64,000 nt of DNA, taken from assembly GCA_021845805.1 (NCBI GenBank), contig JAJZVD010000003.1:50705-114704 (forward strand), in the 5' to 3' direction. The position numbers were made by a program, and so were the translations under genes. The DNA comes from Pseudomonadota bacterium (GTDB taxonomy: Bacteria > Pseudomonadota > Alphaproteobacteria > Rhodobacterales > Rhodobacteraceae). Each line of letters opens with the position of its first letter. Position 1 is the stretch's first letter. Of the stretch, positions 1 to 64,000 are shown piece after piece. The notes beneath the pieces are model-generated. The model was not told where the DNA came from, made no database searches, and was given only the letters and a program-made list of their open reading frames with translations.

Positions 1-219
1 CTGTTCAACCTGCTGGCCGGGGCCGCGGCGGTCGCCATCATCGCGGGTGCGGTGAATGACAACCCGTCCCGTGGCCGCAACGACTGGCACCGCGACCCCC
101 GCTATGCGCGCTGGCATGGCGACGACGACCACGGCTGGGGGCACGGCGGCTGGCGCCGCGGCGGCGACGATGAGGGCGGCTGGGGCCCGCGCCCCTATTA
201 CAACGGCTGGAACCGCTGA
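1..219 (+). CDS. C-terminal fragment of a Gly/His/Trp/Arg-rich small protein (truncated by window edge)
   Basis: Frame 1 is open from base 1 to TGA 217-219: LFNLLAGAAAVAIIAGAVNDNPSRGRNDWHRDPRYARWHGDDDHGWGHGGWRRGGDDEGGWGPRPYYNGWNR; hydrophobic start then low-complexity tail. Confidence 0.55.
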   Translation: MFNLLAGAAAVAIIAGAVNDNPSRGRNDWHRDPRYARWHGDDDHGWGHGGWRRGGDDEGGWGPRPYYNGWNR

Positions 220-277
220 CCCGGACACCGCCGCACCCACTTACCACCTGCGAGCAGAAGACCAGAGGACGACAGAG

Positions 278-724
278 ATGACCATTCGCAGAAACACCCT
301 TGCCGCAACGGCGGTCGCCGCGATGCTGGCGGCCAGCCTTTCGGCCCCCGCGGCCCAGGCCGAGAATGGGCGGATCGGCAGCTTCATTGCCGGCGCCGTC
401 ATCGGCGGCGCCCTTGTGAACGGGATCAACCACGCCCCGCCGCCGCCGCCGCGCGTGCAGTATTACCCGCAGCCCGTCTACCCGCAGAACCAGTATTATT
501 ATGCGCCCACCACCACCGTGGTCCGTACCATCCCGTCGCGCTGCGAACTGTCGGTGGACCGCGGCCGCGGCTTCGAACGGGCCTATTTCCGCGGCTGTCT
601 GGAACATGCGGGTTTCTACAGCCTGCCGGACCGCTGCGATTTCACCGTCTACACCGAGCGGGGGCCGCGCACCGCGATCCCGGAACGGTGCATGTCGCGC
701 GCGGGCTATCGCTTCGACGACTGA
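278..724 (+). CDS. Small secreted hypothetical protein with Sec signal peptide and four Cys
   Basis: ATG 278; MTIRRNTLAATAVAAMLAASLSAPAAQA signal; the ORF-track start at 56 is over-extended. Confidence 0.7.
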   Translation: MTIRRNTLAATAVAAMLAASLSAPAAQAENGRIGSFIAGAVIGGALVNGINHAPPPPPRVQYYPQPVYPQNQYYYAPTTTVVRTIPSRCELSVDRGRGFERAYFRGCLEHAGFYSLPDRCDFTVYTERGPRTAIPERCMSRAGYRFDD

Positions 725-766
725 TGCGGGGTTGCGGGCGGGCGGCGGATCGGGTGATCTGCCGCC

Positions 767-1375
767 ATGACCGCACCCGACTTTTCCTTTGAAACCGCCG
801 CCTTCGCGCAGGGCTTTGCCCGCGTCGCGGGGGTGGACGAGGTGGGGCGCGGGCCGCTGGCGGGCCCCGTCACCGCCGCCGCCGTCATCCTGGACCCGGC
901 GCGCATCCCGGCGGGGCTGAACGATTCCAAGGCGCTGACCGCCGCGCGCCGGGCCGCACTGGATGCAGAGATCCGGGCCGTGGCCACCGTATCGCTGGCC
1001 CATGCCAGCGTGGACGAGATCGACCGGCTGAACATCCTGCGCGCCGCGCATCTGGCGATGGAACGCGCGGTGGCGGGGCTGGCGGTTCCGGCGGACCATG
1101 TGCTGGTCGATGGCAACATGATCCCGCGGGGCCTTGCGCTGCCCGCGCAGGCGGTGGTGAAGGGCGACGCGCGGGTGCTGTCGATCGCCGCCGCCTCGAT
1201 CGTGGCCAAGGTGGCGCGCGATGCGATCATGGTGGATCTGGCGCAACAGTACCCTGGCTACGGCTGGGAACGGAATGCGGGCTACCCCTCACCGGCCCAT
1301 CTCGCCGCGCTTCAAAATCTGGGGATAACCCCACACCATAGGCGTTCGTTCAAGCCCGTGCACAACATGTTGTAG
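767..1375 (+). CDS. rnhB: Ribonuclease HII
   Basis: [32 protein letters not shown] and DGNMIPRGL motifs typical of RNase HII. Confidence 0.95.
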
Positions 1376-1397
1376 CAAGGGGGCATGTTAACCCCTT

Positions 1398-2610
<1,213 letters not shown>

Positions 2611-2632
2611 GCGGGCCCCACCGGCGCCGGCC

Positions 2633-4051
2633 CTAGAGCACCGGCGCCACCAGCCGCGCCAGCGGGGCCAGGGCCCGGATGGGCCAGGGCCTGCGCGACA
2701 GCCCGACCGTCGCGCGCGCGGCCAGGGCGAAATCGGTCGTCAGCATCCGGGCGACATCGGCGGCAAAGGCGGGGTCTGCGACCAGAAGCGTCGCCTCGAA
2801 GTTCAGGCGGCACGAGCGGTTGTCAAGGTTGACCGAGCCGACCGAGGCGATCCCGGTGTCGATCAGCAGCACCTTCTGGTGCATGAACCCTGCGGCATAG
2901 CGCCAGACCTCGACCCCGGCGGCGCGCACCTCGTCGACATAGGCGAAGGCGGCCAGCCAGGGCAGCCAGTGATCGCGCCGGTCGGGGATCAGCACCCGCA
3001 CCTCGACCCCGCGCAGCACGGCGGCCTTCAGCGCCGAGAGGATGTCGACATCCGGCACGAAATAGGCGCTGGCGATCCAGATCCGTTCGCGCGCCGAATT
3101 GATGGCATGCACGAAATAGAGGCTGGCGGTTTCCAGCGCGTCGGCGGGGCCGCTGGCCAGCACCAGCGCATCCGAGGTGCCCGCCGAGGCCTTGGGCGTC
3201 CAGTCGAGCGCCAGCTTCTGCCCGGATGACCACAGCCAGTCTTCGGCCACCACGAATTGCAGTTGCGCCACCGCGGGGCCCTCGACCCGCACGAATGTAT
3301 CGCGCCAGGGCGTCAGCACCGGATCGCGGCCCACATAGGCGTCGCCCAGGTTCAGCCCGCCGGTGAAGGCCAGATCGCCGTCCACCACCACGATCTTGCG
3401 ATGGTTGCGGAAATTCACCTGAAGCCGCCCGCGCGAGCGGCGGATGGCGTGAAAGTCGCGCACCTCGACCCCGGCGGCGCGCATCTCGGCCAGCGCCCGG
3501 CGGGGCAGATGGCTGCCGATCGCGTCGTAAAGCAGGTAGACCCGCACCCCTGCCCGCGCCCGTGCCATCAGCCGGGCGGCGAAGGCGCGGCCCAGCGCGT
3601 CATCCTCGACCGTGTAGAACTGGGCCAGCACATAGCTTTGCGCCTGGTCGATGGCGGCGAAGACCTCGGCGAAGGCGGCCTCTCCGTCGATCAGCAGGCG
3701 GACCGCGTTCCCCGAGGCGAAGGGCATCCCGGCCAGTTCGGCAAAGGCGCGCTGGCGCCCGGCATCCTCGCCCGGCGGCAGCGGCGCCGGGGCGTGCTGG
3801 CCCGCCAGCGTGCGCAGCGCGGCCATTTCCTCGCGCAACTCGCGCCGCGAGCGGATGTAGCCCGGGTACCGGTGGTGGCCGAAGATCGCGAAGGCCGGCA
3901 CCGCGAAATGCGGCGCTGCAAAGAGGAACACGACCCATGCGGCGGCGCCCTGCGCGGTGCGCCCGCGGGTGATCGCCGCGCGCACGCAGAACAGCGCGGC
4001 GATTTCAAAGCCCAGGTAGACGAGTGCCCAGAATTCGCTGCCCATCGGCAT
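2633..4051 (-). CDS. cls: Cardiolipin synthase / phospholipase D-like protein
   Basis: Two HKD-type motifs (NHRKIVVVDGDLAFTGGLNLGD and MHQKVLLIDTGIASVGSVNLDNRS), two N-terminal TM segments. Confidence 0.9.
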   Translation of the reverse strand: MPMGSEFWALVYLGFEIAALFCVRAAITRGRTAQGAAAWVVFLFAAPHFAVPAFAIFGHHRYPGYIRSRRELREEMAALRTLAGQHAPAPLPPGEDAGRQRAFAELAGMPFASGNAVRLLIDGEAAFAEVFAAIDQAQSYVLAQFYTVEDDALGRAFAARLMARARAGVRVYLLYDAIGSHLPRRALAEMRAAGVEVRDFHAIRRSRGRLQVNFRNHRKIVVVDGDLAFTGGLNLGDAYVGRDPVLTPWRDTFVRVEGPAVAQLQFVVAEDWLWSSGQKLALDWTPKASAGTSDALVLASGPADALETASLYFVHAINSARERIWIASAYFVPDVDILSALKAAVLRGVEVRVLIPDRRDHWLPWLAAFAYVDEVRAAGVEVWRYAAGFMHQKVLLIDTGIASVGSVNLDNRSCRLNFEATLLVADPAFAADVARMLTTDFALAARATVGLSRRPWPIRALAPLARLVAPVL

Positions 4052-5206
4052 CTAGACTGCCCCGCGCGGAAGCGGATGGTCGCCGCGGTTGTAGGGCGCC
4101 CAATCGGCGACCTCGGGGTAATTCTGCCGCCGCCAGGCCCGGACGCGGGGGTTCATCATCCGCCGCCACAGGGGCGGGATCATCGCGGCCATGGTCATCA
4201 CCGGATAGCCATGCGGAAGCTGGGGCGCGGCATCGGCGGCGTGGTGCTGCAACAGGGGAAAGCGGCGGTCGGGCTTGTAGTGGTGGTCGGAATGGCGTTG
4301 CAGGTTGATCAGGAGCCAGTTCGAGGCCCGGTGCGCCGCGTTCCAGGAATGGCGCGGCAGGACGTGTTCGTACGTCCCCTCGCCCAGATGGCGCCGGGTC
4401 AGGCCGTAATGCTCGACATAGTTCACCAGCTCTAGTTGCCAAACGGCCACGAAGGCTTGCCACAGGAACAGCGAAAGCCCCAGCCCGCCGCCGATGGCCC
4501 AGGCCGCCAGCAGCGCCAGCGCCTGAAGCGTCCAGTAGCGCCAGAACGGGTTCGTGCGGTGCCACCACGGCAGCCCCCGGCGGGCCAGCATCGCGCGTTC
4601 GGCGCGAAAGGCCGAGGCGTGGCACTGCCACAGAACCCGCGGAAAGAACCGATGGAAGCCCTCGTTGTAGCGTGCCGTCACCGCGTCGCGCGGGGTGCCA
4701 ACCCAGGGGTGATGCACCCGCAGGTGTTCCGAGCGGAAATGGCTGTAGAGCACCATCGCCAGAAGCAGATCGCCCAGCCAGCGTTCGCCCGCGGCCTTCT
4801 GGTGCATCAGTTCGTGGCTGTAGGTGATGCCGATGGTGCCGGAAATCACCCCCATGCCGAAGAAGAACACCACCAGTTCCGCGGCCGTATAGCCCCCCCG
4901 GTGCGCCACGACCCAGATCGCGCCATAGATCACCGCGGCCTGAACGGGAAACCAGATCAAGGTCAGAAGCCTGTACCAGATGAGCCCCGGCTCGGGGGTC
5001 TCGGGGTCCGCGTTCCGGGGGTCAAGCCCGCTCAGCGCGTCCATGAGGCTGAAGAGCCCCCAGGAATAGAGCGGCAGCAGGATCACGGCCCAGCCGCCGT
5101 GCCACAACCCGAAGCCTGCCAGCGGCACCACGCCCAGCGACAGCCAGAACGGCAGGGCATTCTTCAGCCGCGCGACCTCTGCTGGGGGGATCATCCTTGC
5201 CTCCAC
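4052..5206 (-). CDS. alkB: Alkane 1-monooxygenase (AlkB-type membrane di-iron hydroxylase)
   Basis: Histidine boxes HELMH, HLRVHH, LQRHSDHH plus NYVEHYGL. Confidence 0.92.
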   Translation of the reverse strand: MEARMIPPAEVARLKNALPFWLSLGVVPLAGFGLWHGGWAVILLPLYSWGLFSLMDALSGLDPRNADPETPEPGLIWYRLLTLIWFPVQAAVIYGAIWVVAHRGGYTAAELVVFFFGMGVISGTIGITYSHELMHQKAAGERWLGDLLLAMVLYSHFRSEHLRVHHPWVGTPRDAVTARYNEGFHRFFPRVLWQCHASAFRAERAMLARRGLPWWHRTNPFWRYWTLQALALLAAWAIGGGLGLSLFLWQAFVAVWQLELVNYVEHYGLTRRHLGEGTYEHVLPRHSWNAAHRASNWLLINLQRHSDHHYKPDRRFPLLQHHAADAAPQLPHGYPVMTMAAMIPPLWRRMMNPRVRAWRRQNYPEVADWAPYNRGDHPLPRGAV

Positions 5207-5242
5207 GCCTTGGCGGCAGTGAACACCGTTTTCCGGGCAAGC

Positions 5243-6295
5243 TCAATCGCGCGCCAGCACCGCATCGGCCAGGGCGAAGGCCTTTCGCATGACGGTGGGC
5301 AGGTCGTCGGGGTGAAAGGCAGCGCCCGCCAGGAAGCTGCCGCGCGCGGGGGTGGCGCCGCGGTCCACCCGCGCGACATGCAGCGTCAGGCGCAGGTCGA
5401 AATGGGTGAAGGTGTGGCGCACCTCGCCCGCCTCCTGCCAGTCGGCGGCCAGCGGCGGCGCGGGGGCGGGCGCCTCGTTCCAGTCGGTGCAGGGCCAGCC
5501 CAGCATCCCGCCCAGAAGCCCCCGTTCCGGCCGCCGCTCCAGCAGCCAGGCGCCATCCTCGCGCCGGGCCAGGTAGGCGATGCCGCGCCGCAGCGGCTTG
5601 GCCGCCTTCGGGGCCTTGCGCGGCAGCCCGGCCTGCACCCCGGCCGCGCGGGCGTCGCAAAGATCCAGTACCGGGCAGATCGCGCAGGCGGGATTGCGCG
5701 GGGTGCAGACGGTGGCGCCAAGGTCCATCATCGCCTGCGCGAAATCGCCCGGGCGGGTGGCGGGGGTCAGGGTCTCGGCCAGGGCGACCAGCCGCGGCTT
5801 GGCCCCCGGCAGCGGCGCCTCCACCCGGAACAGGCGTGAGACGACGCGTTCCACATTGCCGTCAACGACGGTGGCGGGTTCGTCGAAGGCGATCGCCGCG
5901 ACCGCCGCCGCCGTGTAGGGGCCGATCCCCGGCAGGCCCAGCAGGCCATCGCGCGTCCGCGGAAAATCCCCCCGCTCTGCCACCGCGCGGGCGCATTTCA
6001 GCAGGTTCCGCGCGCGGGCGTAATAGCCCAGCCCGGCCCATTCGGCCATCACCGCGCCATCTTCGGCCGCGGCCAGCGCCTGCACCGTGGGCCAGCGTTC
6101 CGTGAACCGGTGGAAGTAGTCCCGCACCGCGGCCACCGTGGTCTGCTGCAGCATCACCTCGGACAGCCAGACGCGGTAGGGATCGGGGCGCACCCCTGCC
6201 GCCCGTTCGGCCGGGCCGATCCGCCAGGGCATCACCCGCGCGGCCCGGTCGTACCAGGCCAGAAGCCGCGCCGCCACCTCGCCCGCGTCACGCAA
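5243..6295 (-). CDS. mutY: A/G-specific adenine glycosylase MutY
   Basis: VMLQQTTVAAVRDYF, LLGLPGIGPYTAAAVAAIAF, Fe-S C-x6-C-x2-C-x5-C (CTPRNPACAICPVLDLC). Confidence 0.95.
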   Translation of the reverse strand: MRDAGEVAARLLAWYDRAARVMPWRIGPAERAAGVRPDPYRVWLSEVMLQQTTVAAVRDYFHRFTERWPTVQALAAAEDGAVMAEWAGLGYYARARNLLKCARAVAERGDFPRTRDGLLGLPGIGPYTAAAVAAIAFDEPATVVDGNVERVVSRLFRVEAPLPGAKPRLVALAETLTPATRPGDFAQAMMDLGATVCTPRNPACAICPVLDLCDARAAGVQAGLPRKAPKAAKPLRRGIAYLARREDGAWLLERRPERGLLGGMLGWPCTDWNEAPAPAPPLAADWQEAGEVRHTFTHFDLRLTLHVARVDRGATPARGSFLAGAAFHPDDLPTVMRKAFALADAVLARD

Positions 6296-6376
6296 TCTTT
6301 ATGTTCCTTCGTCCGTTGTTGTGCTGGCGTCCCGCCCGCCCCTGTCTAGAATAGGGCCGACTGCAGGAATTGACAG

Positions 6377-6904
6377 ATGACCCCGACCGACCCGCCCAGA
6401 GCCCGCCGGATGCGCGGTTTCGAGCCCGCCGCAGGCCTGCTGAAAGAGCAGATGCGCGCGGCGGGCGAAGCGCGCGGCTTTGCGGTGGCGCGGCTGCTGA
6501 CCCATTGGGCCGAGGTTGTGGGCGACGACATCGCCGCCATCGCGGTGCCCGTCAAGGTAGGCTATGGCCGCGGCGGGTTCGGGGCCACGCTGACGCTGCT
6601 GACAACCGGCGCGCGGGCACCCCTGGTCGAGATGCAGAAGACCCGCATCCGCGAGCGGGTGAACGCCTGCTACGGTTATAACGCGATTTCGAAGGTGGCG
6701 ATCACCCAGACCGCCGCCACGGGCTTTGCCGACGGGCAGGTGGCCTTCACCCCCGCCCCGACGCCGACCGAGCCCGCCCCGCCGCCGGAAACGGTGGCCG
6801 CAGCCGCCGAAGCTGCGCGCCCCGTGCAGGACGCCGGGCTGCGCGCGGCGCTTGAAGCGCTGGGGCAGAATATCCTATCACGATCCGCGAAACGGAAAGG
6901 CTGA
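6377..6904 (+). CDS. DUF721 (DciA-like) domain protein
   Basis: HWAEVVGDDIAAIAVPVKVGYGRGG...LVEMQKTRIRERVNACYGYNAISKVAI matches the DUF721 pattern; upstream of DsbA-like gene. Confidence 0.8.
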   Translation: MTPTDPPRARRMRGFEPAAGLLKEQMRAAGEARGFAVARLLTHWAEVVGDDIAAIAVPVKVGYGRGGFGATLTLLTTGARAPLVEMQKTRIRERVNACYGYNAISKVAITQTAATGFADGQVAFTPAPTPTEPAPPPETVAAAAEAARPVQDAGLRAALEALGQNILSRSAKRKG

Positions 6905-6908
6905 TCTC

Positions 6909-7598
6909 ATGGCGACAAGACGGACGGTTCTGGCGATGGGGGGGGCTGCGCTTGCGGGCGCCGGTCTCTGGTGGATGGGCGCGGGGTCCGGCGGCCCGGG
7001 CTTTACCCCGATGATGCTGGGCGCCACGCCCGCAATGGCCGACACGGCGCCCGCCAACCTGCCCGAGGTGCCCGACATGTCGCTGGGCAACCCCGATGCC
7101 AAGGTCCAGGTGACCGAGTACCTCTCGTTCACCTGCCCGCATTGCGAGGAATTCCACGCGACCGTGTGGAAGGACATCAAGAAGAACTACGTCGATACCG
7201 GCAAGATCAAGTTCACGGTCCGCGAGGTCTACTTCGACAAGTACGGGCTTTGGGCGGGGATGATGGCGCGGTGCGGCGGGCCGATGCGCTATTTCGGCAT
7301 CGTCGACATGCTCTATGACCAGCAGCGGGAATGGGCCGCCTCGAACGACCCGAACCAGGTGGTGGCCAGCCTGCGGCAGATCGGCAAGACCGCCGGGATC
7401 ACCGACGACCAGCTGAACCAGTGCATGAACGACGGCGCGATGGCGCAGGCGATGGTGGCCAAGTACCAGAAGGACAGCGCCGCCGACCATATCGAGGGCA
7501 CGCCCTCGTTCGTGATCGACGGGACGACCTACAAGAACATGGGTTACGACGAGTTCGCCAAGCTCCTCGACGCCGAACTGGCAAAGAAGGGCGCATGA
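6909..7598 (+). CDS. DsbA-family thiol:disulfide interchange protein
   Basis: ATG 6909, Tat/Sec-like N-terminus, CPHC active site, HIEGTPSFVIDGTTY. Confidence 0.9.
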   Translation: MATRRTVLAMGGAALAGAGLWWMGAGSGGPGFTPMMLGATPAMADTAPANLPEVPDMSLGNPDAKVQVTEYLSFTCPHCEEFHATVWKDIKKNYVDTGKIKFTVREVYFDKYGLWAGMMARCGGPMRYFGIVDMLYDQQREWAASNDPNQVVASLRQIGKTAGITDDQLNQCMNDGAMAQAMVAKYQKDSAADHIEGTPSFVIDGTTYKNMGYDEFAKLLDAELAKKGA

Positions 7599-8707
7599 GC
7601 GCACCACTTGCCGGGATCCGGGTCGTCGAACTGGCGCGCATCCTGGCCGGCCCCTGGGCCGGCCAGACGCTCGCCGACCTGGGCGCCGAGGTGGTGAAGG
7701 TCGAGGCCCCGGAGGGCGACGATACCCGCCGCTGGGGCCCGCCCTTCCTCGAACGCGAGGGCGAGCGCGCAGCCGCCTACTTTCACGCGACCAATCGCGG
7801 CAAGCGGTCTGTCACCGCAGATTTCACCACGCCCGAAGGGCAGGCGCTGGTGCGCCGACTGGTGGCGGACGCCGATGTGGTGATCGAGAATTTCAAGGTC
7901 GGGGGCCTGGCGAAATACGGGCTCGACTATGCCAGCCTGGCCGCGCTGAACCCGCGGCTGATCTATTGTTCGATCACGGGCTTCGGCCAGACCGGGCCCT
8001 ATGCGGCGCGGGCGGGGTACGACTTCATCATCCAGGGCATGGCCGGGCTGATGAGCGTGACGGGCGAACCCGACGGCCAGCCGCAGAAGGTGGGCGTGGC
8101 GGTCATCGACCTGTTCACAGGCATCTATGCCAGCACCGCGATCCTTGCCGCGCTGCACCAGCGCGCCAGCACCGGCACCGGCCAGCACATCGACATGGCG
8201 CTGATGGACGTGGCGGTGACGGTCATGGCCAACCAGGCGATGAATTACCTGTCGACCGGTGTCGCCCCGGTCAAGATGGGCAACGCGCACCCGAACCTTG
8301 CGCCCTATGCGGTGTTCGACTGCGCCGACGGCTGGATCATCCTTGCCACCGGCAACGACGCGCAATACCGCCGCCTCTGCGGCATCCTCGGGCTGCCCGA
8401 GATGGCCGAGGCACCGGCCTTCCTGACCAATGCCGACCGCGTGGCCAACCGGGCCGAGATGACACGGCGGCTGACCGAGGCCACGCGGCGGATGGCCAAG
8501 GCCGAGTTGCTGGCCGCCTGCGAGGCGCAGGGCGTGCCCGCGGGGCCGATCAACGACCTGGCCGAGGTCTTCGCCGACCCGCAGGTGGTGGCGCGGGGGA
8601 TGCAGATCGCGCCGGGCGGCGTGCCGGGGGTGCGTTCGCCCTTCGTCTTCTCGGGGGCCGATCTGGTGCTGGGAACCCCGGCACCGAAGCTGGGGCAGGA
8701 CGGCTAG
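7595..8707 (+). CDS. CaiB/BaiF family CoA transferase
   Basis: MSAPLAGIRVVELARILAGPWAGQTLADLGAEVVKVE; ATGA overlap with the preceding gene. Confidence 0.93.
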   Translation: MSAPLAGIRVVELARILAGPWAGQTLADLGAEVVKVEAPEGDDTRRWGPPFLEREGERAAAYFHATNRGKRSVTADFTTPEGQALVRRLVADADVVIENFKVGGLAKYGLDYASLAALNPRLIYCSITGFGQTGPYAARAGYDFIIQGMAGLMSVTGEPDGQPQKVGVAVIDLFTGIYASTAILAALHQRASTGTGQHIDMALMDVAVTVMANQAMNYLSTGVAPVKMGNAHPNLAPYAVFDCADGWIILATGNDAQYRRLCGILGLPEMAEAPAFLTNADRVANRAEMTRRLTEATRRMAKAELLAACEAQGVPAGPINDLAEVFADPQVVARGMQIAPGGVPGVRSPFVFSGADLVLGTPAPKLGQDG

Positions 8708-9703
8708 CTAGCGCGGAAACAGCCGGTCCAGCGCGGCATCAAGCGGCGCCGCGTCATCGAACTGCAACCGCACCGGCAGGGTCAGCACCTGGGCGCGGAA
8801 CTTCGCGGGCAGGCGCACGGCGTCCTTTTCGGTGGTGACAAGCTGGGCGCCCGCCTGCCGGGCATCGGCCAGAAGCCGCAGCATCAGCGCCTCGGACAGC
8901 GGCTGGTGGTCGGCAAGCGCCTCGGCCCGCAGAAGCCGCGCGCCGAGGCCGCGCAGGGTGGCGAAGAACTTGTCGGGGTGGCCGATCCCGGCGAAGGCCA
9001 TCACCGGCATCCCGGCCCAGTCCAGCCCCATCTCCAGCGGCTCCAGCCGCGCGGTCAGGCGGGGAACGGCGACCGCCCGGCCCCATGCGGCGTCAAAGGC
9101 GGCCTGCGCCTCGGCCCCGCCGATCGACAGCAGCAGGTCCGCGCGCGCGAGCCCCGCGGCCACCGGTTCGCGCAGCGGGCCCGCGGGCAGGCAGCGGCCG
9201 TTGCCGAAGCCACGCGCGGCATCCACCACGACCAGCGACAGATCCTTGACCAGCGCGGGATTCTGGAAGCCGTCGTCCAGCACCACGGCCTGCGCGCCTG
9301 CCTCGACCGCGGCCCGGGCCCCGGCGGCGCGGTCCTTGGCCACCCAGGTCGGCGCGAAGGAGGACAACAGCAGCGGCTCGTCCCCGGTTTCGGCGGCGCG
9401 GTGGCGGCGTTCGTCCACCAGCACCGGGCCGGGCAGCGTGCCGCCATAGCCGCGGCTGACGATATGCGCCGCCACGCCGCGGGCGGCCAGCCGCTGCACC
9501 AGCGCCATGGTGGCCGGGGTCTTGCCGGTGCCGCCCGCGTTCAGGTTGCCCACGCAGATGACCGGCACGCCGACGCGCGCGCCCGGCCCCCGCGCCACGC
9601 GGCGGGCGGTGGCGGCGGCGTAAAGCGCGCCAAGCGGCGCCAGCAGGCGGGCCGGAAGCGCGGGCCGGTCGGGCGGGGTGAACCAGAAGCGCGGCGCGGT
9701 CAT
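8708..9703 (-). CDS. lpxK: Tetraacyldisaccharide 4'-kinase
   Basis: [22 protein letters not shown]-loop, [23 protein letters not shown]; start trimmed to MTAPRFW (CAT 9701-9703). Confidence 0.94.
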
Positions 9704-10920
9704 GGCGCGGCCTTTCGGGCATCGACCGCCTGCAGCAGCAGCCCGGCCACGGCATCGGTGACATCGGCCCCGTTCGACGTGACGGCCCAGGCATTGTGCG
9801 CCAGAAGCGCCGCGCGGTCGGGCGACAGCAGGTCGCCCACCGCATCGCCCAGTTCGGCGGCGCTGCGCACCTCGCGCACGGCGCGCGCCTCGGACAGGCT
9901 GGCAAGCGCCGCGCCATGCGCCCCGGCCTGCGGCCCGTGAATCACGGCCGAGCCCAGCGCCGCAGGCTCGAACGGCGGGCGCAGGCAGCCGGGGCCAAGC
10001 AGGCTGCCGCCAAGATAGGTGATGGGTGCCAGCCGGTACCACAGGCCAAGCTCGCCCTCGGTGTCGGCCACATAGACCTCTGTCTCGGGCTCGAGGTCGC
10101 CTTCGCCGTTCCGCTGCGCCACGGTCCAGCCCTCGGACGCGGCCAGATGCGCGGCGATGGCGGCCCCGCGGGCGGGGTCTTCGGGCACCAGGATCAACAG
10201 CAGCCGGTGCGCCAGACGCAGGGCGGCGCGATGGGCCTCGGCCACCAGGGGCAGTTCGGCCTCGGGGACCTGCACGGCCAGCCAGATCGGGCGGGTGTGC
10301 AGCGTCTGCGCCATCGCCTCGCGCTCGGCCTCGTTGCAGGGCAGCGCAACCGAGCCTTCGCCCAGACGGCCGACCACCTGCACCTGTGCCGCCCCGCCCG
10401 ACATCCGCCGGAGCGTGCGCGCCGCGGTCTCGTCAGGAACCAGGATGCGGGCGACGTGGCCCAGCACGGTGCGTGACAGCCACGGGATCCAGCGCAGCGG
10501 AGGCGGGGCGGGAAGCTGGGGCTGCACCAGCAGCGGCGGCAGCCCGGCCGTTGCCGCGGCGCAGAGCATGACCGGATCGATGGCGCCGCCGATCTGGGCC
10601 GCCGCGTCGGGCTGCCAGCGGGCGAGGAACGCCGCCATCTCTGCCGGGTCGGACACGGGCAGCGGGGCATGCAGGATGCGGCGCGGCGGTGGCGCGGGAA
10701 ACTCGGCCGCCGTCACGAGAACATGCGCGGCGGGGCGTTCCTCGACAATGCGGCGGGCCAGTTCGACGGCGGCAGGCAGGGTGTGCCCCTGGGGCACATG
10801 CAGCCAGACCAGCGGCCCCTTCGGTCGCGCCTGCGGATCGGGAAGGGCAGGTGCCGCCCCCCCGATACGGCGTCGCGCCGTCAACGCAAGATAGAGCGCA
10901 AGGCCCAGCGGACGGCGCAT
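9700..10920 (-). CDS. waaA: 3-deoxy-D-manno-octulosonic acid transferase
   Basis: [32 protein letters not shown]; overlaps lpxK start; gene order waaA-lpxK. Confidence 0.88.
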
Positions 10921-10929
10921 TCTGCGGGC

Positions 10930-11175
10930 TCAGTCGCCCAGTTCTTCGGTCGCGCTGGCGGCCATCTCTTCGTCGCGCAGCCGGTGGATATGGGCGATGA
11001 AGTAGCGCATGTGCGCATCGTCAACCGTCCGCTGCGCCTCGGCCTTCCAGGCGGCATGGGCGCTGGCGTAGTCGGGGAACATGCCGACAATGTGGATCTT
11101 CGACACGTCCTTGAAGACGGTCTTCGAGGGGCTGACAAGCTCGCCGCCAAAGACGAGATGCAGGCGCTGGGTCAT
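10930..11175 (-). CDS. DUF4170-like small protein
   Basis: MTQRLHLVFGGELVSPSKTVFKDVSKIHIVGMFPDYASAHAAWKAEAQRTVDDAHMRYFIAHIHRL; located just upstream of waaA. Confidence 0.8.
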   Translation of the reverse strand: MTQRLHLVFGGELVSPSKTVFKDVSKIHIVGMFPDYASAHAAWKAEAQRTVDDAHMRYFIAHIHRLRDEEMAASATEELGD

Positions 11176-11384
11176 GAGGAGGCTCCGGTCACCAGGGACG
11201 CGCGCAACCTAGCCATTGCGGGCACGGGGTCAAGCACAGGTCCGCCGGGCCGGGCCGATTTTGGCGCCAAGCCTGCTGCAGGGCGCGCGGATCGCGTCGC
11301 CTCTCCCCTTTCCCTTTCCCGCAACTCGGCCTAGGGTCCGGCCTCGGCGCAGTCGCGACCGTACGCCCAGGACAGGTGCACCCC

Positions 11385-12854
11385 ATGGAAATGGACCCGC
11401 TGCCGCAGCCCGGGCTGACGGCTCCGACGCAGACCGGCGTCTACCCAGAGCAGCGCTGGATCGCGATGGCGGTCCTTCTGGCCGCAGCCTTCATGAACCT
11501 GATCGACGTGTCGATCGTGAACGTCGCGCTGCCCTCGCTGTTGCGCGCCTTCCGGGCGACGCCCGCGCAGATCGAATGGGTGGTGGCGGCCTATATCCTG
11601 ACCTTCGCGCTTCTCTTGCTGCCCGCCGGGCGACTGGGCGACATCCTGGGCCGCCGCCGCATGTTCGTGACCGGGATCGGCGTCTTCACCTTCGGCTCGG
11701 CGCTGTGCGGGCTGGCACCGGGGGTCGGCGCGCTGGTGGCGGCGCGGGTGCTGCAGGCCACGGGCGGTGCGCTGATGATGCCGCAGACGCTGGCGCTGGT
11801 GCCGGTGCTCTTCCCGCCGCAGGAACGCGGCAAGGCCTTCGCGCTGTTCGGTCTGGCCTCGGGCCTGGCCTCGGTGATGGGGCCGGTGCTGGGCGGGTTC
11901 CTGATCGGGCAGGACATCGCGGGGCTGGACTGGCGGCCGATCTTTCTGGTGAACGTGCCGATCGGGCTGATCGCCATTCCGCTTTCGCTGCGGCTGGTGC
12001 CCGAGATCCGGGGCAACCATCCGCTGAAGCTTGACCTGGTGGGCGTGCTGCTGGCGGCGGCGACGCTGCTGGCGGTGGTCTTCCCGCTGATCGAGGGGCG
12101 CGAAGCGGGCTGGCCTGCCTGGATCTTCGTGACGCTGGCCGCGGCGCTGCCGCTTGGCGCCACCTTTGCGGCATGGGAAACGCGACTGGCCCGCGCGGGG
12201 CGCCCGCAACTGCTGCCGATCAGCCTGCTGGCCGACAAGGGCTTCGTGCTTGGAACCGCGCTGTCCACCCTGCTCTATTCCGGGATCCCCGGGTTCTTCG
12301 TGGTGCTGGCGGTGTTCCTGCAATCGGGCTTCGGGCTGGACCCGATGCATTCGGGCATGATGACGATGCCGTTTTCCATCGGGGTCATGGCCGCCTCGCT
12401 GACCTCGGGGCGGCTGGGCAACCGCTGGCAACGACAGCGGATCACCGCGGGCGCGGGGTTCCTTGCGCTGGCGATGTTCGGGCTGCGCTGGACGGTGCAG
12501 GGGACCGGCGCGGCGATCGACTGGCCGTTCTATGCGCCCTTCCTGCTTCTGGGCGGCTTTGGACTTGGCACCTGCATCTCGCCGATCTTCCAGGTCGTGC
12601 TGACCTCGGTGCCCGGGCGCGATACCGGATCGGCCTCGGGTGCGTTGCAGGCCTTCCAGCAGGTGGGCGGGGCGCTGGGGGTGGCGATACTGGGGCAGAT
12701 CTTCTTCGCCCGTCTTCAGGCGCCGTCCGGCGCGCCCGAGGCGCACGCGGTCTACAAGGACGCGATGGCGGCGGCGCTGGTCTACAACTCCACCGCCTTT
12801 CTGGCCATCGCGGTGCTGATCTGGCTGATCCCGCAGCCCGAACCGCAGGGCTGA
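11385..12854 (+). CDS. MFS transporter, DHA2/EmrB-QacA type
   Basis: FMNLIDVSIVNVALPSLLRAFRATPAQIEWVVAAYILTFALLLLPAGRLGDILGRRR; about 14 TM; start could be GTG 11376. Confidence 0.9.
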   Translation: MEMDPLPQPGLTAPTQTGVYPEQRWIAMAVLLAAAFMNLIDVSIVNVALPSLLRAFRATPAQIEWVVAAYILTFALLLLPAGRLGDILGRRRMFVTGIGVFTFGSALCGLAPGVGALVAARVLQATGGALMMPQTLALVPVLFPPQERGKAFALFGLASGLASVMGPVLGGFLIGQDIAGLDWRPIFLVNVPIGLIAIPLSLRLVPEIRGNHPLKLDLVGVLLAAATLLAVVFPLIEGREAGWPAWIFVTLAAALPLGATFAAWETRLARAGRPQLLPISLLADKGFVLGTALSTLLYSGIPGFFVVLAVFLQSGFGLDPMHSGMMTMPFSIGVMAASLTSGRLGNRWQRQRITAGAGFLALAMFGLRWTVQGTGAAIDWPFYAPFLLLGGFGLGTCISPIFQVVLTSVPGRDTGSASGALQAFQQVGGALGVAILGQIFFARLQAPSGAPEAHAVYKDAMAAALVYNSTAFLAIAVLIWLIPQPEPQG

Positions 12855-12914
12855 CTATACATCCGCGCCGAAACAGGCTATCAGCCCTGCTTCAGGCTCC
12901 GGTGTTTCCGTGGT

Positions 12915-12983
12915 GCCGGGCAGGGAGGCCCGGCCGAGGGGGATGGGTGGGCCATCACATGGGCCCGCCGGCAAGGTTCCGGC
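12915..12983 (+). promoter_or_regulatory. Structured 5' leader of DEAD-box helicase (three consecutive predicted hairpins)
   Basis: GCCGGGC-AGGGAG-GCCCGGC (12915-12934); GGGCC-N8-GGCCC (12949-12966); GCCGG-CAAGGTT-CCGGC (12967-12983). Confidence 0.4.
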
Positions 12984-13007
12984 CGCCCCCCTTTGGAAAG
13001 ACGGATC

Positions 13008-15314
13008 ATGACGGATGTTTCCGCCATTGCGGCGCCGCTTGCGGCCGCGCTTCAGAAGCGTGGCTATGAAACCCTGACCCCGGTGCAGCTGTCGGTGCTG
13101 GAAGACGGGCTGGCAGGCAAGGACCTGCTGGTGTCGGCCCAGACCGGATCGGGCAAGACCGTGGCCTTTGGTCTGGCCATCGCGCCCGACGTGCTGGGCG
13201 ATGCGCTGCTGCTGCCGCCCGCCGAGGCCCCGCTTGCGCTGATCATCGCCCCCACCCGCGAGCTTGCGTTGCAGGTCAAACGCGAGATCGACTGGCTTTA
13301 TGCCGAGGCAGGCGTGCTGACGGCCTCTTGCGTGGGGGGCATGGATTTCCGCAACGAACGCCGCGCGCTGGAACGCGGGGCGCATATCGTGGTGGGCACG
13401 CCGGGCCGCCTGAAGGACCATATCGAACGCGGCACGCTGGACCTTTCGGCGATCCGCGCCGTGGTTCTGGACGAAGCCGACGAGATGCTGGACCTGGGCT
13501 TTGCCGAGGATCTGGAATTCATCCTCGGCGCCGCGCCCGAGGGGCGGCGGACGCTGATGTTCTCGGCCACGGTGCCGCCCGAAATCGCCAAGCTGGCCGA
13601 AAGCTACCAGCGCGACGCGGTGCGGCTGAAGACGGCGGCCGAGCAGAAGCAGCATGTGGACATCGAATACCGGGCGATGAGCGTGGCCAACGAGGACCGC
13701 GAACATGCCATCATCAACGTCCTGCGCTATTTCGAGGCGCGCACCGCGATCGTGTTCTGCAAGACCCGCGCCGAGGTGACGCATCTGATGGGCCGCTTCC
13801 ACAACCGCGGCTTTCAGGTGGTGGCGCTGTCGGGCGAACTGAGCCAGCAGGAACGCACCCACGCCCTTCAGGCGATGCGTGACGGGCGGGCCCGCGTCTG
13901 CATCGCGACCGACGTGGCCGCCCGCGGGATCGACCTGCCGGGGCTGGAGCTGGTGGTGCATGCCGACCTGCCGACGAACCCCGAGACGCTTCTGCACCGG
14001 TCTGGGCGCACGGGCCGGGCGGGGAACAAGGGCACCTCGGTGCTGATCGTCACGCCGCGCGACTACCGCAAGGCCCAGCGCATTCTGCAAGGTGCGCGCG
14101 TCACCGCAACCTGGGGCCCCGCGCCCTCGGCCGACGAGGTGCAGGAACGCGACGACGCCCGCCTGATGACCGCGCCGGAACTGAGCGGGCCGGTGGCCGA
14201 GGACGAGGCTGCCGCGGTGGCCGCGCTGAGCGTCGCCTACGGGCAAGAAGCGCTGGCCGCGGCCTTCCTGCGGCTGTGGCGCGCCGGGCGTTCGGCGCCG
14301 GAAGAGCTGCGCGTGACCGCGACACCCGCCGCCGCGCAGGCAGTCGAGGCCAAGCGCCCGCGCGAGGCGTTCGGCGATTCGGTCTGGTATCGCCTGACCG
14401 TCGGCCACACCGGCCGGGCCGAAGCGCGCTGGATCCTGCCCAAGCTCTGCGATCAGGGGCGGATCACCAAGGCCGAGATCGGTGCCATCCGGGTGCAGCA
14501 GGATGAAACCTTCGTGCAGATCGCCGAAGCCGCGGTGAAGGGCTTCGAGGCTGCGCTGGGTTCGGCGATGGAACTGGAACCGGGGCTGGTGCTGAGCCGG
14601 ATGGCGGGCGAGCCCTCGATGGAACGCCCGGCGGCACGCGCGCCGCGCCGCGAACCCGCCCGCTTCGATGCGCCCGAAGGCCCGGTGCAGGGCAAGAAAT
14701 CCTTCCGCGCCGCGAAATACGAAACCCGCGACGAGGTGAAGCCCGCCCGCCGGTTCGGCGTGAAGGCGCGCGACGAGGCACGCGACGTGTCCCGGGGCGA
14801 TGAGGGCGACGGGGCCCAGATCCACGCCGCGCCCCGCAAGCCCTATGCCAAACCCGCCGAGGATGCGCCGCGCAAACCCTATGCGCGGACAAGCGAGGAT
14901 GCGCCGCGCAAGCCCTATGGCAAGTCGGCCGAGGATGCGCCGCGCAAGCCGTACACGAAACCGGCCGCCGACGGTCCGCGCAAGCCCTATGCGAAATCCA
15001 CCGGCGACGCCCCGCGCAAGCCCTACGCCAAAGCCGAGGGTGCGCCGCGCAAGCCCTATGTCAAATCCGCCGGGGGCAAATCCTACGAGGGCAAATCCTC
15101 CGAGGCCAGATCCTACGAGGCCAGATCCTCCGAGGATCGCCCCGCCCGGCCGCGCGCCGCGGGCGAGGACGGGCCGGCGAAGAAGCCGCGCTGGACCGGC
15201 GCCGACAAGGCGGGGCGCCCGGCAAAGCCCGGCGCGCCCCGGCGCCCGCCCGTGAACCCGGCCGATACGTCGCAGCGGCTGAAGCCGCGCAGCGGCCCGC
15301 GCAGCCGGGGCTGA
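13008..15314 (+). CDS. DEAD/DEAH-box ATP-dependent RNA helicase with repetitive basic C-terminal tail
   Basis: AQTGSGKT, PTRELA, VLDEADEMLD, SAT, HRSGRTGRAG motifs; DbpA-like RNA-binding region; PRKPYxK repeats at C-terminus. Confidence 0.93.
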   Translation: MTDVSAIAAPLAAALQKRGYETLTPVQLSVLEDGLAGKDLLVSAQTGSGKTVAFGLAIAPDVLGDALLLPPAEAPLALIIAPTRELALQVKREIDWLYAEAGVLTASCVGGMDFRNERRALERGAHIVVGTPGRLKDHIERGTLDLSAIRAVVLDEADEMLDLGFAEDLEFILGAAPEGRRTLMFSATVPPEIAKLAESYQRDAVRLKTAAEQKQHVDIEYRAMSVANEDREHAIINVLRYFEARTAIVFCKTRAEVTHLMGRFHNRGFQVVALSGELSQQERTHALQAMRDGRARVCIATDVAARGIDLPGLELVVHADLPTNPETLLHRSGRTGRAGNKGTSVLIVTPRDYRKAQRILQGARVTATWGPAPSADEVQERDDARLMTAPELSGPVAEDEAAAVAALSVAYGQEALAAAFLRLWRAGRSAPEELRVTATPAAAQAVEAKRPREAFGDSVWYRLTVGHTGRAEARWILPKLCDQGRITKAEIGAIRVQQDETFVQIAEAAVKGFEAALGSAMELEPGLVLSRMAGEPSMERPAARAPRREPARFDAPEGPVQGKKSFRAAKYETRDEVKPARRFGVKARDEARDVSRGDEGDGAQIHAAPRKPYAKPAEDAPRKPYARTSEDAPRKPYGKSAEDAPRKPYTKPAADGPRKPYAKSTGDAPRKPYAKAEGAPRKPYVKSAGGKSYEGKSSEARSYEARSSEDRPARPRAAGEDGPAKKPRWTGADKAGRPAKPGAPRRPPVNPADTSQRLKPRSGPRSRG
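14832..15078 (+). repeat. In-frame tandem repeat PRKPYxKxxxDA (7 units) in helicase tail
   Basis: PRKPYAKPAEDA PRKPYARTSEDA PRKPYGKSAEDA PRKPYTKPAADG PRKPYAKSTGDA PRKPYAKAEGA PRKPYVKSAGG. Confidence 0.9.
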
Positions 15315-15388
15315 GGGTTGCACCCGGCGGGGCCGCACCGTATACGGCCCCGCCTTGACCCTTCCCTTGCCACCCGGGGGATCCGCCG

Positions 15389-16486
15389 ATGCTGCAAACA
15401 CCCTATTATCTGATCGACCGCGCCGCGCTGTTGCGGAACATGGCGGTCATCGACCGGCTTCAGGCGCTGTCGGGCGCCAAGGCGCTTCTGGCGCTGAAAT
15501 GCTTTGCCACGTGGCCCGTGTTCGACACGCTGAAGCCGCACATGGCGGGCACCACGTCGTCTTCGCTCTACGAATTGCGGCTGGGGCGCGAGGAGTTCGG
15601 GGGCGAAACCCATGCCTATTCGGTGGCCTGGTCCGACCACGAGATCGACGCGGCGGTGGGCCATGCCGACAAGATCATCTTCAACTCCATCGGCCAGCTT
15701 GCGCGGTTCGAGGGGCGCGCGCAGGGCATCGCCCGCGGGCTGCGGCTGAATCCGCGGTTTTCCACCAGCGGCTTCGACCTGGCAGACCCCGCCCGGCCGT
15801 TTTCCCGGCTGGGGGAATGGGACGCCGCGAAGATCGGGCAGGTGATCGACCGGATTTCCGGCTTCATGATCCATTACAACTGCGAAAACGGCGATTTCGC
15901 GCTGTTCGACGCGCAGCTTTCGCGGATCGAGGCCGAATTCGGCGCGCTGCTGGAACGGGTGCAATGGGTCAGCCTGGGGGGCGGCATCCATTTCACCGGC
16001 GCGGGCTATCCGGTCGAGGCGCTTGCGGCGCGGCTGAAAGCCTTCGCCGACCGCTTCGGCGTGCAGGTCTACCTGGAGCCCGGCGAGGCCGCGATCACCA
16101 ACGCCGCCACGCTCGAGGTGACGGTGCTGGACGTGCTGGACAACGGCAAGAAGCTGGCGATCGTCGACAGTTCGATCGAGGCGCACATGCTGGACCTGCT
16201 GATCTACCGCCAGCCCGCGAAGATCGCGCCGAACGAAGGCGAATACCCGTTCATGATCTGCGGAAAGTCCTGCCTTGCGGGCGACATCTTCGGCGAGTTC
16301 CGCTTCCCCGCGCCGTTGCAGGTGGGCGACCGGCTGTCGATCCTGGATGCGGCCGGTTACACGATGGTCAAGAAGAACTGGTTCAATGGCGTGCAGATGC
16401 CCGCCATCGCGATCCGCGAGATCGACGGCAGCATCACCGTTGCCCGCCAGTTCGGCTACCAGGATTACCGATCGAGCCTCGGCTGA
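15389..16486 (+). CDS. nspC: Carboxynorspermidine decarboxylase
   Basis: LLALKCFATWPVFDTLKPHMAGTTSSSLYELRLGREEFGGETHAYS; PLP fold III decarboxylase; followed by carboxynorspermidine synthase. Confidence 0.92.
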   Translation: MLQTPYYLIDRAALLRNMAVIDRLQALSGAKALLALKCFATWPVFDTLKPHMAGTTSSSLYELRLGREEFGGETHAYSVAWSDHEIDAAVGHADKIIFNSIGQLARFEGRAQGIARGLRLNPRFSTSGFDLADPARPFSRLGEWDAAKIGQVIDRISGFMIHYNCENGDFALFDAQLSRIEAEFGALLERVQWVSLGGGIHFTGAGYPVEALAARLKAFADRFGVQVYLEPGEAAITNAATLEVTVLDVLDNGKKLAIVDSSIEAHMLDLLIYRQPAKIAPNEGEYPFMICGKSCLAGDIFGEFRFPAPLQVGDRLSILDAAGYTMVKKNWFNGVQMPAIAIREIDGSITVARQFGYQDYRSSLG

Positions 16487-16521
16487 GGTTCCCCCCTGTC
16501 GTGCTGAAAGGAGTTTCCGCC

Positions 16522-17760
16522 GTGAAACGGAACGTTCTGATCATCGGCGCCGGTGGCGTGGCACAGGTCGTGGCGCACAAATGCGCGCAGAACAACGATG
16601 TTCTGGGCGATCTGCACATCGCCTCGCGCACGGTGGCGAAATGCGAGGCGATCATCGCGGGCGTGCGGGCCAGGGGCGCGATGAAGGTGCCGGGCATCTT
16701 TGCCGCCCATGCGGTCGATGCGATGGACAGCGCCGCGGTGGCCGCGCTGATCCGGGCGACGGGGGCGCGGATCGTGCTGAACCTCGGCTCGTCCTTCGTC
16801 AACATGACGGTGCTGGCCGCCTGCATCGAGACCGGCGCCGCCTATCTGGACACCGCGATCCACGAAGACCCCGCCAAGGTCTGCGAAACCCCGCCGTGGT
16901 ATGCCAACTATGAATGGCGGCGGCGCGAGGCCTGCGCGGCGGCGGGCGTCACCGCGATCCTGGGCGCGGGTTTCGATCCGGGCGTGGTGAACGCCTATGC
17001 CCGTCTTGCGGCAGATGAGCATTTCGACCGGATCGACACGCTCGACATCATCGACATCAACGCGGGCAGCCATGGCCGCTGGTTCGCCACCAACTTCGAC
17101 CCCGAGATCAACTTCCGCGAATTCACCGGGCAAGTGTGGTCGTGGCAGAAGGGCCGGTGGGTTTCCAACCAGATGTTCGAGGTGGGTCAGGACTGGGAAC
17201 TGCCGGTCGTAGGCACCCAGCGCGCCTATCTGACCGGCCATGACGAGGTGCATTCGCTGAGCCAGATCCTGGGCATTCCCACCGTGCGGTTCTGGATGGG
17301 CTTTGGCGAACGCTACATCCAGGTGTTCACCGTGCTGAAGAACCTGGGGCTTCTGTCGGAAAAGCCGGTGAGAACGGCCGAGGGACAAGAGGTGGTGCCG
17401 CTGAAGCTGGTGAAGGCGGTGCTGCCCGATCCGGCAAGCCTCGCGCCCGACTATACCGGCAAGACCTGCATCGGCGATCTGGTCCGCGGCCAGAAGGACG
17501 GCAAGGCGGCCGAGGTGTTCATCTACAACGTGGCCGACCATGCCGACGCCTATGCCGAGGTGGGCAGCCAGGGGATCAGCTATACCGCCGGGGTTCCGGC
17601 GGTTGCGGCGGCGCTGCTGATCGCGGACGGCACCTGGGACGTGGGCGGCATGCGCAACATCGAGGAACTGCCCCCCAGGCCCTTCCTGAAGGTGCTGGAC
17701 CGGCTGGGCCTTGGCACGCGCATCCGCGATGCCGCCGGGGACCGTGCGCTGACGTTCTGA
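16522..17760 (+). CDS. Saccharopine dehydrogenase family / carboxynorspermidine synthase
   Basis: GTG 16522; VLIIGAGGVAQVVAHKCAQNNDVLGDLHIASRT; GAGFDPGVVNAYARLA; the ORF-track start at 15355 is an over-extension through nspC. Confidence 0.92.
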   Translation: MKRNVLIIGAGGVAQVVAHKCAQNNDVLGDLHIASRTVAKCEAIIAGVRARGAMKVPGIFAAHAVDAMDSAAVAALIRATGARIVLNLGSSFVNMTVLAACIETGAAYLDTAIHEDPAKVCETPPWYANYEWRRREACAAAGVTAILGAGFDPGVVNAYARLAADEHFDRIDTLDIIDINAGSHGRWFATNFDPEINFREFTGQVWSWQKGRWVSNQMFEVGQDWELPVVGTQRAYLTGHDEVHSLSQILGIPTVRFWMGFGERYIQVFTVLKNLGLLSEKPVRTAEGQEVVPLKLVKAVLPDPASLAPDYTGKTCIGDLVRGQKDGKAAEVFIYNVADHADAYAEVGSQGISYTAGVPAVAAALLIADGTWDVGGMRNIEELPPRPFLKVLDRLGLGTRIRDAAGDRALTF

Positions 17761-17801
17761 TCCCGGCCTGCGCGCGGCGCTGATCCGCCCGGGCGCGAGA
17801 A

Positions 17802-17819
17802 CGTGACTGGGGCGTCACG
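17802..17819. promoter_or_regulatory. Perfect inverted repeat CGTGAC-N6-GTCACG upstream of DUF1800 gene
   Basis: CGTGACTGGGGCGTCACG located 60-77 nt upstream of ATG 17879. Confidence 0.35.
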
Positions 17820-17878
17820 AGGGCTCTGGTAATGTTTCCCGCGTAGCGTCCTTCGGACCCCGCACAAGGAAGGGCCCC

Positions 17879-19249
17879 ATGCCGTCAAACGCGACCATCG
17901 CCGCCATCCGCTTTGGCTGCGGCCTGTCTCCGCAGGCCCCCGCGCCCGCGGATGCCGCGGCCATCCTGGCGGGGTTGGCCGACCCCGATCAGGCCCTGGC
18001 CGATTTTCCCGGCCCCGATCCGCAGCAGGTCTGGGCGCTTGGGCACCAGGTGACCGAACACAACCGCGACGCCCGCGCGAGTGTTCCCGGCGCCGCCGAG
18101 GCGCTGAAGGAAACGCGGCGGCAGATCAACGTCATGAACGACGCGGCGCTGCTGAACTTCGTGCAGCGGGGGGTCTACGGCGCCTCGGGCTTCCGCGAAC
18201 GGTTGCAGGATTTCTGGACGAACCACTTCACCGTCGTGGGCAAGCTTGCACGGGTGAAGGCGATCCCCTCGGTCTTTGCCGACCAGGCGATCCGGCCGCA
18301 CATGACGGGGCGGTTCACCGATCTGCTGACCGCAGTGGTCACCCATCCGGCGATGCTGATCTACCTTGACCAGATCACCTCGTCGGGGCCGCAATCCCGC
18401 GCGGGCGAACGGCAGAAGCGCGGGCTGAACGAAAACCTGGCGCGCGAGGTGCTGGAGCTGCACACGCTGGGCGTGGGGGCCGGCTACAGCCAGACCGATG
18501 TGCGCCAGTTCGCCTATCTGCTGACCGGGCTGACGCTGGACAACAAGGATGGCCAGTTCCGCTTCAACCCGAACATGGTGGAACCCTCGGCCGAGACGCT
18601 GCTGGGAAAGACCTACGGCGGGCCACCGAAGGACAAGCTGGCCCAGATTAACCGCGCGCTTGACGACATCGCCCTGCGCCCGGAAACGGCGCAGCACATC
18701 GCGACGAAGATCGCGGTGCATTTCGTGGCCGATACGCCCGATCCGGGGCTGGTGCAGGCGATGACGGCGGCCTATCGCCGCTCGGGCGGTGATCTGACGG
18801 CGGTCTATTCCGCCATGCTCGATCACCCCGCCGCCTGGGCCCCGCCCGGCGCCAAGGTGCGGATGCCCTTCGATTACATCGTGGCCGCGCTGCGGGCGTT
18901 GGCGCCCCCGCGGAACACGCTGGCGGCGCTTCGCCCGCAACAGATCCAGCGGTTCGTGCTGACCCCGCTGGCCGGGATGGGCCAGCCGTTCCAGCAGGCC
19001 CCGGGCCCGAACGGCTGGCACGAGGATTCGGCGGGCTGGGTGACCCCGCCACTTCTGGCGGCACGCATCCAATGGGCGATGGCGGTGCCCCAGCAACTGC
19101 TGCCAGACCTTCCCGATCCGCGCGAATTCGTGCAGGTGGCGCTGGCCGATGCCGCCAGCCAGACCGTGATCGACGCCGCGCGTCAGGCCGAGAACCGGCG
19201 CGAGGGCGTGGGCCTCGTGCTGGCCTCGAACGATTTCAACCGGCGCTAG
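17879..19249 (+). CDS. DUF1800 domain protein
   Basis: FGCGLSP; RERLQDFWTNHFTV; LNENLAREVLELHTLGVGAGYSQTDVRQFAYLLTGLTL characteristic of DUF1800. Confidence 0.92.
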   Translation: MPSNATIAAIRFGCGLSPQAPAPADAAAILAGLADPDQALADFPGPDPQQVWALGHQVTEHNRDARASVPGAAEALKETRRQINVMNDAALLNFVQRGVYGASGFRERLQDFWTNHFTVVGKLARVKAIPSVFADQAIRPHMTGRFTDLLTAVVTHPAMLIYLDQITSSGPQSRAGERQKRGLNENLAREVLELHTLGVGAGYSQTDVRQFAYLLTGLTLDNKDGQFRFNPNMVEPSAETLLGKTYGGPPKDKLAQINRALDDIALRPETAQHIATKIAVHFVADTPDPGLVQAMTAAYRRSGGDLTAVYSAMLDHPAAWAPPGAKVRMPFDYIVAALRALAPPRNTLAALRPQQIQRFVLTPLAGMGQPFQQAPGPNGWHEDSAGWVTPPLLAARIQWAMAVPQQLLPDLPDPREFVQVALADAASQTVIDAARQAENRREGVGLVLASNDFNRR

Positions 19250-19258
19250 GAGCCTCTG

Positions 19259-20509
19259 ATGACCGACTCCGTGCTTTCCGCCCCGCTCTCGCGGCGCCTG
19301 TTCCTGAAGACCGGCGCGCTGGTGGGCTGTTCCATCGCGGCGCAACCGCTGATGACCACTGTCACCTTCGCCGCCGCACCGGGGGAAAACCGGCTGGTCG
19401 TGCTGATCCTGCGGGGCGCGATGGACGGGCTCGATGTGGTGCGCCCGGTGGGTGATCCGGCCTTTGCCGGCTATCGCAACCTGACCCTGCAGGCGGGCGC
19501 GGCGCTGCCGCTGACCGGGATCTATGCGGCCCATCCCGACCTTGCGCCGCTGATGCCGCTATGGGCCAAGGGCGAGCTGGCCTTTGCCCATGCGGTCTCG
19601 ACACCCTACCGCGACAAGCGCAGCCATTTCGACGGGCAGGACATCCTGGAGGCCGGTACCGGGCGCGATGTGCCCGACCTGACGGTGAAGGACGGCTGGC
19701 TGAACCGGATGCTGCAGGCGATGCCGGGGCTGAGTTCGGAAACCGCCTTCGCGGTCGGGCGGGACGAGATGAAGGTGATCCTGGGCCGCGCGCCCTATGC
19801 AAGCTGGGCGCCCGACGCGCGGCTGCAATTGTCCTCGCAGGGGCGCAGACTGCTGGCGCGGATGTATCAGGATGACCCGATGTTCCGCAGTTCGGCCGCC
19901 GAGGCCATCGCGCTGACCGACCAGATGGCGGCGGCCCCCGCCGCGATGGGCGGCGGATCGGACGGGATGATGATGGCGGCAGCACCCGCCACGGCACCCG
20001 GCGCTGCCACCGATACCGCCCCCGATCCGCTGGCCGCCTTTGCCGCGAGCCGCCTGAAAGGCGACACCCGCATCGCCACCTTCTCGATCTCGGGATGGGA
20101 CAGCCACGCGGCACAGGCCGGCGTGCTGAAGCGCGAACTTGGCGCGCTGTGCCGCACGATCCTGACGCTGAAGGACGATCTTGGCCCGGTCTGGGGCAAG
20201 ACCACAGTGATCGCGATGACCGAATTCGGCCGCACCGCGAAGGAAAACGGCACCGGCGGCACCGACCACGGCACCGGCGGCGCCATGCTGATGGCGGGCG
20301 GGGCGATCCGGGGCGGCAAGGTCTATGGCCGCTGGCCGGGGCTGGACGAGGCCGCGCTTTACGAACGGCGCGACCTGATGCCCACGGCCGACGTGCGGGC
20401 CTACGCCGCCTGGGCGATGCGGGGCATGTACGGGCTGGACAAGGGCCTGCTGGAAAAGACCGTGTTTCCCGGGCTCGACATGGGGACCGACCCCGGGATC
20501 CTGGCCTGA
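19259..20509 (+). CDS. DUF1501 domain protein with twin-arginine-type leader
   Basis: SRRLFLKTGALVGC leader; LVVLILRGAMDGLDVVRPVGD; TVIAMTEFGRTAKENGTGGTDHGTGGAMLMAGG. Confidence 0.92.
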   Translation: MTDSVLSAPLSRRLFLKTGALVGCSIAAQPLMTTVTFAAAPGENRLVVLILRGAMDGLDVVRPVGDPAFAGYRNLTLQAGAALPLTGIYAAHPDLAPLMPLWAKGELAFAHAVSTPYRDKRSHFDGQDILEAGTGRDVPDLTVKDGWLNRMLQAMPGLSSETAFAVGRDEMKVILGRAPYASWAPDARLQLSSQGRRLLARMYQDDPMFRSSAAEAIALTDQMAAAPAAMGGGSDGMMMAAAPATAPGAATDTAPDPLAAFAASRLKGDTRIATFSISGWDSHAAQAGVLKRELGALCRTILTLKDDLGPVWGKTTVIAMTEFGRTAKENGTGGTDHGTGGAMLMAGGAIRGGKVYGRWPGLDEAALYERRDLMPTADVRAYAAWAMRGMYGLDKGLLEKTVFPGLDMGTDPGILA

Positions 20510-20513
20510 GGGA

Positions 20514-21254
20514 TCAGAACGGCCGGGTGAACAGGCCGATCGTCAGCGCGATGCCAAGGCCCACGATGGTGATGCGCAGCAGGCGCTCGTTCACCTTGTG
20601 CAGCGCCCAGGCGCCGGCAAGGCCGCCGATTATCGCACCGCTGCCCAGCGCCAGGGCGCTGAGCCAGTGTACCTGGGGCGAGGTGACGAAGAAGGCCACG
20701 GCAGAGGCGTTCATCACCCCCGCCAGCACATTCTTGGTGGCGCCCGCGTTGCGGGTCGGCAGGCCCGCCATGGTCAGCGCCGCCATCATCAGAAAGCCGA
20801 TGCCGCCACCGAAATAGCCGCCGTAGACCGCGATGCCGAACTGCGCGAGCGCGGCGCCCACGGGGCCGATCTGCGCGACGGGGGCCTTGCGCTTGGGTCC
20901 GAACGAGCCCCAGGCGAAAACCGCGGTGGCAAACAGCACCAGCCAGGGCACCAGCCGCGCGAAGACCGAAGATGGCGTTTCCAGCAGCAGCAGCGCCCCG
21001 CAGGCCCCGCCGAGGATCGAGACGACGAACAGCACCCAGAACGGCAGCCGCCCCACGCCGCTGACCATCCGCCGCCCGGCCAGCCCAGAGGTCACCTGCC
21101 CGGGAAACAGCGCGACGGTCGAGGTGATGTTGGCCGCTAGGGGCGTCAGCCCCGTCAGGATCAGCGCGGGCAGCGTGATGAACGAGCCGCCCCCCGCCAA
21201 CGCATTCTGAAGCCCGGCCCAGAGCCCCGCAAGAAAAACCACCACCGTCAGCAT
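20514..21254 (-). CDS. TauE/SafE (TSUP) family permease
   Basis: LTVVVFLAGLWAGLQNALAGGGSFITLPALILTGLTPLAANITSTVALFPG; multi-TM. Confidence 0.88.
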   Translation of the reverse strand: MLTVVVFLAGLWAGLQNALAGGGSFITLPALILTGLTPLAANITSTVALFPGQVTSGLAGRRMVSGVGRLPFWVLFVVSILGGACGALLLLETPSSVFARLVPWLVLFATAVFAWGSFGPKRKAPVAQIGPVGAALAQFGIAVYGGYFGGGIGFLMMAALTMAGLPTRNAGATKNVLAGVMNASAVAFFVTSPQVHWLSALALGSGAIIGGLAGAWALHKVNERLLRITIVGLGIALTIGLFTRPF

Positions 21255-21312
21255 CGCGTCCCCCTCCGCCAGCCCGCCGGTTCTATCGGGGGCGGCGGAA
21301 AAGGCAAGCGGC

Positions 21313-22893
21313 CTAAGGCTTCAGCGCGCGTTCCAGCCGCCGGATCAGCACGTCGCGCGCGCGCTCGTCGGCGGCCCCCTTCAGCGCGTCGTTGATGTCG
21401 AGGAAAAGCCGCGACACATCGTTGTGCCAGTCCAGCCGCGCAAGCTTTTCCGGCGCCAGCCGCGGCGCGGTCTCGGGCTCGACCGCCACGGCGCCGGTCG
21501 CCGTCAGTTCGTAGGGCGCATCCAGCGCGGGGCGCAGGATCTGCACCGCGGGCAACACGCCGTCAAGCCGCGCGGCAAGGCCCGCGATGGCCTCGGGCTC
21601 GCCGTGATCCAGAAACAGCGCGTGCGTCAGCGGCAACCGGGCCTTCACCCAGTCGACCAGTTCGGCGGCATCGGCATGGCCCGAATAGAGGTCAAGCGAG
21701 CGGATGCGGGCGCGGACGTTGTATTCCTCGCCCTGGATGCGGACGGTGGCGGCGCCCTCTTGCAGGATGCGGCCCAGCGTGCCCGCCGCCTGGTAGCCGA
21801 CCAGAAGAACGGTCGCCTCTTCGCGCCAGAGCCAGTTCTTCAGCCGGTGGCGGATGCGTCCCGCCTCGCACATGCCGCTGGCCGCGATGACGATGTGGAA
21901 GCCATGCAGCCGGTCGAGCGCCTTGCTCTGTTCCACCGTCTCGGTGAAATGCAGATCGTGCGACCGCAGACCCTTGAGGAAGGTGGCGCCCACCTCCAGT
22001 TCCCGGGCGTGGTCGGCAAAGACGCGGGTCGCCTTTTCGGCAAGCGGGCTGTCGACATAGATCGGAATCCGCGGCAATTCGCCATCCGCGATCAGCCGCG
22101 ACAGGTCGCTGATCAGTTCCTGCGCGCGTTCCACCGCAAAGGACGGGATCAGCAGAACCCCGTTTGGGTTCATCGCCGCGCGCACCTCGTCGCGCAGGCG
22201 CTGGCGGCGCGTGTCGGCGCCCGCCTCCTCGCGCGTCCGGTCGCCATAGGTGGATTCGCAGATCAGGTAATCCACCCCCGCCGGGCCTTGCGGATCGGGG
22301 TCCATCAGCTTCGAATCCGGCCCGATGTCGCCCGAGGCCAGCAGGCGAAGCGGGCCGCCCGGCGCCGCGATCTCCAGTTCGACAGAGGCCGAGCCCAGCA
22401 GGTGCCCCGCATTCCACAGCCGGGCGCGCAGGCCGGGCAGCACGGTGAACCATGCATCATAGGGCTGCGGCACGAACAGCTTCTGGCAGGCCGCGGCATC
22501 GGCGGCGGTGTAGATCGGTTCCACCCGGCCGCCGTGGCGATGCTGGGCGCGGCGGTTCAACTGCTCGACCTCGATCTCCTGGATATGGGCGCTGTCGGGC
22601 AGCATCACCCCGGCCAGGTCGGCGGTCGCACGGGTGGCGTGGATCGGGCCATCATAGCCGTGGCGCACCAGCTTCGGCAGCAGGCCGGAATGGTCGATAT
22701 GGGCATGGGTCAGAATGACCGCCGCGATCCCGCGGGGGTCGAAGGGAAACGGGCGGTAGTTCAGCTCTTTCTCCGTCTTGGAGCCCTGGAACATGCCGCA
22801 ATCGATCAGGATCTGCCCCTGCCCCGTTTCCAGCCGGATGCACGAGCCCGTCACGGTGCCCGCGGCGCCGTGGAAGGTCAGACGGGGGATCAT
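21313..22893 (-). CDS. MBL-fold metallo-hydrolase with beta-CASP / RNA-specificity domain
   Basis: LTFHGAAGTVTGSCIRL, THAHIDHSGLLPKL, IAASGMCEAGRIRHRLKNWLW, YSGHADAAELVDW; start trimmed to CAT 22891-22893. Confidence 0.92.
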   Translation of the reverse strand: MIPRLTFHGAAGTVTGSCIRLETGQGQILIDCGMFQGSKTEKELNYRPFPFDPRGIAAVILTHAHIDHSGLLPKLVRHGYDGPIHATRATADLAGVMLPDSAHIQEIEVEQLNRRAQHRHGGRVEPIYTAADAAACQKLFVPQPYDAWFTVLPGLRARLWNAGHLLGSASVELEIAAPGGPLRLLASGDIGPDSKLMDPDPQGPAGVDYLICESTYGDRTREEAGADTRRQRLRDEVRAAMNPNGVLLIPSFAVERAQELISDLSRLIADGELPRIPIYVDSPLAEKATRVFADHARELEVGATFLKGLRSHDLHFTETVEQSKALDRLHGFHIVIAASGMCEAGRIRHRLKNWLWREEATVLLVGYQAAGTLGRILQEGAATVRIQGEEYNVRARIRSLDLYSGHADAAELVDWVKARLPLTHALFLDHGEPEAIAGLAARLDGVLPAVQILRPALDAPYELTATGAVAVEPETAPRLAPEKLARLDWHNDVSRLFLDINDALKGAADERARDVLIRRLERALKP

Positions 22894-22995
22894 GGGCGCC
22901 TCCTTCGGTTTCATCCAGCCTACATGCGGCGGCGCGCAAAAGGCAAACGCGCATCCCGGCTTGATCGACGGAGCCCGGGCGCGTAGCCCTGCGCC

Positions 22996-23340
22996 ATGCG
23001 CATCCTCGACAACATCATCAGCGACCGCGGGTCGAGATACGCCGTCTCGGGCGCCCCATGCCGCAGCGAGGCGGAGGCGAAGGCGCTGGTGAAAGAGCTG
23101 ATGCGGATCAGGAAATTCGCCAAGGCCACGCACAACAGTTGGGCACTGATCTGCGACGACGGCGCGCTGAAGGCCGACGACGGCGAGGCGGGCGCGGGCC
23201 TGGTGATCCTGCGGATGCTGGACCGCGAGGGGGTCCGCGACCATCTGGTGATCGTCACGCGCTGGTTTGGCGGCAAGAACCTGGGCGGCGACCGGTTCCG
23301 CCATGTGCAGGAGGCGGTGCGTCTTTATCTGGCGCCGTAG
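22996..23340 (+). CDS. UPF0029 / YigZ N-terminal (Impact-like) domain protein
   Basis: RSEAEAKALVKELMRIRKFAKATHNSWAL...DDGEAGAGLVILRMLDREGVRDHLVIVTRWFGGKNLGG. Confidence 0.75.
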   Translation: MRILDNIISDRGSRYAVSGAPCRSEAEAKALVKELMRIRKFAKATHNSWALICDDGALKADDGEAGAGLVILRMLDREGVRDHLVIVTRWFGGKNLGGDRFRHVQEAVRLYLAP

Positions 23341-23377
23341 CGGCGCTATCCCGGGGAAGTCGCAACGAGGGCCTCCG

Positions 23378-23851
23378 ATGACAGCCACCCCCGCCACCCG
23401 CGCGCTCAGCCAGGCCAAGGTTGCCTTCCGGGTGCTGGAATACGATTATGTGGCCGGGCAGGACCGGATCGGGCTGCATGCGGCGGCGGCCATCGGCGTC
23501 GATCCGGCGCGGGTGCTCAAGACGCTGATGGTCGAGGTGGATGGCAAGCCCGCCTGCGCGGTGATTCCGTCGGACCGGACGCTGTCGATGAAGCGGGTGG
23601 CCAGCGCCTTTGGCGGCAAGGCTGCGCAGATGATGGCGCCCGACAAGGCCGAGCGGCTGACCGGCTTTCACACCGGGGGCATTTCGCCCTTCGGCCAGAA
23701 ACGCCGGGTGCCCACCGCCTTCGAGGCGGGCGCGCTGGCAGTGCCCGAGATCGTGGTGAACGGCGGGCAGCGCGGGGTGATGGTGGCGCTGGCCCCGCAG
23801 GATGCGCTGGCGGCGGCTGCGGCCACCGCACGGCCGCTTTGCGCCGACTGA
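23378..23851 (+). CDS. ybaK: Cys-tRNA(Pro) deacylase YbaK/EbsC
   Basis: RVLKTLMVEVDGKPACAVIPSDRTLSMKRVASAFGGKAAQMMAPDKAERLTGFHTGGISPFGQKRRVPT. Confidence 0.93.
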   Translation: MTATPATRALSQAKVAFRVLEYDYVAGQDRIGLHAAAAIGVDPARVLKTLMVEVDGKPACAVIPSDRTLSMKRVASAFGGKAAQMMAPDKAERLTGFHTGGISPFGQKRRVPTAFEAGALAVPEIVVNGGQRGVMVALAPQDALAAAAATARPLCAD

Positions 23852-23912
23852 CGCTTGAGACCGCGGCCTCGATCAGGCATGGGGACCGCCAACCGCAGGA
23901 AAGGAACGGACG

Positions 23913-24080
23913 ATGGATTACAGCAAATCGGGCGGCGCCAAGACCGGCAAGAACACGCCGCGGCACGTCGAGCACAACGCCAAGGGCACGACCCGGAACC
24001 CCTATGGCGAACGCACCCCCAAGGCCGAGCTTCTGGCCCGGCTGAAAGCGGCGGCCGAGGCGAAGAAGACACAGGGCTGA
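23913..24080 (+). CDS. Small basic protein (55 aa), unknown function; below ORF-track length cutoff
   Basis: MDYSKSGGAKTGKNTPRHVEHNAKGTTRNPYGERTPKAELLARLKAAAEAKKTQG; AGGAAAGGA upstream; followed by a hairpin terminator. Confidence 0.65.
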   Translation: MDYSKSGGAKTGKNTPRHVEHNAKGTTRNPYGERTPKAELLARLKAAAEAKKTQG

Positions 24081-24116
24081 ACCCCGGCCCGGGACAAGCA
24101 GGCCCCGGAAAACCAG

Positions 24117-24149
24117 AAGGCCGACAACCTGTTACGGTTGCCGGCCTTT
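24117..24149. terminator. Bidirectional intrinsic-type terminator hairpin
   Basis: AAGGCCGACAACCTGTTACGGTTGCCGGCCTTT: arms AAGGCCG(A/G)CAACC and complement; between convergent 55-aa ORF and tRNA-Leu. Confidence 0.65.
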
Positions 24150-24162
24150 GCTGCCGAAGCAT

Positions 24163-24247
24163 TGGTGCCCAGAAGAGGACTCGAACCTCCACGCCTTGCG
24201 GCACTGGTACCTGAAACCAGCGCGTCTACCAATTCCGCCATCTGGGC
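24163..24247 (-). tRNA. tRNA-Leu (anticodon CAG)
   Basis: Reverse complement GCCCAGATGGCGGAATTGGTAGACGCGCTGGTTTCAGGTACCAGTGCCGCAAGGCGTGGAGGTTCGAGTCCTCTTCTGGGCACCA; 7-bp acceptor stem, loop TTCAGGT, long variable arm, encoded CCA. Confidence 0.96.
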
Positions 24248-24414
24248 GATGTCGTGGGGCGGGGTTTACCCAGCAGCATCGGGAGTGTCAACAGGGCTTC
24301 AGACGATTTTCGCGCATTTTCCGGGCCGCGATTCCGCGCTTGAGCGTGGTGGCCCGGAGGGCTATGCAACAGCAGCATTTCCATGCGCTCCCACGGTTAC
24401 GGAGGTCTGGCGTC

Positions 24415-25401
24415 ATGTCGAAACTGGTCACGATCATCGGCGGGTCCGGCTTTGTCGGCCGCTACATCGCGCGCCGCATGGCCAAGGAGGGCTGGCGCGT
24501 GCGCGTGGCCGTCCGCCGCCCGAACGAGGCGATCTTCGTGCGCCCCTACGGCGTTGTCGGGCAGGTCGAGCCGGTGGCCTGCAACATCCGCGACGATGCC
24601 TCGGTCAGGGCTGCGGTGCATGGGGCGGATGCGGTGGTGAACTGCGTCGGCATCCTTGCGCCCTCGGGGCGCAACACCTTCGATTCCGTGCAGGCGGATG
24701 GCGCGGCCCGGGTCGCCCGCATCGCGGCCGAACAGGGCGCGGCGACGCTGGTACAGATTTCGGCCATCGGCGCCTCGGCCGAGTCGGACAGCCACTATGC
24801 CCGCAGCAAGGCGGCGGGCGAAGCGGCGGTGCTGGCGGCCTTTCCGGGCGCGGTGATCCTGCGGCCGTCGATCATCTTCGGCAACGAGGACGGCTTCTTC
24901 AACCGCTTCGGGGCGATGGCGACCAAGGGGCCGATCCTGCCGGTGGTGGGCGCGGGCACGAAGTTCCAGCCGGTCTATGTGGATGACGTGGCGCAGGCCG
25001 CGGTCAAGGCGGTGCTGGGCCAGGCGGCACCCGGCGTCTACGAGCTTGGCGGGCCGGACGTGCGCAGCTTCCGCGAGCTGATGGTCGAGATGCTGGCCGT
25101 GATCAAGCGCCGCCGCCTTGTGCTGGGTGTGCCGTTCTGGGTCGGCTCGATCCTGGCCGGCGTTCTGGATGTGGTGCAGGCCGTTTCCCTGGGGCTCATC
25201 GCCAATAGCGTCCTGACGATGGACCAGGTGCGCAACCTCAAGCGTGACAACGTGGTTGCGCCGGGGGCCAAGGGGCTGGCCGACCTCGGGATCACGCCCA
25301 CCCCGATGGAGGCGGTGCTGCCCGAGTATCTGTGGCGCTTCCGTCCGGCCGGGCAATACAACGCAATCCAGGAGTCGGCCAAGAACCTGCGGCGCACCTG
25401 A
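24415..25401 (+). CDS. Complex I NDUFA9-subunit-like NAD(P)-binding / NmrA-type protein
   Basis: MSKLVTIIGGSGFVGRYIARRMAKEGWRVRVAVRRPNEA; PSIIFGNEDGFFNRF; ATG 24415. Confidence 0.9.
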   Translation: MSKLVTIIGGSGFVGRYIARRMAKEGWRVRVAVRRPNEAIFVRPYGVVGQVEPVACNIRDDASVRAAVHGADAVVNCVGILAPSGRNTFDSVQADGAARVARIAAEQGAATLVQISAIGASAESDSHYARSKAAGEAAVLAAFPGAVILRPSIIFGNEDGFFNRFGAMATKGPILPVVGAGTKFQPVYVDDVAQAAVKAVLGQAAPGVYELGGPDVRSFRELMVEMLAVIKRRRLVLGVPFWVGSILAGVLDVVQAVSLGLIANSVLTMDQVRNLKRDNVVAPGAKGLADLGITPTPMEAVLPEYLWRFRPAGQYNAIQESAKNLRRT

Positions 25402-25556
25402 GCGCGCGTCTTGGCACGGACCCGCGGGCCGACCCGCATGATCGGGGCGCTGCGGCGCCCCGCTTGCATTTCCGGCCCGGGCGGCATCGCGAATCAGCCC
25501 GGCGCCAGAGCCGGAACATGCAGAAAAACAGGGGATTTCGCGATATAAGTAATAAT

Positions 25557-25629
25557 TGCTTACCTATTATCTCGGAGAAAATCGCCTTTTTTCGCCCACG
25601 GCAGGCGGAAATGGGTATTTAGGTAAGCA
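25557..25629. promoter_or_regulatory. 10-bp perfect inverted repeat enclosing an 8-bp hairpin, in an AT-rich pocket upstream of gltD
   Basis: TGCTTACCTA (25557-25566) and TAGGTAAGCA (25620-25629); inner TTTTCGCC-CACGGCA-GGCGGAAA (25589-25611, one G-T pair). Confidence 0.5.
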
Positions 25630-25701
25630 TAGCTGACTTTTCATCCGATCCCCCCTGTCCTATGAAGGCCGCCGAACGAAATCCCGAAGGGAGGCGCCGC
25701 C

Positions 25702-27135
25702 ATGGCCAAGGAACGCATGCTCCAATTCGTCACCCTGGCGAAGGAAATGCCCGAGAAGCGCCCCGCGGACCTGCGCGCCAAGGATTTCCACGAGATTTAC
25801 CGCGAATTTGCCGCGACCAAGGCGGCCGAACAGGCCGGGCGTTGCAGCCAGTGCGGCGTGCCCTTCTGCCAGAGCCACTGCCCGCTGCACAACAACATCC
25901 CCGACTGGCTGCGCCTGACCGCGATGGGGCGGTTGCAGGAAGCCTACGAGGTCAGCCAGGCCACCAACACCTTCCCCGAGATTTGCGGCCGCATCTGCCC
26001 GCAGGACCGCCTGTGCGAGGGCAACTGTGTCATCGAACAGTCCGGCCACGGCACGGTGACCATCGGTTCGGTCGAAAAGTACCTGACCGATCTTGCCTGG
26101 CAGGAGGGCTGGGTGAAGCCGATCCGCCCGGTGGAAGAGCGGGCGGAAAGCGTGGGCATCATCGGCGCGGGGCCGGCCGGGCTTGCGGCGGCGGATGTGC
26201 TGCGCCGCAAGGGCGTGCAGGTGACGGTCTATGACCGCTACGACCGGGCGGGCGGGCTGCTGACCTACGGCATCCCCGGCTTCAAGCTGGAAAAGCCGGT
26301 GGTGATGCAGCGGATCGACCAGCTCGAGGCGGCGGGCGTGCAGTTCGTGATGAATTGCAACGTGGGTGTGGATCTCAGCTTCGACGCGATCCGCGGCCAG
26401 CATGACGCGGTGCTGATCGCGACCGGGGTCTACAAGGCGCGCGACATCAAGGCGCCGGGCGTCGGTGCGGGCGGGATCGTGAAGGCGCTCGACTATCTGA
26501 CCGCCTCGAACCGGCAGAGCTTCGGCGACGAGGTGCCTGCCTTCGAGTCGGGCGAGCTGAACGCCGCGGGCAAGCGGGTGGTGGTGATCGGCGGCGGCGA
26601 TACCGCGATGGACTGCGTGCGCACGGCGATCCGGCAGGGCGCCACCAGCGTGAAGTGCCTTTATCGCCGCGACCGCGCCAACATGCCCGGCAGCCAGCGC
26701 GAGGTGCAGAACGCCGAGGAAGAGGGCGTGGAATTCGTCTGGCTTTCGGCGCCGAAAGGCTTCACCGGCAGCCCGGTCGATGGCGTGATGGTGCAGCGGA
26801 TGCGGCTGGGCGAGCCCGACAGCAGCGGGCGCCAGGTGCCCGAGATCATCGAGGGCGCGGATTATGTGGAACCGGTCGAACTGGTCATCATGGCGCTGGG
26901 GTTCGAGCCCGAAGACCTGCCCGCCGACTGGCAGGCCCCTGCCCTGACGGTCACCCGCTGGGGCACGGTCAAGGCCGATTTCCGCAGCCACGCGACCAGC
27001 CTGCCTGGCGTCTTCGCGGCAGGCGACATCGTGCGCGGGGCAAGCCTTGTGGTCTGGGCGATCCGCGACGGACGCGAGGCGGCGGATGCGATCATGGACT
27101 ATCTGGCGCAGCCCGCCGTGGTGGCGGCGGAATAG
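25702..27135 (+). CDS. gltD: Glutamate synthase (NADPH) small subunit
   Basis: CSQCGVPFCQSHCPLHNNIPDWL; CGRICPQDRLCEGNCV; GAGPAGLAAADVLRRKGVQVTVYDRYDRAGGLLTYGIP. Confidence 0.96.
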   Translation: MAKERMLQFVTLAKEMPEKRPADLRAKDFHEIYREFAATKAAEQAGRCSQCGVPFCQSHCPLHNNIPDWLRLTAMGRLQEAYEVSQATNTFPEICGRICPQDRLCEGNCVIEQSGHGTVTIGSVEKYLTDLAWQEGWVKPIRPVEERAESVGIIGAGPAGLAAADVLRRKGVQVTVYDRYDRAGGLLTYGIPGFKLEKPVVMQRIDQLEAAGVQFVMNCNVGVDLSFDAIRGQHDAVLIATGVYKARDIKAPGVGAGGIVKALDYLTASNRQSFGDEVPAFESGELNAAGKRVVVIGGGDTAMDCVRTAIRQGATSVKCLYRRDRANMPGSQREVQNAEEEGVEFVWLSAPKGFTGSPVDGVMVQRMRLGEPDSSGRQVPEIIEGADYVEPVELVIMALGFEPEDLPADWQAPALTVTRWGTVKADFRSHATSLPGVFAAGDIVRGASLVVWAIRDGREAADAIMDYLAQPAVVAAE

Positions 27136-27260
27136 GCGGGAGCGGGGCAGACCGATATCGCACCGAAGTGACACCGGTTTGGCATCGACACCTGTAGGCT
27201 GGGTGCCGGTGCACCGAAACTGACAAGACAGTGGTGCTGACCTTTCAGGAGGGCAGACGG

Positions 27261-28001
27261 ATGGCGGAACGGAAAATCACGATGCGGCTGATGCTGCTGG
27301 CCGCGGGGGTCGCCCTCGGGGCGGCGCTTCCCCTGCGCCCCGCGCTGGCGGGCGAAACCTTCACCCCGCCCAAGGGCTGCTCGCTGTTTCTGACCGTGCA
27401 GATGCATGGCTGCCTTGTATCGAACCACTACACCTGCTCGGCCGATCCGAAGGGTGACAAGTGGCGGGTGGATTTCAACCAGAACGGGCCGTTCTTCGTC
27501 AGCAAGATCGACACCGAGACCCAGTGGATCGAAACCTACGACCTGGCCGCGGGCACGCATGAGACGCTCAGGCCCCACGCGCCGAACCCGGCCTCGTTCA
27601 GCGAACTGCTGGCGAAGGGGATCGACAGCTACGACTTCAGCACCGCGACCGATCAGGGCAAGGTGACCCATGTCACCGGCTACGACAAGCTCACCGGCGT
27701 CAAGCGGGTGGTCAACGGTGTCACGCTGGAACAGAGCGAGTTCGACACCACCGCCAAGGACGACAAGGGCAACCAGGTGTGGCATTCCAAGGGGCATGAG
27801 TGGATCAGCCGGAACTGGCGGCTGTTTCTGGCTGGGGCGGGCACCTGGGAAGACGAGACCGGCAAGACGCCGTTCGACAATTCGCCGGTGGTGATGAGCC
27901 AGCCGGGGCAGAAGGGCTTCGGCTCGATGACCCCGGAATTCGACTGCAATTCGGTGGAATCGCAACTGGTGCTGCCGCCGCAGGGGCCGGTGTTTCAATG
28001 A
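27261..28001 (+). CDS. Secreted hypothetical protein located between gltD and gltB
   Basis: ATG 27261; signal MRLMLLAAGVALGAALPLRPALA; conserved-looking Cys pattern, no recognised domain. Confidence 0.75.
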   Translation: MAERKITMRLMLLAAGVALGAALPLRPALAGETFTPPKGCSLFLTVQMHGCLVSNHYTCSADPKGDKWRVDFNQNGPFFVSKIDTETQWIETYDLAAGTHETLRPHAPNPASFSELLAKGIDSYDFSTATDQGKVTHVTGYDKLTGVKRVVNGVTLEQSEFDTTAKDDKGNQVWHSKGHEWISRNWRLFLAGAGTWEDETGKTPFDNSPVVMSQPGQKGFGSMTPEFDCNSVESQLVLPPQGPVFQ

Positions 28002-28140
28002 GACGGCACGGCGGCAGGCATTCGTGCGGAAGGACGGCCGGGGCCGACCGGGCGCCGGGCCGCGGAACGGACCGGCCGCGCGGGATCGATGCGGACAGAT
28101 TGCCCGGCGGCGCCGGGCCTCTTCGGAAAGGGTGAGCAAG

Positions 28141-31100
28141 ATGACGACGTATGACGAAGCCTGGGTTGCCGCCGAGGAAGCCAAGCGCGCCTACATGAAC
28201 GACCACTCGCTTTACCGGACCGAGGACGAACACTCGTCATGCGGGGTCGGGCTTGTCGTCGCCATTTCCGGCAAGCCCAGCCGCAAGGTGGTGCAGAACG
28301 GCATCGACGCGCTGAAGGCCGTATGGCACCGCGGCGCGGTCGATGCCGACGGCAAGACGGGCGATGGCGCGGGCATCCATGTGCAGATCCCGGTGCCGTT
28401 CTTCTACGACCAGATCCGCCGCACCGGACACGAGCCCGACATGGGCAAGCTGATCGCCGTGGGCCAGATCTTCCTGCCGCGCACCGATTTCGGCGCGCAG
28501 GAACGCTGCCGCACCATCGTCGAGACCGAAGTGCTGCGGATGGGCCATTACATCTACGGCTGGCGCCACGTTCCGGTGAACACCGAGGTGCTGGGCGAGA
28601 AGGCAAACGCCACCCGGCCCGAGATCGAGCAGATCCTGATCCGCAATGACAAGGGCGTGGATGAAGAGACCTTCGAACGCGAACTTTACATCATCCGCCG
28701 CCGGATCGAGAAGGCGGCGATCGCCAGCCAGATCAACGGGCTCTATCTGTGTTCGCTGTCCTGCCGGTCGATCATCTACAAGGGGATGATGTTGGCCGAA
28801 CAGGTCGCGGTGTTCTATCCCGACCTGATGGACGAACGCTTCGAAAGCGCGTTCTGCATCTACCACCAGCGCTACAGCACCAACACCTTCCCCCAGTGGT
28901 CGCTGGCCCAGCCGTTCCGCATGCTGGCCCACAACGGCGAGATCAACACGCTGAAGGGCAACGTGAACTGGATGCGGAGCCACGAGATCCGCATGGCCTC
29001 GAGCACGTTCGGAGAGATGGCCGAGGACATCAAGCCGATCATCCCGGCGGGCACGTCGGATTCGGGCGCGCTGGATGCGGTGTTCGAGGTGATGGTGCGC
29101 GCCGGCCGCTCGGCCCCGATGGCCAAGACGATGCTGGTGCCCGAAGCCTGGTCGAAGACCACGACCGACATGCCGAAGGCCTGGGCGGACATGTACGCCT
29201 ATTGCAACGCGGTGATGGAACCCTGGGACGGCCCCGCGGCGCTGGCGATGACCGACGGCCGCTGGGTCTGCGGCGGGCTTGACCGCAACGGGTTGCGCCC
29301 GATGCGCTATGTGGTGACGGGCGACGGCATGCTGATCGCCGGGTCCGAGGCCGGAATGGTGCCGGTGGACGAAAGCACGATCCGCGAGAAGGGCGCGCTG
29401 GGGCCGGGGCAGATGATCGCCGTCGATATGCGCGACGGCAAGCTGTACCACGACCGCGCGATGAAGGACCGCCTGGCCGCGGCGCAGCCCTATGCCGAAT
29501 GGATCGAGAAGGTCGTGGACCTGAACGCGCTCTTGCGCGACGTGCCCGAAGCGCCGATGTTCGATGGCGCCGACCTGCGCCGCCGCCAGATCGCGGCCGG
29601 CTATTCGCTGGAAGACCTGGAACAGGTTCTGGCGCCGATGGCCGAGGACGGCAAGGAAATGGTGGCCAGCATGGGCGACGACACGCCCGCCGCGGTGCTG
29701 TCGAACCAGTACCGCCCGCTGAGCCACTTCTTCCGGCAGAACTTCAGCCAGGTGACGAACCCGCCGATCGACTCGTTGCGCGAAAGCCGGGTGATGAGCC
29801 TGAAGACCCGCTTCGGCAACCTGAAGAACGTGCTGGATGAAGACAGCAGCCAGACCGAGATCCTGGTGCTGGAAAGCCCGTTCATCGCCAACGCGGAATT
29901 CGAGGTGATGTCGCGCCAGTTCGGCGGCAACGTGGCCTTCATCGACTGCACCTTCCCGGTGGGGGGCGAGCCCGACGCGCTGCGGCTGGGGCTGGAACGC
30001 ATCCGCGCCGAGGCCGAGGATGCCGTGCGCTCGGGCGCCGGTCATCTGGTGCTGACGGATGAACATCAGGGGCCGTCCAAGGTGCCGATGCCGATGATCC
30101 TGGCCACCTCGGCCGTGCATTCCTGGCTGACGCGCAAGGGGCTGCGGACCTTCACCAGCGTCAATGTGCGTTCGGCCGAATGCATCGATCCGCATTACTT
30201 CGCGGTGCTGATCGGCTGCGGCGCCACCACGGTGAACGCCTATCTGGCCGAAGACAGCATCGCCGACCGCATTCGCCGCGGCCTGCTGGACGGCACGCTG
30301 GAAGACGGGATGCGCCGCTACCGCGCGGCCATCGACGCGGGCCTTCTGAAGATCATGTCGAAGATGGGGATCTCGGTCATCTCGTCCTATCGCGGCGGTC
30401 TGAATTTCGAGGCGGTGGGGCTGTCGCGCGCGATGGTGGCCGAATACTTCCCCGGAATGCACAGCCGCATTTCCGGCATCGGCCTACACGGCATCCAGAT
30501 GAAGCTGGAGGAGATCCACGCCAGCGCCTGGAAGGGCGGCAGCGACGTGCTGCCCATCGGCGGCTTCTACAAGGCCCGCCGCTCGGGCGAGAAGCACGCC
30601 TGGGAAGCGCAGACCATGCACATGCTGCAGGCGGCCTGCGACCGGGCCAGCTATGACCTGTGGCAGCAGTATTCGGCCGCCATGCGGGCCAATCCGCCGA
30701 TCCACCTGCGCGACCTCTTGGACATCAAGCCGCTGGGCAAGCCGGTGCCGATCGAAGAGGTGGAAAGCATCACCTCGATCCGCAAGCGGTTCGTGACGCC
30801 GGGGATGAGCCTTGGCGCCCTGGGGCCCGAGGCGCACAAGACGCTGAACATCGCGATGAACCGGATTGGTGCGAAGTCGGATTCGGGCGAGGGCGGCGAA
30901 GATCCGGCGCATTTCACGCCCGAGCCGAATGGCGACAACCCCTCGGCCAAGATCAAGCAGGTGGCCAGCGGTCGCTTCGGCGTGACGGCGGAATATCTCA
31001 ACGCCTGCGAAGAGCTGGAAATCAAGGTGGCCCAGGGCGCCAAGCCCGGCGAAGGCGGCCAGTTGCCCGGCCTGAAGGTGACCAAGCTGATCGCACGGCT

Positions 31101-32679
31101 GCGGCATTCGACGCCGGGCGTCACGCTGATCAGCCCGCCACCGCACCACGACATCTACTCGATCGAGGATCTGGCGCAGCTCATCTATGACCTCAAGCAG
31201 ATCAACCCGCGCGCCAAGGTCACGGTGAAGTTGGTCTCGTCCTCGGGCGTGGGCACCATCGCGGCGGGTGTGGCCAAGGCCAAGGCCGACGTGATCCTGA
31301 TCTCGGGGCACAATGGCGGCACCGGGGCCAGCCCGGCCACCTCGATCAAATACGCGGGCCTGCCGTGGGAGATGGGCCTGACCGAGGCGCATCAGGTGCT
31401 GGCCATGAACAACCTGCGCGAGCGGATCACGCTGCGCACCGATGGCGGGCTGCGCACGGGCCGCGACATCATCATTGCCGCGATGATGGGGGCCGAGGAA
31501 TACGGCATCGGCACCGCGGCGCTGATCGCCATGGGCTGCATCATGGTCCGCCAGTGCCAGTCGAACACCTGCCCGGTGGGCGTCTGCACCCAGAACGAGG
31601 CGCTGCGGGCCAAGTTCACCGGTACCGCGGACAAGGTGGTGAACCTCATCACCTTCTACGCGCAGGAGGTGCGGGAAATCCTGGCCTCGATCGGCGCGCG
31701 GACGATGGATGACATCATCGGCCGGGCCGACCTGCTGACGCAGGTGTCGCGCGGCTCGGCGCATCTTGACGATCTGGACCTGAATCCGCTGCTGATTACC
31801 GTCGATGGCGCGCAGAAGATCCGCTACGACCGGTCGAAGCCCCGCAACGCGGTGCCCGACACGCTGGATGCCGAAATCATCAAGGACGGCCACCGCTTCT
31901 TCGAGGATGGCGAGAAGATGCAGCTGTCCTACGCGGTCCGCAACACGCTGCGCACCATAGGCACGCGGGCCTCCAGCCATATCGTCAAGCGGTTCGGAAT
32001 GAACAACAGCCTGCAGCCCGACCACCTGACGGTGAAGCTGACCGGGTCCTGCGGACAGTCGCTGGGCGCCTTTGCGGTGAACGGCCTGAAGCTTGAGGTT
32101 CAGGGCGACGCCAACGACTATGTCGGCAAGGGCCTGTCGGGCGGGCTGATCGTGGTGCGGCCGCAGATGTCCTCGCCGCTGGAGGCAAGCCGGAACACGA
32201 TCATTGGCAACACGGTGCTTTATGGCGCCACCGCCGGGCACCTCTTTGCCGCGGGCCGGGCGGGCGAGCGGTTCGCGGTGCGCAACTCGGGCGCCAAGGT
32301 GGTGATCGAGGGCTGCGGATCGAACGGCTGCGAATACATGACCGGCGGGGTGGCGGTGATCCTGGGCAGCATCGGCGCCAACTTCGGCGCCGGGATGACC
32401 GGGGGCATGGCCTACCTCTATGACCCCGACGGCGTGGCCGAGGATTTCATCAACGGCGAGACCCTGGTGACCTGCGCCGTCAGCCACCCGCATTGGGAGG
32501 CCGAGCTGAAGGCGCTGGTGGAACGCCACGCGCGGGAAACCGGCAGCCGCAAGGCCGCGGCGATCCTGGCCGACTGGGCGGCAGAAAGGGCCAATTTCCT
32601 GCAGGTCTGCCCGAAAGAGATGCTGATCCACCTGCCCTACCCGCTGAGCGAAGGGGCCGAGGCGGTGCCGGCCGAATAG
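28141..32679 (+). CDS. gltB: Glutamate synthase (NADPH) large subunit
   Basis: CGVGLVVAISG GATase N-terminus; YSTNTFPQWSLAQPFRMLAHNGEINTLKGN; FMN/Fe-S region CIMVRQCQSNTCPVGVCTQ; ATG 28141. Confidence 0.97.
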   Translation: MTTYDEAWVAAEEAKRAYMNDHSLYRTEDEHSSCGVGLVVAISGKPSRKVVQNGIDALKAVWHRGAVDADGKTGDGAGIHVQIPVPFFYDQIRRTGHEPDMGKLIAVGQIFLPRTDFGAQERCRTIVETEVLRMGHYIYGWRHVPVNTEVLGEKANATRPEIEQILIRNDKGVDEETFERELYIIRRRIEKAAIASQINGLYLCSLSCRSIIYKGMMLAEQVAVFYPDLMDERFESAFCIYHQRYSTNTFPQWSLAQPFRMLAHNGEINTLKGNVNWMRSHEIRMASSTFGEMAEDIKPIIPAGTSDSGALDAVFEVMVRAGRSAPMAKTMLVPEAWSKTTTDMPKAWADMYAYCNAVMEPWDGPAALAMTDGRWVCGGLDRNGLRPMRYVVTGDGMLIAGSEAGMVPVDESTIREKGALGPGQMIAVDMRDGKLYHDRAMKDRLAAAQPYAEWIEKVVDLNALLRDVPEAPMFDGADLRRRQIAAGYSLEDLEQVLAPMAEDGKEMVASMGDDTPAAVLSNQYRPLSHFFRQNFSQVTNPPIDSLRESRVMSLKTRFGNLKNVLDEDSSQTEILVLESPFIANAEFEVMSRQFGGNVAFIDCTFPVGGEPDALRLGLERIRAEAEDAVRSGAGHLVLTDEHQGPSKVPMPMILATSAVHSWLTRKGLRTFTSVNVRSAECIDPHYFAVLIGCGATTVNAYLAEDSIADRIRRGLLDGTLEDGMRRYRAAIDAGLLKIMSKMGISVISSYRGGLNFEAVGLSRAMVAEYFPGMHSRISGIGLHGIQMKLEEIHASAWKGGSDVLPIGGFYKARRSGEKHAWEAQTMHMLQAACDRASYDLWQQYSAAMRANPPIHLRDLLDIKPLGKPVPIEEVESITSIRKRFVTPGMSLGALGPEAHKTLNIAMNRIGAKSDSGEGGEDPAHFTPEPNGDNPSAKIKQVASGRFGVTAEYLNACEELEIKVAQGAKPGEGGQLPGLKVTKLIARLRHSTPGVTLISPPPHHDIYSIEDLAQLIYDLKQINPRAKVTVKLVSSSGVGTIAAGVAKAKADVILISGHNGGTGASPATSIKYAGLPWEMGLTEAHQVLAMNNLRERITLRTDGGLRTGRDIIIAAMMGAEEYGIGTAALIAMGCIMVRQCQSNTCPVGVCTQNEALRAKFTGTADKVVNLITFYAQEVREILASIGARTMDDIIGRADLLTQVSRGSAHLDDLDLNPLLITVDGAQKIRYDRSKPRNAVPDTLDAEIIKDGHRFFEDGEKMQLSYAVRNTLRTIGTRASSHIVKRFGMNNSLQPDHLTVKLTGSCGQSLGAFAVNGLKLEVQGDANDYVGKGLSGGLIVVRPQMSSPLEASRNTIIGNTVLYGATAGHLFAAGRAGERFAVRNSGAKVVIEGCGSNGCEYMTGGVAVILGSIGANFGAGMTGGMAYLYDPDGVAEDFINGETLVTCAVSHPHWEAELKALVERHARETGSRKAAAILADWAAERANFLQVCPKEMLIHLPYPLSEGAEAVPAE

Positions 32680-32706
32680 GCCCGCGCCAGACGGCGATCC
32701 CTCAAA

Positions 32707-32737
32707 GCCCCCGCGGTGCCTGCCGCGGGGGCCTTTC
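32707..32737 (+). terminator. Rho-independent terminator after gltB
   Basis: GCCCCCGCGG-TGCCTG-CCGCGGGGGC followed by CTTTCC; 10-bp perfect stem. Confidence 0.75.
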
Positions 32738-32836
32738 CATTCCGGGGCGGCGGGTTTGCCCCTGCCCGGGCGACACGGCCTTTCCATTTGCCGCGCGGGC
32801 GGGTTAGGTCTGGGGGGGCAACAGGGAACGGGGCGC

Positions 32837-33586
32837 ATGGCGACGGCAGAGGGCAAGGGCAAGACGGGCGGCAAGGGGCGCAAGGCTCCACCGCCTCCGC
32901 CACCGCTTCTGCGCCGCCTCTGGCCGCTGGTCCGGCTCTGGGGGCGGCGGGCGCTGGTGGCGGTGGCGGGGCTCTTCCTGTTCCTGATCGTCGTCTTCCG
33001 CTTCGTGAACCCGCCCACCACGCCCTACATGTTTTCCGAAGGGCTGCGGCTGGGCCATGTGAACCAATCCTGGGTGCCCTTCGACAAGATCGCACCGGTC
33101 ATGGCGCGGTCCGTCGTGGCGGCCGAGGACGCCAACTTCTGCCGCCACTGGGGCTTCGACATCGCCGCGATCCGCGCCGCGGCCGAGGCCGGCGGGACCC
33201 GCGGCGGCTCGACCATCAGCCAGCAGGTGGTCAAGAACGTGTTTCTGTGGCAAGGCCACAGCTGGCCCCGCAAGGCGATGGAGGCGCTGCTGACCCCGAT
33301 CGTCGAACTGGTCTGGGGCAAGCGGCGGATCCTCGAGGTCTACCTGAACGTTGCCGAATTCGGCCCCGGCACCTTCGGGGTGAGGGCGGGGGCGGCACGG
33401 TCCTTCGCGGTCGAGCCCGACGCGATCTCGGGCGGGCAGGCGGCGCTGCTTGCGGCGGTTCTGCCCGACCCGAAGCAGCGCAATGCGGCCCATCCCGGGG
33501 CCTTCCTGCGCCGCCGCGCGCAAGAGATCGCGGACGGGGCGCGGACCATCGCCGCCGACGGGCGCGACGACTGCTTCAAGGATTGA
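32837..33586 (+). CDS. mtgA: Monofunctional biosynthetic peptidoglycan transglycosylase
   Basis: VVAAEDANFCRHWGFD; RGGSTISQQVVKNVFLWQGHSWPRKAMEA; single N-terminal TM. Confidence 0.94.
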   Translation: MATAEGKGKTGGKGRKAPPPPPPLLRRLWPLVRLWGRRALVAVAGLFLFLIVVFRFVNPPTTPYMFSEGLRLGHVNQSWVPFDKIAPVMARSVVAAEDANFCRHWGFDIAAIRAAAEAGGTRGGSTISQQVVKNVFLWQGHSWPRKAMEALLTPIVELVWGKRRILEVYLNVAEFGPGTFGVRAGAARSFAVEPDAISGGQAALLAAVLPDPKQRNAAHPGAFLRRRAQEIADGARTIAADGRDDCFKD

Positions 33587-33644
33587 ATTCGGCAGTGCGG
33601 CGGGGCATTGAGGAACCACCGCCCCAGACCGGACCGACCTTCAG

Positions 33645-34310
33645 ATGAACCGCCTTTTTCACGTTCCGCTTTCCCCCTTCTGCCGCAAGGTGCGCCTGAC
33701 GCTTGCGGAGAAGCGGATCGAGGTGGAACTGATCGAGGAACGCTACTGGGAACAGGCGCCGGAATTCCTCCGCCGGAACCCGGCAGGCAAGGTGCCGGTG
33801 CTGCGGCTGGACGGGATGACCCTGTCGGAAAGCCAGGCGATCTGCGAGCTGATCGAGGAACGCCACCCCACACCCGCCCTGATGCCGCGCACGCCCGAGG
33901 ACCGCTACGAGGTGCGCCGCCTCTGCGCCTGGTTCGACGACAAGTTCCACAACGAAGTTACATCGCGCCTGCTGTACGAGCGCGTGAACAAGAAGATCAG
34001 CGGTCAGGGCTACCCGGATTCCAAGAACGTCAAGTATGGCGCCACGCGGATCAAGTATCACCTCGACTACCTCGGCTGGCTGCTGGACCAGCGCCGCTGG
34101 CTCGCGGGGGATGTGATGACGCTGGCCGATTTCGCCGCGGCCGCGCATCTGTCAAGCCTGGACTACATCAGCGACGTGGACTGGAACCGGAATGCCAACG
34201 TCAAGGAATGGTATGCCAAGATCAAGTCGCGGCCCTCGTTCCGGACCCTGCTGATGGATCAGGTGCCGGGCTTTCCGCCACCGCCGCATTACGCCGACCT
34301 CGATTTCTGA
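33645..34310 (+). CDS. Glutathione S-transferase family protein
   Basis: [60 protein letters not shown]. Confidence 0.92.
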
Positions 34311-34344
34311 CGCGGTCGCGGGGGGCTTCTTGCCACCCGCATGT

Positions 34345-34358
34345 CCCGGGGATGTTTG
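34345..34358 (+). repeat. Core of dispersed intergenic repeat, copy 1 (8 nt upstream of the queG ATG)
   Basis: CCCGGGGATGTTTG; compare CCCGGGGATATTTG at 44300-44313 (minus strand). Confidence 0.5.
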
Positions 34359-34365
34359 GACCAAG

Positions 34366-35427
34366 ATGACAGGGGCAGCGATGCAGGGCGCCGACCTTCG
34401 CGCGGCGCTGGAAGACCGGGCGCGGGTCGAGGGCTTCGCCGGGCTGGGCATCTGTCGCCCCGATGCGATCCCGCAGGCTGCGGGGCGGCTGGCGGCCTAT
34501 GTGTCGGCGGGGCGGCACGGGCAGATGGGCTGGATGGCCGAACGCATGGGCTGGCGCGGCGATCCCGCGGCGCTCTGGCCTGCAGCGCAGAGCGTGGTCA
34601 TGCTGGCCGAAAACTACACGCCCGCGGGCGATCCGCTGGCCGCGACGCGGGCGCGCGGGCAGGGTGCGATCAGCGTCTATGCGCGCGGCAAGGATTACCA
34701 CGACCTGGTGAAGCGGCGGCTGAAGCGGCTGGGACGCTGGCTGATCGAGGCCGCGGGGGGCGAGATCAAGGTTTTCGTGGATACCGCGCCGGTGATGGAA
34801 AAGCCGCTGGCGCAGGCGGCGGGGCTGGGCTGGCAGGGCAAGCACACCAACCTCGTGTCGCGCGATCACGGGAACTGGATCTTCCTTGGCGCGATCTTCA
34901 CCACGCTGGCACTGCCGGTGGACGCCGCCGAGACCGACCATTGCGGCAGTTGCCGCGCGTGTCTGGACGCCTGCCCCACCGGGGCCTTCCCGGCGCCCTA
35001 CCAGCTCGATGCCCGGCGCTGCATCAGCTATCTGACGATCGAACACCGCGGGCCGGTGGACCCCGCGCTGCGGCCGGGCCTGGGCAACCGGATCTATGGC
35101 TGCGACGATTGCCTGGCGGTCTGCCCCTGGAACAAGTTCGCCGTCGCCGCGGCCGAGATTGGCTATGCCGACCGGACAGGGGCGCCGCCGCTGGCAGAGC
35201 TTGCGGCGCTGGACGATGCGGGCTTCCGCGCGCGTTTCGCAGGCAGCCCGATCAAGCGGATCGGGCGCAACCGTTTCCTGCGCAACGTGCTTTACGCGAT
35301 CGGCAACAGCGGCGATCCGGCGCTGGCCGCGGCCGCGGCACCGCATCTGTCCGATCCCGATCCCGCCGTCGCCGACGCGGCGGACTGGGCGCTCGGGCGG
35401 CTGACACCTGCCGCAAGAATGCCGTAA
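34366..35427 (+). CDS. queG: Epoxyqueuosine reductase
   Basis: [16 protein letters not shown] and [15 protein letters not shown] 4Fe-4S motifs; C-terminal HEAT-like segment. Confidence 0.94.
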
Positions 35428-35498
35428 CCGCAGCCAGATTCCCGCCATGATTGTGCGGGACCGTCGCCGGAACATTCAGCCGCTGTGGAGAGTCTGTC

Positions 35499-35885
35499 AT
35501 GCAGATGCTTCCCGGAAGCCCCGCGTTCCTGGCGCTTTCGCTTGTGCTGTACCTGGTGTTCGTCAACGGTCTGACGATGTTCCTCTATGCCGTGGATGCC
35601 CGCCGCCGCGCCGCGGATGAATGGCCGGTGCCGGAAAGCACCCTGTTGCTGCTGGCCTGTTTCGGCGGCACCCCCGCCGCGATGATGGCGGCGCGCTGGC
35701 TGGACCGCGAGCCGCGCCCCGCCACCTTCACCGGCACGCTGAACCTGATCGTGGCGACCCATCTGATGGCGGCGATCACGCTCGAGACCCAGAAAGGCCA
35801 GGCGATGGTGCTGGATTTCGGCCATTCGACCGCGCGGCTTGTGGCCCAGCTGCTTCCCGCCCCTCCCGCTGGTGAGAACGGCTAG
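35499..35885 (+). CDS. DUF1294-like small membrane protein
   Basis: FVNGLTMFLYAVDARRRAADEWPVPESTLLLLACFGGTPAAMMAARWL. Confidence 0.75.
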   Translation: MQMLPGSPAFLALSLVLYLVFVNGLTMFLYAVDARRRAADEWPVPESTLLLLACFGGTPAAMMAARWLDREPRPATFTGTLNLIVATHLMAAITLETQKGQAMVLDFGHSTARLVAQLLPAPPAGENG

Positions 35886-35943
35886 CCGGTCGATCTTTGC
35901 CCGCGTCCGTGCTAGGCTGGAACCCTGCCAGGGGAGGACCAGC

Positions 35944-36138
35944 ATGGCCAGACACATCATCGACCGGCCCCGCGCGGGCAAGGACGGCGAGCGGACGCGG
36001 GCCTATGTGGCGATCGAGCACGCCGAGAACCGGCCGGGCCGCGCGGAACGCCTTTTGCATCGCGCCGCCTCGACCGGCCGCGACGCCGGCCAGCGGCTGC
36101 GCGAGTTCCTGCGGATCGAGCGGGGCATCACCAGCTGA
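35944..36138 (+). CDS. Small basic hypothetical protein (64 aa)
   Basis: MARHIIDRPRAGKDGERTRAYVAIEHAENRPGRAERLLHRAASTGRDAGQRLREFLRIERGITS; GGGGAGG upstream of ATG. Confidence 0.45.
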   Translation: MARHIIDRPRAGKDGERTRAYVAIEHAENRPGRAERLLHRAASTGRDAGQRLREFLRIERGITS

Positions 36139-36172
36139 CCGCCCGCCCGGCGCGCGACGCGATGCGCGCGGG

Positions 36173-37042
36173 TCAGGCCCGCACCAGCGCCTGATAGCGG
36201 TCGATCACATGGCGGGCCAGGGCGCCCACCTCGAACCGCCAGGGGCCGATTTCGGCGACCGGGGTCACCTCTGCGGCGGTGCCGGTCAGCCAGCATTGCT
36301 GGAAGCTTTCCAGTTCGTGCGGGCCGATGTGGCGCTCGTGCACCGCGACGCCCTCGGCGCGCAGCAGATCGATGACGGTCTGCCGGGTGATCCCCGCCAG
36401 GACGCAATCGGGCAAGGGCGTGTGAACCGCGCCATCCTTCACGAAGAAGATGTTGGCGCTTGTCGCCTCGGCCACATGGCCGCGATAGTCGAACATCATG
36501 GCATCCGCGCAGCCCTTCGCCTCGGCGGCGTGCTTTGACATGGTGCAGATCATGTAGAGCCCCGAGGCCTTGGCCGCTGACGGGATGGTTTCCGGGCTGG
36601 GGCGTTTCCATTTCGCGATGTCGAGCCGGGCGCCCTTCAGCCGGGCATCGCCGTAATAGGGCGCCCATGACCACCCCGCGATGGCCAGCCGCACCGGATT
36701 GCGGCGGGCCGATACGCCCATGTCCAGCCCCGACGCGCGCCAGGCGATGGCGCGGACATAGGCATCGCTCCAGCCATTCGCCTGCAGCAGCGCGGCCTTG
36801 GCGGCCTCGATCTGGTCCAGCGTCCAGGGCAGCGGCATGTCGATCAACTCGCCCGACCGGATCAGGCGGGCACTGTGCGCGCGGCTCTGGAAGATCCGGC
36901 TGCCGTAGCTGCGCTCGCCCTCGAACACCGCCGAGGCATAGTGCAGCGCATGGGTCAGCACATGCACCGTGGCCTGCCGCCAGGGCACCAATGCGCCGTC
37001 CATCCAGATCCAGCCATCGCGATCGTCAAATGCGTCAGACAT
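36173..37042 (-). CDS. ilvE: Branched-chain amino acid aminotransferase
   Basis: WMDGALVPWRQATVHVLTHALHYASAVFEGERSY; EATSANIFFVKDG; GITRQTVIDL; start at MSDAF (CAT 37040-37042). Confidence 0.93.
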   Translation of the reverse strand: MSDAFDDRDGWIWMDGALVPWRQATVHVLTHALHYASAVFEGERSYGSRIFQSRAHSARLIRSGELIDMPLPWTLDQIEAAKAALLQANGWSDAYVRAIAWRASGLDMGVSARRNPVRLAIAGWSWAPYYGDARLKGARLDIAKWKRPSPETIPSAAKASGLYMICTMSKHAAEAKGCADAMMFDYRGHVAEATSANIFFVKDGAVHTPLPDCVLAGITRQTVIDLLRAEGVAVHERHIGPHELESFQQCWLTGTAAEVTPVAEIGPWRFEVGALARHVIDRYQALVRA

Positions 37043-37148
37043 GCCTTCCTCCGTCCGAGCCCGCAGGTCGGTTTTCAAAAGTTGCGCACTAAAGGTCCGT
37101 TTTGGACATTTTATTGCGTGAAATCTGCGGACGGGTAACAATTGATTC

Positions 37149-37177
37149 TTGGAAAGTCAACAAGGCTGACATAAAAT
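37149..37177 (+). promoter_or_regulatory. Candidate sigma-70 promoter for petPR
   Basis: TTGGAA (37149-37154) - 17 nt - TAAAAT (37172-37177), 40 nt upstream of ATG 37217. Confidence 0.5.
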
Positions 37178-37216
37178 CGACCCGGGGCACGACAGGTGTG
37201 ATCGGGGGACGGCGGC

Positions 37217-37726
37217 ATGGCGGAAGGTGGCGCAGGACCGGGCGGGGGCGAAAGCCTGCTGTTCCTGACCGACGACCAACTGCGCAAGGGGATCGAGGCG
37301 ATGTTCTTCGCCTATCGCGGCTTCACCGCCGACCCCGACCGCATCCTGGAACGGCACGAATATGGCCGGGCGCATCACCGGGCCATGCATTTCATCCATC
37401 GCAGCCCCGGAACGACGGTGAACAACCTGCTGTCGATCCTGGGCGTCACCAAGCAGTCGCTGAACCGGGTGCTCCGGACGCTGATCGACGACGGGCTGGT
37501 GGAAAGCCGGGTGGGCCGCAAGGACAAGCGCGAACGGCACCTGTTCCTGACCGACAAGGGCACGGCGCTGGAGCGCGAGCTGTCCGAGGCCCAGCGCGGG
37601 CGGATGCGCTCGGCCTACCGTGCCGCAGGGCCGCAGGCGGTGGCCGGGTTCCGCCAGGTGCTTGAGGCGATGATGGAACCCGAGATGCGGCGCCAGTACC
37701 AGACGTTGAAGGATGCCGGAGCATGA
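37217..37726 (+). CDS. petP: MarR family transcriptional regulator, PetP-like
   Basis: RAHHRAMHFIHRSPGTTVNNLLSILGVTKQSLNRVLRTLIDDGLVESRVGRKDKRERHLFLTDKG; overlaps response regulator by 4 bp. Confidence 0.82.
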   Translation: MAEGGAGPGGGESLLFLTDDQLRKGIEAMFFAYRGFTADPDRILERHEYGRAHHRAMHFIHRSPGTTVNNLLSILGVTKQSLNRVLRTLIDDGLVESRVGRKDKRERHLFLTDKGTALERELSEAQRGRMRSAYRAAGPQAVAGFRQVLEAMMEPEMRRQYQTLKDAGA

Positions 37727-38427
37727 GCAGCGAGGCCGATGTTCACCTGCTGATCGTGGACGATGACGAGCGGATCCGCGGGCTTCTGCAAAAGTTCCTG
37801 ATCCGCAACGGGTTCTGGGTGACCGCCGCTCGCGACGCGGCGCATGCGCGGCGGCTGATGGCGGGGCTCGACTTCGACCTGATCGTGCTGGACGTGATGA
37901 TGCCGGGCGAAGATGGCATCAGCTTCACCCGCGCGCTGCGGGCCCGTCAGAGCACACCCATCCTGCTGCTGACCGCCCGGGGCGAGACCGGCAGCCGGAT
38001 CGAGGGGCTGGAGGCCGGCGCCGATGATTACCTGGCCAAACCTTTCGAGCCGAAGGAACTTCTGCTGCGCATCAACGCGATCCTGCGGCGCGCGCCCGCG
38101 GTGCGCCCGGCCGATACCGGGCCCAAGGTGCTGCACCTTGGCCCCGTCCGCTACGAGATCGAGCGGGGCGAACTGTGGCGGGGCAGCGAGCTGATCCGGC
38201 TGACGGCGACCGAGGCGCAGCTGATGCGGATCTTCGCCGCCCAGCCCGGCGCGGCGGTCAGCCGGGAAAAGCTGGTGGCAGACCTCGGGCGGGATGACGG
38301 GCAGGCCACCGCGCGGGCGGTGGACGTGCAGATCACCCGCCTTCGCCGCAAGATCGAGGCGGATTCGCGCCAGCCGCGTTACCTGCAGACGGTGCGCGGG
38401 TCGGGCTACATGCTGGCGCCGGATTGA
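37723..38427 (+). CDS. petR: OmpR-family response regulator, PetR-like
   Basis: LLIVDDDERIRGLLQKFL; LIVLDVMMPGEDG; winged-helix ARAVDVQITRLRRKIE; no adjacent kinase. Confidence 0.85.
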   Translation: MSSEADVHLLIVDDDERIRGLLQKFLIRNGFWVTAARDAAHARRLMAGLDFDLIVLDVMMPGEDGISFTRALRARQSTPILLLTARGETGSRIEGLEAGADDYLAKPFEPKELLLRINAILRRAPAVRPADTGPKVLHLGPVRYEIERGELWRGSELIRLTATEAQLMRIFAAQPGAAVSREKLVADLGRDDGQATARAVDVQITRLRRKIEADSRQPRYLQTVRGSGYMLAPD

Positions 38428-38448
38428 CGCGCCCGCCGTCAGACCGGG

Positions 38449-38477
38449 TTGGCGCGCCGCGGCGCCTGGCATAGCAT
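38449..38477 (+). promoter_or_regulatory. Candidate sigma-70 promoter for HDAC-xseB-ispA-dxs operon
   Basis: TTGGCG (38449-38454) - 17 nt - TAGCAT (38472-38477). Confidence 0.4.
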
Positions 38478-38507
38478 CGGGCGATGGTCACCCTCGGGAG
38501 GTTCCGG

Positions 38508-38585
38508 ATGCACAAGACCCCGCCCCTGGCGCCCGCGCGGGCCGCCCTACGACACGGGCGCCACAACCCCGGCACGGCGGGCTGA
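38508..38585 (+). CDS. Possible 25-aa leader peptide/uORF upstream of HDAC-like gene
   Basis: GGGAGG then ATG 38508: MHKTPPLAPARAALRHGRHNPGTAG*, TGA 5 nt before ATG 38591. Confidence 0.3.
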   Translation: MHKTPPLAPARAALRHGRHNPGTAG

Positions 38586-38590
38586 GGCGC

Positions 38591-39520
38591 ATGGGCACCG
38601 CGGTCTTCACCCATTCCGCAAGCCGGGGGCACCTGACCCCGGCGGGCCACCCCGAGCGCGTGGCGCGGATCGAGGCGGTCGAGGCGGCGCTGGACGCCCT
38701 GGCCGGGCTTGACCGGCAACGCGCACCGCTGGCCGCGCGGGCCGAGGTGGAACGCTGCCACCCGGCGTCCCATGTCGATCGCATCGCGGCCGCGATCCCG
38801 GCGCAGGGGGTGCAGGCGCTTGATGCCGATACCTGGGTTTCCCCCGGATCGCTGAGCGCGGCGCTGCACGCGGTGGGCGGCATCTGTGCCGCGGTGGATG
38901 CGGTGCTGGCGGGCAAGGCCGCGAATGCCTTCGTGGCCTGCCGCCCGCCGGGGCATCATGCCGAACGCGAAACGCCGATGGGCTTCTGCCTGTTCGGCAC
39001 GGCAGCCATCGGCGCCATGCGCGCCTTGGACCATCACGGGCTGGCGCGGGTGGCGGTGCTGGATTTCGACGTGCATCACGGCAACGGCACCCAGGATCTT
39101 CTGTGGCAGGAAGGCCGGGCGTTCTTCGCCTCGTCGCATCAGATGCCGCTATACCCCGGAACCGGATCACCGGATGAAACCGGGGCGCATGGCCAGATCC
39201 TGAACGTGCCGCTGGCACCCGGCAGCGGCGGGGCGGCGATGCGGCGGGCCTGGGGTGGCCAGATCCTGCCCGCCGCGCAGGCCTTCGCCCCCGACCTCAT
39301 CATCGTCTCGGCCGGGTTCGATGCCCATGCGGCCGACCCGCTGGCCGGGCTGGCCTGGGACGAAGAGGATTTCCGCTGGCTGACCGCCGCGATCTGCGAT
39401 CTGGCCGATGCCACCTGCGGGGGGCGGGTGGTCTCGACACTCGAGGGGGGATATGATCTGACCGCCTTGGCGGCAAGCGTGGCCGCCCATGTCGATGTGC
39501 TGAGGGAGCGGGGCGGATGA
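38591..39520 (+). CDS. Histone deacetylase / acetylpolyamine amidohydrolase family protein
   Basis: HPERVARI; ACRPPGHHAERETPMGFCLF; VLDFDVHHGNGTQDLLW; SAGFDAHAADPLAGL. Confidence 0.93.
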   Translation: MGTAVFTHSASRGHLTPAGHPERVARIEAVEAALDALAGLDRQRAPLAARAEVERCHPASHVDRIAAAIPAQGVQALDADTWVSPGSLSAALHAVGGICAAVDAVLAGKAANAFVACRPPGHHAERETPMGFCLFGTAAIGAMRALDHHGLARVAVLDFDVHHGNGTQDLLWQEGRAFFASSHQMPLYPGTGSPDETGAHGQILNVPLAPGSGGAAMRRAWGGQILPAAQAFAPDLIIVSAGFDAHAADPLAGLAWDEEDFRWLTAAICDLADATCGGRVVSTLEGGYDLTALAASVAAHVDVLRERGG

Positions 39521-39750
39521 AGCCGGTGGCAGAAATGAGCTTCGAAGAGGCGATGGCGGCGCTGGAGCAGGTGGTGACCCGGCTGGAACGGGGCGACGTG
39601 CCGCTGGAAGAGTCGATCGCGCTTTACGAGCAGGGCGCCCAGCTGAAGAAGCGCTGCGCCGACAAGTTGGCCGAGGCCGAGGCCAAGGTGGAACTGATCC
39701 GCGCCGCCGAGGGGCGCGCGGTGGGCACCGCGCCGGCCGAGGGGCTTTGA
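39517..39750 (+). CDS. xseB: Exodeoxyribonuclease VII small subunit
   Basis: MSFEEAMAALEQVVTRLERGDVPLEESIALYEQGAQLKKRC; ATGA overlaps both neighbours. Confidence 0.95.
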   Translation: MKPVAEMSFEEAMAALEQVVTRLERGDVPLEESIALYEQGAQLKKRCADKLAEAEAKVELIRAAEGRAVGTAPAEGL

Positions 39751-40616
39751 TGTTCGTCACCGCTCTGGCCGAGGATGCGGCCCGGGTACAGGCGCATCTG
39801 CTGGCCGTGCTGGGCCACCGCGAAGACCTGCCGCTGACCGATGCGATGCGCTACGCGGTGCAGGGCGGCAAGGGCCTGCGCGGCTTCCTGGTGCTGGAAG
39901 GCGCGCGGCTGCATGGGGTTTCGCCCGACCGGGCGGTGGCGGCGGCGGCCGCCGCCGAGGCGCTGCACGCCTACAGCCTGGTTCATGACGACCTGCCCGC
40001 GATGGACGATGACGACCTGCGCCGCGGGCAGCCCACAGTGCATGTGAAATGGGACGAGGCGACCGCGATCCTGGCAGGCGATGCGCTGCAAACGCTGGCC
40101 TTCGAACTGCTGTCGGACCCGTCTCTGGGGTCGGCCGAGGTGCGCCTCGCCCTGGTCGCGGGGCTTGCCCGCGCGGCGGGCGCGCAGGGCATGGTGCTGG
40201 GCCAGGCGCTGGACATGGCCGCCGAAACCTCGGCCACGCCGCTGACGCTTGCCCAGATCACCCGGTTGCAGGCCGGCAAGACCGGCGCCCTGATCCGCTG
40301 GTCGGCCGAGGCGGGCGCGGTGATCGCAGGGGCCGATCCGGCACCGCTAGCCGCCTATGCCACGGCGCTGGGGCTGGCCTTCCAGATCGCCGACGACATT
40401 CTTGACGTGACGGGCGATGCGGCAAAGGCGGGCAAGCGGTTGCAAAAGGATGCGGCGGCCGGCAAGGCGACCTTCGTGTCGCTGCTCGGGCTTGATGGCG
40501 CGCGGGCGCGCGCGCGCGCCCTGGTCGAGGACGCCGAGGCCGCCCTGCTGCCCTATGGCGAGGCCGCGGATACCTTGCGCCACTGTGCCCGCTTCGTTAT
40601 TGCGCGCGACATGTAA
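39750..40616 (+). CDS. ispA: Farnesyl/geranyl diphosphate synthase (polyprenyl synthetase)
   Basis: [46 protein letters not shown]. Confidence 0.94.
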
Positions 40617-40631
40617 CGCCCGGAGCGGCCG

Positions 40632-42548
40632 ATGACCGAACGACCCCAGACCCCGACACTGGACCGCGTGACGGTTCCGGCCGATCTGAAGGCGCTGAGC
40701 GACCGCGAGCTGAAGACGCTGGCCGACGAACTGCGGGCCGAGACCATCTCGGCCGTGTCGGTCACGGGCGGGCATCTGGGGGCGGGGCTCGGCGTGGTGG
40801 AACTGACGGTGGCGCTGCATGCCGTGTTCGACACGCCCCGCGACAAGCTGATCTGGGACGTGGGCCACCAGTGCTATCCGCACAAGATCCTGACCGGGCG
40901 GCGCGACCGCATCCGCACGCTTCGGATGAAGGACGGGCTTTCGGGTTTTACCAAGCGGTCGGAAAGCCCCTATGACCCGTTCGGGGCGGCGCATTCCTCG
41001 ACCTCGATCTCGGCCGCGCTGGGGTTTGCCTGCGCGCGCGACCTTGGGGCCGCGGATGTGGGCGATGCCATCGCGGTGATCGGCGACGGCGCGATGAGCG
41101 CGGGCATGGCCTTCGAGGCGATGAACAACGCAGGCCACCTGAAGAAACGGCTCTTCGTCATCCTGAACGACAACGAGATGTCGATCGCCCCGCCGGTGGG
41201 CGCGCTGTCGTCCTATCTCTCGCGGCTTTATGCAGGGGCCCCGTTCCAGGACCTGAAGGCGGTGGCCAAGGGCGCGGTCAGCTTCCTGCCGGAACCCTTT
41301 CAGGAAGGCGCGCGCCGGGCCAAGGAAATGCTGAAGGGCATGACCGTGGGCGGGACGCTGTTCGAGGAGCTGGGGTTCAGCTACATCGGACCGGTCGACG
41401 GACACGATCTGGACCAGCTTCTGCCCGTCCTGCGCACTGCCCGGGCACGGGCGACCGGGCCGATCCTGATCCATGTGCTGACCCGCAAGGGCAAGGGCTA
41501 TGCCCCCGCCGAAGAGGCGGCCGACCGCGGCCATGCAACGGGCAAGTTCGACGTGCTGACCGGGGTGCAGGCCAAGGCACCATCCAACGCGCCCAGCTAT
41601 ACCAAGGTCTTCGCCCAGGCGCTGCTGAAAGAGGCCGAGGCCGATGGCCGGATCGTCGCCATCACCGCGGCGATGCCCGATGGCACCGGGCTGAACCTGT
41701 TCGCCGAACGCTTTCCCAAGCGGTGCTTCGACGTGGGCATCGCCGAGCAGCATGCGGTCACCTTCGCCGCGGGCCTTGCCGCAGGGGGGATGAAGCCCTT
41801 CTGCGCGCTCTATTCCACCTTCCTGCAACGCGGCTACGATCAGGTCGTGCATGATGTCGCGATCCAGCGCCTGCCGGTGCGCTTTGCCATCGACCGGGCG
41901 GGGCTGGTGGGGGCCGACGGCGCAACCCATGCCGGTGCCTTCGACGTGGCCTTCCTTGCGAACCTGCCCGGCATGGTGGTGATGGCCGCCGCCGACGAGG
42001 CCGAGCTGGTCCACATGGTCGCCACCGCCGCCGCGCATGACGCGGGCCCCATCGCCTTCCGCTACCCGCGCGGCGAGGGCGTGGGGGTCGAACTGCCCGC
42101 CCGCGGCGTACCGCTCGAGATCGGTCGCGGCCGGATCATCCGCGAGGGCGCGCGCGTGGCGCTGCTGTCCTTCGGCACCCGCCTCTCCGAGGTGCAGAAG
42201 GCCGCCGAGGCGCTGGCCGCCCGCGGCATCTCGCCCACCGTGGCCGATGCCCGTTTTGCCAAGCCGCTCGACCGCGAGCTGATCCTGCGGCTCGCCGCCG
42301 GGCACGAGGCGCTGATCACCGTGGAAGAGGGCGCCATCGGCGGCTTCGGCAGCCATGTGGCGCAGCTTCTGGCCGACGAGGGCGCCTTCGACCGCGGCCT
42401 GAAGTTCCGCAGCCTCGTGCTGCCCGACATCTTCATCGACCAGGCCAGCCCCGAAGCCATGTACGCCGTGGCCGGCATGAACGCCCCGCAGATCGAGGCA
42501 AAGGTGCTCGAGGTTCTGGGCGTGGCCGTGGTGGGCAAACGCGCGTAG
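40632..42548 (+). CDS. dxs: 1-deoxy-D-xylulose-5-phosphate synthase
   Basis: [51 protein letters not shown]. Confidence 0.97.
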
Positions 42549-42659
42549 GCCCCGCCCTCAACAATCCCGCCGCATTTTCCCCGGCCCCGCCGCTTCCGCC
42601 GCCCGCCGCCGCCGTCTAGGCTGCGCGGCGCCGGAGGGCGGGGGGCAGGAGGGCGGGAC

Positions 42660-43475
42660 GTGGGACTGGCAGGACGCGTGCGGCGCGAAATGCGGCTTGG
42701 CCTGTCGGCCGCGCTGGCCCGCGCCAGGATGCTTGCGGGGCACGGGCCACGCTTTGCGGGGGCCTACCCGGACCCCGCAACGGCGCTGGCCGCGGTGCCG
42801 AAGACGCGGTTGGCGGGCTATGACCATGACGCCGTCGTCGATGTCACCTTCCCCGAGATGTGCCGCGTCGCGCTCTGGGATTATCCGGCGATCCTGTGGC
42901 TTTCGCGGCTGGCGCGGCCGGGGCTGCGGGTGCTGGACGCGGGCGGGCATCTGGGCACCAAGCACATCGCCTTTTCCCGCCTGCTCGACCTCGGCGCGCT
43001 GGACTGGACCGTCTACGACCTGCCCGCCATCATCCGCGCGGCCCGCGCCCGGCAGGCGGCGGGGCACCTGCCCGCGGCGATCCGCTTCACCGAGACGCTC
43101 GACGGGCTGGCGGGGGTGGATCTGCTGCTGGCCTCGGGACTCCTGCAATACCTCGACGCGCCCTTCGCGGCCTTCCTTGGCCGCCTGCCCGCCCCGCCCG
43201 CACATCTCATCCTGAACAAGGTCGCCACGCGCGACGGCACCCCCGTCACCACGCTGGAGCGGATCGGCACGGCGCGTGTGCCCTACCAGATCCGCGCCCG
43301 CGCCGCCTTCGAGGCCGAACTGGCGGCGGCGGGCTACCGGGTGCTGGACAGCTGGCGGATCCCCTCGCTCGCCCATACGATCGCCACCCACCCGTGGCTC
43401 GGCCCCTCGACCAACCGGGGCTATGTGCTGGAACGGGTCTCCTCGGCCAGCAGCGCGGCCAGCCCCGCGCGGTAG
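42660..43475 (+). CDS. TIGR04325-like putative methyltransferase
   Basis: LRVLDAGGHLGTKHIAFSRLLDLGALDWTVYDLPAIIRAARA; LLLASGLLQYLDAPFAAFLGRLPAPPAHLILNKVATRDG; GTG start likely. Confidence 0.65.
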   Translation: MGLAGRVRREMRLGLSAALARARMLAGHGPRFAGAYPDPATALAAVPKTRLAGYDHDAVVDVTFPEMCRVALWDYPAILWLSRLARPGLRVLDAGGHLGTKHIAFSRLLDLGALDWTVYDLPAIIRAARARQAAGHLPAAIRFTETLDGLAGVDLLLASGLLQYLDAPFAAFLGRLPAPPAHLILNKVATRDGTPVTTLERIGTARVPYQIRARAAFEAELAAAGYRVLDSWRIPSLAHTIATHPWLGPSTNRGYVLERVSSASSAASPAR

Positions 43476-44278
43476 TCGGGATAGCGCAGTCGCACGCCCA
43501 GCTCGGTCTTGATCCGGTCGTTCCTCACCCGCTTGCTTTCGGCATAGAAGCTCGCCGCCATCGGCGACAGCGTGGCCGGGTCATAGGGTACGGCCGGCGG
43601 CTCTGGCAGGCCCAGCAGCCGCGCGGCCTCCGACAGCACATCCTCGGGCGGGGCGGGGTCGTCATCGCAGAGGTTGTAGACGGCGCCGGGGTTCGGCCGC
43701 GCGATCGAGGCCTCGAGCACCTGGGCGATGTCCTCGACATGGATCCGGCTGAACACCTGGCCGGGCTTCAGGATGCGCCGCGCGCTGCCGTCGCGCACCT
43801 TCTCGAACGGGCCGCGGCCGGGGCCGTAGATGCCTGCCAGGCGGAAGATGTGCAGCGGCAGCCCTGTCGCGCGCCAGGCAGCCTCGGCCGCCACCCGGGC
43901 GCGGCCGCGTTCGGTGGCCGGAGTCAGGGCCGATCCCTCGTCGACCCAGCCGCCCTGCCGGTCGCCGTAGACCCCGGTGGTCGACAGATAGCCCGCCCAG
44001 ACAACCCCCGCCGCCCCGATCCGCGCCCCTTCGGCCCGCAGCACCGGGTCGCCCGCCCCGTCGGGCGCGACCGAACTCAGCAGATGCGTGGCCGCGGCCA
44101 GCGCCGGGCCAAGGTCGTCCCCCGGCCAGACCAGCGGCTCGACCCCCTCGGCGCGCAGACGCTCGGCCTTGTCCGGGCTGCGCGTGGTTCCGATCACCCG
44201 CCAGCCCTGCGCCAACAGCCGCGCCGCCAGCGCCCGGGCCGAATAGCCATGCCCAAGCGACAGAAGTGTCCGTGTCAT
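43421..44278 (-). CDS. NAD-dependent epimerase/dehydratase-like (YeeZ/SDR-type) protein
   Basis: MTRTLLSLGHGYSARALAARLLAQGWRVIGTTRSPDKAERLRAEG; LSTTGVYGDRQGGWVDE; FRLAGIYGPGRGPFEKV. Confidence 0.88.
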   Translation of the reverse strand: MTRTLLSLGHGYSARALAARLLAQGWRVIGTTRSPDKAERLRAEGVEPLVWPGDDLGPALAAATHLLSSVAPDGAGDPVLRAEGARIGAAGVVWAGYLSTTGVYGDRQGGWVDEGSALTPATERGRARVAAEAAWRATGLPLHIFRLAGIYGPGRGPFEKVRDGSARRILKPGQVFSRIHVEDIAQVLEASIARPNPGAVYNLCDDDPAPPEDVLSEAARLLGLPEPPAVPYDPATLSPMAASFYAESKRVRNDRIKTELGVRLRYPDYRAGLAALLAEETRSST

Positions 44279-44299
44279 CGCCACTCCATTTTCTGTCCG

Positions 44300-44334
44300 C
44301 AAATATCCCCGGGGTCCGGGGGCAGCGCCCCCGG
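44300..44334 (-). repeat. Dispersed intergenic repeat, copy 2, with GC-rich hairpin
   Basis: Minus strand CCGGGGGCGCTGCCCCCGGACCCCGGGGATATTTG; 8-bp stem (44316-44323 / 44327-44334) plus CCCGGGGATATTTG core. Confidence 0.55.
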
Positions 44335-44345
44335 CCGCGAGCCGC

Positions 44346-45221
44346 CTAGCGTGTCGGCACCGGCGTCTCGCCCCGGTAGTCGTAGAAGCCGCGCTGGGTC
44401 TTGCGGCCCAGCCAGCCCGCCTCGACATATTTCACCAGAAGCGGGCAGGGCCGGTACTTGGTGTCGGCCAGCCCCTCGTGCAGCACGTTCATGATGGCAA
44501 GGCAGGTATCCAGCCCGATGAAATCCGCCAGTTCCAGCGGCCCCATCGGATGGTTCGCCCCCAGCTTCAGCGACTCGTCGATCGATTTCACCGAGCCAAC
44601 GCCCTCGTAGAGCGTGTAGACCGCCTCGTTGATCATCGGCATCAGGATGCGGTTCACGATGAAGGCGGGGAAGTCCTCGGCGCTGGCCGCCGTCTTGCCC
44701 AGCGTGTTCACCACGCCCAGCAGCGTCTGGTAGGTTTCCCGGTCTGTGGCGATCCCGCGGATCAGTTCCACCAGCTGCATCACCGGCACCGGGTTCATGA
44801 AGTGGAACCCCATGAACTTTTCCGGCCGGTCGGTGCGGCTGGCCAGCCGGGTGATCGAGATCGACGAGGTGTTCGAGGTCAGGATCGTCGTCGGCTTCAG
44901 ATGCGGCAGCAGATCCTCGAAGATCGCCTGCTTCACCGTCTCGCGCTCGGTCGCAGCCTCGATGATCAGGTCGCTCGGGCCCAGGTCCGCCAGTTTCAGC
45001 GTGGTGCGGATGCGCGCGAGGGCGGCGGCCTTGACCTCGGCGCCGATCTTGCCGCGCTGGACCTGACGTTCAAGATTGCGGTCGATGGTCGACAGGGCCT
45101 TGTCGAGGCTCGTCTGGCTGATGTCGGTCAGCAGTACATCGTAGCCCGCCAGCGCGAAGACATGCGCGATGCCATTGCCCATCTGTCCCGCGCCGACCAC
45201 GCCGACCTGCCGGATTTCCAT
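44346..45221 (-). CDS. 3-hydroxybutyryl-CoA dehydrogenase
   Basis: VGVVGAGQMGNGIAHVFALAGYDVLLTDIS; SNTSSISITRLASRTDRPEKFMGFHFMNPVPVMQLVE. Confidence 0.95.
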   Translation of the reverse strand: MEIRQVGVVGAGQMGNGIAHVFALAGYDVLLTDISQTSLDKALSTIDRNLERQVQRGKIGAEVKAAALARIRTTLKLADLGPSDLIIEAATERETVKQAIFEDLLPHLKPTTILTSNTSSISITRLASRTDRPEKFMGFHFMNPVPVMQLVELIRGIATDRETYQTLLGVVNTLGKTAASAEDFPAFIVNRILMPMINEAVYTLYEGVGSVKSIDESLKLGANHPMGPLELADFIGLDTCLAIMNVLHEGLADTKYRPCPLLVKYVEAGWLGRKTQRGFYDYRGETPVPTR

Positions 45222-45383
45222 GCCGCCGTCTCCCTTCGCTTGCGGCGGCCATCCTATGCGGCGGCGCGGCACGGGCGCAAGGCCGCGAGACGTTGAAAGT
45301 TCGGCTCAAAATCGCGGTTTAGGAGTTTGGAAAGACCCGAGGCGCAGGCTCTCGCATGGGTGAGTCGAAGAACGGTGGGAGCA

Positions 45384-46211
45384 ATGGCCTATGAACGGCT
45401 GGGCGAAAGCGCCCTGAATTATTCGCCATGTCGCTATGGCGCGTCGAAACTGGTGTTCCGCGGGCCGCCGCAGCGGCTGGATGGCGCCTATGTCGCCGTG
45501 CTGGGGGGAACCGAAACCTACGGGCGGCTGGTGGAGCGGCCCTGGCCCGCGCTGATCGGCGCCGCCACGGGGCTGCGGATGGTGAACCTGGGCTGCGTGA
45601 ATGCCGGGGTAGATGCGTTTCTGAACGATCCCGACGTGCTGGAAATCTGCCGCGGGGCGCAGGCCGTGGTGGTGCAGGCGCTGGGGGCGCAGAACATGAC
45701 CAACCGGTTCTATGCCGTGCATCCGCGCCGCAACGACCGTTTCCTGCGCGCCGCGCCGCCGCTGCGCGCCCTGTTCCGCGAGGTGGACTTTGCCGAGTTC
45801 AACTTTACCCGCCACATGCTGTCGACCCTGCAGAGGCTGTCGCCCCAGCGCTTCGCCTCGGTGGTCGACGAACTGCGTGCAACCTGGCTGATCCGCACGC
45901 GCCAGCTCTTGCACCTGGTCGAGCGGCCGGCGGTGCTGCTCTGGATCGGGGCCGATGCGCCGCCGCCGGCCGGCGCCCCGCCGCGGCTGGACCTTGAACC
46001 CCTGCTGGTGGACCGCCCGTCGCTGGAGCAGGCGGCACAGGCCGCGGCGGCCTGCGTCGAAGCGGTGGAACGGCCCTCCGAGCGCAGCGCCGGGGCCGAA
46101 CGGCTGATCGATGCAGCGCTTGACCCGGCCACGGCGATCGGGCTTCCGGGGGCTGTGGCCCATGCCGACATCGCGCAGGCGCTGGCACCGGTGCTGCGGC
46201 GGCTGGTGTAG
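45384..46211 (+). CDS. DUF6473-like protein
   Basis: YGASKLVFRGPPQRLDGAYVAVLGGTETYGRLVERPWPALIGAATGLRMVNLGCVNAGVDAFL; pattern as I recall for this family. Confidence 0.65.
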   Translation: MAYERLGESALNYSPCRYGASKLVFRGPPQRLDGAYVAVLGGTETYGRLVERPWPALIGAATGLRMVNLGCVNAGVDAFLNDPDVLEICRGAQAVVVQALGAQNMTNRFYAVHPRRNDRFLRAAPPLRALFREVDFAEFNFTRHMLSTLQRLSPQRFASVVDELRATWLIRTRQLLHLVERPAVLLWIGADAPPPAGAPPRLDLEPLLVDRPSLEQAAQAAAACVEAVERPSERSAGAERLIDAALDPATAIGLPGAVAHADIAQALAPVLRRLV

Positions 46212-46219
46212 GCTGCCGG

Positions 46220-46756
46220 TCAGGCCGCAGCGGCGCGGCTGCGGCGGCGGATCAGCACAAGCACCCCAAGCCCCGCCGCAAACATCGCCAGGGTCGTCGG
46301 GATCGGCACCGTGGTGACCGACAGCGCCAGATAGGTCGAACCGGTCACCTTGCCCCAACTGAGCGTCAGGGTCTGGCTGAGCACCGAGGCCGTGATCCGC
46401 TCGGCCAGCGAGCCGGTGTAGCCGCTGATCGTGGTGCCGCTGTAAAGCGGGGTCAGCGCCGTCTGGGCCAATACGGAACTGCCGGCGGACCAGCTCAGCA
46501 CCGGGTTCACGAGGTTGCCGAAGATGCGGATGCTGCCCACGTTGGCATCGACGACAAAGGGGGCGGCAGCGGCGTCGGCGGTCAGGTGGAAGGTGACCTT
46601 GCCCGGCGCGTTGCTGGTCGCAAGCGCGGTCGAAAACAGGTAGGCGTTGCCCGGCGTCAGCGCATAGCTGCCACCGCTGGTCATGGAGATGGTGGCGGCA
46701 CGGGCCGGGGCCGCGGCCATGAGTGACAGTGCGATGACACACAAAAGCGCCTTCAC
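46220..46756 (-). CDS. Exported protein with VPxPx-CTERM (exosortase substrate-like) C-terminus
   Basis: GTG 46756; signal MKALLCVIALSLMAAAPARA; C-term VPIPTTLAMFAAGLGVLVLIRRRSRAAAA. Confidence 0.8.
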   Translation of the reverse strand: MKALLCVIALSLMAAAPARAATISMTSGGSYALTPGNAYLFSTALATSNAPGKVTFHLTADAAAAPFVVDANVGSIRIFGNLVNPVLSWSAGSSVLAQTALTPLYSGTTISGYTGSLAERITASVLSQTLTLSWGKVTGSTYLALSVTTVPIPTTLAMFAAGLGVLVLIRRRSRAAAA

Positions 46757-47096
46757 GGCCAATCCCTTTCTGGCGACGGACAGGCCTGCCGCGCCCCGAT
46801 CGCAACGGGCCGGAGCCGCTTTGCCTCCGACCGACACCCCCACCCGAGGCCCTTCGGTATCGTCGCGAATTGCGCCGAAGCTGCGGCAGGTTGACGGAAG
46901 GTTAATGCCTTCGCGGCGGCGCAGGCGCGGCCTGTCGCCCGTCGGCCACGGTCGGGCGGGCCATCGTTTCCGCCGGCAAAATGGCCCGGCTGTGGCGTTT
47001 CCGCACGGCCGACAACCCGCCCGGCGTAAGGGTGCTTGGCGGGCGAATCGGAAACGCGCTAAGCCTGTGCCGGATGGGCAAGGGCGGATCACCGGA

Positions 47097-47915
47097 ATGG
47101 GCGCGCGCTACGAACATGTGCTGATGACGCGCTTCAATCTGGCGACGCCGGGGCGCGAAAGCGCCATCCGCAACCGGCCGGGCTGGCTGGCAGAGCGGTT
47201 CGCGCTGTTCGAACGCTACTGCCTGCCCTCGGTGGCGGGCCAGACGAGCCGCCGGTTTCACTGGGTGATCTATTTCGACGCGGCGACGCCGCCCGAGTTC
47301 CGCGACCGCATCGCGGCCTGCCAGCGGCAGTTTCCCTTCGTGCCCTATTTCACCGGGCTCTTCCCGGCCTCGGGCTGGCCGCGCTCGATCCGGGAGACCT
47401 TCGATTTCGCGCCCGACTACCTGCTGACCACCCGGCTCGACAACGACGACGCGCTGGCGCTTGACCATGTGGAGCGGGTGCAGGCGGCGGTCGAGGCCGC
47501 GGGCTGCGCGCCGGGCGGCTACAACTTCACCAACGGCTTCATTCTGGGGCGCGGGCGGCTGTACCGGCTGGCGCACCGCTCGAACGCGTTCTTCAGCTAC
47601 CTTGCGCCCTACGCGGCCGAGGTGGTGACGGCCCCTTCGATCCAGCACATGGAGCTGGCGCGGCATGGAACCGTGCGGCAGATCGGCGGCGCGGGCGGCT
47701 GGATGCAGATCGTGCACGGGGGAAACGTGTCGAACAAGATCCGCGGGCGACGCATCGCGGCCCGCGAGATCGGCGGCGCCTTCCCGCCGGCGCTGGTGGC
47801 CGAGGTGGCCCCGGTCGGTGCGCCCGCGCTCTGGGCGGATGCGGCGCTGTCCGGCAGCCTGCGGGGCTTGCGCGACACGGCGCTGGCGCTGCGTCACCGC
47901 CTGCGGCGTGGCTGA
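47097..47915 (+). CDS. Putative rhamnosyltransferase-like glycosyltransferase
   Basis: YEHVLMTRFNLA; FERYCLPSVAGQTSRRFHWVIYFDAATPPEFRDRI; LLTTRLDNDDAL. Confidence 0.82.
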   Translation: MGARYEHVLMTRFNLATPGRESAIRNRPGWLAERFALFERYCLPSVAGQTSRRFHWVIYFDAATPPEFRDRIAACQRQFPFVPYFTGLFPASGWPRSIRETFDFAPDYLLTTRLDNDDALALDHVERVQAAVEAAGCAPGGYNFTNGFILGRGRLYRLAHRSNAFFSYLAPYAAEVVTAPSIQHMELARHGTVRQIGGAGGWMQIVHGGNVSNKIRGRRIAAREIGGAFPPALVAEVAPVGAPALWADAALSGSLRGLRDTALALRHRLRRG

Positions 47916-48958
47916 GCGCCAAAGACACGCGCCAGGGCCTGGGGCGACAGGCGGCGGCGGACAACGGCGGGTGGCGGCAGGCCGTGGGCCGCGCGCAGCA
48001 TCGCGGCGGCCGCGGCGGGCGCGCCCTTCAGCAGCATCTGGCCCGCCTTGGCGAGCGAGAAGAGATAGGCCCCCGGCAGCGCCCCGGGGCGGAAGCGGCG
48101 GACGAAGCGCAGCCGCGCCCGGTTCATGAAATAGACCGAGAAGGGCGAGGCCAGACGCCCCGGCCCGCCCGAGCCGATCGAGGCGCCCGCCCGGTGATAG
48201 ATGACCGCGCCGGGGCAATAGGCCAGCGGCAGCGCGCCGCGGCGCAGGGCCCAGTCGACCTCTTCGTAGTACAGGAAGTAATCCTCGGCCATCGGGCCGG
48301 TCGCGTCATAGAAGGCGCGGCTGGCCACAAGGCTTGCGCCGTGGATGAAGCCGAAGGCCGCCGGATCGGGGGCGGGCGTGTCGGGGTGGCGGCCATACTG
48401 GTGGATGTTGTGGGTGACGCCGGTGCGCCAGTCGATCCGGCCGCCGTCGATCTGGATGCGGTCGGGCCGTTCGAGGTAAAGGATGCGCCCCCCCATCAGC
48501 CCGAAGCCGCCGGGCGCCGTTGCCAGCGCGCGGGGGGTGGCGGGCGGCACGATGCTGTCGGGGTTCAGCACCCAGAACCGCTCGATCGCAGGGTCGCGGG
48601 CCAGTTCGGCCAGCCCGAGGTTCACCCCCGCGGCAAAGCCGCCGTTCACCGCCGCTTGCAGCAGCGTCAGCGCGAAGCCCGCATCCGGCGGGGCGCAGGT
48701 GCCCGGCGGGGTCAGGGCCAGCGGCGTGTGGCTGGCAGCCAGCGGGATCGGGCTGTCGGGCGGGGGGGCCCATGGCAGTCGGCCCGCGGCCCAATCGGCC
48801 AGCCGGGCGGGTGTGCCATCGGTCGAGGCATTGTCGACCACAACCACCCGCAGCCGGACACCGGTCGCCGCGCGCAGGCTTTCAAGGCAGTCGAGCACCA
48901 CACTCCCGCTGTCATAGGCGACCAGCACCACGCCGAGAACCGGATCGGCGCCGGTCAC
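47894..48958 (-). CDS. Glycosyltransferase family 2 (rhamnosyl-type)
   Basis: VLGVVLVAYDSGSVVLDCLESLRAATGVRLRVVVVDNASTDGTPARL; GGFAAGVNLGL; FLYYEEVDWALR; GTG start 48958. Confidence 0.88.
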   Translation of the reverse strand: MTGADPVLGVVLVAYDSGSVVLDCLESLRAATGVRLRVVVVDNASTDGTPARLADWAAGRLPWAPPPDSPIPLAASHTPLALTPPGTCAPPDAGFALTLLQAAVNGGFAAGVNLGLAELARDPAIERFWVLNPDSIVPPATPRALATAPGGFGLMGGRILYLERPDRIQIDGGRIDWRTGVTHNIHQYGRHPDTPAPDPAAFGFIHGASLVASRAFYDATGPMAEDYFLYYEEVDWALRRGALPLAYCPGAVIYHRAGASIGSGGPGRLASPFSVYFMNRARLRFVRRFRPGALPGAYLFSLAKAGQMLLKGAPAAAAAMLRAAHGLPPPAVVRRRLSPQALARVFGAQPRRRR

Positions 48959-50430
48959 TTGCGGCCATCCGTGGGGCGCGATCCGGGCGGAAACCGGGTC
49001 AGCCGCGGCGCCGCGCGGCCGGGCTCGGCGGCGGGTTGGGCGCGCCGGAAGACAGGCGTGGCGCCGCTGGTCAGGGGGGGGCGCACCCCGCCTTCGCGGC
49101 GCAGGCGCAGCCCGCGGGCCGGAAGAGCCTCCGCCGTTGCGCTGGCCGTGCCGGGCGTGGCTGTCAGAAGCCACATGCCCGCGCCGTAAAGGAAGAAGAC
49201 GAAGGAATAGAGCGTGCCCCAGACATCCACCGTCACCAGCGTGAAGCTGAGCCCGACAAGCGAGAACATCCAGGCGCGGCGCAACTGGTAAAGCGCGGGG
49301 TCGGCATCGAAATCGCGCAGCCCCACCCGCCAGAGCGACCAGCCGTAGCCCGCCGCCAGCAGGGCAAAACCCGGGGTTCCGTAACGCATGGCCGCCAGCA
49401 GCCAGAAATTGTCGACGCTGCTTGAATACATGAAGGCCGGGCGCACCCAGTCGTTCAGGCCGATGCCGAAGACCGGGTTCTGCCCGACGTTGTAAAGCCC
49501 CCATTGCAGGATCAGGTCGCGCCAGTAGGCGGTGCCGCTGGAGAAGGTCGCGTAGGTCAGAAAGACCTTGTAGGGCGTGCGGTTCGAGGCAAGGTCAACC
49601 GCCACATAGGCCAGCACGAAAAGGCCGAGCAGGATCAGCCAGCGCGACTTCACCCCGCGCAACAGGCTGACCCAGAGGATCAGCATCCCCTGCAGCGCCA
49701 GCGCCAGCATCGGCCCTGCCGACAGCGACAAGAGCGCACAAAGCGCGCAGACCGCCGACAGAAGGTGGCGGCGGGTGTCGGGCATGGCGCCGCGCAGGCC
49801 GACGAAGCACAGCGAGAAGGCGATGGTGCAGAACAGCCCGTAGTGGATCGGGTGGGCAAAGACCGCCTGCACCCGGGAAAAGCCGAAGCGCGGGATGGTG
49901 TAGGCGGGCACGACGCTGGCCGTCAGGCCGGGCAGCCGTTGCAGAAACTCGACCACGATCGGATGGCCGGTGACGGTTTCGTACAGCGCGATCGGGAGCG
50001 TCGCGGCAACCAGCCAGATCAGGGCCCGGGTCAGCGCGGCAAAGGTTTCGGCGCTGCGGATATAGGCTCGGGCCAGCACATAGCCGCCGAAGAACTCGAC
50101 CCCGGTGGAGCCCGCGAATTGCACCACGCGCTCAGGGTTGTTGACCGCCAGCGCCAGGGTGCCCCAGGCGACGTAGCAGATGAACAGGATGTCTGTCGCC
50201 ATCACCCCGCCATAGGCACCCGACAAGAGCCGCAGGGTCAGCGGGACGATCAAGACCAGCAGAAGGATGCGCAGATCGGTAAGGACGAGGCCGCCGACCG
50301 TTGCGCCCAGCGGGATCATCACCGCCGCGAGGTACAGGAGCACGGGCACCGGCAGTGCACGCCAGACCCCGACCGCCCCCGCGAGGGTCGTGGCAGCGGG
50401 CGGCACCGTCGGGGACTCCGGAACGGCCAC
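48955..50430 (-). CDS. O-antigen ligase/polymerase-like membrane protein
   Basis: Multi-TM; HPIHYGLFCTIAFSL; LQWGLYNVGQNPVFGIGLNDWVRP; overlaps GT2 start by 4 bp. Confidence 0.78.
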   Translation of the reverse strand: MAVPESPTVPPAATTLAGAVGVWRALPVPVLLYLAAVMIPLGATVGGLVLTDLRILLLVLIVPLTLRLLSGAYGGVMATDILFICYVAWGTLALAVNNPERVVQFAGSTGVEFFGGYVLARAYIRSAETFAALTRALIWLVAATLPIALYETVTGHPIVVEFLQRLPGLTASVVPAYTIPRFGFSRVQAVFAHPIHYGLFCTIAFSLCFVGLRGAMPDTRRHLLSAVCALCALLSLSAGPMLALALQGMLILWVSLLRGVKSRWLILLGLFVLAYVAVDLASNRTPYKVFLTYATFSSGTAYWRDLILQWGLYNVGQNPVFGIGLNDWVRPAFMYSSSVDNFWLLAAMRYGTPGFALLAAGYGWSLWRVGLRDFDADPALYQLRRAWMFSLVGLSFTLVTVDVWGTLYSFVFFLYGAGMWLLTATPGTASATAEALPARGLRLRREGGVRPPLTSGATPVFRRAQPAAEPGRAAPRLTRFPPGSRPTDGRK

Positions 50431-50528
50431 GGGATCGGGGCTCCTGCATTCTGTCCGGCGCGCTGGCCGGCCTGCTCATTTTGCGGCGAGCTTAGCCCAG
50501 TTCACGAATCGGTGCGAGCCCTTCCGCG

Positions 50529-51770
50529 TCACGGCCCGCGCAGCAGCGGGCTGCCTGCGGTCAGCCCATCGAGCGGGCCGCCGGGCCGATAGACCCAGCG
50601 GCCCAGATCATCGGCGCGACCGGCGCGGGGAGACAGGAAGACCGTGTCGTAATAGCCGGGGCGGCCGGGATCGGTATCCTGGATGATGACGTTGCCCGCC
50701 ACCTGCCAGTCGGGTTGACCGGCGGGGCCGGTGACGGCCGCGGCGGCGTTGCCGGTCAGGGTGACGTTGCGGTTGGTCGCCTTCACCTCGATCCGCGGGC
50801 GCCAGAGCGGGGGGTTCACCCGCCGCCCGTCCGAGGCCGCGTCGTGGATCAGGGTGTTGTTGCGGATCGTCAGCCCGTCCGCCTCGCCCACGGTGATGCC
50901 GTGGATATGGGCGTTGACGATGACATTGTCGGCGATCGTCAGGTTCCGGTAATACATCCCCGCCCCGGCGCGGCCTTCGTCCACCTCTTCGTTGCGGATG
51001 AAGATCGACTGGGTGAACCCGTGCCCCTCGGCCAGCAGGAAGTTGCCGCGGATCACCACGTCCGTCGTGGGCCGATGGGTGCCGCGCGTCCAGAACTGGA
51101 TCATGTCGGGGTGGTCGTAGGTGCCGGTTTCCTTCCGGAAGGCATGGATGCGGTTGCCGGTGATCGTCAGGCCCTGGTCAGCGGCAAAATCCATCCCGTC
51201 AGAGCGGCAGCCCACCACCTCGTTTTCGGTGATGGCGACCCGGTCGCTTTGAACCACCATCAGGCCGCGGTAGAATCGCGCGATGCGATTGCCGTCCACC
51301 GTGATGTCGGCAGAACTGCGGATCTGCAACCCGATGGCGGTGGGCAGGCCGATATCCTCGGGCTTGCCCGCGGTGGCCAGCGCGCCGGTGAAGCGGTTGT
51401 TGCGGAAGGTGATGGCGTGGCTGTCGATCACGCGGAACGGCGTCGCCTCAAGCGAATCGCCGGGGCGGTAAGCGGCGGTGAAATCCAGCCCCTCGAGCAC
51501 CAGGTTCCCTGCCGTGCTGAGCGCCATGCCGCTGAAGCGCGCAGGCCGCGCCGGATCGGCCGAACGCAGTGTGACCGGACTTGGGAAAGAGACGGCAAAG
51601 CGTTGATATTGCGTCAGTTCCAGGCGGCCGTAATCGCCGGGCGCAAGGCTGATCTGTTCGCCGCCACGCGCCTGTTGCAGGGCTGTGACCAGTTCGGCCG
51701 GGGTGCTGACGGTCTGGGCGGCGGCAGGCAGACCGGATAGCCAGAGAAGCAGGGCGAAGAGGCGGCGCAT
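50529..51770 (-). CDS. Right-handed parallel beta-helix repeat protein, exported
   Basis: Signal MRRLFALLLWLSGLPAAAQ; repeated ITxNxIxxxxxG pattern (ITGNRIHAF, ITENEVVGC, IADNVIVNA, IRNNTLIHD). Confidence 0.85.
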   Translation of the reverse strand: MRRLFALLLWLSGLPAAAQTVSTPAELVTALQQARGGEQISLAPGDYGRLELTQYQRFAVSFPSPVTLRSADPARPARFSGMALSTAGNLVLEGLDFTAAYRPGDSLEATPFRVIDSHAITFRNNRFTGALATAGKPEDIGLPTAIGLQIRSSADITVDGNRIARFYRGLMVVQSDRVAITENEVVGCRSDGMDFAADQGLTITGNRIHAFRKETGTYDHPDMIQFWTRGTHRPTTDVVIRGNFLLAEGHGFTQSIFIRNEEVDEGRAGAGMYYRNLTIADNVIVNAHIHGITVGEADGLTIRNNTLIHDAASDGRRVNPPLWRPRIEVKATNRNVTLTGNAAAAVTGPAGQPDWQVAGNVIIQDTDPGRPGYYDTVFLSPRAGRADDLGRWVYRPGGPLDGLTAGSPLLRGP

Positions 51771-51930
51771 GGGGCATCCGGACAGCGAGACAGGAACGGG
51801 CAGCCTGCCAGAGCCGGATGAAGAAAGGCTTGCCAGGCGCGGGCACCGTGCGCCGGAATGGCGCCGCGCGCAACGCCCCGTGGCCGCATGGTATCCCGGT
51901 TGCCCTGAGCCCGCAGCCAAGGAGACCGCC

Positions 51931-54033
51931 ATGCTCGGTGTCGGCATTGCCACCACGACCCTCCGCCGCCCCAAGGCCGGGACGGGCGCCCCGCAGGCCC
52001 CCGCGACGCCGCTGACCGCGATTGCCGCTTCCGGCTGGCAGGCGACCTGGCCCGCCCCGCCCACCATCGGGCCGACCGACGCGCGCCCCTGGGTCAATGT
52101 GTTCCGCCCCGGCTTCACCGCTGCCGGCCAGCCGACGACCGTGACAGAGACGGTGCAGGTGACCACGCGGCTGCGGCGCGCCTATCCCGACCAGGCCAGC
52201 CTGACTGCCGACCAGGTGGTGCTGTCGGATTTCATCCATGCGGGCGACACGGTGCCGGGGGCCGCCAATGGCTCGACCCTGCCCTACCCGCGGCCGATCT
52301 GCTGCTGGCTGACCCCCGATCTCGAACGGGCCACCGGGCCCACCTTTACCGCGCGGCTGGCGGTGGCGCATGCCTATGCGCGCAACGGGCGGCCCGTGGC
52401 GGCGGTGACCTTCATTGCCTCGGACGGGGTGAACAGCGTCACGCGCACCGTGTCGGCCATGAGCGCGCGGGCCTGGGCCTCGGGGCTTTGGGCGCCCTAT
52501 TTCGAGGTGGCGCTCGACACCACGACACTGGCGGCGGGGGCGATCTGCACTCTGGATGCGATCGTGCATCCCTGGGTCGGCACGGCGTTCCAGGTCTCGG
52601 CCGAGGGGGCGGCCTATCCCTCGATCAACTTCACGGTGCTGAAGTTCCTGAACGACCGTACGGGAAGCTATGGCACGGCCTATGCCTATGTGAACGCAAC
52701 GACCGGCAACAACGCGACAGGGGTCGCCTCGGGCTCGGCCAGCGCAGCGGCGGCGGCGCCGTTCCTGACGGTGGCGGCGGCCGCGGCGGCGATCAAGACC
52801 TTCAACACCGCCACCTTCGGCCGGTCCGAGGCGGCGGGCGGGGTGATCCGGCTGGTGGCCGGGGTCCATGCCCATGCGAGTTTTGCCACCGCCACCGCGA
52901 ATGCCTTCCCGCTGGTGATCGAGGCCGCCGACCCGGCTGCGAAAGCCACGACGATCTACACCGACAATGGCGTGAACGTCTCGGGCGGTCTGCCGGGCAA
53001 GGTGAAGCTACGCAACCTGACGCTGCGCAAGGTCGGGGCCAGCGCGATCCTGCTGGACAACGTCGCCGGGATCGCGACTCTGGACCGGATGCTGGTGCTG
53101 GAAAACGTGGCCTTCGACCGGGCGGGGACGGCGGCCTACGGGGCCTGGATCTATCGCACCGGGCGCTGCTGGATGGTGGACTGCACCGGCGATCCGGCGG
53201 GCTCGGTCGCGATGTTCAACACTGTGACCAAGGAGATCACGCTGATCGGCTGCAGCCTGCCGGGGCAGACGACGACCGCGGTCTACAACGCGGTCGCAAG
53301 CGTCGTGGGCTGGGCCGGCGATGTCGCGAACACCACGGGGATGGAGGCGCCTGCGGGGCAGTTGTTCCACCATTGCGTGATGAGCAACGCAGTTGTGAAC
53401 AACAAGGCGTTCCTGGCGGGCAGCACGATCGGCGCTGCGGGGCTGGCGGTCGTGGGCTGCGTGCTGGAGGCGGTGGCCGGCAACACCGCCCCCGCTGCGG
53501 CGATCTCGGCCGACGGGGTGGTCAGCCCGGCGCAGAACGTGCTCTGCATCGGCACCACGGCGGCGGGGTCGCGGCTGAACTGGCTTTACGAAGACACGGG
53601 AACCGCGGTGGTGGCGAAGAGCGGCTGGCTGCGGTTCTGCGTGATGCCCTATCGGAACACCAAGAGCGACGTCTTCGCCCAGAACGGCGCGCTGACCGGG
53701 AACTGGCCCGCGGCCTTCAACGTGGGCAGCCGGGCCAATGCCGCGGTTCTGGGCGACAACGCCGGGGCATCGAGCTGCGGGGTGGGCCGCTGGCTGGGCG
53801 AGGTGGCGGCGGCGGGCGATGTTTCGGGCAGCAGCGCGGCCCCGCTGGAGACGCGCTGGCTGGACGACCGGTCCTTTGGCACCGGTGGCGGCGGGATGGG
53901 CGACTACACGCCGGGGCCGGGCCATGCCCTGCCGCGCATTCCGCCCGGGATGGCGCCCTATCCCGTCGACCAGATGGGGCGCGCCCTGATCGACGACGGC
54001 AGCGCAGTGGCCGGGGCGATCCAGCCCGCCTGA
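51931..54033 (+). CDS. Large hypothetical protein, probable beta-helix/pectate-lyase-like fold (700 aa)
   Basis: ATG 51931 with GGAGA upstream; repeated VxLxNLTLRKVGASAILLDNV, ITLIGCSLPG, LFHHCVMSNAVV, LAVVGCVLEAV strand-like units; no obvious signal peptide. Confidence 0.7.
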   Translation: MLGVGIATTTLRRPKAGTGAPQAPATPLTAIAASGWQATWPAPPTIGPTDARPWVNVFRPGFTAAGQPTTVTETVQVTTRLRRAYPDQASLTADQVVLSDFIHAGDTVPGAANGSTLPYPRPICCWLTPDLERATGPTFTARLAVAHAYARNGRPVAAVTFIASDGVNSVTRTVSAMSARAWASGLWAPYFEVALDTTTLAAGAICTLDAIVHPWVGTAFQVSAEGAAYPSINFTVLKFLNDRTGSYGTAYAYVNATTGNNATGVASGSASAAAAAPFLTVAAAAAAIKTFNTATFGRSEAAGGVIRLVAGVHAHASFATATANAFPLVIEAADPAAKATTIYTDNGVNVSGGLPGKVKLRNLTLRKVGASAILLDNVAGIATLDRMLVLENVAFDRAGTAAYGAWIYRTGRCWMVDCTGDPAGSVAMFNTVTKEITLIGCSLPGQTTTAVYNAVASVVGWAGDVANTTGMEAPAGQLFHHCVMSNAVVNNKAFLAGSTIGAAGLAVVGCVLEAVAGNTAPAAAISADGVVSPAQNVLCIGTTAAGSRLNWLYEDTGTAVVAKSGWLRFCVMPYRNTKSDVFAQNGALTGNWPAAFNVGSRANAAVLGDNAGASSCGVGRWLGEVAAAGDVSGSSAAPLETRWLDDRSFGTGGGGMGDYTPGPGHALPRIPPGMAPYPVDQMGRALIDDGSAVAGAIQPA

Positions 54034-54049
54034 CGTCCCGGGTCGCGGG

Positions 54050-54508
54050 TCAGGCCACGGCGGGGTTGTTGCGTGCGACCCACAGGTTCAGCGCCGCGGC
54101 CACCGTGACCCAGACCATGTAGGGCAGCACGCAGAGCCCCGCGACCCAGTCCAGCGGCCAGAACGTCGCGTTCATCCCCGCCACCGCCAGCCACAGCCCG
54201 GCCATCGGGACCAGTGCGGTGCGGGGGCGGCGCAGCCCGAAGAAGACCGGGCTCCACAGCGTGTTGAAGGCGATCTGCATGGCCCAGAAGGCCATCGCCA
54301 TGCCATTGCCGCCCAGCCCCGCGACGCGGGTGGCGGCAAGGCTGCTGAGCAGGTAGAGCGTGGTCCAGACCACCGGGAACATCCAGCGGCGCGGGGTCCA
54401 GGAGGGACGCTTGAGCGTGTCGTACCAGGTGCCGGGCTGGAACAGCATGCCCGTGGAGGCAGCCGCCCCGGAGGCCGCGACGAAGATCAGGAAAACGGGC
54501 CAATCCAC
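54050..54508 (-). CDS. tspO: TspO/MBR family protein
   Basis: WYDTLKRPSWTPRRWMFPVVWTTLYLLSSLAATRV; AFWAMQIAFNTLWSPVFFGLRRP. Confidence 0.95.
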   Translation of the reverse strand: MDWPVFLIFVAASGAAASTGMLFQPGTWYDTLKRPSWTPRRWMFPVVWTTLYLLSSLAATRVAGLGGNGMAMAFWAMQIAFNTLWSPVFFGLRRPRTALVPMAGLWLAVAGMNATFWPLDWVAGLCVLPYMVWVTVAAALNLWVARNNPAVA

Positions 54509-54511
54509 GGG

Positions 54512-55690
54512 TCAGATCCTTTCGATGGCAAGCGCGATGCCCTGACCGCCGCCGATGCACATGGTGATGAGGGCGCGGCGGGTGCCGGTGCGTTCCAGTT
54601 CATAGAGCGCCTTGACCGTCAGGATGGCGCCAGTGGCGCCCACCGGATGGCCAAGCGCGATGGCGCCCCCGTTGGGGTTGACCTTCGCCGGGTCGAGCCC
54701 GAGCGCGGCCGAGACGGCCAGCGCCTGCGCGGCGAAGGCCTCGTTCGATTCCACCACGTCGAAATCGCCCGGCGTCAGACCGGTTCGGGCGCAGAGCGCC
54801 TGCACGGCCGGGATCGGGCCGATCCCCATCACCTCGGGGCGGACCCCGGCATGGGCGTAGCCCACCACCCGCGCGCGCGGCCGCAACCCGGCCTTCGCGG
54901 CGGCGCCCGCGCGGGCCAGCACCAGCGCGGCGGCGCCGTCGTTGATGCCGCTGGCGTTGCCCGCCGTCACCGTGCCGTCCTTCCGGAACACCGGCCGCAG
55001 GGCCGCCAGCGCCTCGGGGCTGCTGGCCTTGGGGTGTTCGTCAACGCTGAATCGCACCGGGCCCTTGCGGGTCTGGATCTCGACCGGGGCGATCTGGCTG
55101 TCGAACAGCCCCGCCGCGATGGCGCGGGCGGCGCGCGCCTGGCTTTCCAGCGCGAAGGCATCCTGCGCGGCGCGGCTGACGTCATGTTCCGCCGCCACGT
55201 TTTCCGCCGTGATTCCCATGTGACCGGTGCCGAAGGGGCAGTTGAGCGCGCCCAGCATCATGTCGAGCCACTGCACATCGCCCATCTTCTGGCCCCAGCG
55301 GGCGGCGGGGACGATGTAGGGCGCCCGGCTCATGCTTTCGGCGCCGCCGGCCAGTGCGAAATCGGCATCGCCCAGCATCAGCGCCTGCACCGCCGAGACG
55401 ATCGCCTGCGCGCCCGAACCGCAAAGCCGGTTGACGTTCATCGCGGGCACGCTGTCGGGCACGCCCGCCTGTATCGCGGCGACGCGGCTGAGGTACATGT
55501 CCCTGGGCTCGGTATTCAGGACATGGCCGAAGACGACGGTGCCGATCTGGCCGCCCTCGACGCCGGCCCGTTCCAGCGCGGCCTTCGCCGCGACGGTGCC
55601 AAGGTCGATCGGGCGCACCGCGGCCAGACTGCCGCCGAAGGCGCCGATGGCCGTCCGCGCGCCGGACAGGATGACGATGTCGTCGGTCAT
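54512..55690 (-). CDS. Acetyl-CoA C-acetyltransferase (thiolase)
   Basis: ILSGARTAIGAFGGSLA; NRLCGSGAQAIVSAVQALMLGDADFALAGGAESMSRAPY; GGAIALGHPVGATGA; CIGGGQGIA. Confidence 0.96.
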   Translation of the reverse strand: MTDDIVILSGARTAIGAFGGSLAAVRPIDLGTVAAKAALERAGVEGGQIGTVVFGHVLNTEPRDMYLSRVAAIQAGVPDSVPAMNVNRLCGSGAQAIVSAVQALMLGDADFALAGGAESMSRAPYIVPAARWGQKMGDVQWLDMMLGALNCPFGTGHMGITAENVAAEHDVSRAAQDAFALESQARAARAIAAGLFDSQIAPVEIQTRKGPVRFSVDEHPKASSPEALAALRPVFRKDGTVTAGNASGINDGAAALVLARAGAAAKAGLRPRARVVGYAHAGVRPEVMGIGPIPAVQALCARTGLTPGDFDVVESNEAFAAQALAVSAALGLDPAKVNPNGGAIALGHPVGATGAILTVKALYELERTGTRRALITMCIGGGQGIALAIERI

Positions 55691-56322
55691 TTCGCCTCCG
55701 CTTTGAAATGGTCTGGGTGGGCGGCCGCGATGGCCGGGATCGCGGCAAGGTTAGCCTCGACCGCCAGGCAGCGCCGCCATGACGTGACGTCGATCCCCCA
55801 GCGGCGGGCGTTGTACATCTGGGGCAGAAGGCAGAGGTCGGCAAGGCTTGCGCTGTCGCCGTGGCAGAAGCGGCCGGTGTCGGGGTGATCGAGCAGCGCC
55901 TCGAACGCCTCCATCCCGCGGGTGATGAACTGCGCCATCCAGGCCTCGGTGGTGATCGCGCCCTTCGATTCCGACACCGCGAAGCGCGCCACAGAGGAAT
56001 TGCAGACCGGGTGGATATCCATCGCGATGGCATAGGCCAGCGCGCGGACCCGCGCCCGGCCCAGCGGGTCGGCGGGCAGCAGGCTGCCGCCGCGGGTCTC
56101 GTTGAGGTATTCCAGGATCGCGAGCGACTGCGTCAGCATCTGCCCGTCGATCTCCAGCGCGGGCACCAGACCCTGCGGGTTGCGCGCCAGATGTTCGGGC
56201 GCGCGGTTGTCGCCCTGCACCAGATCGACCGGCACCGGGCGGAACGGCAGGCCCAGAAGGTTCATGCCGATCCGCACCCGGTAGCTCGCCGAGGATCGCC
56301 AGTAGTCGTAAAGAACCGTCAT
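55687..56322 (-). CDS. maiA: Maleylacetoacetate isomerase
   Basis: LYDYWRSSASYRVRIGMNLLGL; NPQGLVPALEIDGQMLTQSLAILEYL; DIHPVCN. Confidence 0.94.
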   Translation of the reverse strand: MTVLYDYWRSSASYRVRIGMNLLGLPFRPVPVDLVQGDNRAPEHLARNPQGLVPALEIDGQMLTQSLAILEYLNETRGGSLLPADPLGRARVRALAYAIAMDIHPVCNSSVARFAVSESKGAITTEAWMAQFITRGMEAFEALLDHPDTGRFCHGDSASLADLCLLPQMYNARRWGIDVTSWRRCLAVEANLAAIPAIAAAHPDHFKAEAK

Positions 56323-56448
56323 CGCCGCCTCCGCCTTGCGCGGGGATGTGGCCACCAAAGCGCGCCCGGCGCAACCCCGTGTCACGGGGCATTGACCTTC
56401 CCGCGGCGCCTTGGGACAGGAGGATGGTTCCCGCCGAAGGAGGCCGCC

Positions 56449-57516
56449 CTGCCCCGCGTTCAAAATGCCGCCCTGCTGATCGCGGGCCATGCGACCTTCA
56501 TCCTGATGGGGGCGGCCTATGCGCTTTACGGCCCGGCCCTGCCGATCTACCGCGGGATGTTCGGGCTGGCCGCCGGGGCGGCGGGGCTGATGGTCTCGGC
56601 GCATTGGGTCGGGGCTTTTGCCGCGGTGGCCGCTCAGATGGCCAACGTGCGGTTCACCGAGCGTCACGCGCTGGGGCTGCTGGCGGCGGGGGCCGCGATC
56701 ATCGCGGCCCAGCCGGGCTGGGCGGTGATGGTGCTGGGGGCGGCGGTGCTGGGGGCGGGCTATGGCCTGTGTGCCACGCTTTACAACCGGCGCTACCTGA
56801 TCGAGTTCGGCGCCCGTGGTCCGGCGATGGTCGGAGTGGTCAACGCCGTCTTCGGAGTGGGCGCGATAGCCGCGCCGCTGGTGCTGGTGGCGCTTGGCAA
56901 TGCGCCGATGCCGGTCTTTGCCGGGGTGGCGGTGCTGGTGCTGGCGGTGCTGCCGATCGCGCGGCCAGGCCCGGCCGAGGCGCGGCAGGGCGCCGACCCG
57001 CTTCGGCTGCGCCCCGAAATGGTGCTGGCGGCGCTGACCATCGGCTGCGAGGCGCTGAGCACCGGGCTTGGCCCCACCGGGCTGGTCGGGCGGGGGCTGG
57101 GGCAGGCGGCGGCGGGCACCTGGACCTCGGCGTTCTTCATCGCCTTCATGGCGGGGCGCATCTCGCTCTACTGGGTGGCGGACCGGGTTCCGGCGCGACG
57201 GCTTTTGCGCGTGGCGCTGGCCGGGCTTGCGCTGGCAAGCCTTGCGGCGCTGGTGCTGCCGGGGCCGGGCTATGTGGCGGCGGGGCTCTTCACCGGGCTT
57301 CTGTTCCCCTCGCTCTTCGTGGTCGCCTCGGGGGCCATGGGGTCGAGCCAGCGCGCCACCTCGACGATCATCATCTCGGGTCTGGCGGGCGGCATCGTGA
57401 TGCCCGCGCTCTTTGGCGGGCTGATCGCGCTGGTGGGGGCGGCGGTGCTGTTTGCCCTGCTGGCGGGCTATGCGCTTCTGGTGCTGGGGGCGAGTTTCGT
57501 CCTGATCCGCGCCTAG
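56449..57516 (+). CDS. MFS transporter; possible CTG start
   Basis: GAAGGAGG (56436-56443), 5 nt, CTG 56449; LPRVQNAALLIAGHATFILMGAAYALYGPALPIYRGMFGLAAG; 10-12 TM. Confidence 0.8.
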   Translation: MPRVQNAALLIAGHATFILMGAAYALYGPALPIYRGMFGLAAGAAGLMVSAHWVGAFAAVAAQMANVRFTERHALGLLAAGAAIIAAQPGWAVMVLGAAVLGAGYGLCATLYNRRYLIEFGARGPAMVGVVNAVFGVGAIAAPLVLVALGNAPMPVFAGVAVLVLAVLPIARPGPAEARQGADPLRLRPEMVLAALTIGCEALSTGLGPTGLVGRGLGQAAAGTWTSAFFIAFMAGRISLYWVADRVPARRLLRVALAGLALASLAALVLPGPGYVAAGLFTGLLFPSLFVVASGAMGSSQRATSTIIISGLAGGIVMPALFGGLIALVGAAVLFALLAGYALLVLGASFVLIRA

Positions 57517-58253
57517 GCTTGCGGCAGCAGCGGCACGCGCCCGTGCGGCGTCAGGTGGAACACCGCCCGCCCCTCGATCACGATGGCGGTCAGCGGGCCG
57601 CCATAGGCGGCGCCCGAATCGATGTTCACCCGGTTCCCGTAATGGGTGGGCGCGGGCAGGTGGGTGTGGCCGTGGACCACCAGGAAGCCGTGGTCGCGCG
57701 GATCTTCCAGGAAGGGCGCGCGGATCCAGACCAGATCGTCTTCGCGCTGCGCCTCGAGCGGGACGCCGGGGCGGATGCCCGCGTGGACAAAGACCACCTC
57801 GCCCCGCCGCACCCAGGTGGGCCGGGCCTCGAGAAAGGCGCGGTGGGCCGCGGGCACGGCGGCCACCGCCTCGGCATGGACCGGGGCAATCGGCCGGTCG
57901 GCCGCCTTCGCCACCCCGTAGGAGGCCAGCGTCGCCGCCCCGCCCAGCCGGGGATGCAGCCAGCCAAGGTCGGGGCGCAGGCCCGGGTCATGCGCGCGCA
58001 GGTCGGCCAGGAAGGCGGTGAACATCCGGTCGTGGTTGCCTTTCAGCACGATCCAGGGCGCGCCCGCCGCGATGCCCGCCCGCAGGTGTTCCACCACCTC
58101 GCGCGAATCCGGGCCGCGATCCACCAGATCGCCGACATGGACAACGGGGGCCGCGGCGTCGCCGGTCCGGGCACGGTCTGCGGCAATCCGGGCATGGGCA
58201 TCCAGCAGCAGGTGAAGCTGTCCGTGAATGTCGCCGATCGCATAGCTGCGCAT
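57513..58253 (-). CDS. Calcineurin-like metallophosphoesterase (serine/threonine phosphatase type)
   Basis: YAIGDIHGQLHLLLDAH; VHVGDLVDRGPDS; VLKGNHDRMF; VVHGHTHLP. Confidence 0.94.
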   Translation of the reverse strand: MRSYAIGDIHGQLHLLLDAHARIAADRARTGDAAAPVVHVGDLVDRGPDSREVVEHLRAGIAAGAPWIVLKGNHDRMFTAFLADLRAHDPGLRPDLGWLHPRLGGAATLASYGVAKAADRPIAPVHAEAVAAVPAAHRAFLEARPTWVRRGEVVFVHAGIRPGVPLEAQREDDLVWIRAPFLEDPRDHGFLVVHGHTHLPAPTHYGNRVNIDSGAAYGGPLTAIVIEGRAVFHLTPHGRVPLLPQA

Positions 58254-58323
58254 GGCCGCCCCTTTCCGCATCGGGGCCGCATCACCCCTCTGCCGCGCTT
58301 CTAGGGGGCCGGGCCGGGGAGAT

Positions 58324-59382
58324 TCAAGGGCCGCGGAGGGTGCGGGGCGCATCGCCCGCCGGGCTGCGGCGGGCCTGCAGGGCCGGACGCTCGACCAGAT
58401 GCCAGGACAGCACGGCGAAGACCAGCGTCGCGGGCAGCGCCAGCGCCACGTTCAGGGCCGGGTCATGCGGCCCCAGCCACCAGACCACCAGCCCCTGCAC
58501 CGGGAAGGCGTAGATGTAGACGCCATAGGAATAGTCGCCCAGCCGGTTCAACGCCCGCCCCGCGGCGCAGGGGGCGTAGCCTGCCCAGAGCGTGGCATAG
58601 CCAAGCGCGAGGATCAGCGCGGGAAAGCCCGCAGGCCCCCCCGCCGCCGCAACCGCCAGCCCGGCAAGCCCCAGCGCCAGCGGCCCTGACAGAACGATCC
58701 GCGCCCGCAGGTGCCAGGCCAGCACACCCAGCACGAAGGGCAGCGACAGATCCTGTAGCCGCGCCAGCTTCTCCGGCAGGGCGGGCCCCGCCGCCGCGGC
58801 CGCAAGCCAGGCCAGCGCATAGGCCGCCAGCATCGCCCGCGCCGCCCAACCCCGCCCGCGCGGCACAAGCGCGGCCAGCGCCAGCGCGGCATAACAGACG
58901 ATCTCGTAGGCCAGCGTCCAGATCGAGCCCGCGACCTTGGGATAGGGATTGTCCGGAAAGACGCCGGGAAGGGTGTAAAGCGGATGAAGGGGCAGCAGGC
59001 CGCGGACAAGGAAGGCCGCCGTGCCCGGTGCCGCCAGATAGGCCTGCAGCGTCAGGCTGGTGACCAGCGGGCCCAGCACGAAGGTCACCAGCAGCAGCGA
59101 CACGGCCAGCCCCGGCAGGATCCGCCGCGCGCGGGCCAGCACGAAGCCGCCGACACCGCGCCGCTCGAGACTGCCGGCCACGAAGAACCCCGATGCGACG
59201 AAGAAGACATAGACCGCCAGCGTGCCAAGCGAATGGCCCGTCCACCGCTCCAGCGGTTCGGGCACGCCGCGGCCCTGGGTCAGGGGCACGGCATGCGACA
59301 CCAGCACCGCCACCGCCGCCGCCAGACGGATCAGGGTGAAGTTGTTGTCGCGCCCCTGCGCAACCTCGCTGAGACGGCGCAT
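58324..59382 (-). CDS. Acyltransferase 3 family (OafA/YrhL-like) membrane protein
   Basis: NNFTLIRLAAAVAVLVSHAVPL; VFFVASGFFVAGSLERRG; LGDYSYGVYIYAFPVQ. Confidence 0.92.
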   Translation of the reverse strand: MRRLSEVAQGRDNNFTLIRLAAAVAVLVSHAVPLTQGRGVPEPLERWTGHSLGTLAVYVFFVASGFFVAGSLERRGVGGFVLARARRILPGLAVSLLLVTFVLGPLVTSLTLQAYLAAPGTAAFLVRGLLPLHPLYTLPGVFPDNPYPKVAGSIWTLAYEIVCYAALALAALVPRGRGWAARAMLAAYALAWLAAAAAGPALPEKLARLQDLSLPFVLGVLAWHLRARIVLSGPLALGLAGLAVAAAGGPAGFPALILALGYATLWAGYAPCAAGRALNRLGDYSYGVYIYAFPVQGLVVWWLGPHDPALNVALALPATLVFAVLSWHLVERPALQARRSPAGDAPRTLRGP

Positions 59383-59425
59383 CCTGCCCTCCGCTGACCG
59401 GCACGGACAGGCTGCCGCTATGCGG

Positions 59426-59440
59426 TTAACGGCGGCTTAA
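59426..59440. promoter_or_regulatory. Perfect CtrA-type box TTAA-N7-TTAA
   Basis: TTAACGGCGGCTTAA, 44-58 nt upstream of acyltransferase ATG (59382) in a very high-GC context. Confidence 0.5.
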
Positions 59441-59458
59441 TGCGGCGGCTGAACGGGG

Positions 59459-60895
59459 TCACGCCCCGTGATGGATCACGGTGCGCTGGGCCAGGTAGGC
59501 GCGCAACTCGCGCATTGCCAGAACCGACAGCGCGAAGAGCACCGCGACCGCGCCCAGCAGCACCGCACCCAGGGCATCCGTGCGGCCGTGGTGCAGCGCC
59601 TGAAGCAGCGCCACGGCGAAGGTGGCCGCCGTCAGCAGAAGCGGCGGCACGAGCGGGCGCAGCGGCAGGCCCAGCCTGCGCTGTGCAAGCCAGAGCGCCA
59701 CGGCAAAGCCGCCCAGCTCGCCCAGGATGCCAAGCTGCACCACCGCCTCCATCCCCCAGCCGCGCGCCGCCGCCACCCAGGCCAGCGGCAGAAGCGCGAT
59801 GCGGATCAGGTTCGACACCAGCGCATTGCCGGTCTGCGCCCGCGCCAGCGACACCGTGGTGCTGCCCCCCTTCAGCACCCGCAACCCCTGCAGGATCGCA
59901 AGCCAGCCGAGAAGCGGCACCAGATCGGCGTATTTCGGGCCCAGCACCAGATGCACGAAGGGCGGCCCCAGGAGCGGCACCGCAACCACCATCAGCCCGC
60001 CGAACAGGAAATGCAGTTGCACCGTGGCGGCCGCCAGCGGGGCAAAGCGCGGCGTGTCGATCGCCGCCGAAAGCTGCGGCAGGAAGAAGTTCGTCGCGGT
60101 GTTGCCCAGCATCAGCGTGGGGGTCAGCGTCAGGGTGAACCCCATCGAGAACAGCGCCAGCGCCGTCATCCCCAACTCGCGCCCCACGATCAGCTTTTCC
60201 CCGTTGAAGACGGCGAACAGCACCAGCCCGTCCAGCATCAGCGGCCAGCCGAAGCGCAGGCTTTCCAGCATCACCACGCGGTCAAGGCGCAGGCGGAACG
60301 GCCGGCTGGCCAGAAGATGCGTGCCCCCCAGCGCCGCCGCAACCTGGATCAGGATCGCGAACAGCAGCACCCGCCAGTCTTCCGTCAGCACCGCCAGCGG
60401 CCAGACGCAGGCCAGCGACAGCGCCACCGGCAGCACATTGCTGATGATCCCGGGCAGGAATTCCATCCGCCGCGCCCGCCGTGTCATGTCTAGGTGCTGA
60501 AAGCCGTTCATCAGCGGCACCAGCGCCAGCAGGCGATAGGCCCAGGCCACCTCGGGCACGCCCAGAAAGGCCGCGATCGGCCCCGCCATCAGCAGCAGAA
60601 CCCCGGCATTGATGACCGCCCTCAGCGCCTGCACCCCCTGCAACGCCGCCTGCAGCCGGGCGTCATCGCCATCCTTGCGCAGGATCAGTTGCTGCTGCAC
60701 CCCCAGCGCCGACATCATCTCGACCACCGACATCGTCAGCAGGAAGGTCGAGGCGATGCCGTAATCCGGCACCGAGATCATCCGCGCCACCAGAAGGTTG
60801 CGCGCAAAGAGCAGCAGATACCCCGACAGGTTCCCCGACAAGAGCAGCAGCGCGGGCCGCGCGAGCCCGCCGCGCGGGGCGGCCGGTTCGCTCAT
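59459..60895 (-). CDS. Polysaccharide flippase (Wzx/MATE-like oligosaccharide exporter)
   Basis: LSGNLSGYLLLFARNLLVARMISVPDYGIASTFLLTMSVVEMMSALGVQQQLI; 12-14 TM; start trimmed to MSEPAAP (CAT 60893-60895). Confidence 0.88.
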   Translation of the reverse strand: MSEPAAPRGGLARPALLLLSGNLSGYLLLFARNLLVARMISVPDYGIASTFLLTMSVVEMMSALGVQQQLILRKDGDDARLQAALQGVQALRAVINAGVLLLMAGPIAAFLGVPEVAWAYRLLALVPLMNGFQHLDMTRRARRMEFLPGIISNVLPVALSLACVWPLAVLTEDWRVLLFAILIQVAAALGGTHLLASRPFRLRLDRVVMLESLRFGWPLMLDGLVLFAVFNGEKLIVGRELGMTALALFSMGFTLTLTPTLMLGNTATNFFLPQLSAAIDTPRFAPLAAATVQLHFLFGGLMVVAVPLLGPPFVHLVLGPKYADLVPLLGWLAILQGLRVLKGGSTTVSLARAQTGNALVSNLIRIALLPLAWVAAARGWGMEAVVQLGILGELGGFAVALWLAQRRLGLPLRPLVPPLLLTAATFAVALLQALHHGRTDALGAVLLGAVAVLFALSVLAMRELRAYLAQRTVIHHGA

Positions 60896-61080
60896 CCGGG
60901 CACCCGGCCTGTCGGACGGGGCAGCGTGTGGGCGCCGAGCCGGGCCACAAGGCCCGCGCGGCCCGGGGCGATCCGCACCGCGGGGGCGGATGGCCGGGTG
61001 GCGTCCTGCGCGGCGCGGGCGCACAGGGCGGCATTGCAGGGGATCCGGCACCGGGCGGGGCGGCCCGCGTCGGGTGTCAT
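60892..61080 (-). CDS. Possible short ORF (62 aa) with ATGA coupling to flippase
   Basis: ATG 61080, TGA overlapping flippase ATG; MTPDAGRPARCRIPCNAALCARAAQDATRPSAPAVRIAPGRAGLVARLGAHTLPRPTGRVPG; composition is what random high-GC frames also give. Confidence 0.2.
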   Translation of the reverse strand: MTPDAGRPARCRIPCNAALCARAAQDATRPSAPAVRIAPGRAGLVARLGAHTLPRPTGRVPG

Positions 61081-61230
61081 GCGCGATGGTCTCCGGTCTC
61101 GGCCCTCTGACGGGGCCCTGGGGAACTGCCTCTGGGCCAAGGTTACGGCAGGCCGGGGGGCCAACCAAGCGGCGGCGGCGGGCGGAGGCGGTTTTGCGCG
61201 GCGGGGCCCGGCGAGTGTGTCCGCGGCGCC

Positions 61231-63738
61231 TCAGTCGGCTGGGGCCGGGGCGGGGGCCGGGGACGCGGGCGGTGTCGCGGCCGGGGTCAGGGCGGCGCGG
61301 CGGGCGTCAAGGTCGGCCGCCCAGGCCGGGGCGGGGGCGGTTGCGTTGGCAGCCAGCAGGGCCGCGGCGCGGTCATAGGCGGCACGGGCAGTGTCGCGCC
61401 GGCCCTCGGCCTCGGCGGCGCGGCCCAGATGGTATTGCACCGCCGCATCCTGCGGCAGCCCGGCGGCGGCGGGCGTCAGGGCGGCCAGCGCAGCCGCGGC
61501 ATCCCCCTGGCGGAAGGCGATCCAGCCGGTGGTGTCCTGGATGGCGGGGCCGGGCAGGCCCTGCAGGCGGCGGGCGATGAGGGCGGCGCGCGCAAGGCTT
61601 GCGTCATCGCTGCGGGCGCTGGCCAGCAGGCTTGCAAGATTGTTGGCGATCACCGGATCGTCGCCCATCCGGGCATAGAGCGTCTCGTAGGCGGCGATGG
61701 CGCCCTCGGTGTCGCCCGCGGCCTCGCGCGCGCCGGCCTCGGCCCAGAGCAGCGTGGGGTCTTGCGGCAGGGCGGCGCGGGCGCGGGCCAGCACCGCGGC
61801 AGCGGCGGCCGGGCCCTGCGCCCCGGCGGTGATCCGGTAAAGCGCGATCCAGGCCTCGGGCGCGGCGGGGGTCCGGGCGAGAAAGGCGTCCAGCAGCGCC
61901 CGGGCTTCGGGCGCGCGGCCAAGGGCGGCCAGCACCGCGGCATGGGTCGCGGCCACGCCCGGATCATCAGGGGCGGCGGCCGACAACGCCTCGACCCGGG
62001 CGCGCGCCGCCGCCAGGTCGCCCGCCGCCACGTCGGCCTGCACCAGCGCGATGCCCGCCGCCGCAGCCCCCGGCCCCCGGCCCGTCGCGATGGTGTCAAG
62101 CAGGCGCTTCAGGTCGGCCCCGCGATCCTGCGCGGCCAGCGCCTGCGCGCGCAGACTGTCGGCCGCGGCCTGCGCCGCGGGCGTGGCCAGCGCGGCCAGC
62201 CGGTCGGCATCGGCCGTTGCTGCGGCCGGATCGCCCTGCGCCAGCGCCGCCGCACCGCGCAGCGCCAACAGCGCCAGGTCGTCGGGCGTCACCGCCAGCC
62301 CCGCGCTCAGCGCCTGCGCGGCCGCCTGCGGTCGCCCCGCCGCGATCAGGAAGCGGGCGTAGCGCGCCGCAGCCTCGGGTGCCTGCCCCGCAGCCTCGGC
62401 CGCCCGCGCCAGCATCTCGCCCTCAAGCTCGGGCGCACCCGCCCGCGCATAGGCCCGCGCCATCGCCGTCATCAGCCCCGCATCGTCGGGGTACTGCCCC
62501 AACGCCGCCCGCAGCAGCACCAGCGCCGCATCGGTCTGGTCTGCATCGGTCAGCCAGCCCGCCTTCAGCACCACCGCGTCAAGCCGCCAGGGGTCGGCCG
62601 CCAGCACCGCATCGACCAGCGCCTGCGCCCCCGCCCGGTCGCCCCGGGCGTCCAGCATCCGCGCCAGCGCCACCTGCCCCGCCTCGGTCGCGGGGCCGGG
62701 GGGCGCATCCTTCAGGATCGCCTGCAACTCGGCCACCGCCCCGGCCCGGTCGCCCGCGTCGAAACGAAAGCCCGCCTGCAGCAGCCGGAACGGCATCTTG
62801 TCCACGGGGGCTGGCGCGGCCAGGATCGCCGCCACCTCGGCCGCGGCCGCATCGCGCCCGCGCACCGCCGCCAGAAAGTCGATCAGCGCCAGCCGCGGCG
62901 CGGGGTCTGTCGCGGCCGGGTCGATCCGGCTGCGCAGGAAGGCCTCGGCCGCGTCGGGGTCGTGGCGCGCAAGCTCCCAGCGCACCAGCGTCTGCGGCAG
63001 GCTCGCATCCTGGGGAAACCGCGCGATCATCGCCCGCAGTTCGGCCGCAATCGCCGCCGCGTCGCCCCGATGCAGCAGCACCGCCAGCCGCGCCTGCGCC
63101 AGGTCGCGGTCGGCGGGGGTCAGCGCAAGCCCCGCATCCGCCGCCGCCAGCGCCCCGTCCCAGTCCTGCGCCCGAAGCCGGTCGTCGATCACCACCCGGC
63201 GGGCGGGCAGGGCGCCCGGATCGGTCGCGAGGATTGCCGCGGCCTGCGCCGCCGCCGCAGCCGCCGCCTTCGGGTCGACCGCGTTCAGCGCATCACGATA
63301 GGCCAGCGCCACCTGCACCGCCCGCGCCCCGGGGTCGTCCGGCGCCACAGCCAGCGCCCCGTCAGCTTGCGCGCGCGCGCCAGGCAGGTCGCCGCGCGCC
63401 AGCGACAGCTCGGCCAGCGCCCTCAGGCCCGCAAGATCCTGCGGATACTGGTCCACCAGCAGGCGGTACTGCGCATAGGCCTCGGGCAGGTTGCCCTGGC
63501 GGCGCAGCAGATCGGCATAGGCCAGCCGCGCGTCGTGATGGGTCGCATCGCTGCGGAAGACCGCCCGGAACTCCAGCATCGCGCGGGCCACGTCGCCCTT
63601 CTGCAGCAGCGCCACCCCCGCCTGGTAATGCCGCGCCGCCCGCTCCTTGGCCGACGAACAGGCAGACAGCGCCAGAACGGCGGCCAGAAGAAGCACGGCA
63701 AGAGGGCGAAGGGTGGTGGTGGGGCGGAGGGTGGGCAT
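61231..63738 (-). CDS. Large TPR-repeat lipoprotein, PrsT-like (EPS/PEP-CTERM-system associated)
   Basis: Lipobox LALSACSS; RAARHYQAGVALLQKGDVARAMLEFRAVFRSDATHHDARLAYADLLRRQGNLPEAYAQYRLLVDQYPQD; many TPR units. Confidence 0.85.
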   Translation of the reverse strand: MPTLRPTTTLRPLAVLLLAAVLALSACSSAKERAARHYQAGVALLQKGDVARAMLEFRAVFRSDATHHDARLAYADLLRRQGNLPEAYAQYRLLVDQYPQDLAGLRALAELSLARGDLPGARAQADGALAVAPDDPGARAVQVALAYRDALNAVDPKAAAAAAAQAAAILATDPGALPARRVVIDDRLRAQDWDGALAAADAGLALTPADRDLAQARLAVLLHRGDAAAIAAELRAMIARFPQDASLPQTLVRWELARHDPDAAEAFLRSRIDPAATDPAPRLALIDFLAAVRGRDAAAAEVAAILAAPAPVDKMPFRLLQAGFRFDAGDRAGAVAELQAILKDAPPGPATEAGQVALARMLDARGDRAGAQALVDAVLAADPWRLDAVVLKAGWLTDADQTDAALVLLRAALGQYPDDAGLMTAMARAYARAGAPELEGEMLARAAEAAGQAPEAAARYARFLIAAGRPQAAAQALSAGLAVTPDDLALLALRGAAALAQGDPAAATADADRLAALATPAAQAAADSLRAQALAAQDRGADLKRLLDTIATGRGPGAAAAGIALVQADVAAGDLAAARARVEALSAAAPDDPGVAATHAAVLAALGRAPEARALLDAFLARTPAAPEAWIALYRITAGAQGPAAAAAVLARARAALPQDPTLLWAEAGAREAAGDTEGAIAAYETLYARMGDDPVIANNLASLLASARSDDASLARAALIARRLQGLPGPAIQDTTGWIAFRQGDAAAALAALTPAAAGLPQDAAVQYHLGRAAEAEGRRDTARAAYDRAAALLAANATAPAPAWAADLDARRAALTPAATPPASPAPAPAPAD

Positions 63739-63873
63739 GGTCCTGCCTGCGGTCACGCGGGATGCGGGGGGCCCGCGGGGGGCGGGGCCGCCGTGCCGCA
63801 TCCTAGGTCCTGCGCCGCGCGGGCGCCACCGTCTTGGGGTGTTCGGTGTCTTTTGGCCGGGATGTTGTTTGGC

Positions 63874-64000
63874 TTACGCGCCTTTTGCGGCGAGGACGAC
63901 GGCGAGGGTTCGGGCGATGATGCGGAGGTCTTCGGTCAGGCTGAGGCTGCGGGCATAGTCGGCGTCATAGGCGGCGCGGTCTTCGAAGGAGGAGGTGTGG
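63874..64000 (-). CDS. C-terminal fragment of probable sugar transferase (undecaprenyl-phosphate glycosyl phosphotransferase)
   Basis: ...HTSSFEDRAAYDADYARSLSLTEDLRIIARTLAVVLAAKGA*; truncated by window edge; resembles bacterial sugar transferase C-termini. Confidence 0.55.
   Translation of the reverse strand, partial: HTSSFEDRAAYDADYARSLSLTEDLRIIARTLAVVLAAKGA

Follow-up and report, generated by a model that had tools for sequence, protein, structure and literature searches.

The window analysed here, a stretch of 64,000 nucleotides of Rhodobacteraceae DNA, carries the gene for the small subunit of glutamate synthase (gltD; 25702–27135, plus strand), followed by a gene of 256 residues and then by the gene for the large subunit (gltB; 28141–32679, plus strand). 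Glutamate synthase is a main entry point of ammonium nitrogen. The first of these genes had been named gltD in a first-pass annotation made from the letters alone, and its product indeed scores above the TIGR01318 cut-off (538 bits versus 483); that of gltB contains GATase_2, Glu_syn_central, Glu_synthase and GXGXG domains. Upstream of gltD lies an AT-rich island (GC 0.42–0.46 at 25500–25650, against roughly 0.60–0.76 around it) that holds a perfect 10-bp inverted repeat (25557–25629), with the left arm TGCTTACCTA at 25557–25566, the right arm TAGGTAAGCA at 25620–25629 and a hairpin within the 53-nt spacer. Both the island and the repeat had been reported by the first-pass annotation, the latter with its sequence, coordinates and spacer exact. 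The window has no other perfect inverted repeat of 10 bp or more with A/T-rich arms and a spacer of up to 100 (1 observed, 0.03 expected from block shuffles), and this one thus exceeds chance expectation; when the repeat region itself was shuffled, any such inverted repeat arose in 45 of 2,000 shuffles. A terminator-like hairpin of eight G–C pairs (25443–25462, plus strand; 0.5 expected by chance) lies 3′ of the upstream epimerase-family gene.

Each arm of the repeat proved to be one half of a local palindrome of its own, which the first-pass annotation had missed. The left arm is the right half of an upstream site, U (an imperfect palindrome, TAAGTAATAATTGCTTACCTA, 25546–25566), and the right arm is the left half of a downstream site, D (TAGGTAAGCATAGCTGACTTT, 25620–25640). 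U and D are 21-bp palindromes of the type TAGGTCAG-N5-CTGACCTA, and direct reading reveals in both the imperfect dyad with T-N11-A geometry that characterizes LysR-type operators (T-N11-A at 25550–25562 and 25624–25636, respectively). The palindrome score of U is 20.3, compared with 6.5 at the 99th percentile of shuffled sequences, and D, with zero mismatches to the pattern, is the best match in the whole genome. The first-pass proposal of paired operators controlling glutamate synthase therefore survives with its anatomy corrected, as two complete palindromes 74 bp apart and not as a single repeat with mutually pairing arms; that the arms complement each other follows from their sharing a single half-site consensus. 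Across gltD upstream regions we found no covariation of the proposed closing stem beyond this shared half-site. Observed arms paired at 7.84 of 10 positions and arms whose partners had been swapped between genomes at 7.72 of 10 (152 of 1,000 swaps equalled or exceeded the observed value), and no significant association was seen at the variable core position (Fisher p 0.26). Since swapped partners pair equally well, these data lend no support to an RNA stem.

We compared gltD upstream regions at 80 loci of Rhodobacteraceae and related bacteria (81 with the window). D is conserved in 79 of these 81 promoters as the family palindrome TAGGTCAG-N5-CTGAC followed by TTTTaTT, mostly 65–100 bp 5′ of the gltD start codon. 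At 73–75 bp upstream of D, about 70 of the 81 have either U or a related palindrome (GGTCCG-N3-CGGACC); the latter occupies the U position, at the same 73–75 bp, in 29 genomes, which with few exceptions are not those bearing U. Among the 46 sequences with a significant upstream palindrome (best score above the shuffled 95th percentile), the best one was 74–75 bp from D in 40. A third, weaker site occurs at 41 bp in a few close relatives. Taking 10.5 bp per turn, U and D stand close to seven whole turns apart, on the same face of the helix, and the 41-bp spacing comes close to four. U and D are almost certainly conserved DNA operators of one recognition type, and their conservation shows two such predicted operators in fixed phase, with D beside the putative core promoter.

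That core promoter is placed at 25638–25666 on the plus strand, after D and not in a loop between the arms as the first-pass annotation had pictured it. It comprises a T-rich −35 region from 25638, which D abuts, and the −10-like hexamer TATGAA (25661–25666), a probable −10 element given the TA conserved at columns 41–42 after D in the promoter alignment (0.87 and 0.92). A scan of the gltD promoter for sigma-70 consensus elements found no consensus pair, so the −35 region is taken as weak, which fits an activator-dependent promoter. From the conserved TA, we infer that transcription starts near 25673, downstream of the repeat; the first-pass annotation had regarded a start downstream of 25629 as incompatible with its RNA reading. 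With the −10-like TA downstream of it, the repeat is expected to lie outside the transcript made from the gltD promoter. The centre of D lies near −43 relative to the predicted start. This is a usual position for an activator.

Allowing at most one mismatch, a search of the whole genome places the motif upstream of gltD and at a single further location, its best match apart from gltD: the intergenic region that separates a gene of LysR type (P0001) from a divergently oriented gene (P0002). The start of P0002 reads as indolepyruvate ferredoxin oxidoreductase and its product has POR and TPP domains; on these grounds and on general knowledge we take it to be ior. A site is present in the lysR–ior intergenic region of 31 of 35 family genomes and, in our reading, in many of them it sits between the TTTGTA-like and TATAAT-like hexamers of the ior promoter. 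As this is a usual place for a repressor site, the geometry favours repression of ior. Matches in the genome with two mismatches, at L149 and L150, fall inside long open frames or at their margins. Exact copies of GCTTACCTA were found at three places in the genome, the third of which (L152) was rejected, as it is not a palindrome of the U/D type.

The gene beside this second site encodes a candidate regulator. When the genome was searched with Agrobacterium LsrB, P0001 ranked first (8.7e-72; next, 1.5e-35), and LsrB, with which it shares 41% identity, is its nearest solved relative. P0001 has the helix–turn–helix and substrate domains of LysR proteins and, as the best genome match to LsrB, can be read as the Rhodobacteraceae orthologue of LsrB/VtlR, known from Agrobacterium, Sinorhizobium and Brucella; the balance of the sequence evidence tips towards this protein as the regulator of U and D. 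Site D also fits the published VtlR box (GCAT-N3-TG-N3-T), although only 9 of 81 relatives' sites do so, the family consensus being a long palindrome. The reported context of lsrB is with trxB (PMC11975290), and orthologues outside the family follow trxB in most loci, whereas P0001 adjoins ior in this genome. P0001 also differs in lacking the redox-active effector-domain cysteines of LsrB (it has valine at the cysteine of the LsrB motif DCAIR, and only C191 is common among family orthologues of P0001), so its signal probably differs from that of LsrB. Although LsrB has recently been described as confined to Rhizobiales (PMC11975290), all 56 of the near-complete family genomes that were sampled have an orthologue of the regulator, as do 32 of 56 near-complete genomes across the class. 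In a tree rooted on a paralogue outgroup with very long branches, LsrB clusters with an orthologue linked to trxB (53% identity), a weakly supported and weakly resolved placement.

To look beyond Rhodobacteraceae, we used 28 alphaproteobacterial genomes with gltD, each from another family. A site scoring above the 99th percentile of shuffles was found upstream of gltD in 22 of the 28; as a control, none of the 28 had one upstream of gltB. Sites also precede ior-type genes in 7 of 27 readable regions, all in genomes bearing the regulator, which in six of the seven lies by trxB and not by ior. At gltD, site and regulator co-occur: 18 of 20 genomes with the regulator have a site, compared with 4 of 8 without (p = 0.038). 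In four genomes (G118, G030, G092 and G140), a strong site at gltD is accompanied by no orthologue at E ≤ 1e-50, a threshold that a diverged orthologue could escape; G140 is, moreover, incomplete. The region before trxB–lysR outside the family mostly has no site, so the site beside lysR in the genome studied here may serve ior alone. These four genomes and the sites missing before trxB–lysR are the main evidence against a regulator of the P0001 type. No LysR gene was found near gltD in the other-family genomes. In a genome of another family (G019), a second gltB-type gene, which is distant (44% identity), likewise has a one-mismatch site several hundred bases upstream (L239, near 1678).

As a whole, these observations are best explained by a LysR-type protein, P0001, that would act on U and D to activate gltDB and would repress ior, an account to which we give a good though far from firm probability. 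The regulator would bind both U and D as dimers that meet by bending or looping the DNA over seven turns; that it activates gltDB from these sites in this way seems somewhat more probable than not, activation being favoured because D lies near −43 and the −35 region is poor. At ior, where the site lies within the promoter, the same protein would repress. Such logic might couple glutamate synthesis to the sparing of aromatic keto acids, and the effector could be, for example, 2-oxoglutarate or an arylpyruvate; both are conjectures. The arrangement resembles the recognition and activation sites of known LysR-type operator pairs in its two T-N11-A dyads and in the proximal site beside −35. It differs in that the proximal site is the better conserved and in that the centres are 74 bp apart rather than the usual few turns, a spacing longer than is usual for a LysR tetramer, which counts against a LysR protein. 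Control of glutamate synthase by a LysR protein would be of the same kind as that by GltC, the LysR-type activator of gltAB in Bacillus; the two GltC models recognize P0001 as no more than a general LysR protein (78 and 59 bits versus cut-offs of 350 and 300). For LsrB/VtlR, the reported targets are small RNA and oxidative-stress genes, unlike the gltDB and ior targets proposed here. NtrC control of gltBD in some alphaproteobacteria has been described in a comparative study (PMC5343134).

The same operators might instead be read by another protein, a global amino-acid regulator such as one of the Lrp/AsnC type, binding helically phased U and D and wrapping the promoter. Such a protein would suit the spacings fixed at whole turns, both at gltD and upstream of an aminotransferase gene (62–63 bp, see below), the relation of the targets to amino acids and the presence of strong sites where a clear LysR orthologue is lacking. 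By general knowledge, too, Lrp of Escherichia coli acts on gltBDF from a number of helically phased sites 5′ of glutamate synthase. The T-N11-A geometry and the lysR–ior site, however, point to a LysR protein, and the E. coli Lrp consensus differs from the gltD sites, with another half-site spacing (also general knowledge), leaving this reading unlikely. We are as doubtful of a second alternative, in which the LysR-type operators serve to repress gltDB, the bound protein acting at D and a loop to U adding to the repression: D abutting the −35 region and an ior copy placed as for a repressor speak for it, whereas the poor −35 suggests that an activator is needed and, by general knowledge, a centre near −43 is a usual one for activators. 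The other first-pass suggestion, a structured leader RNA or riboswitch transcribed ahead of gltD (stem 25557–25566/25620–25629 plus the internal hairpin), deserves next to no credence and was rejected: folding does reproduce the closing stem and hairpin, somewhat better than in shuffles (z = −2.19), but the Rfam scan that the annotation had called for returned no family and nothing useful at curated or relaxed thresholds, the helices do not covary, neither the spacer nor its hairpin is conserved across the compared genomes (in our reading, the hairpin is partly kept in one same-genus genome and not in the others), each arm is accounted for by its own palindrome, and the likely −10 lies downstream. 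A tRNA gene (24166–24247, minus strand) is the only Rfam match in the window at curated thresholds.

Returning to the P0001 account, if the assignment is true, a class-wide operator of glutamate synthase and a candidate for its regulator would be open to direct testing, and a regulator best known from associations with plants and animals would acquire a general role in metabolism. Literature searches turned up no account of the U/D operator, nor of glutamate synthase being controlled by LsrB/VtlR, most subscription papers being outside their coverage; the operator may thus be without earlier description in the literature searched. More tentatively, and with the chances rather against it, one ancient regulon spanning Alphaproteobacteria could link gltDB to aromatic keto-acid breakdown (ior) under an LsrB/VtlR-type regulator, acting in Rhodobacteraceae through fixed-phase paired operators, with the redox and small RNA role in Rhizobiales as a later specialization of a metabolic regulator.

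The palindrome GGTCCG-N3-CGGACC that stands in place of U in some relatives (for example, L029, L033, L045 and L058) recurs as a motif 5′ of a class IV aminotransferase gene in the window (36176–37042, minus strand). Upstream of this gene, at 37090–37173, are two palindromes at a fixed distance. The first, TATGTCAGCCTTGTTGACTTT (37153–37173), is present in 30 of 30 family genomes, and the second, GTCCG-N3-CGGAC (37090–37110), lies 62–63 bp from it in 28 of the 30, a layout that mirrors the gltD promoter. The divergent MarR-type neighbour of the aminotransferase gene may bind the first palindrome.
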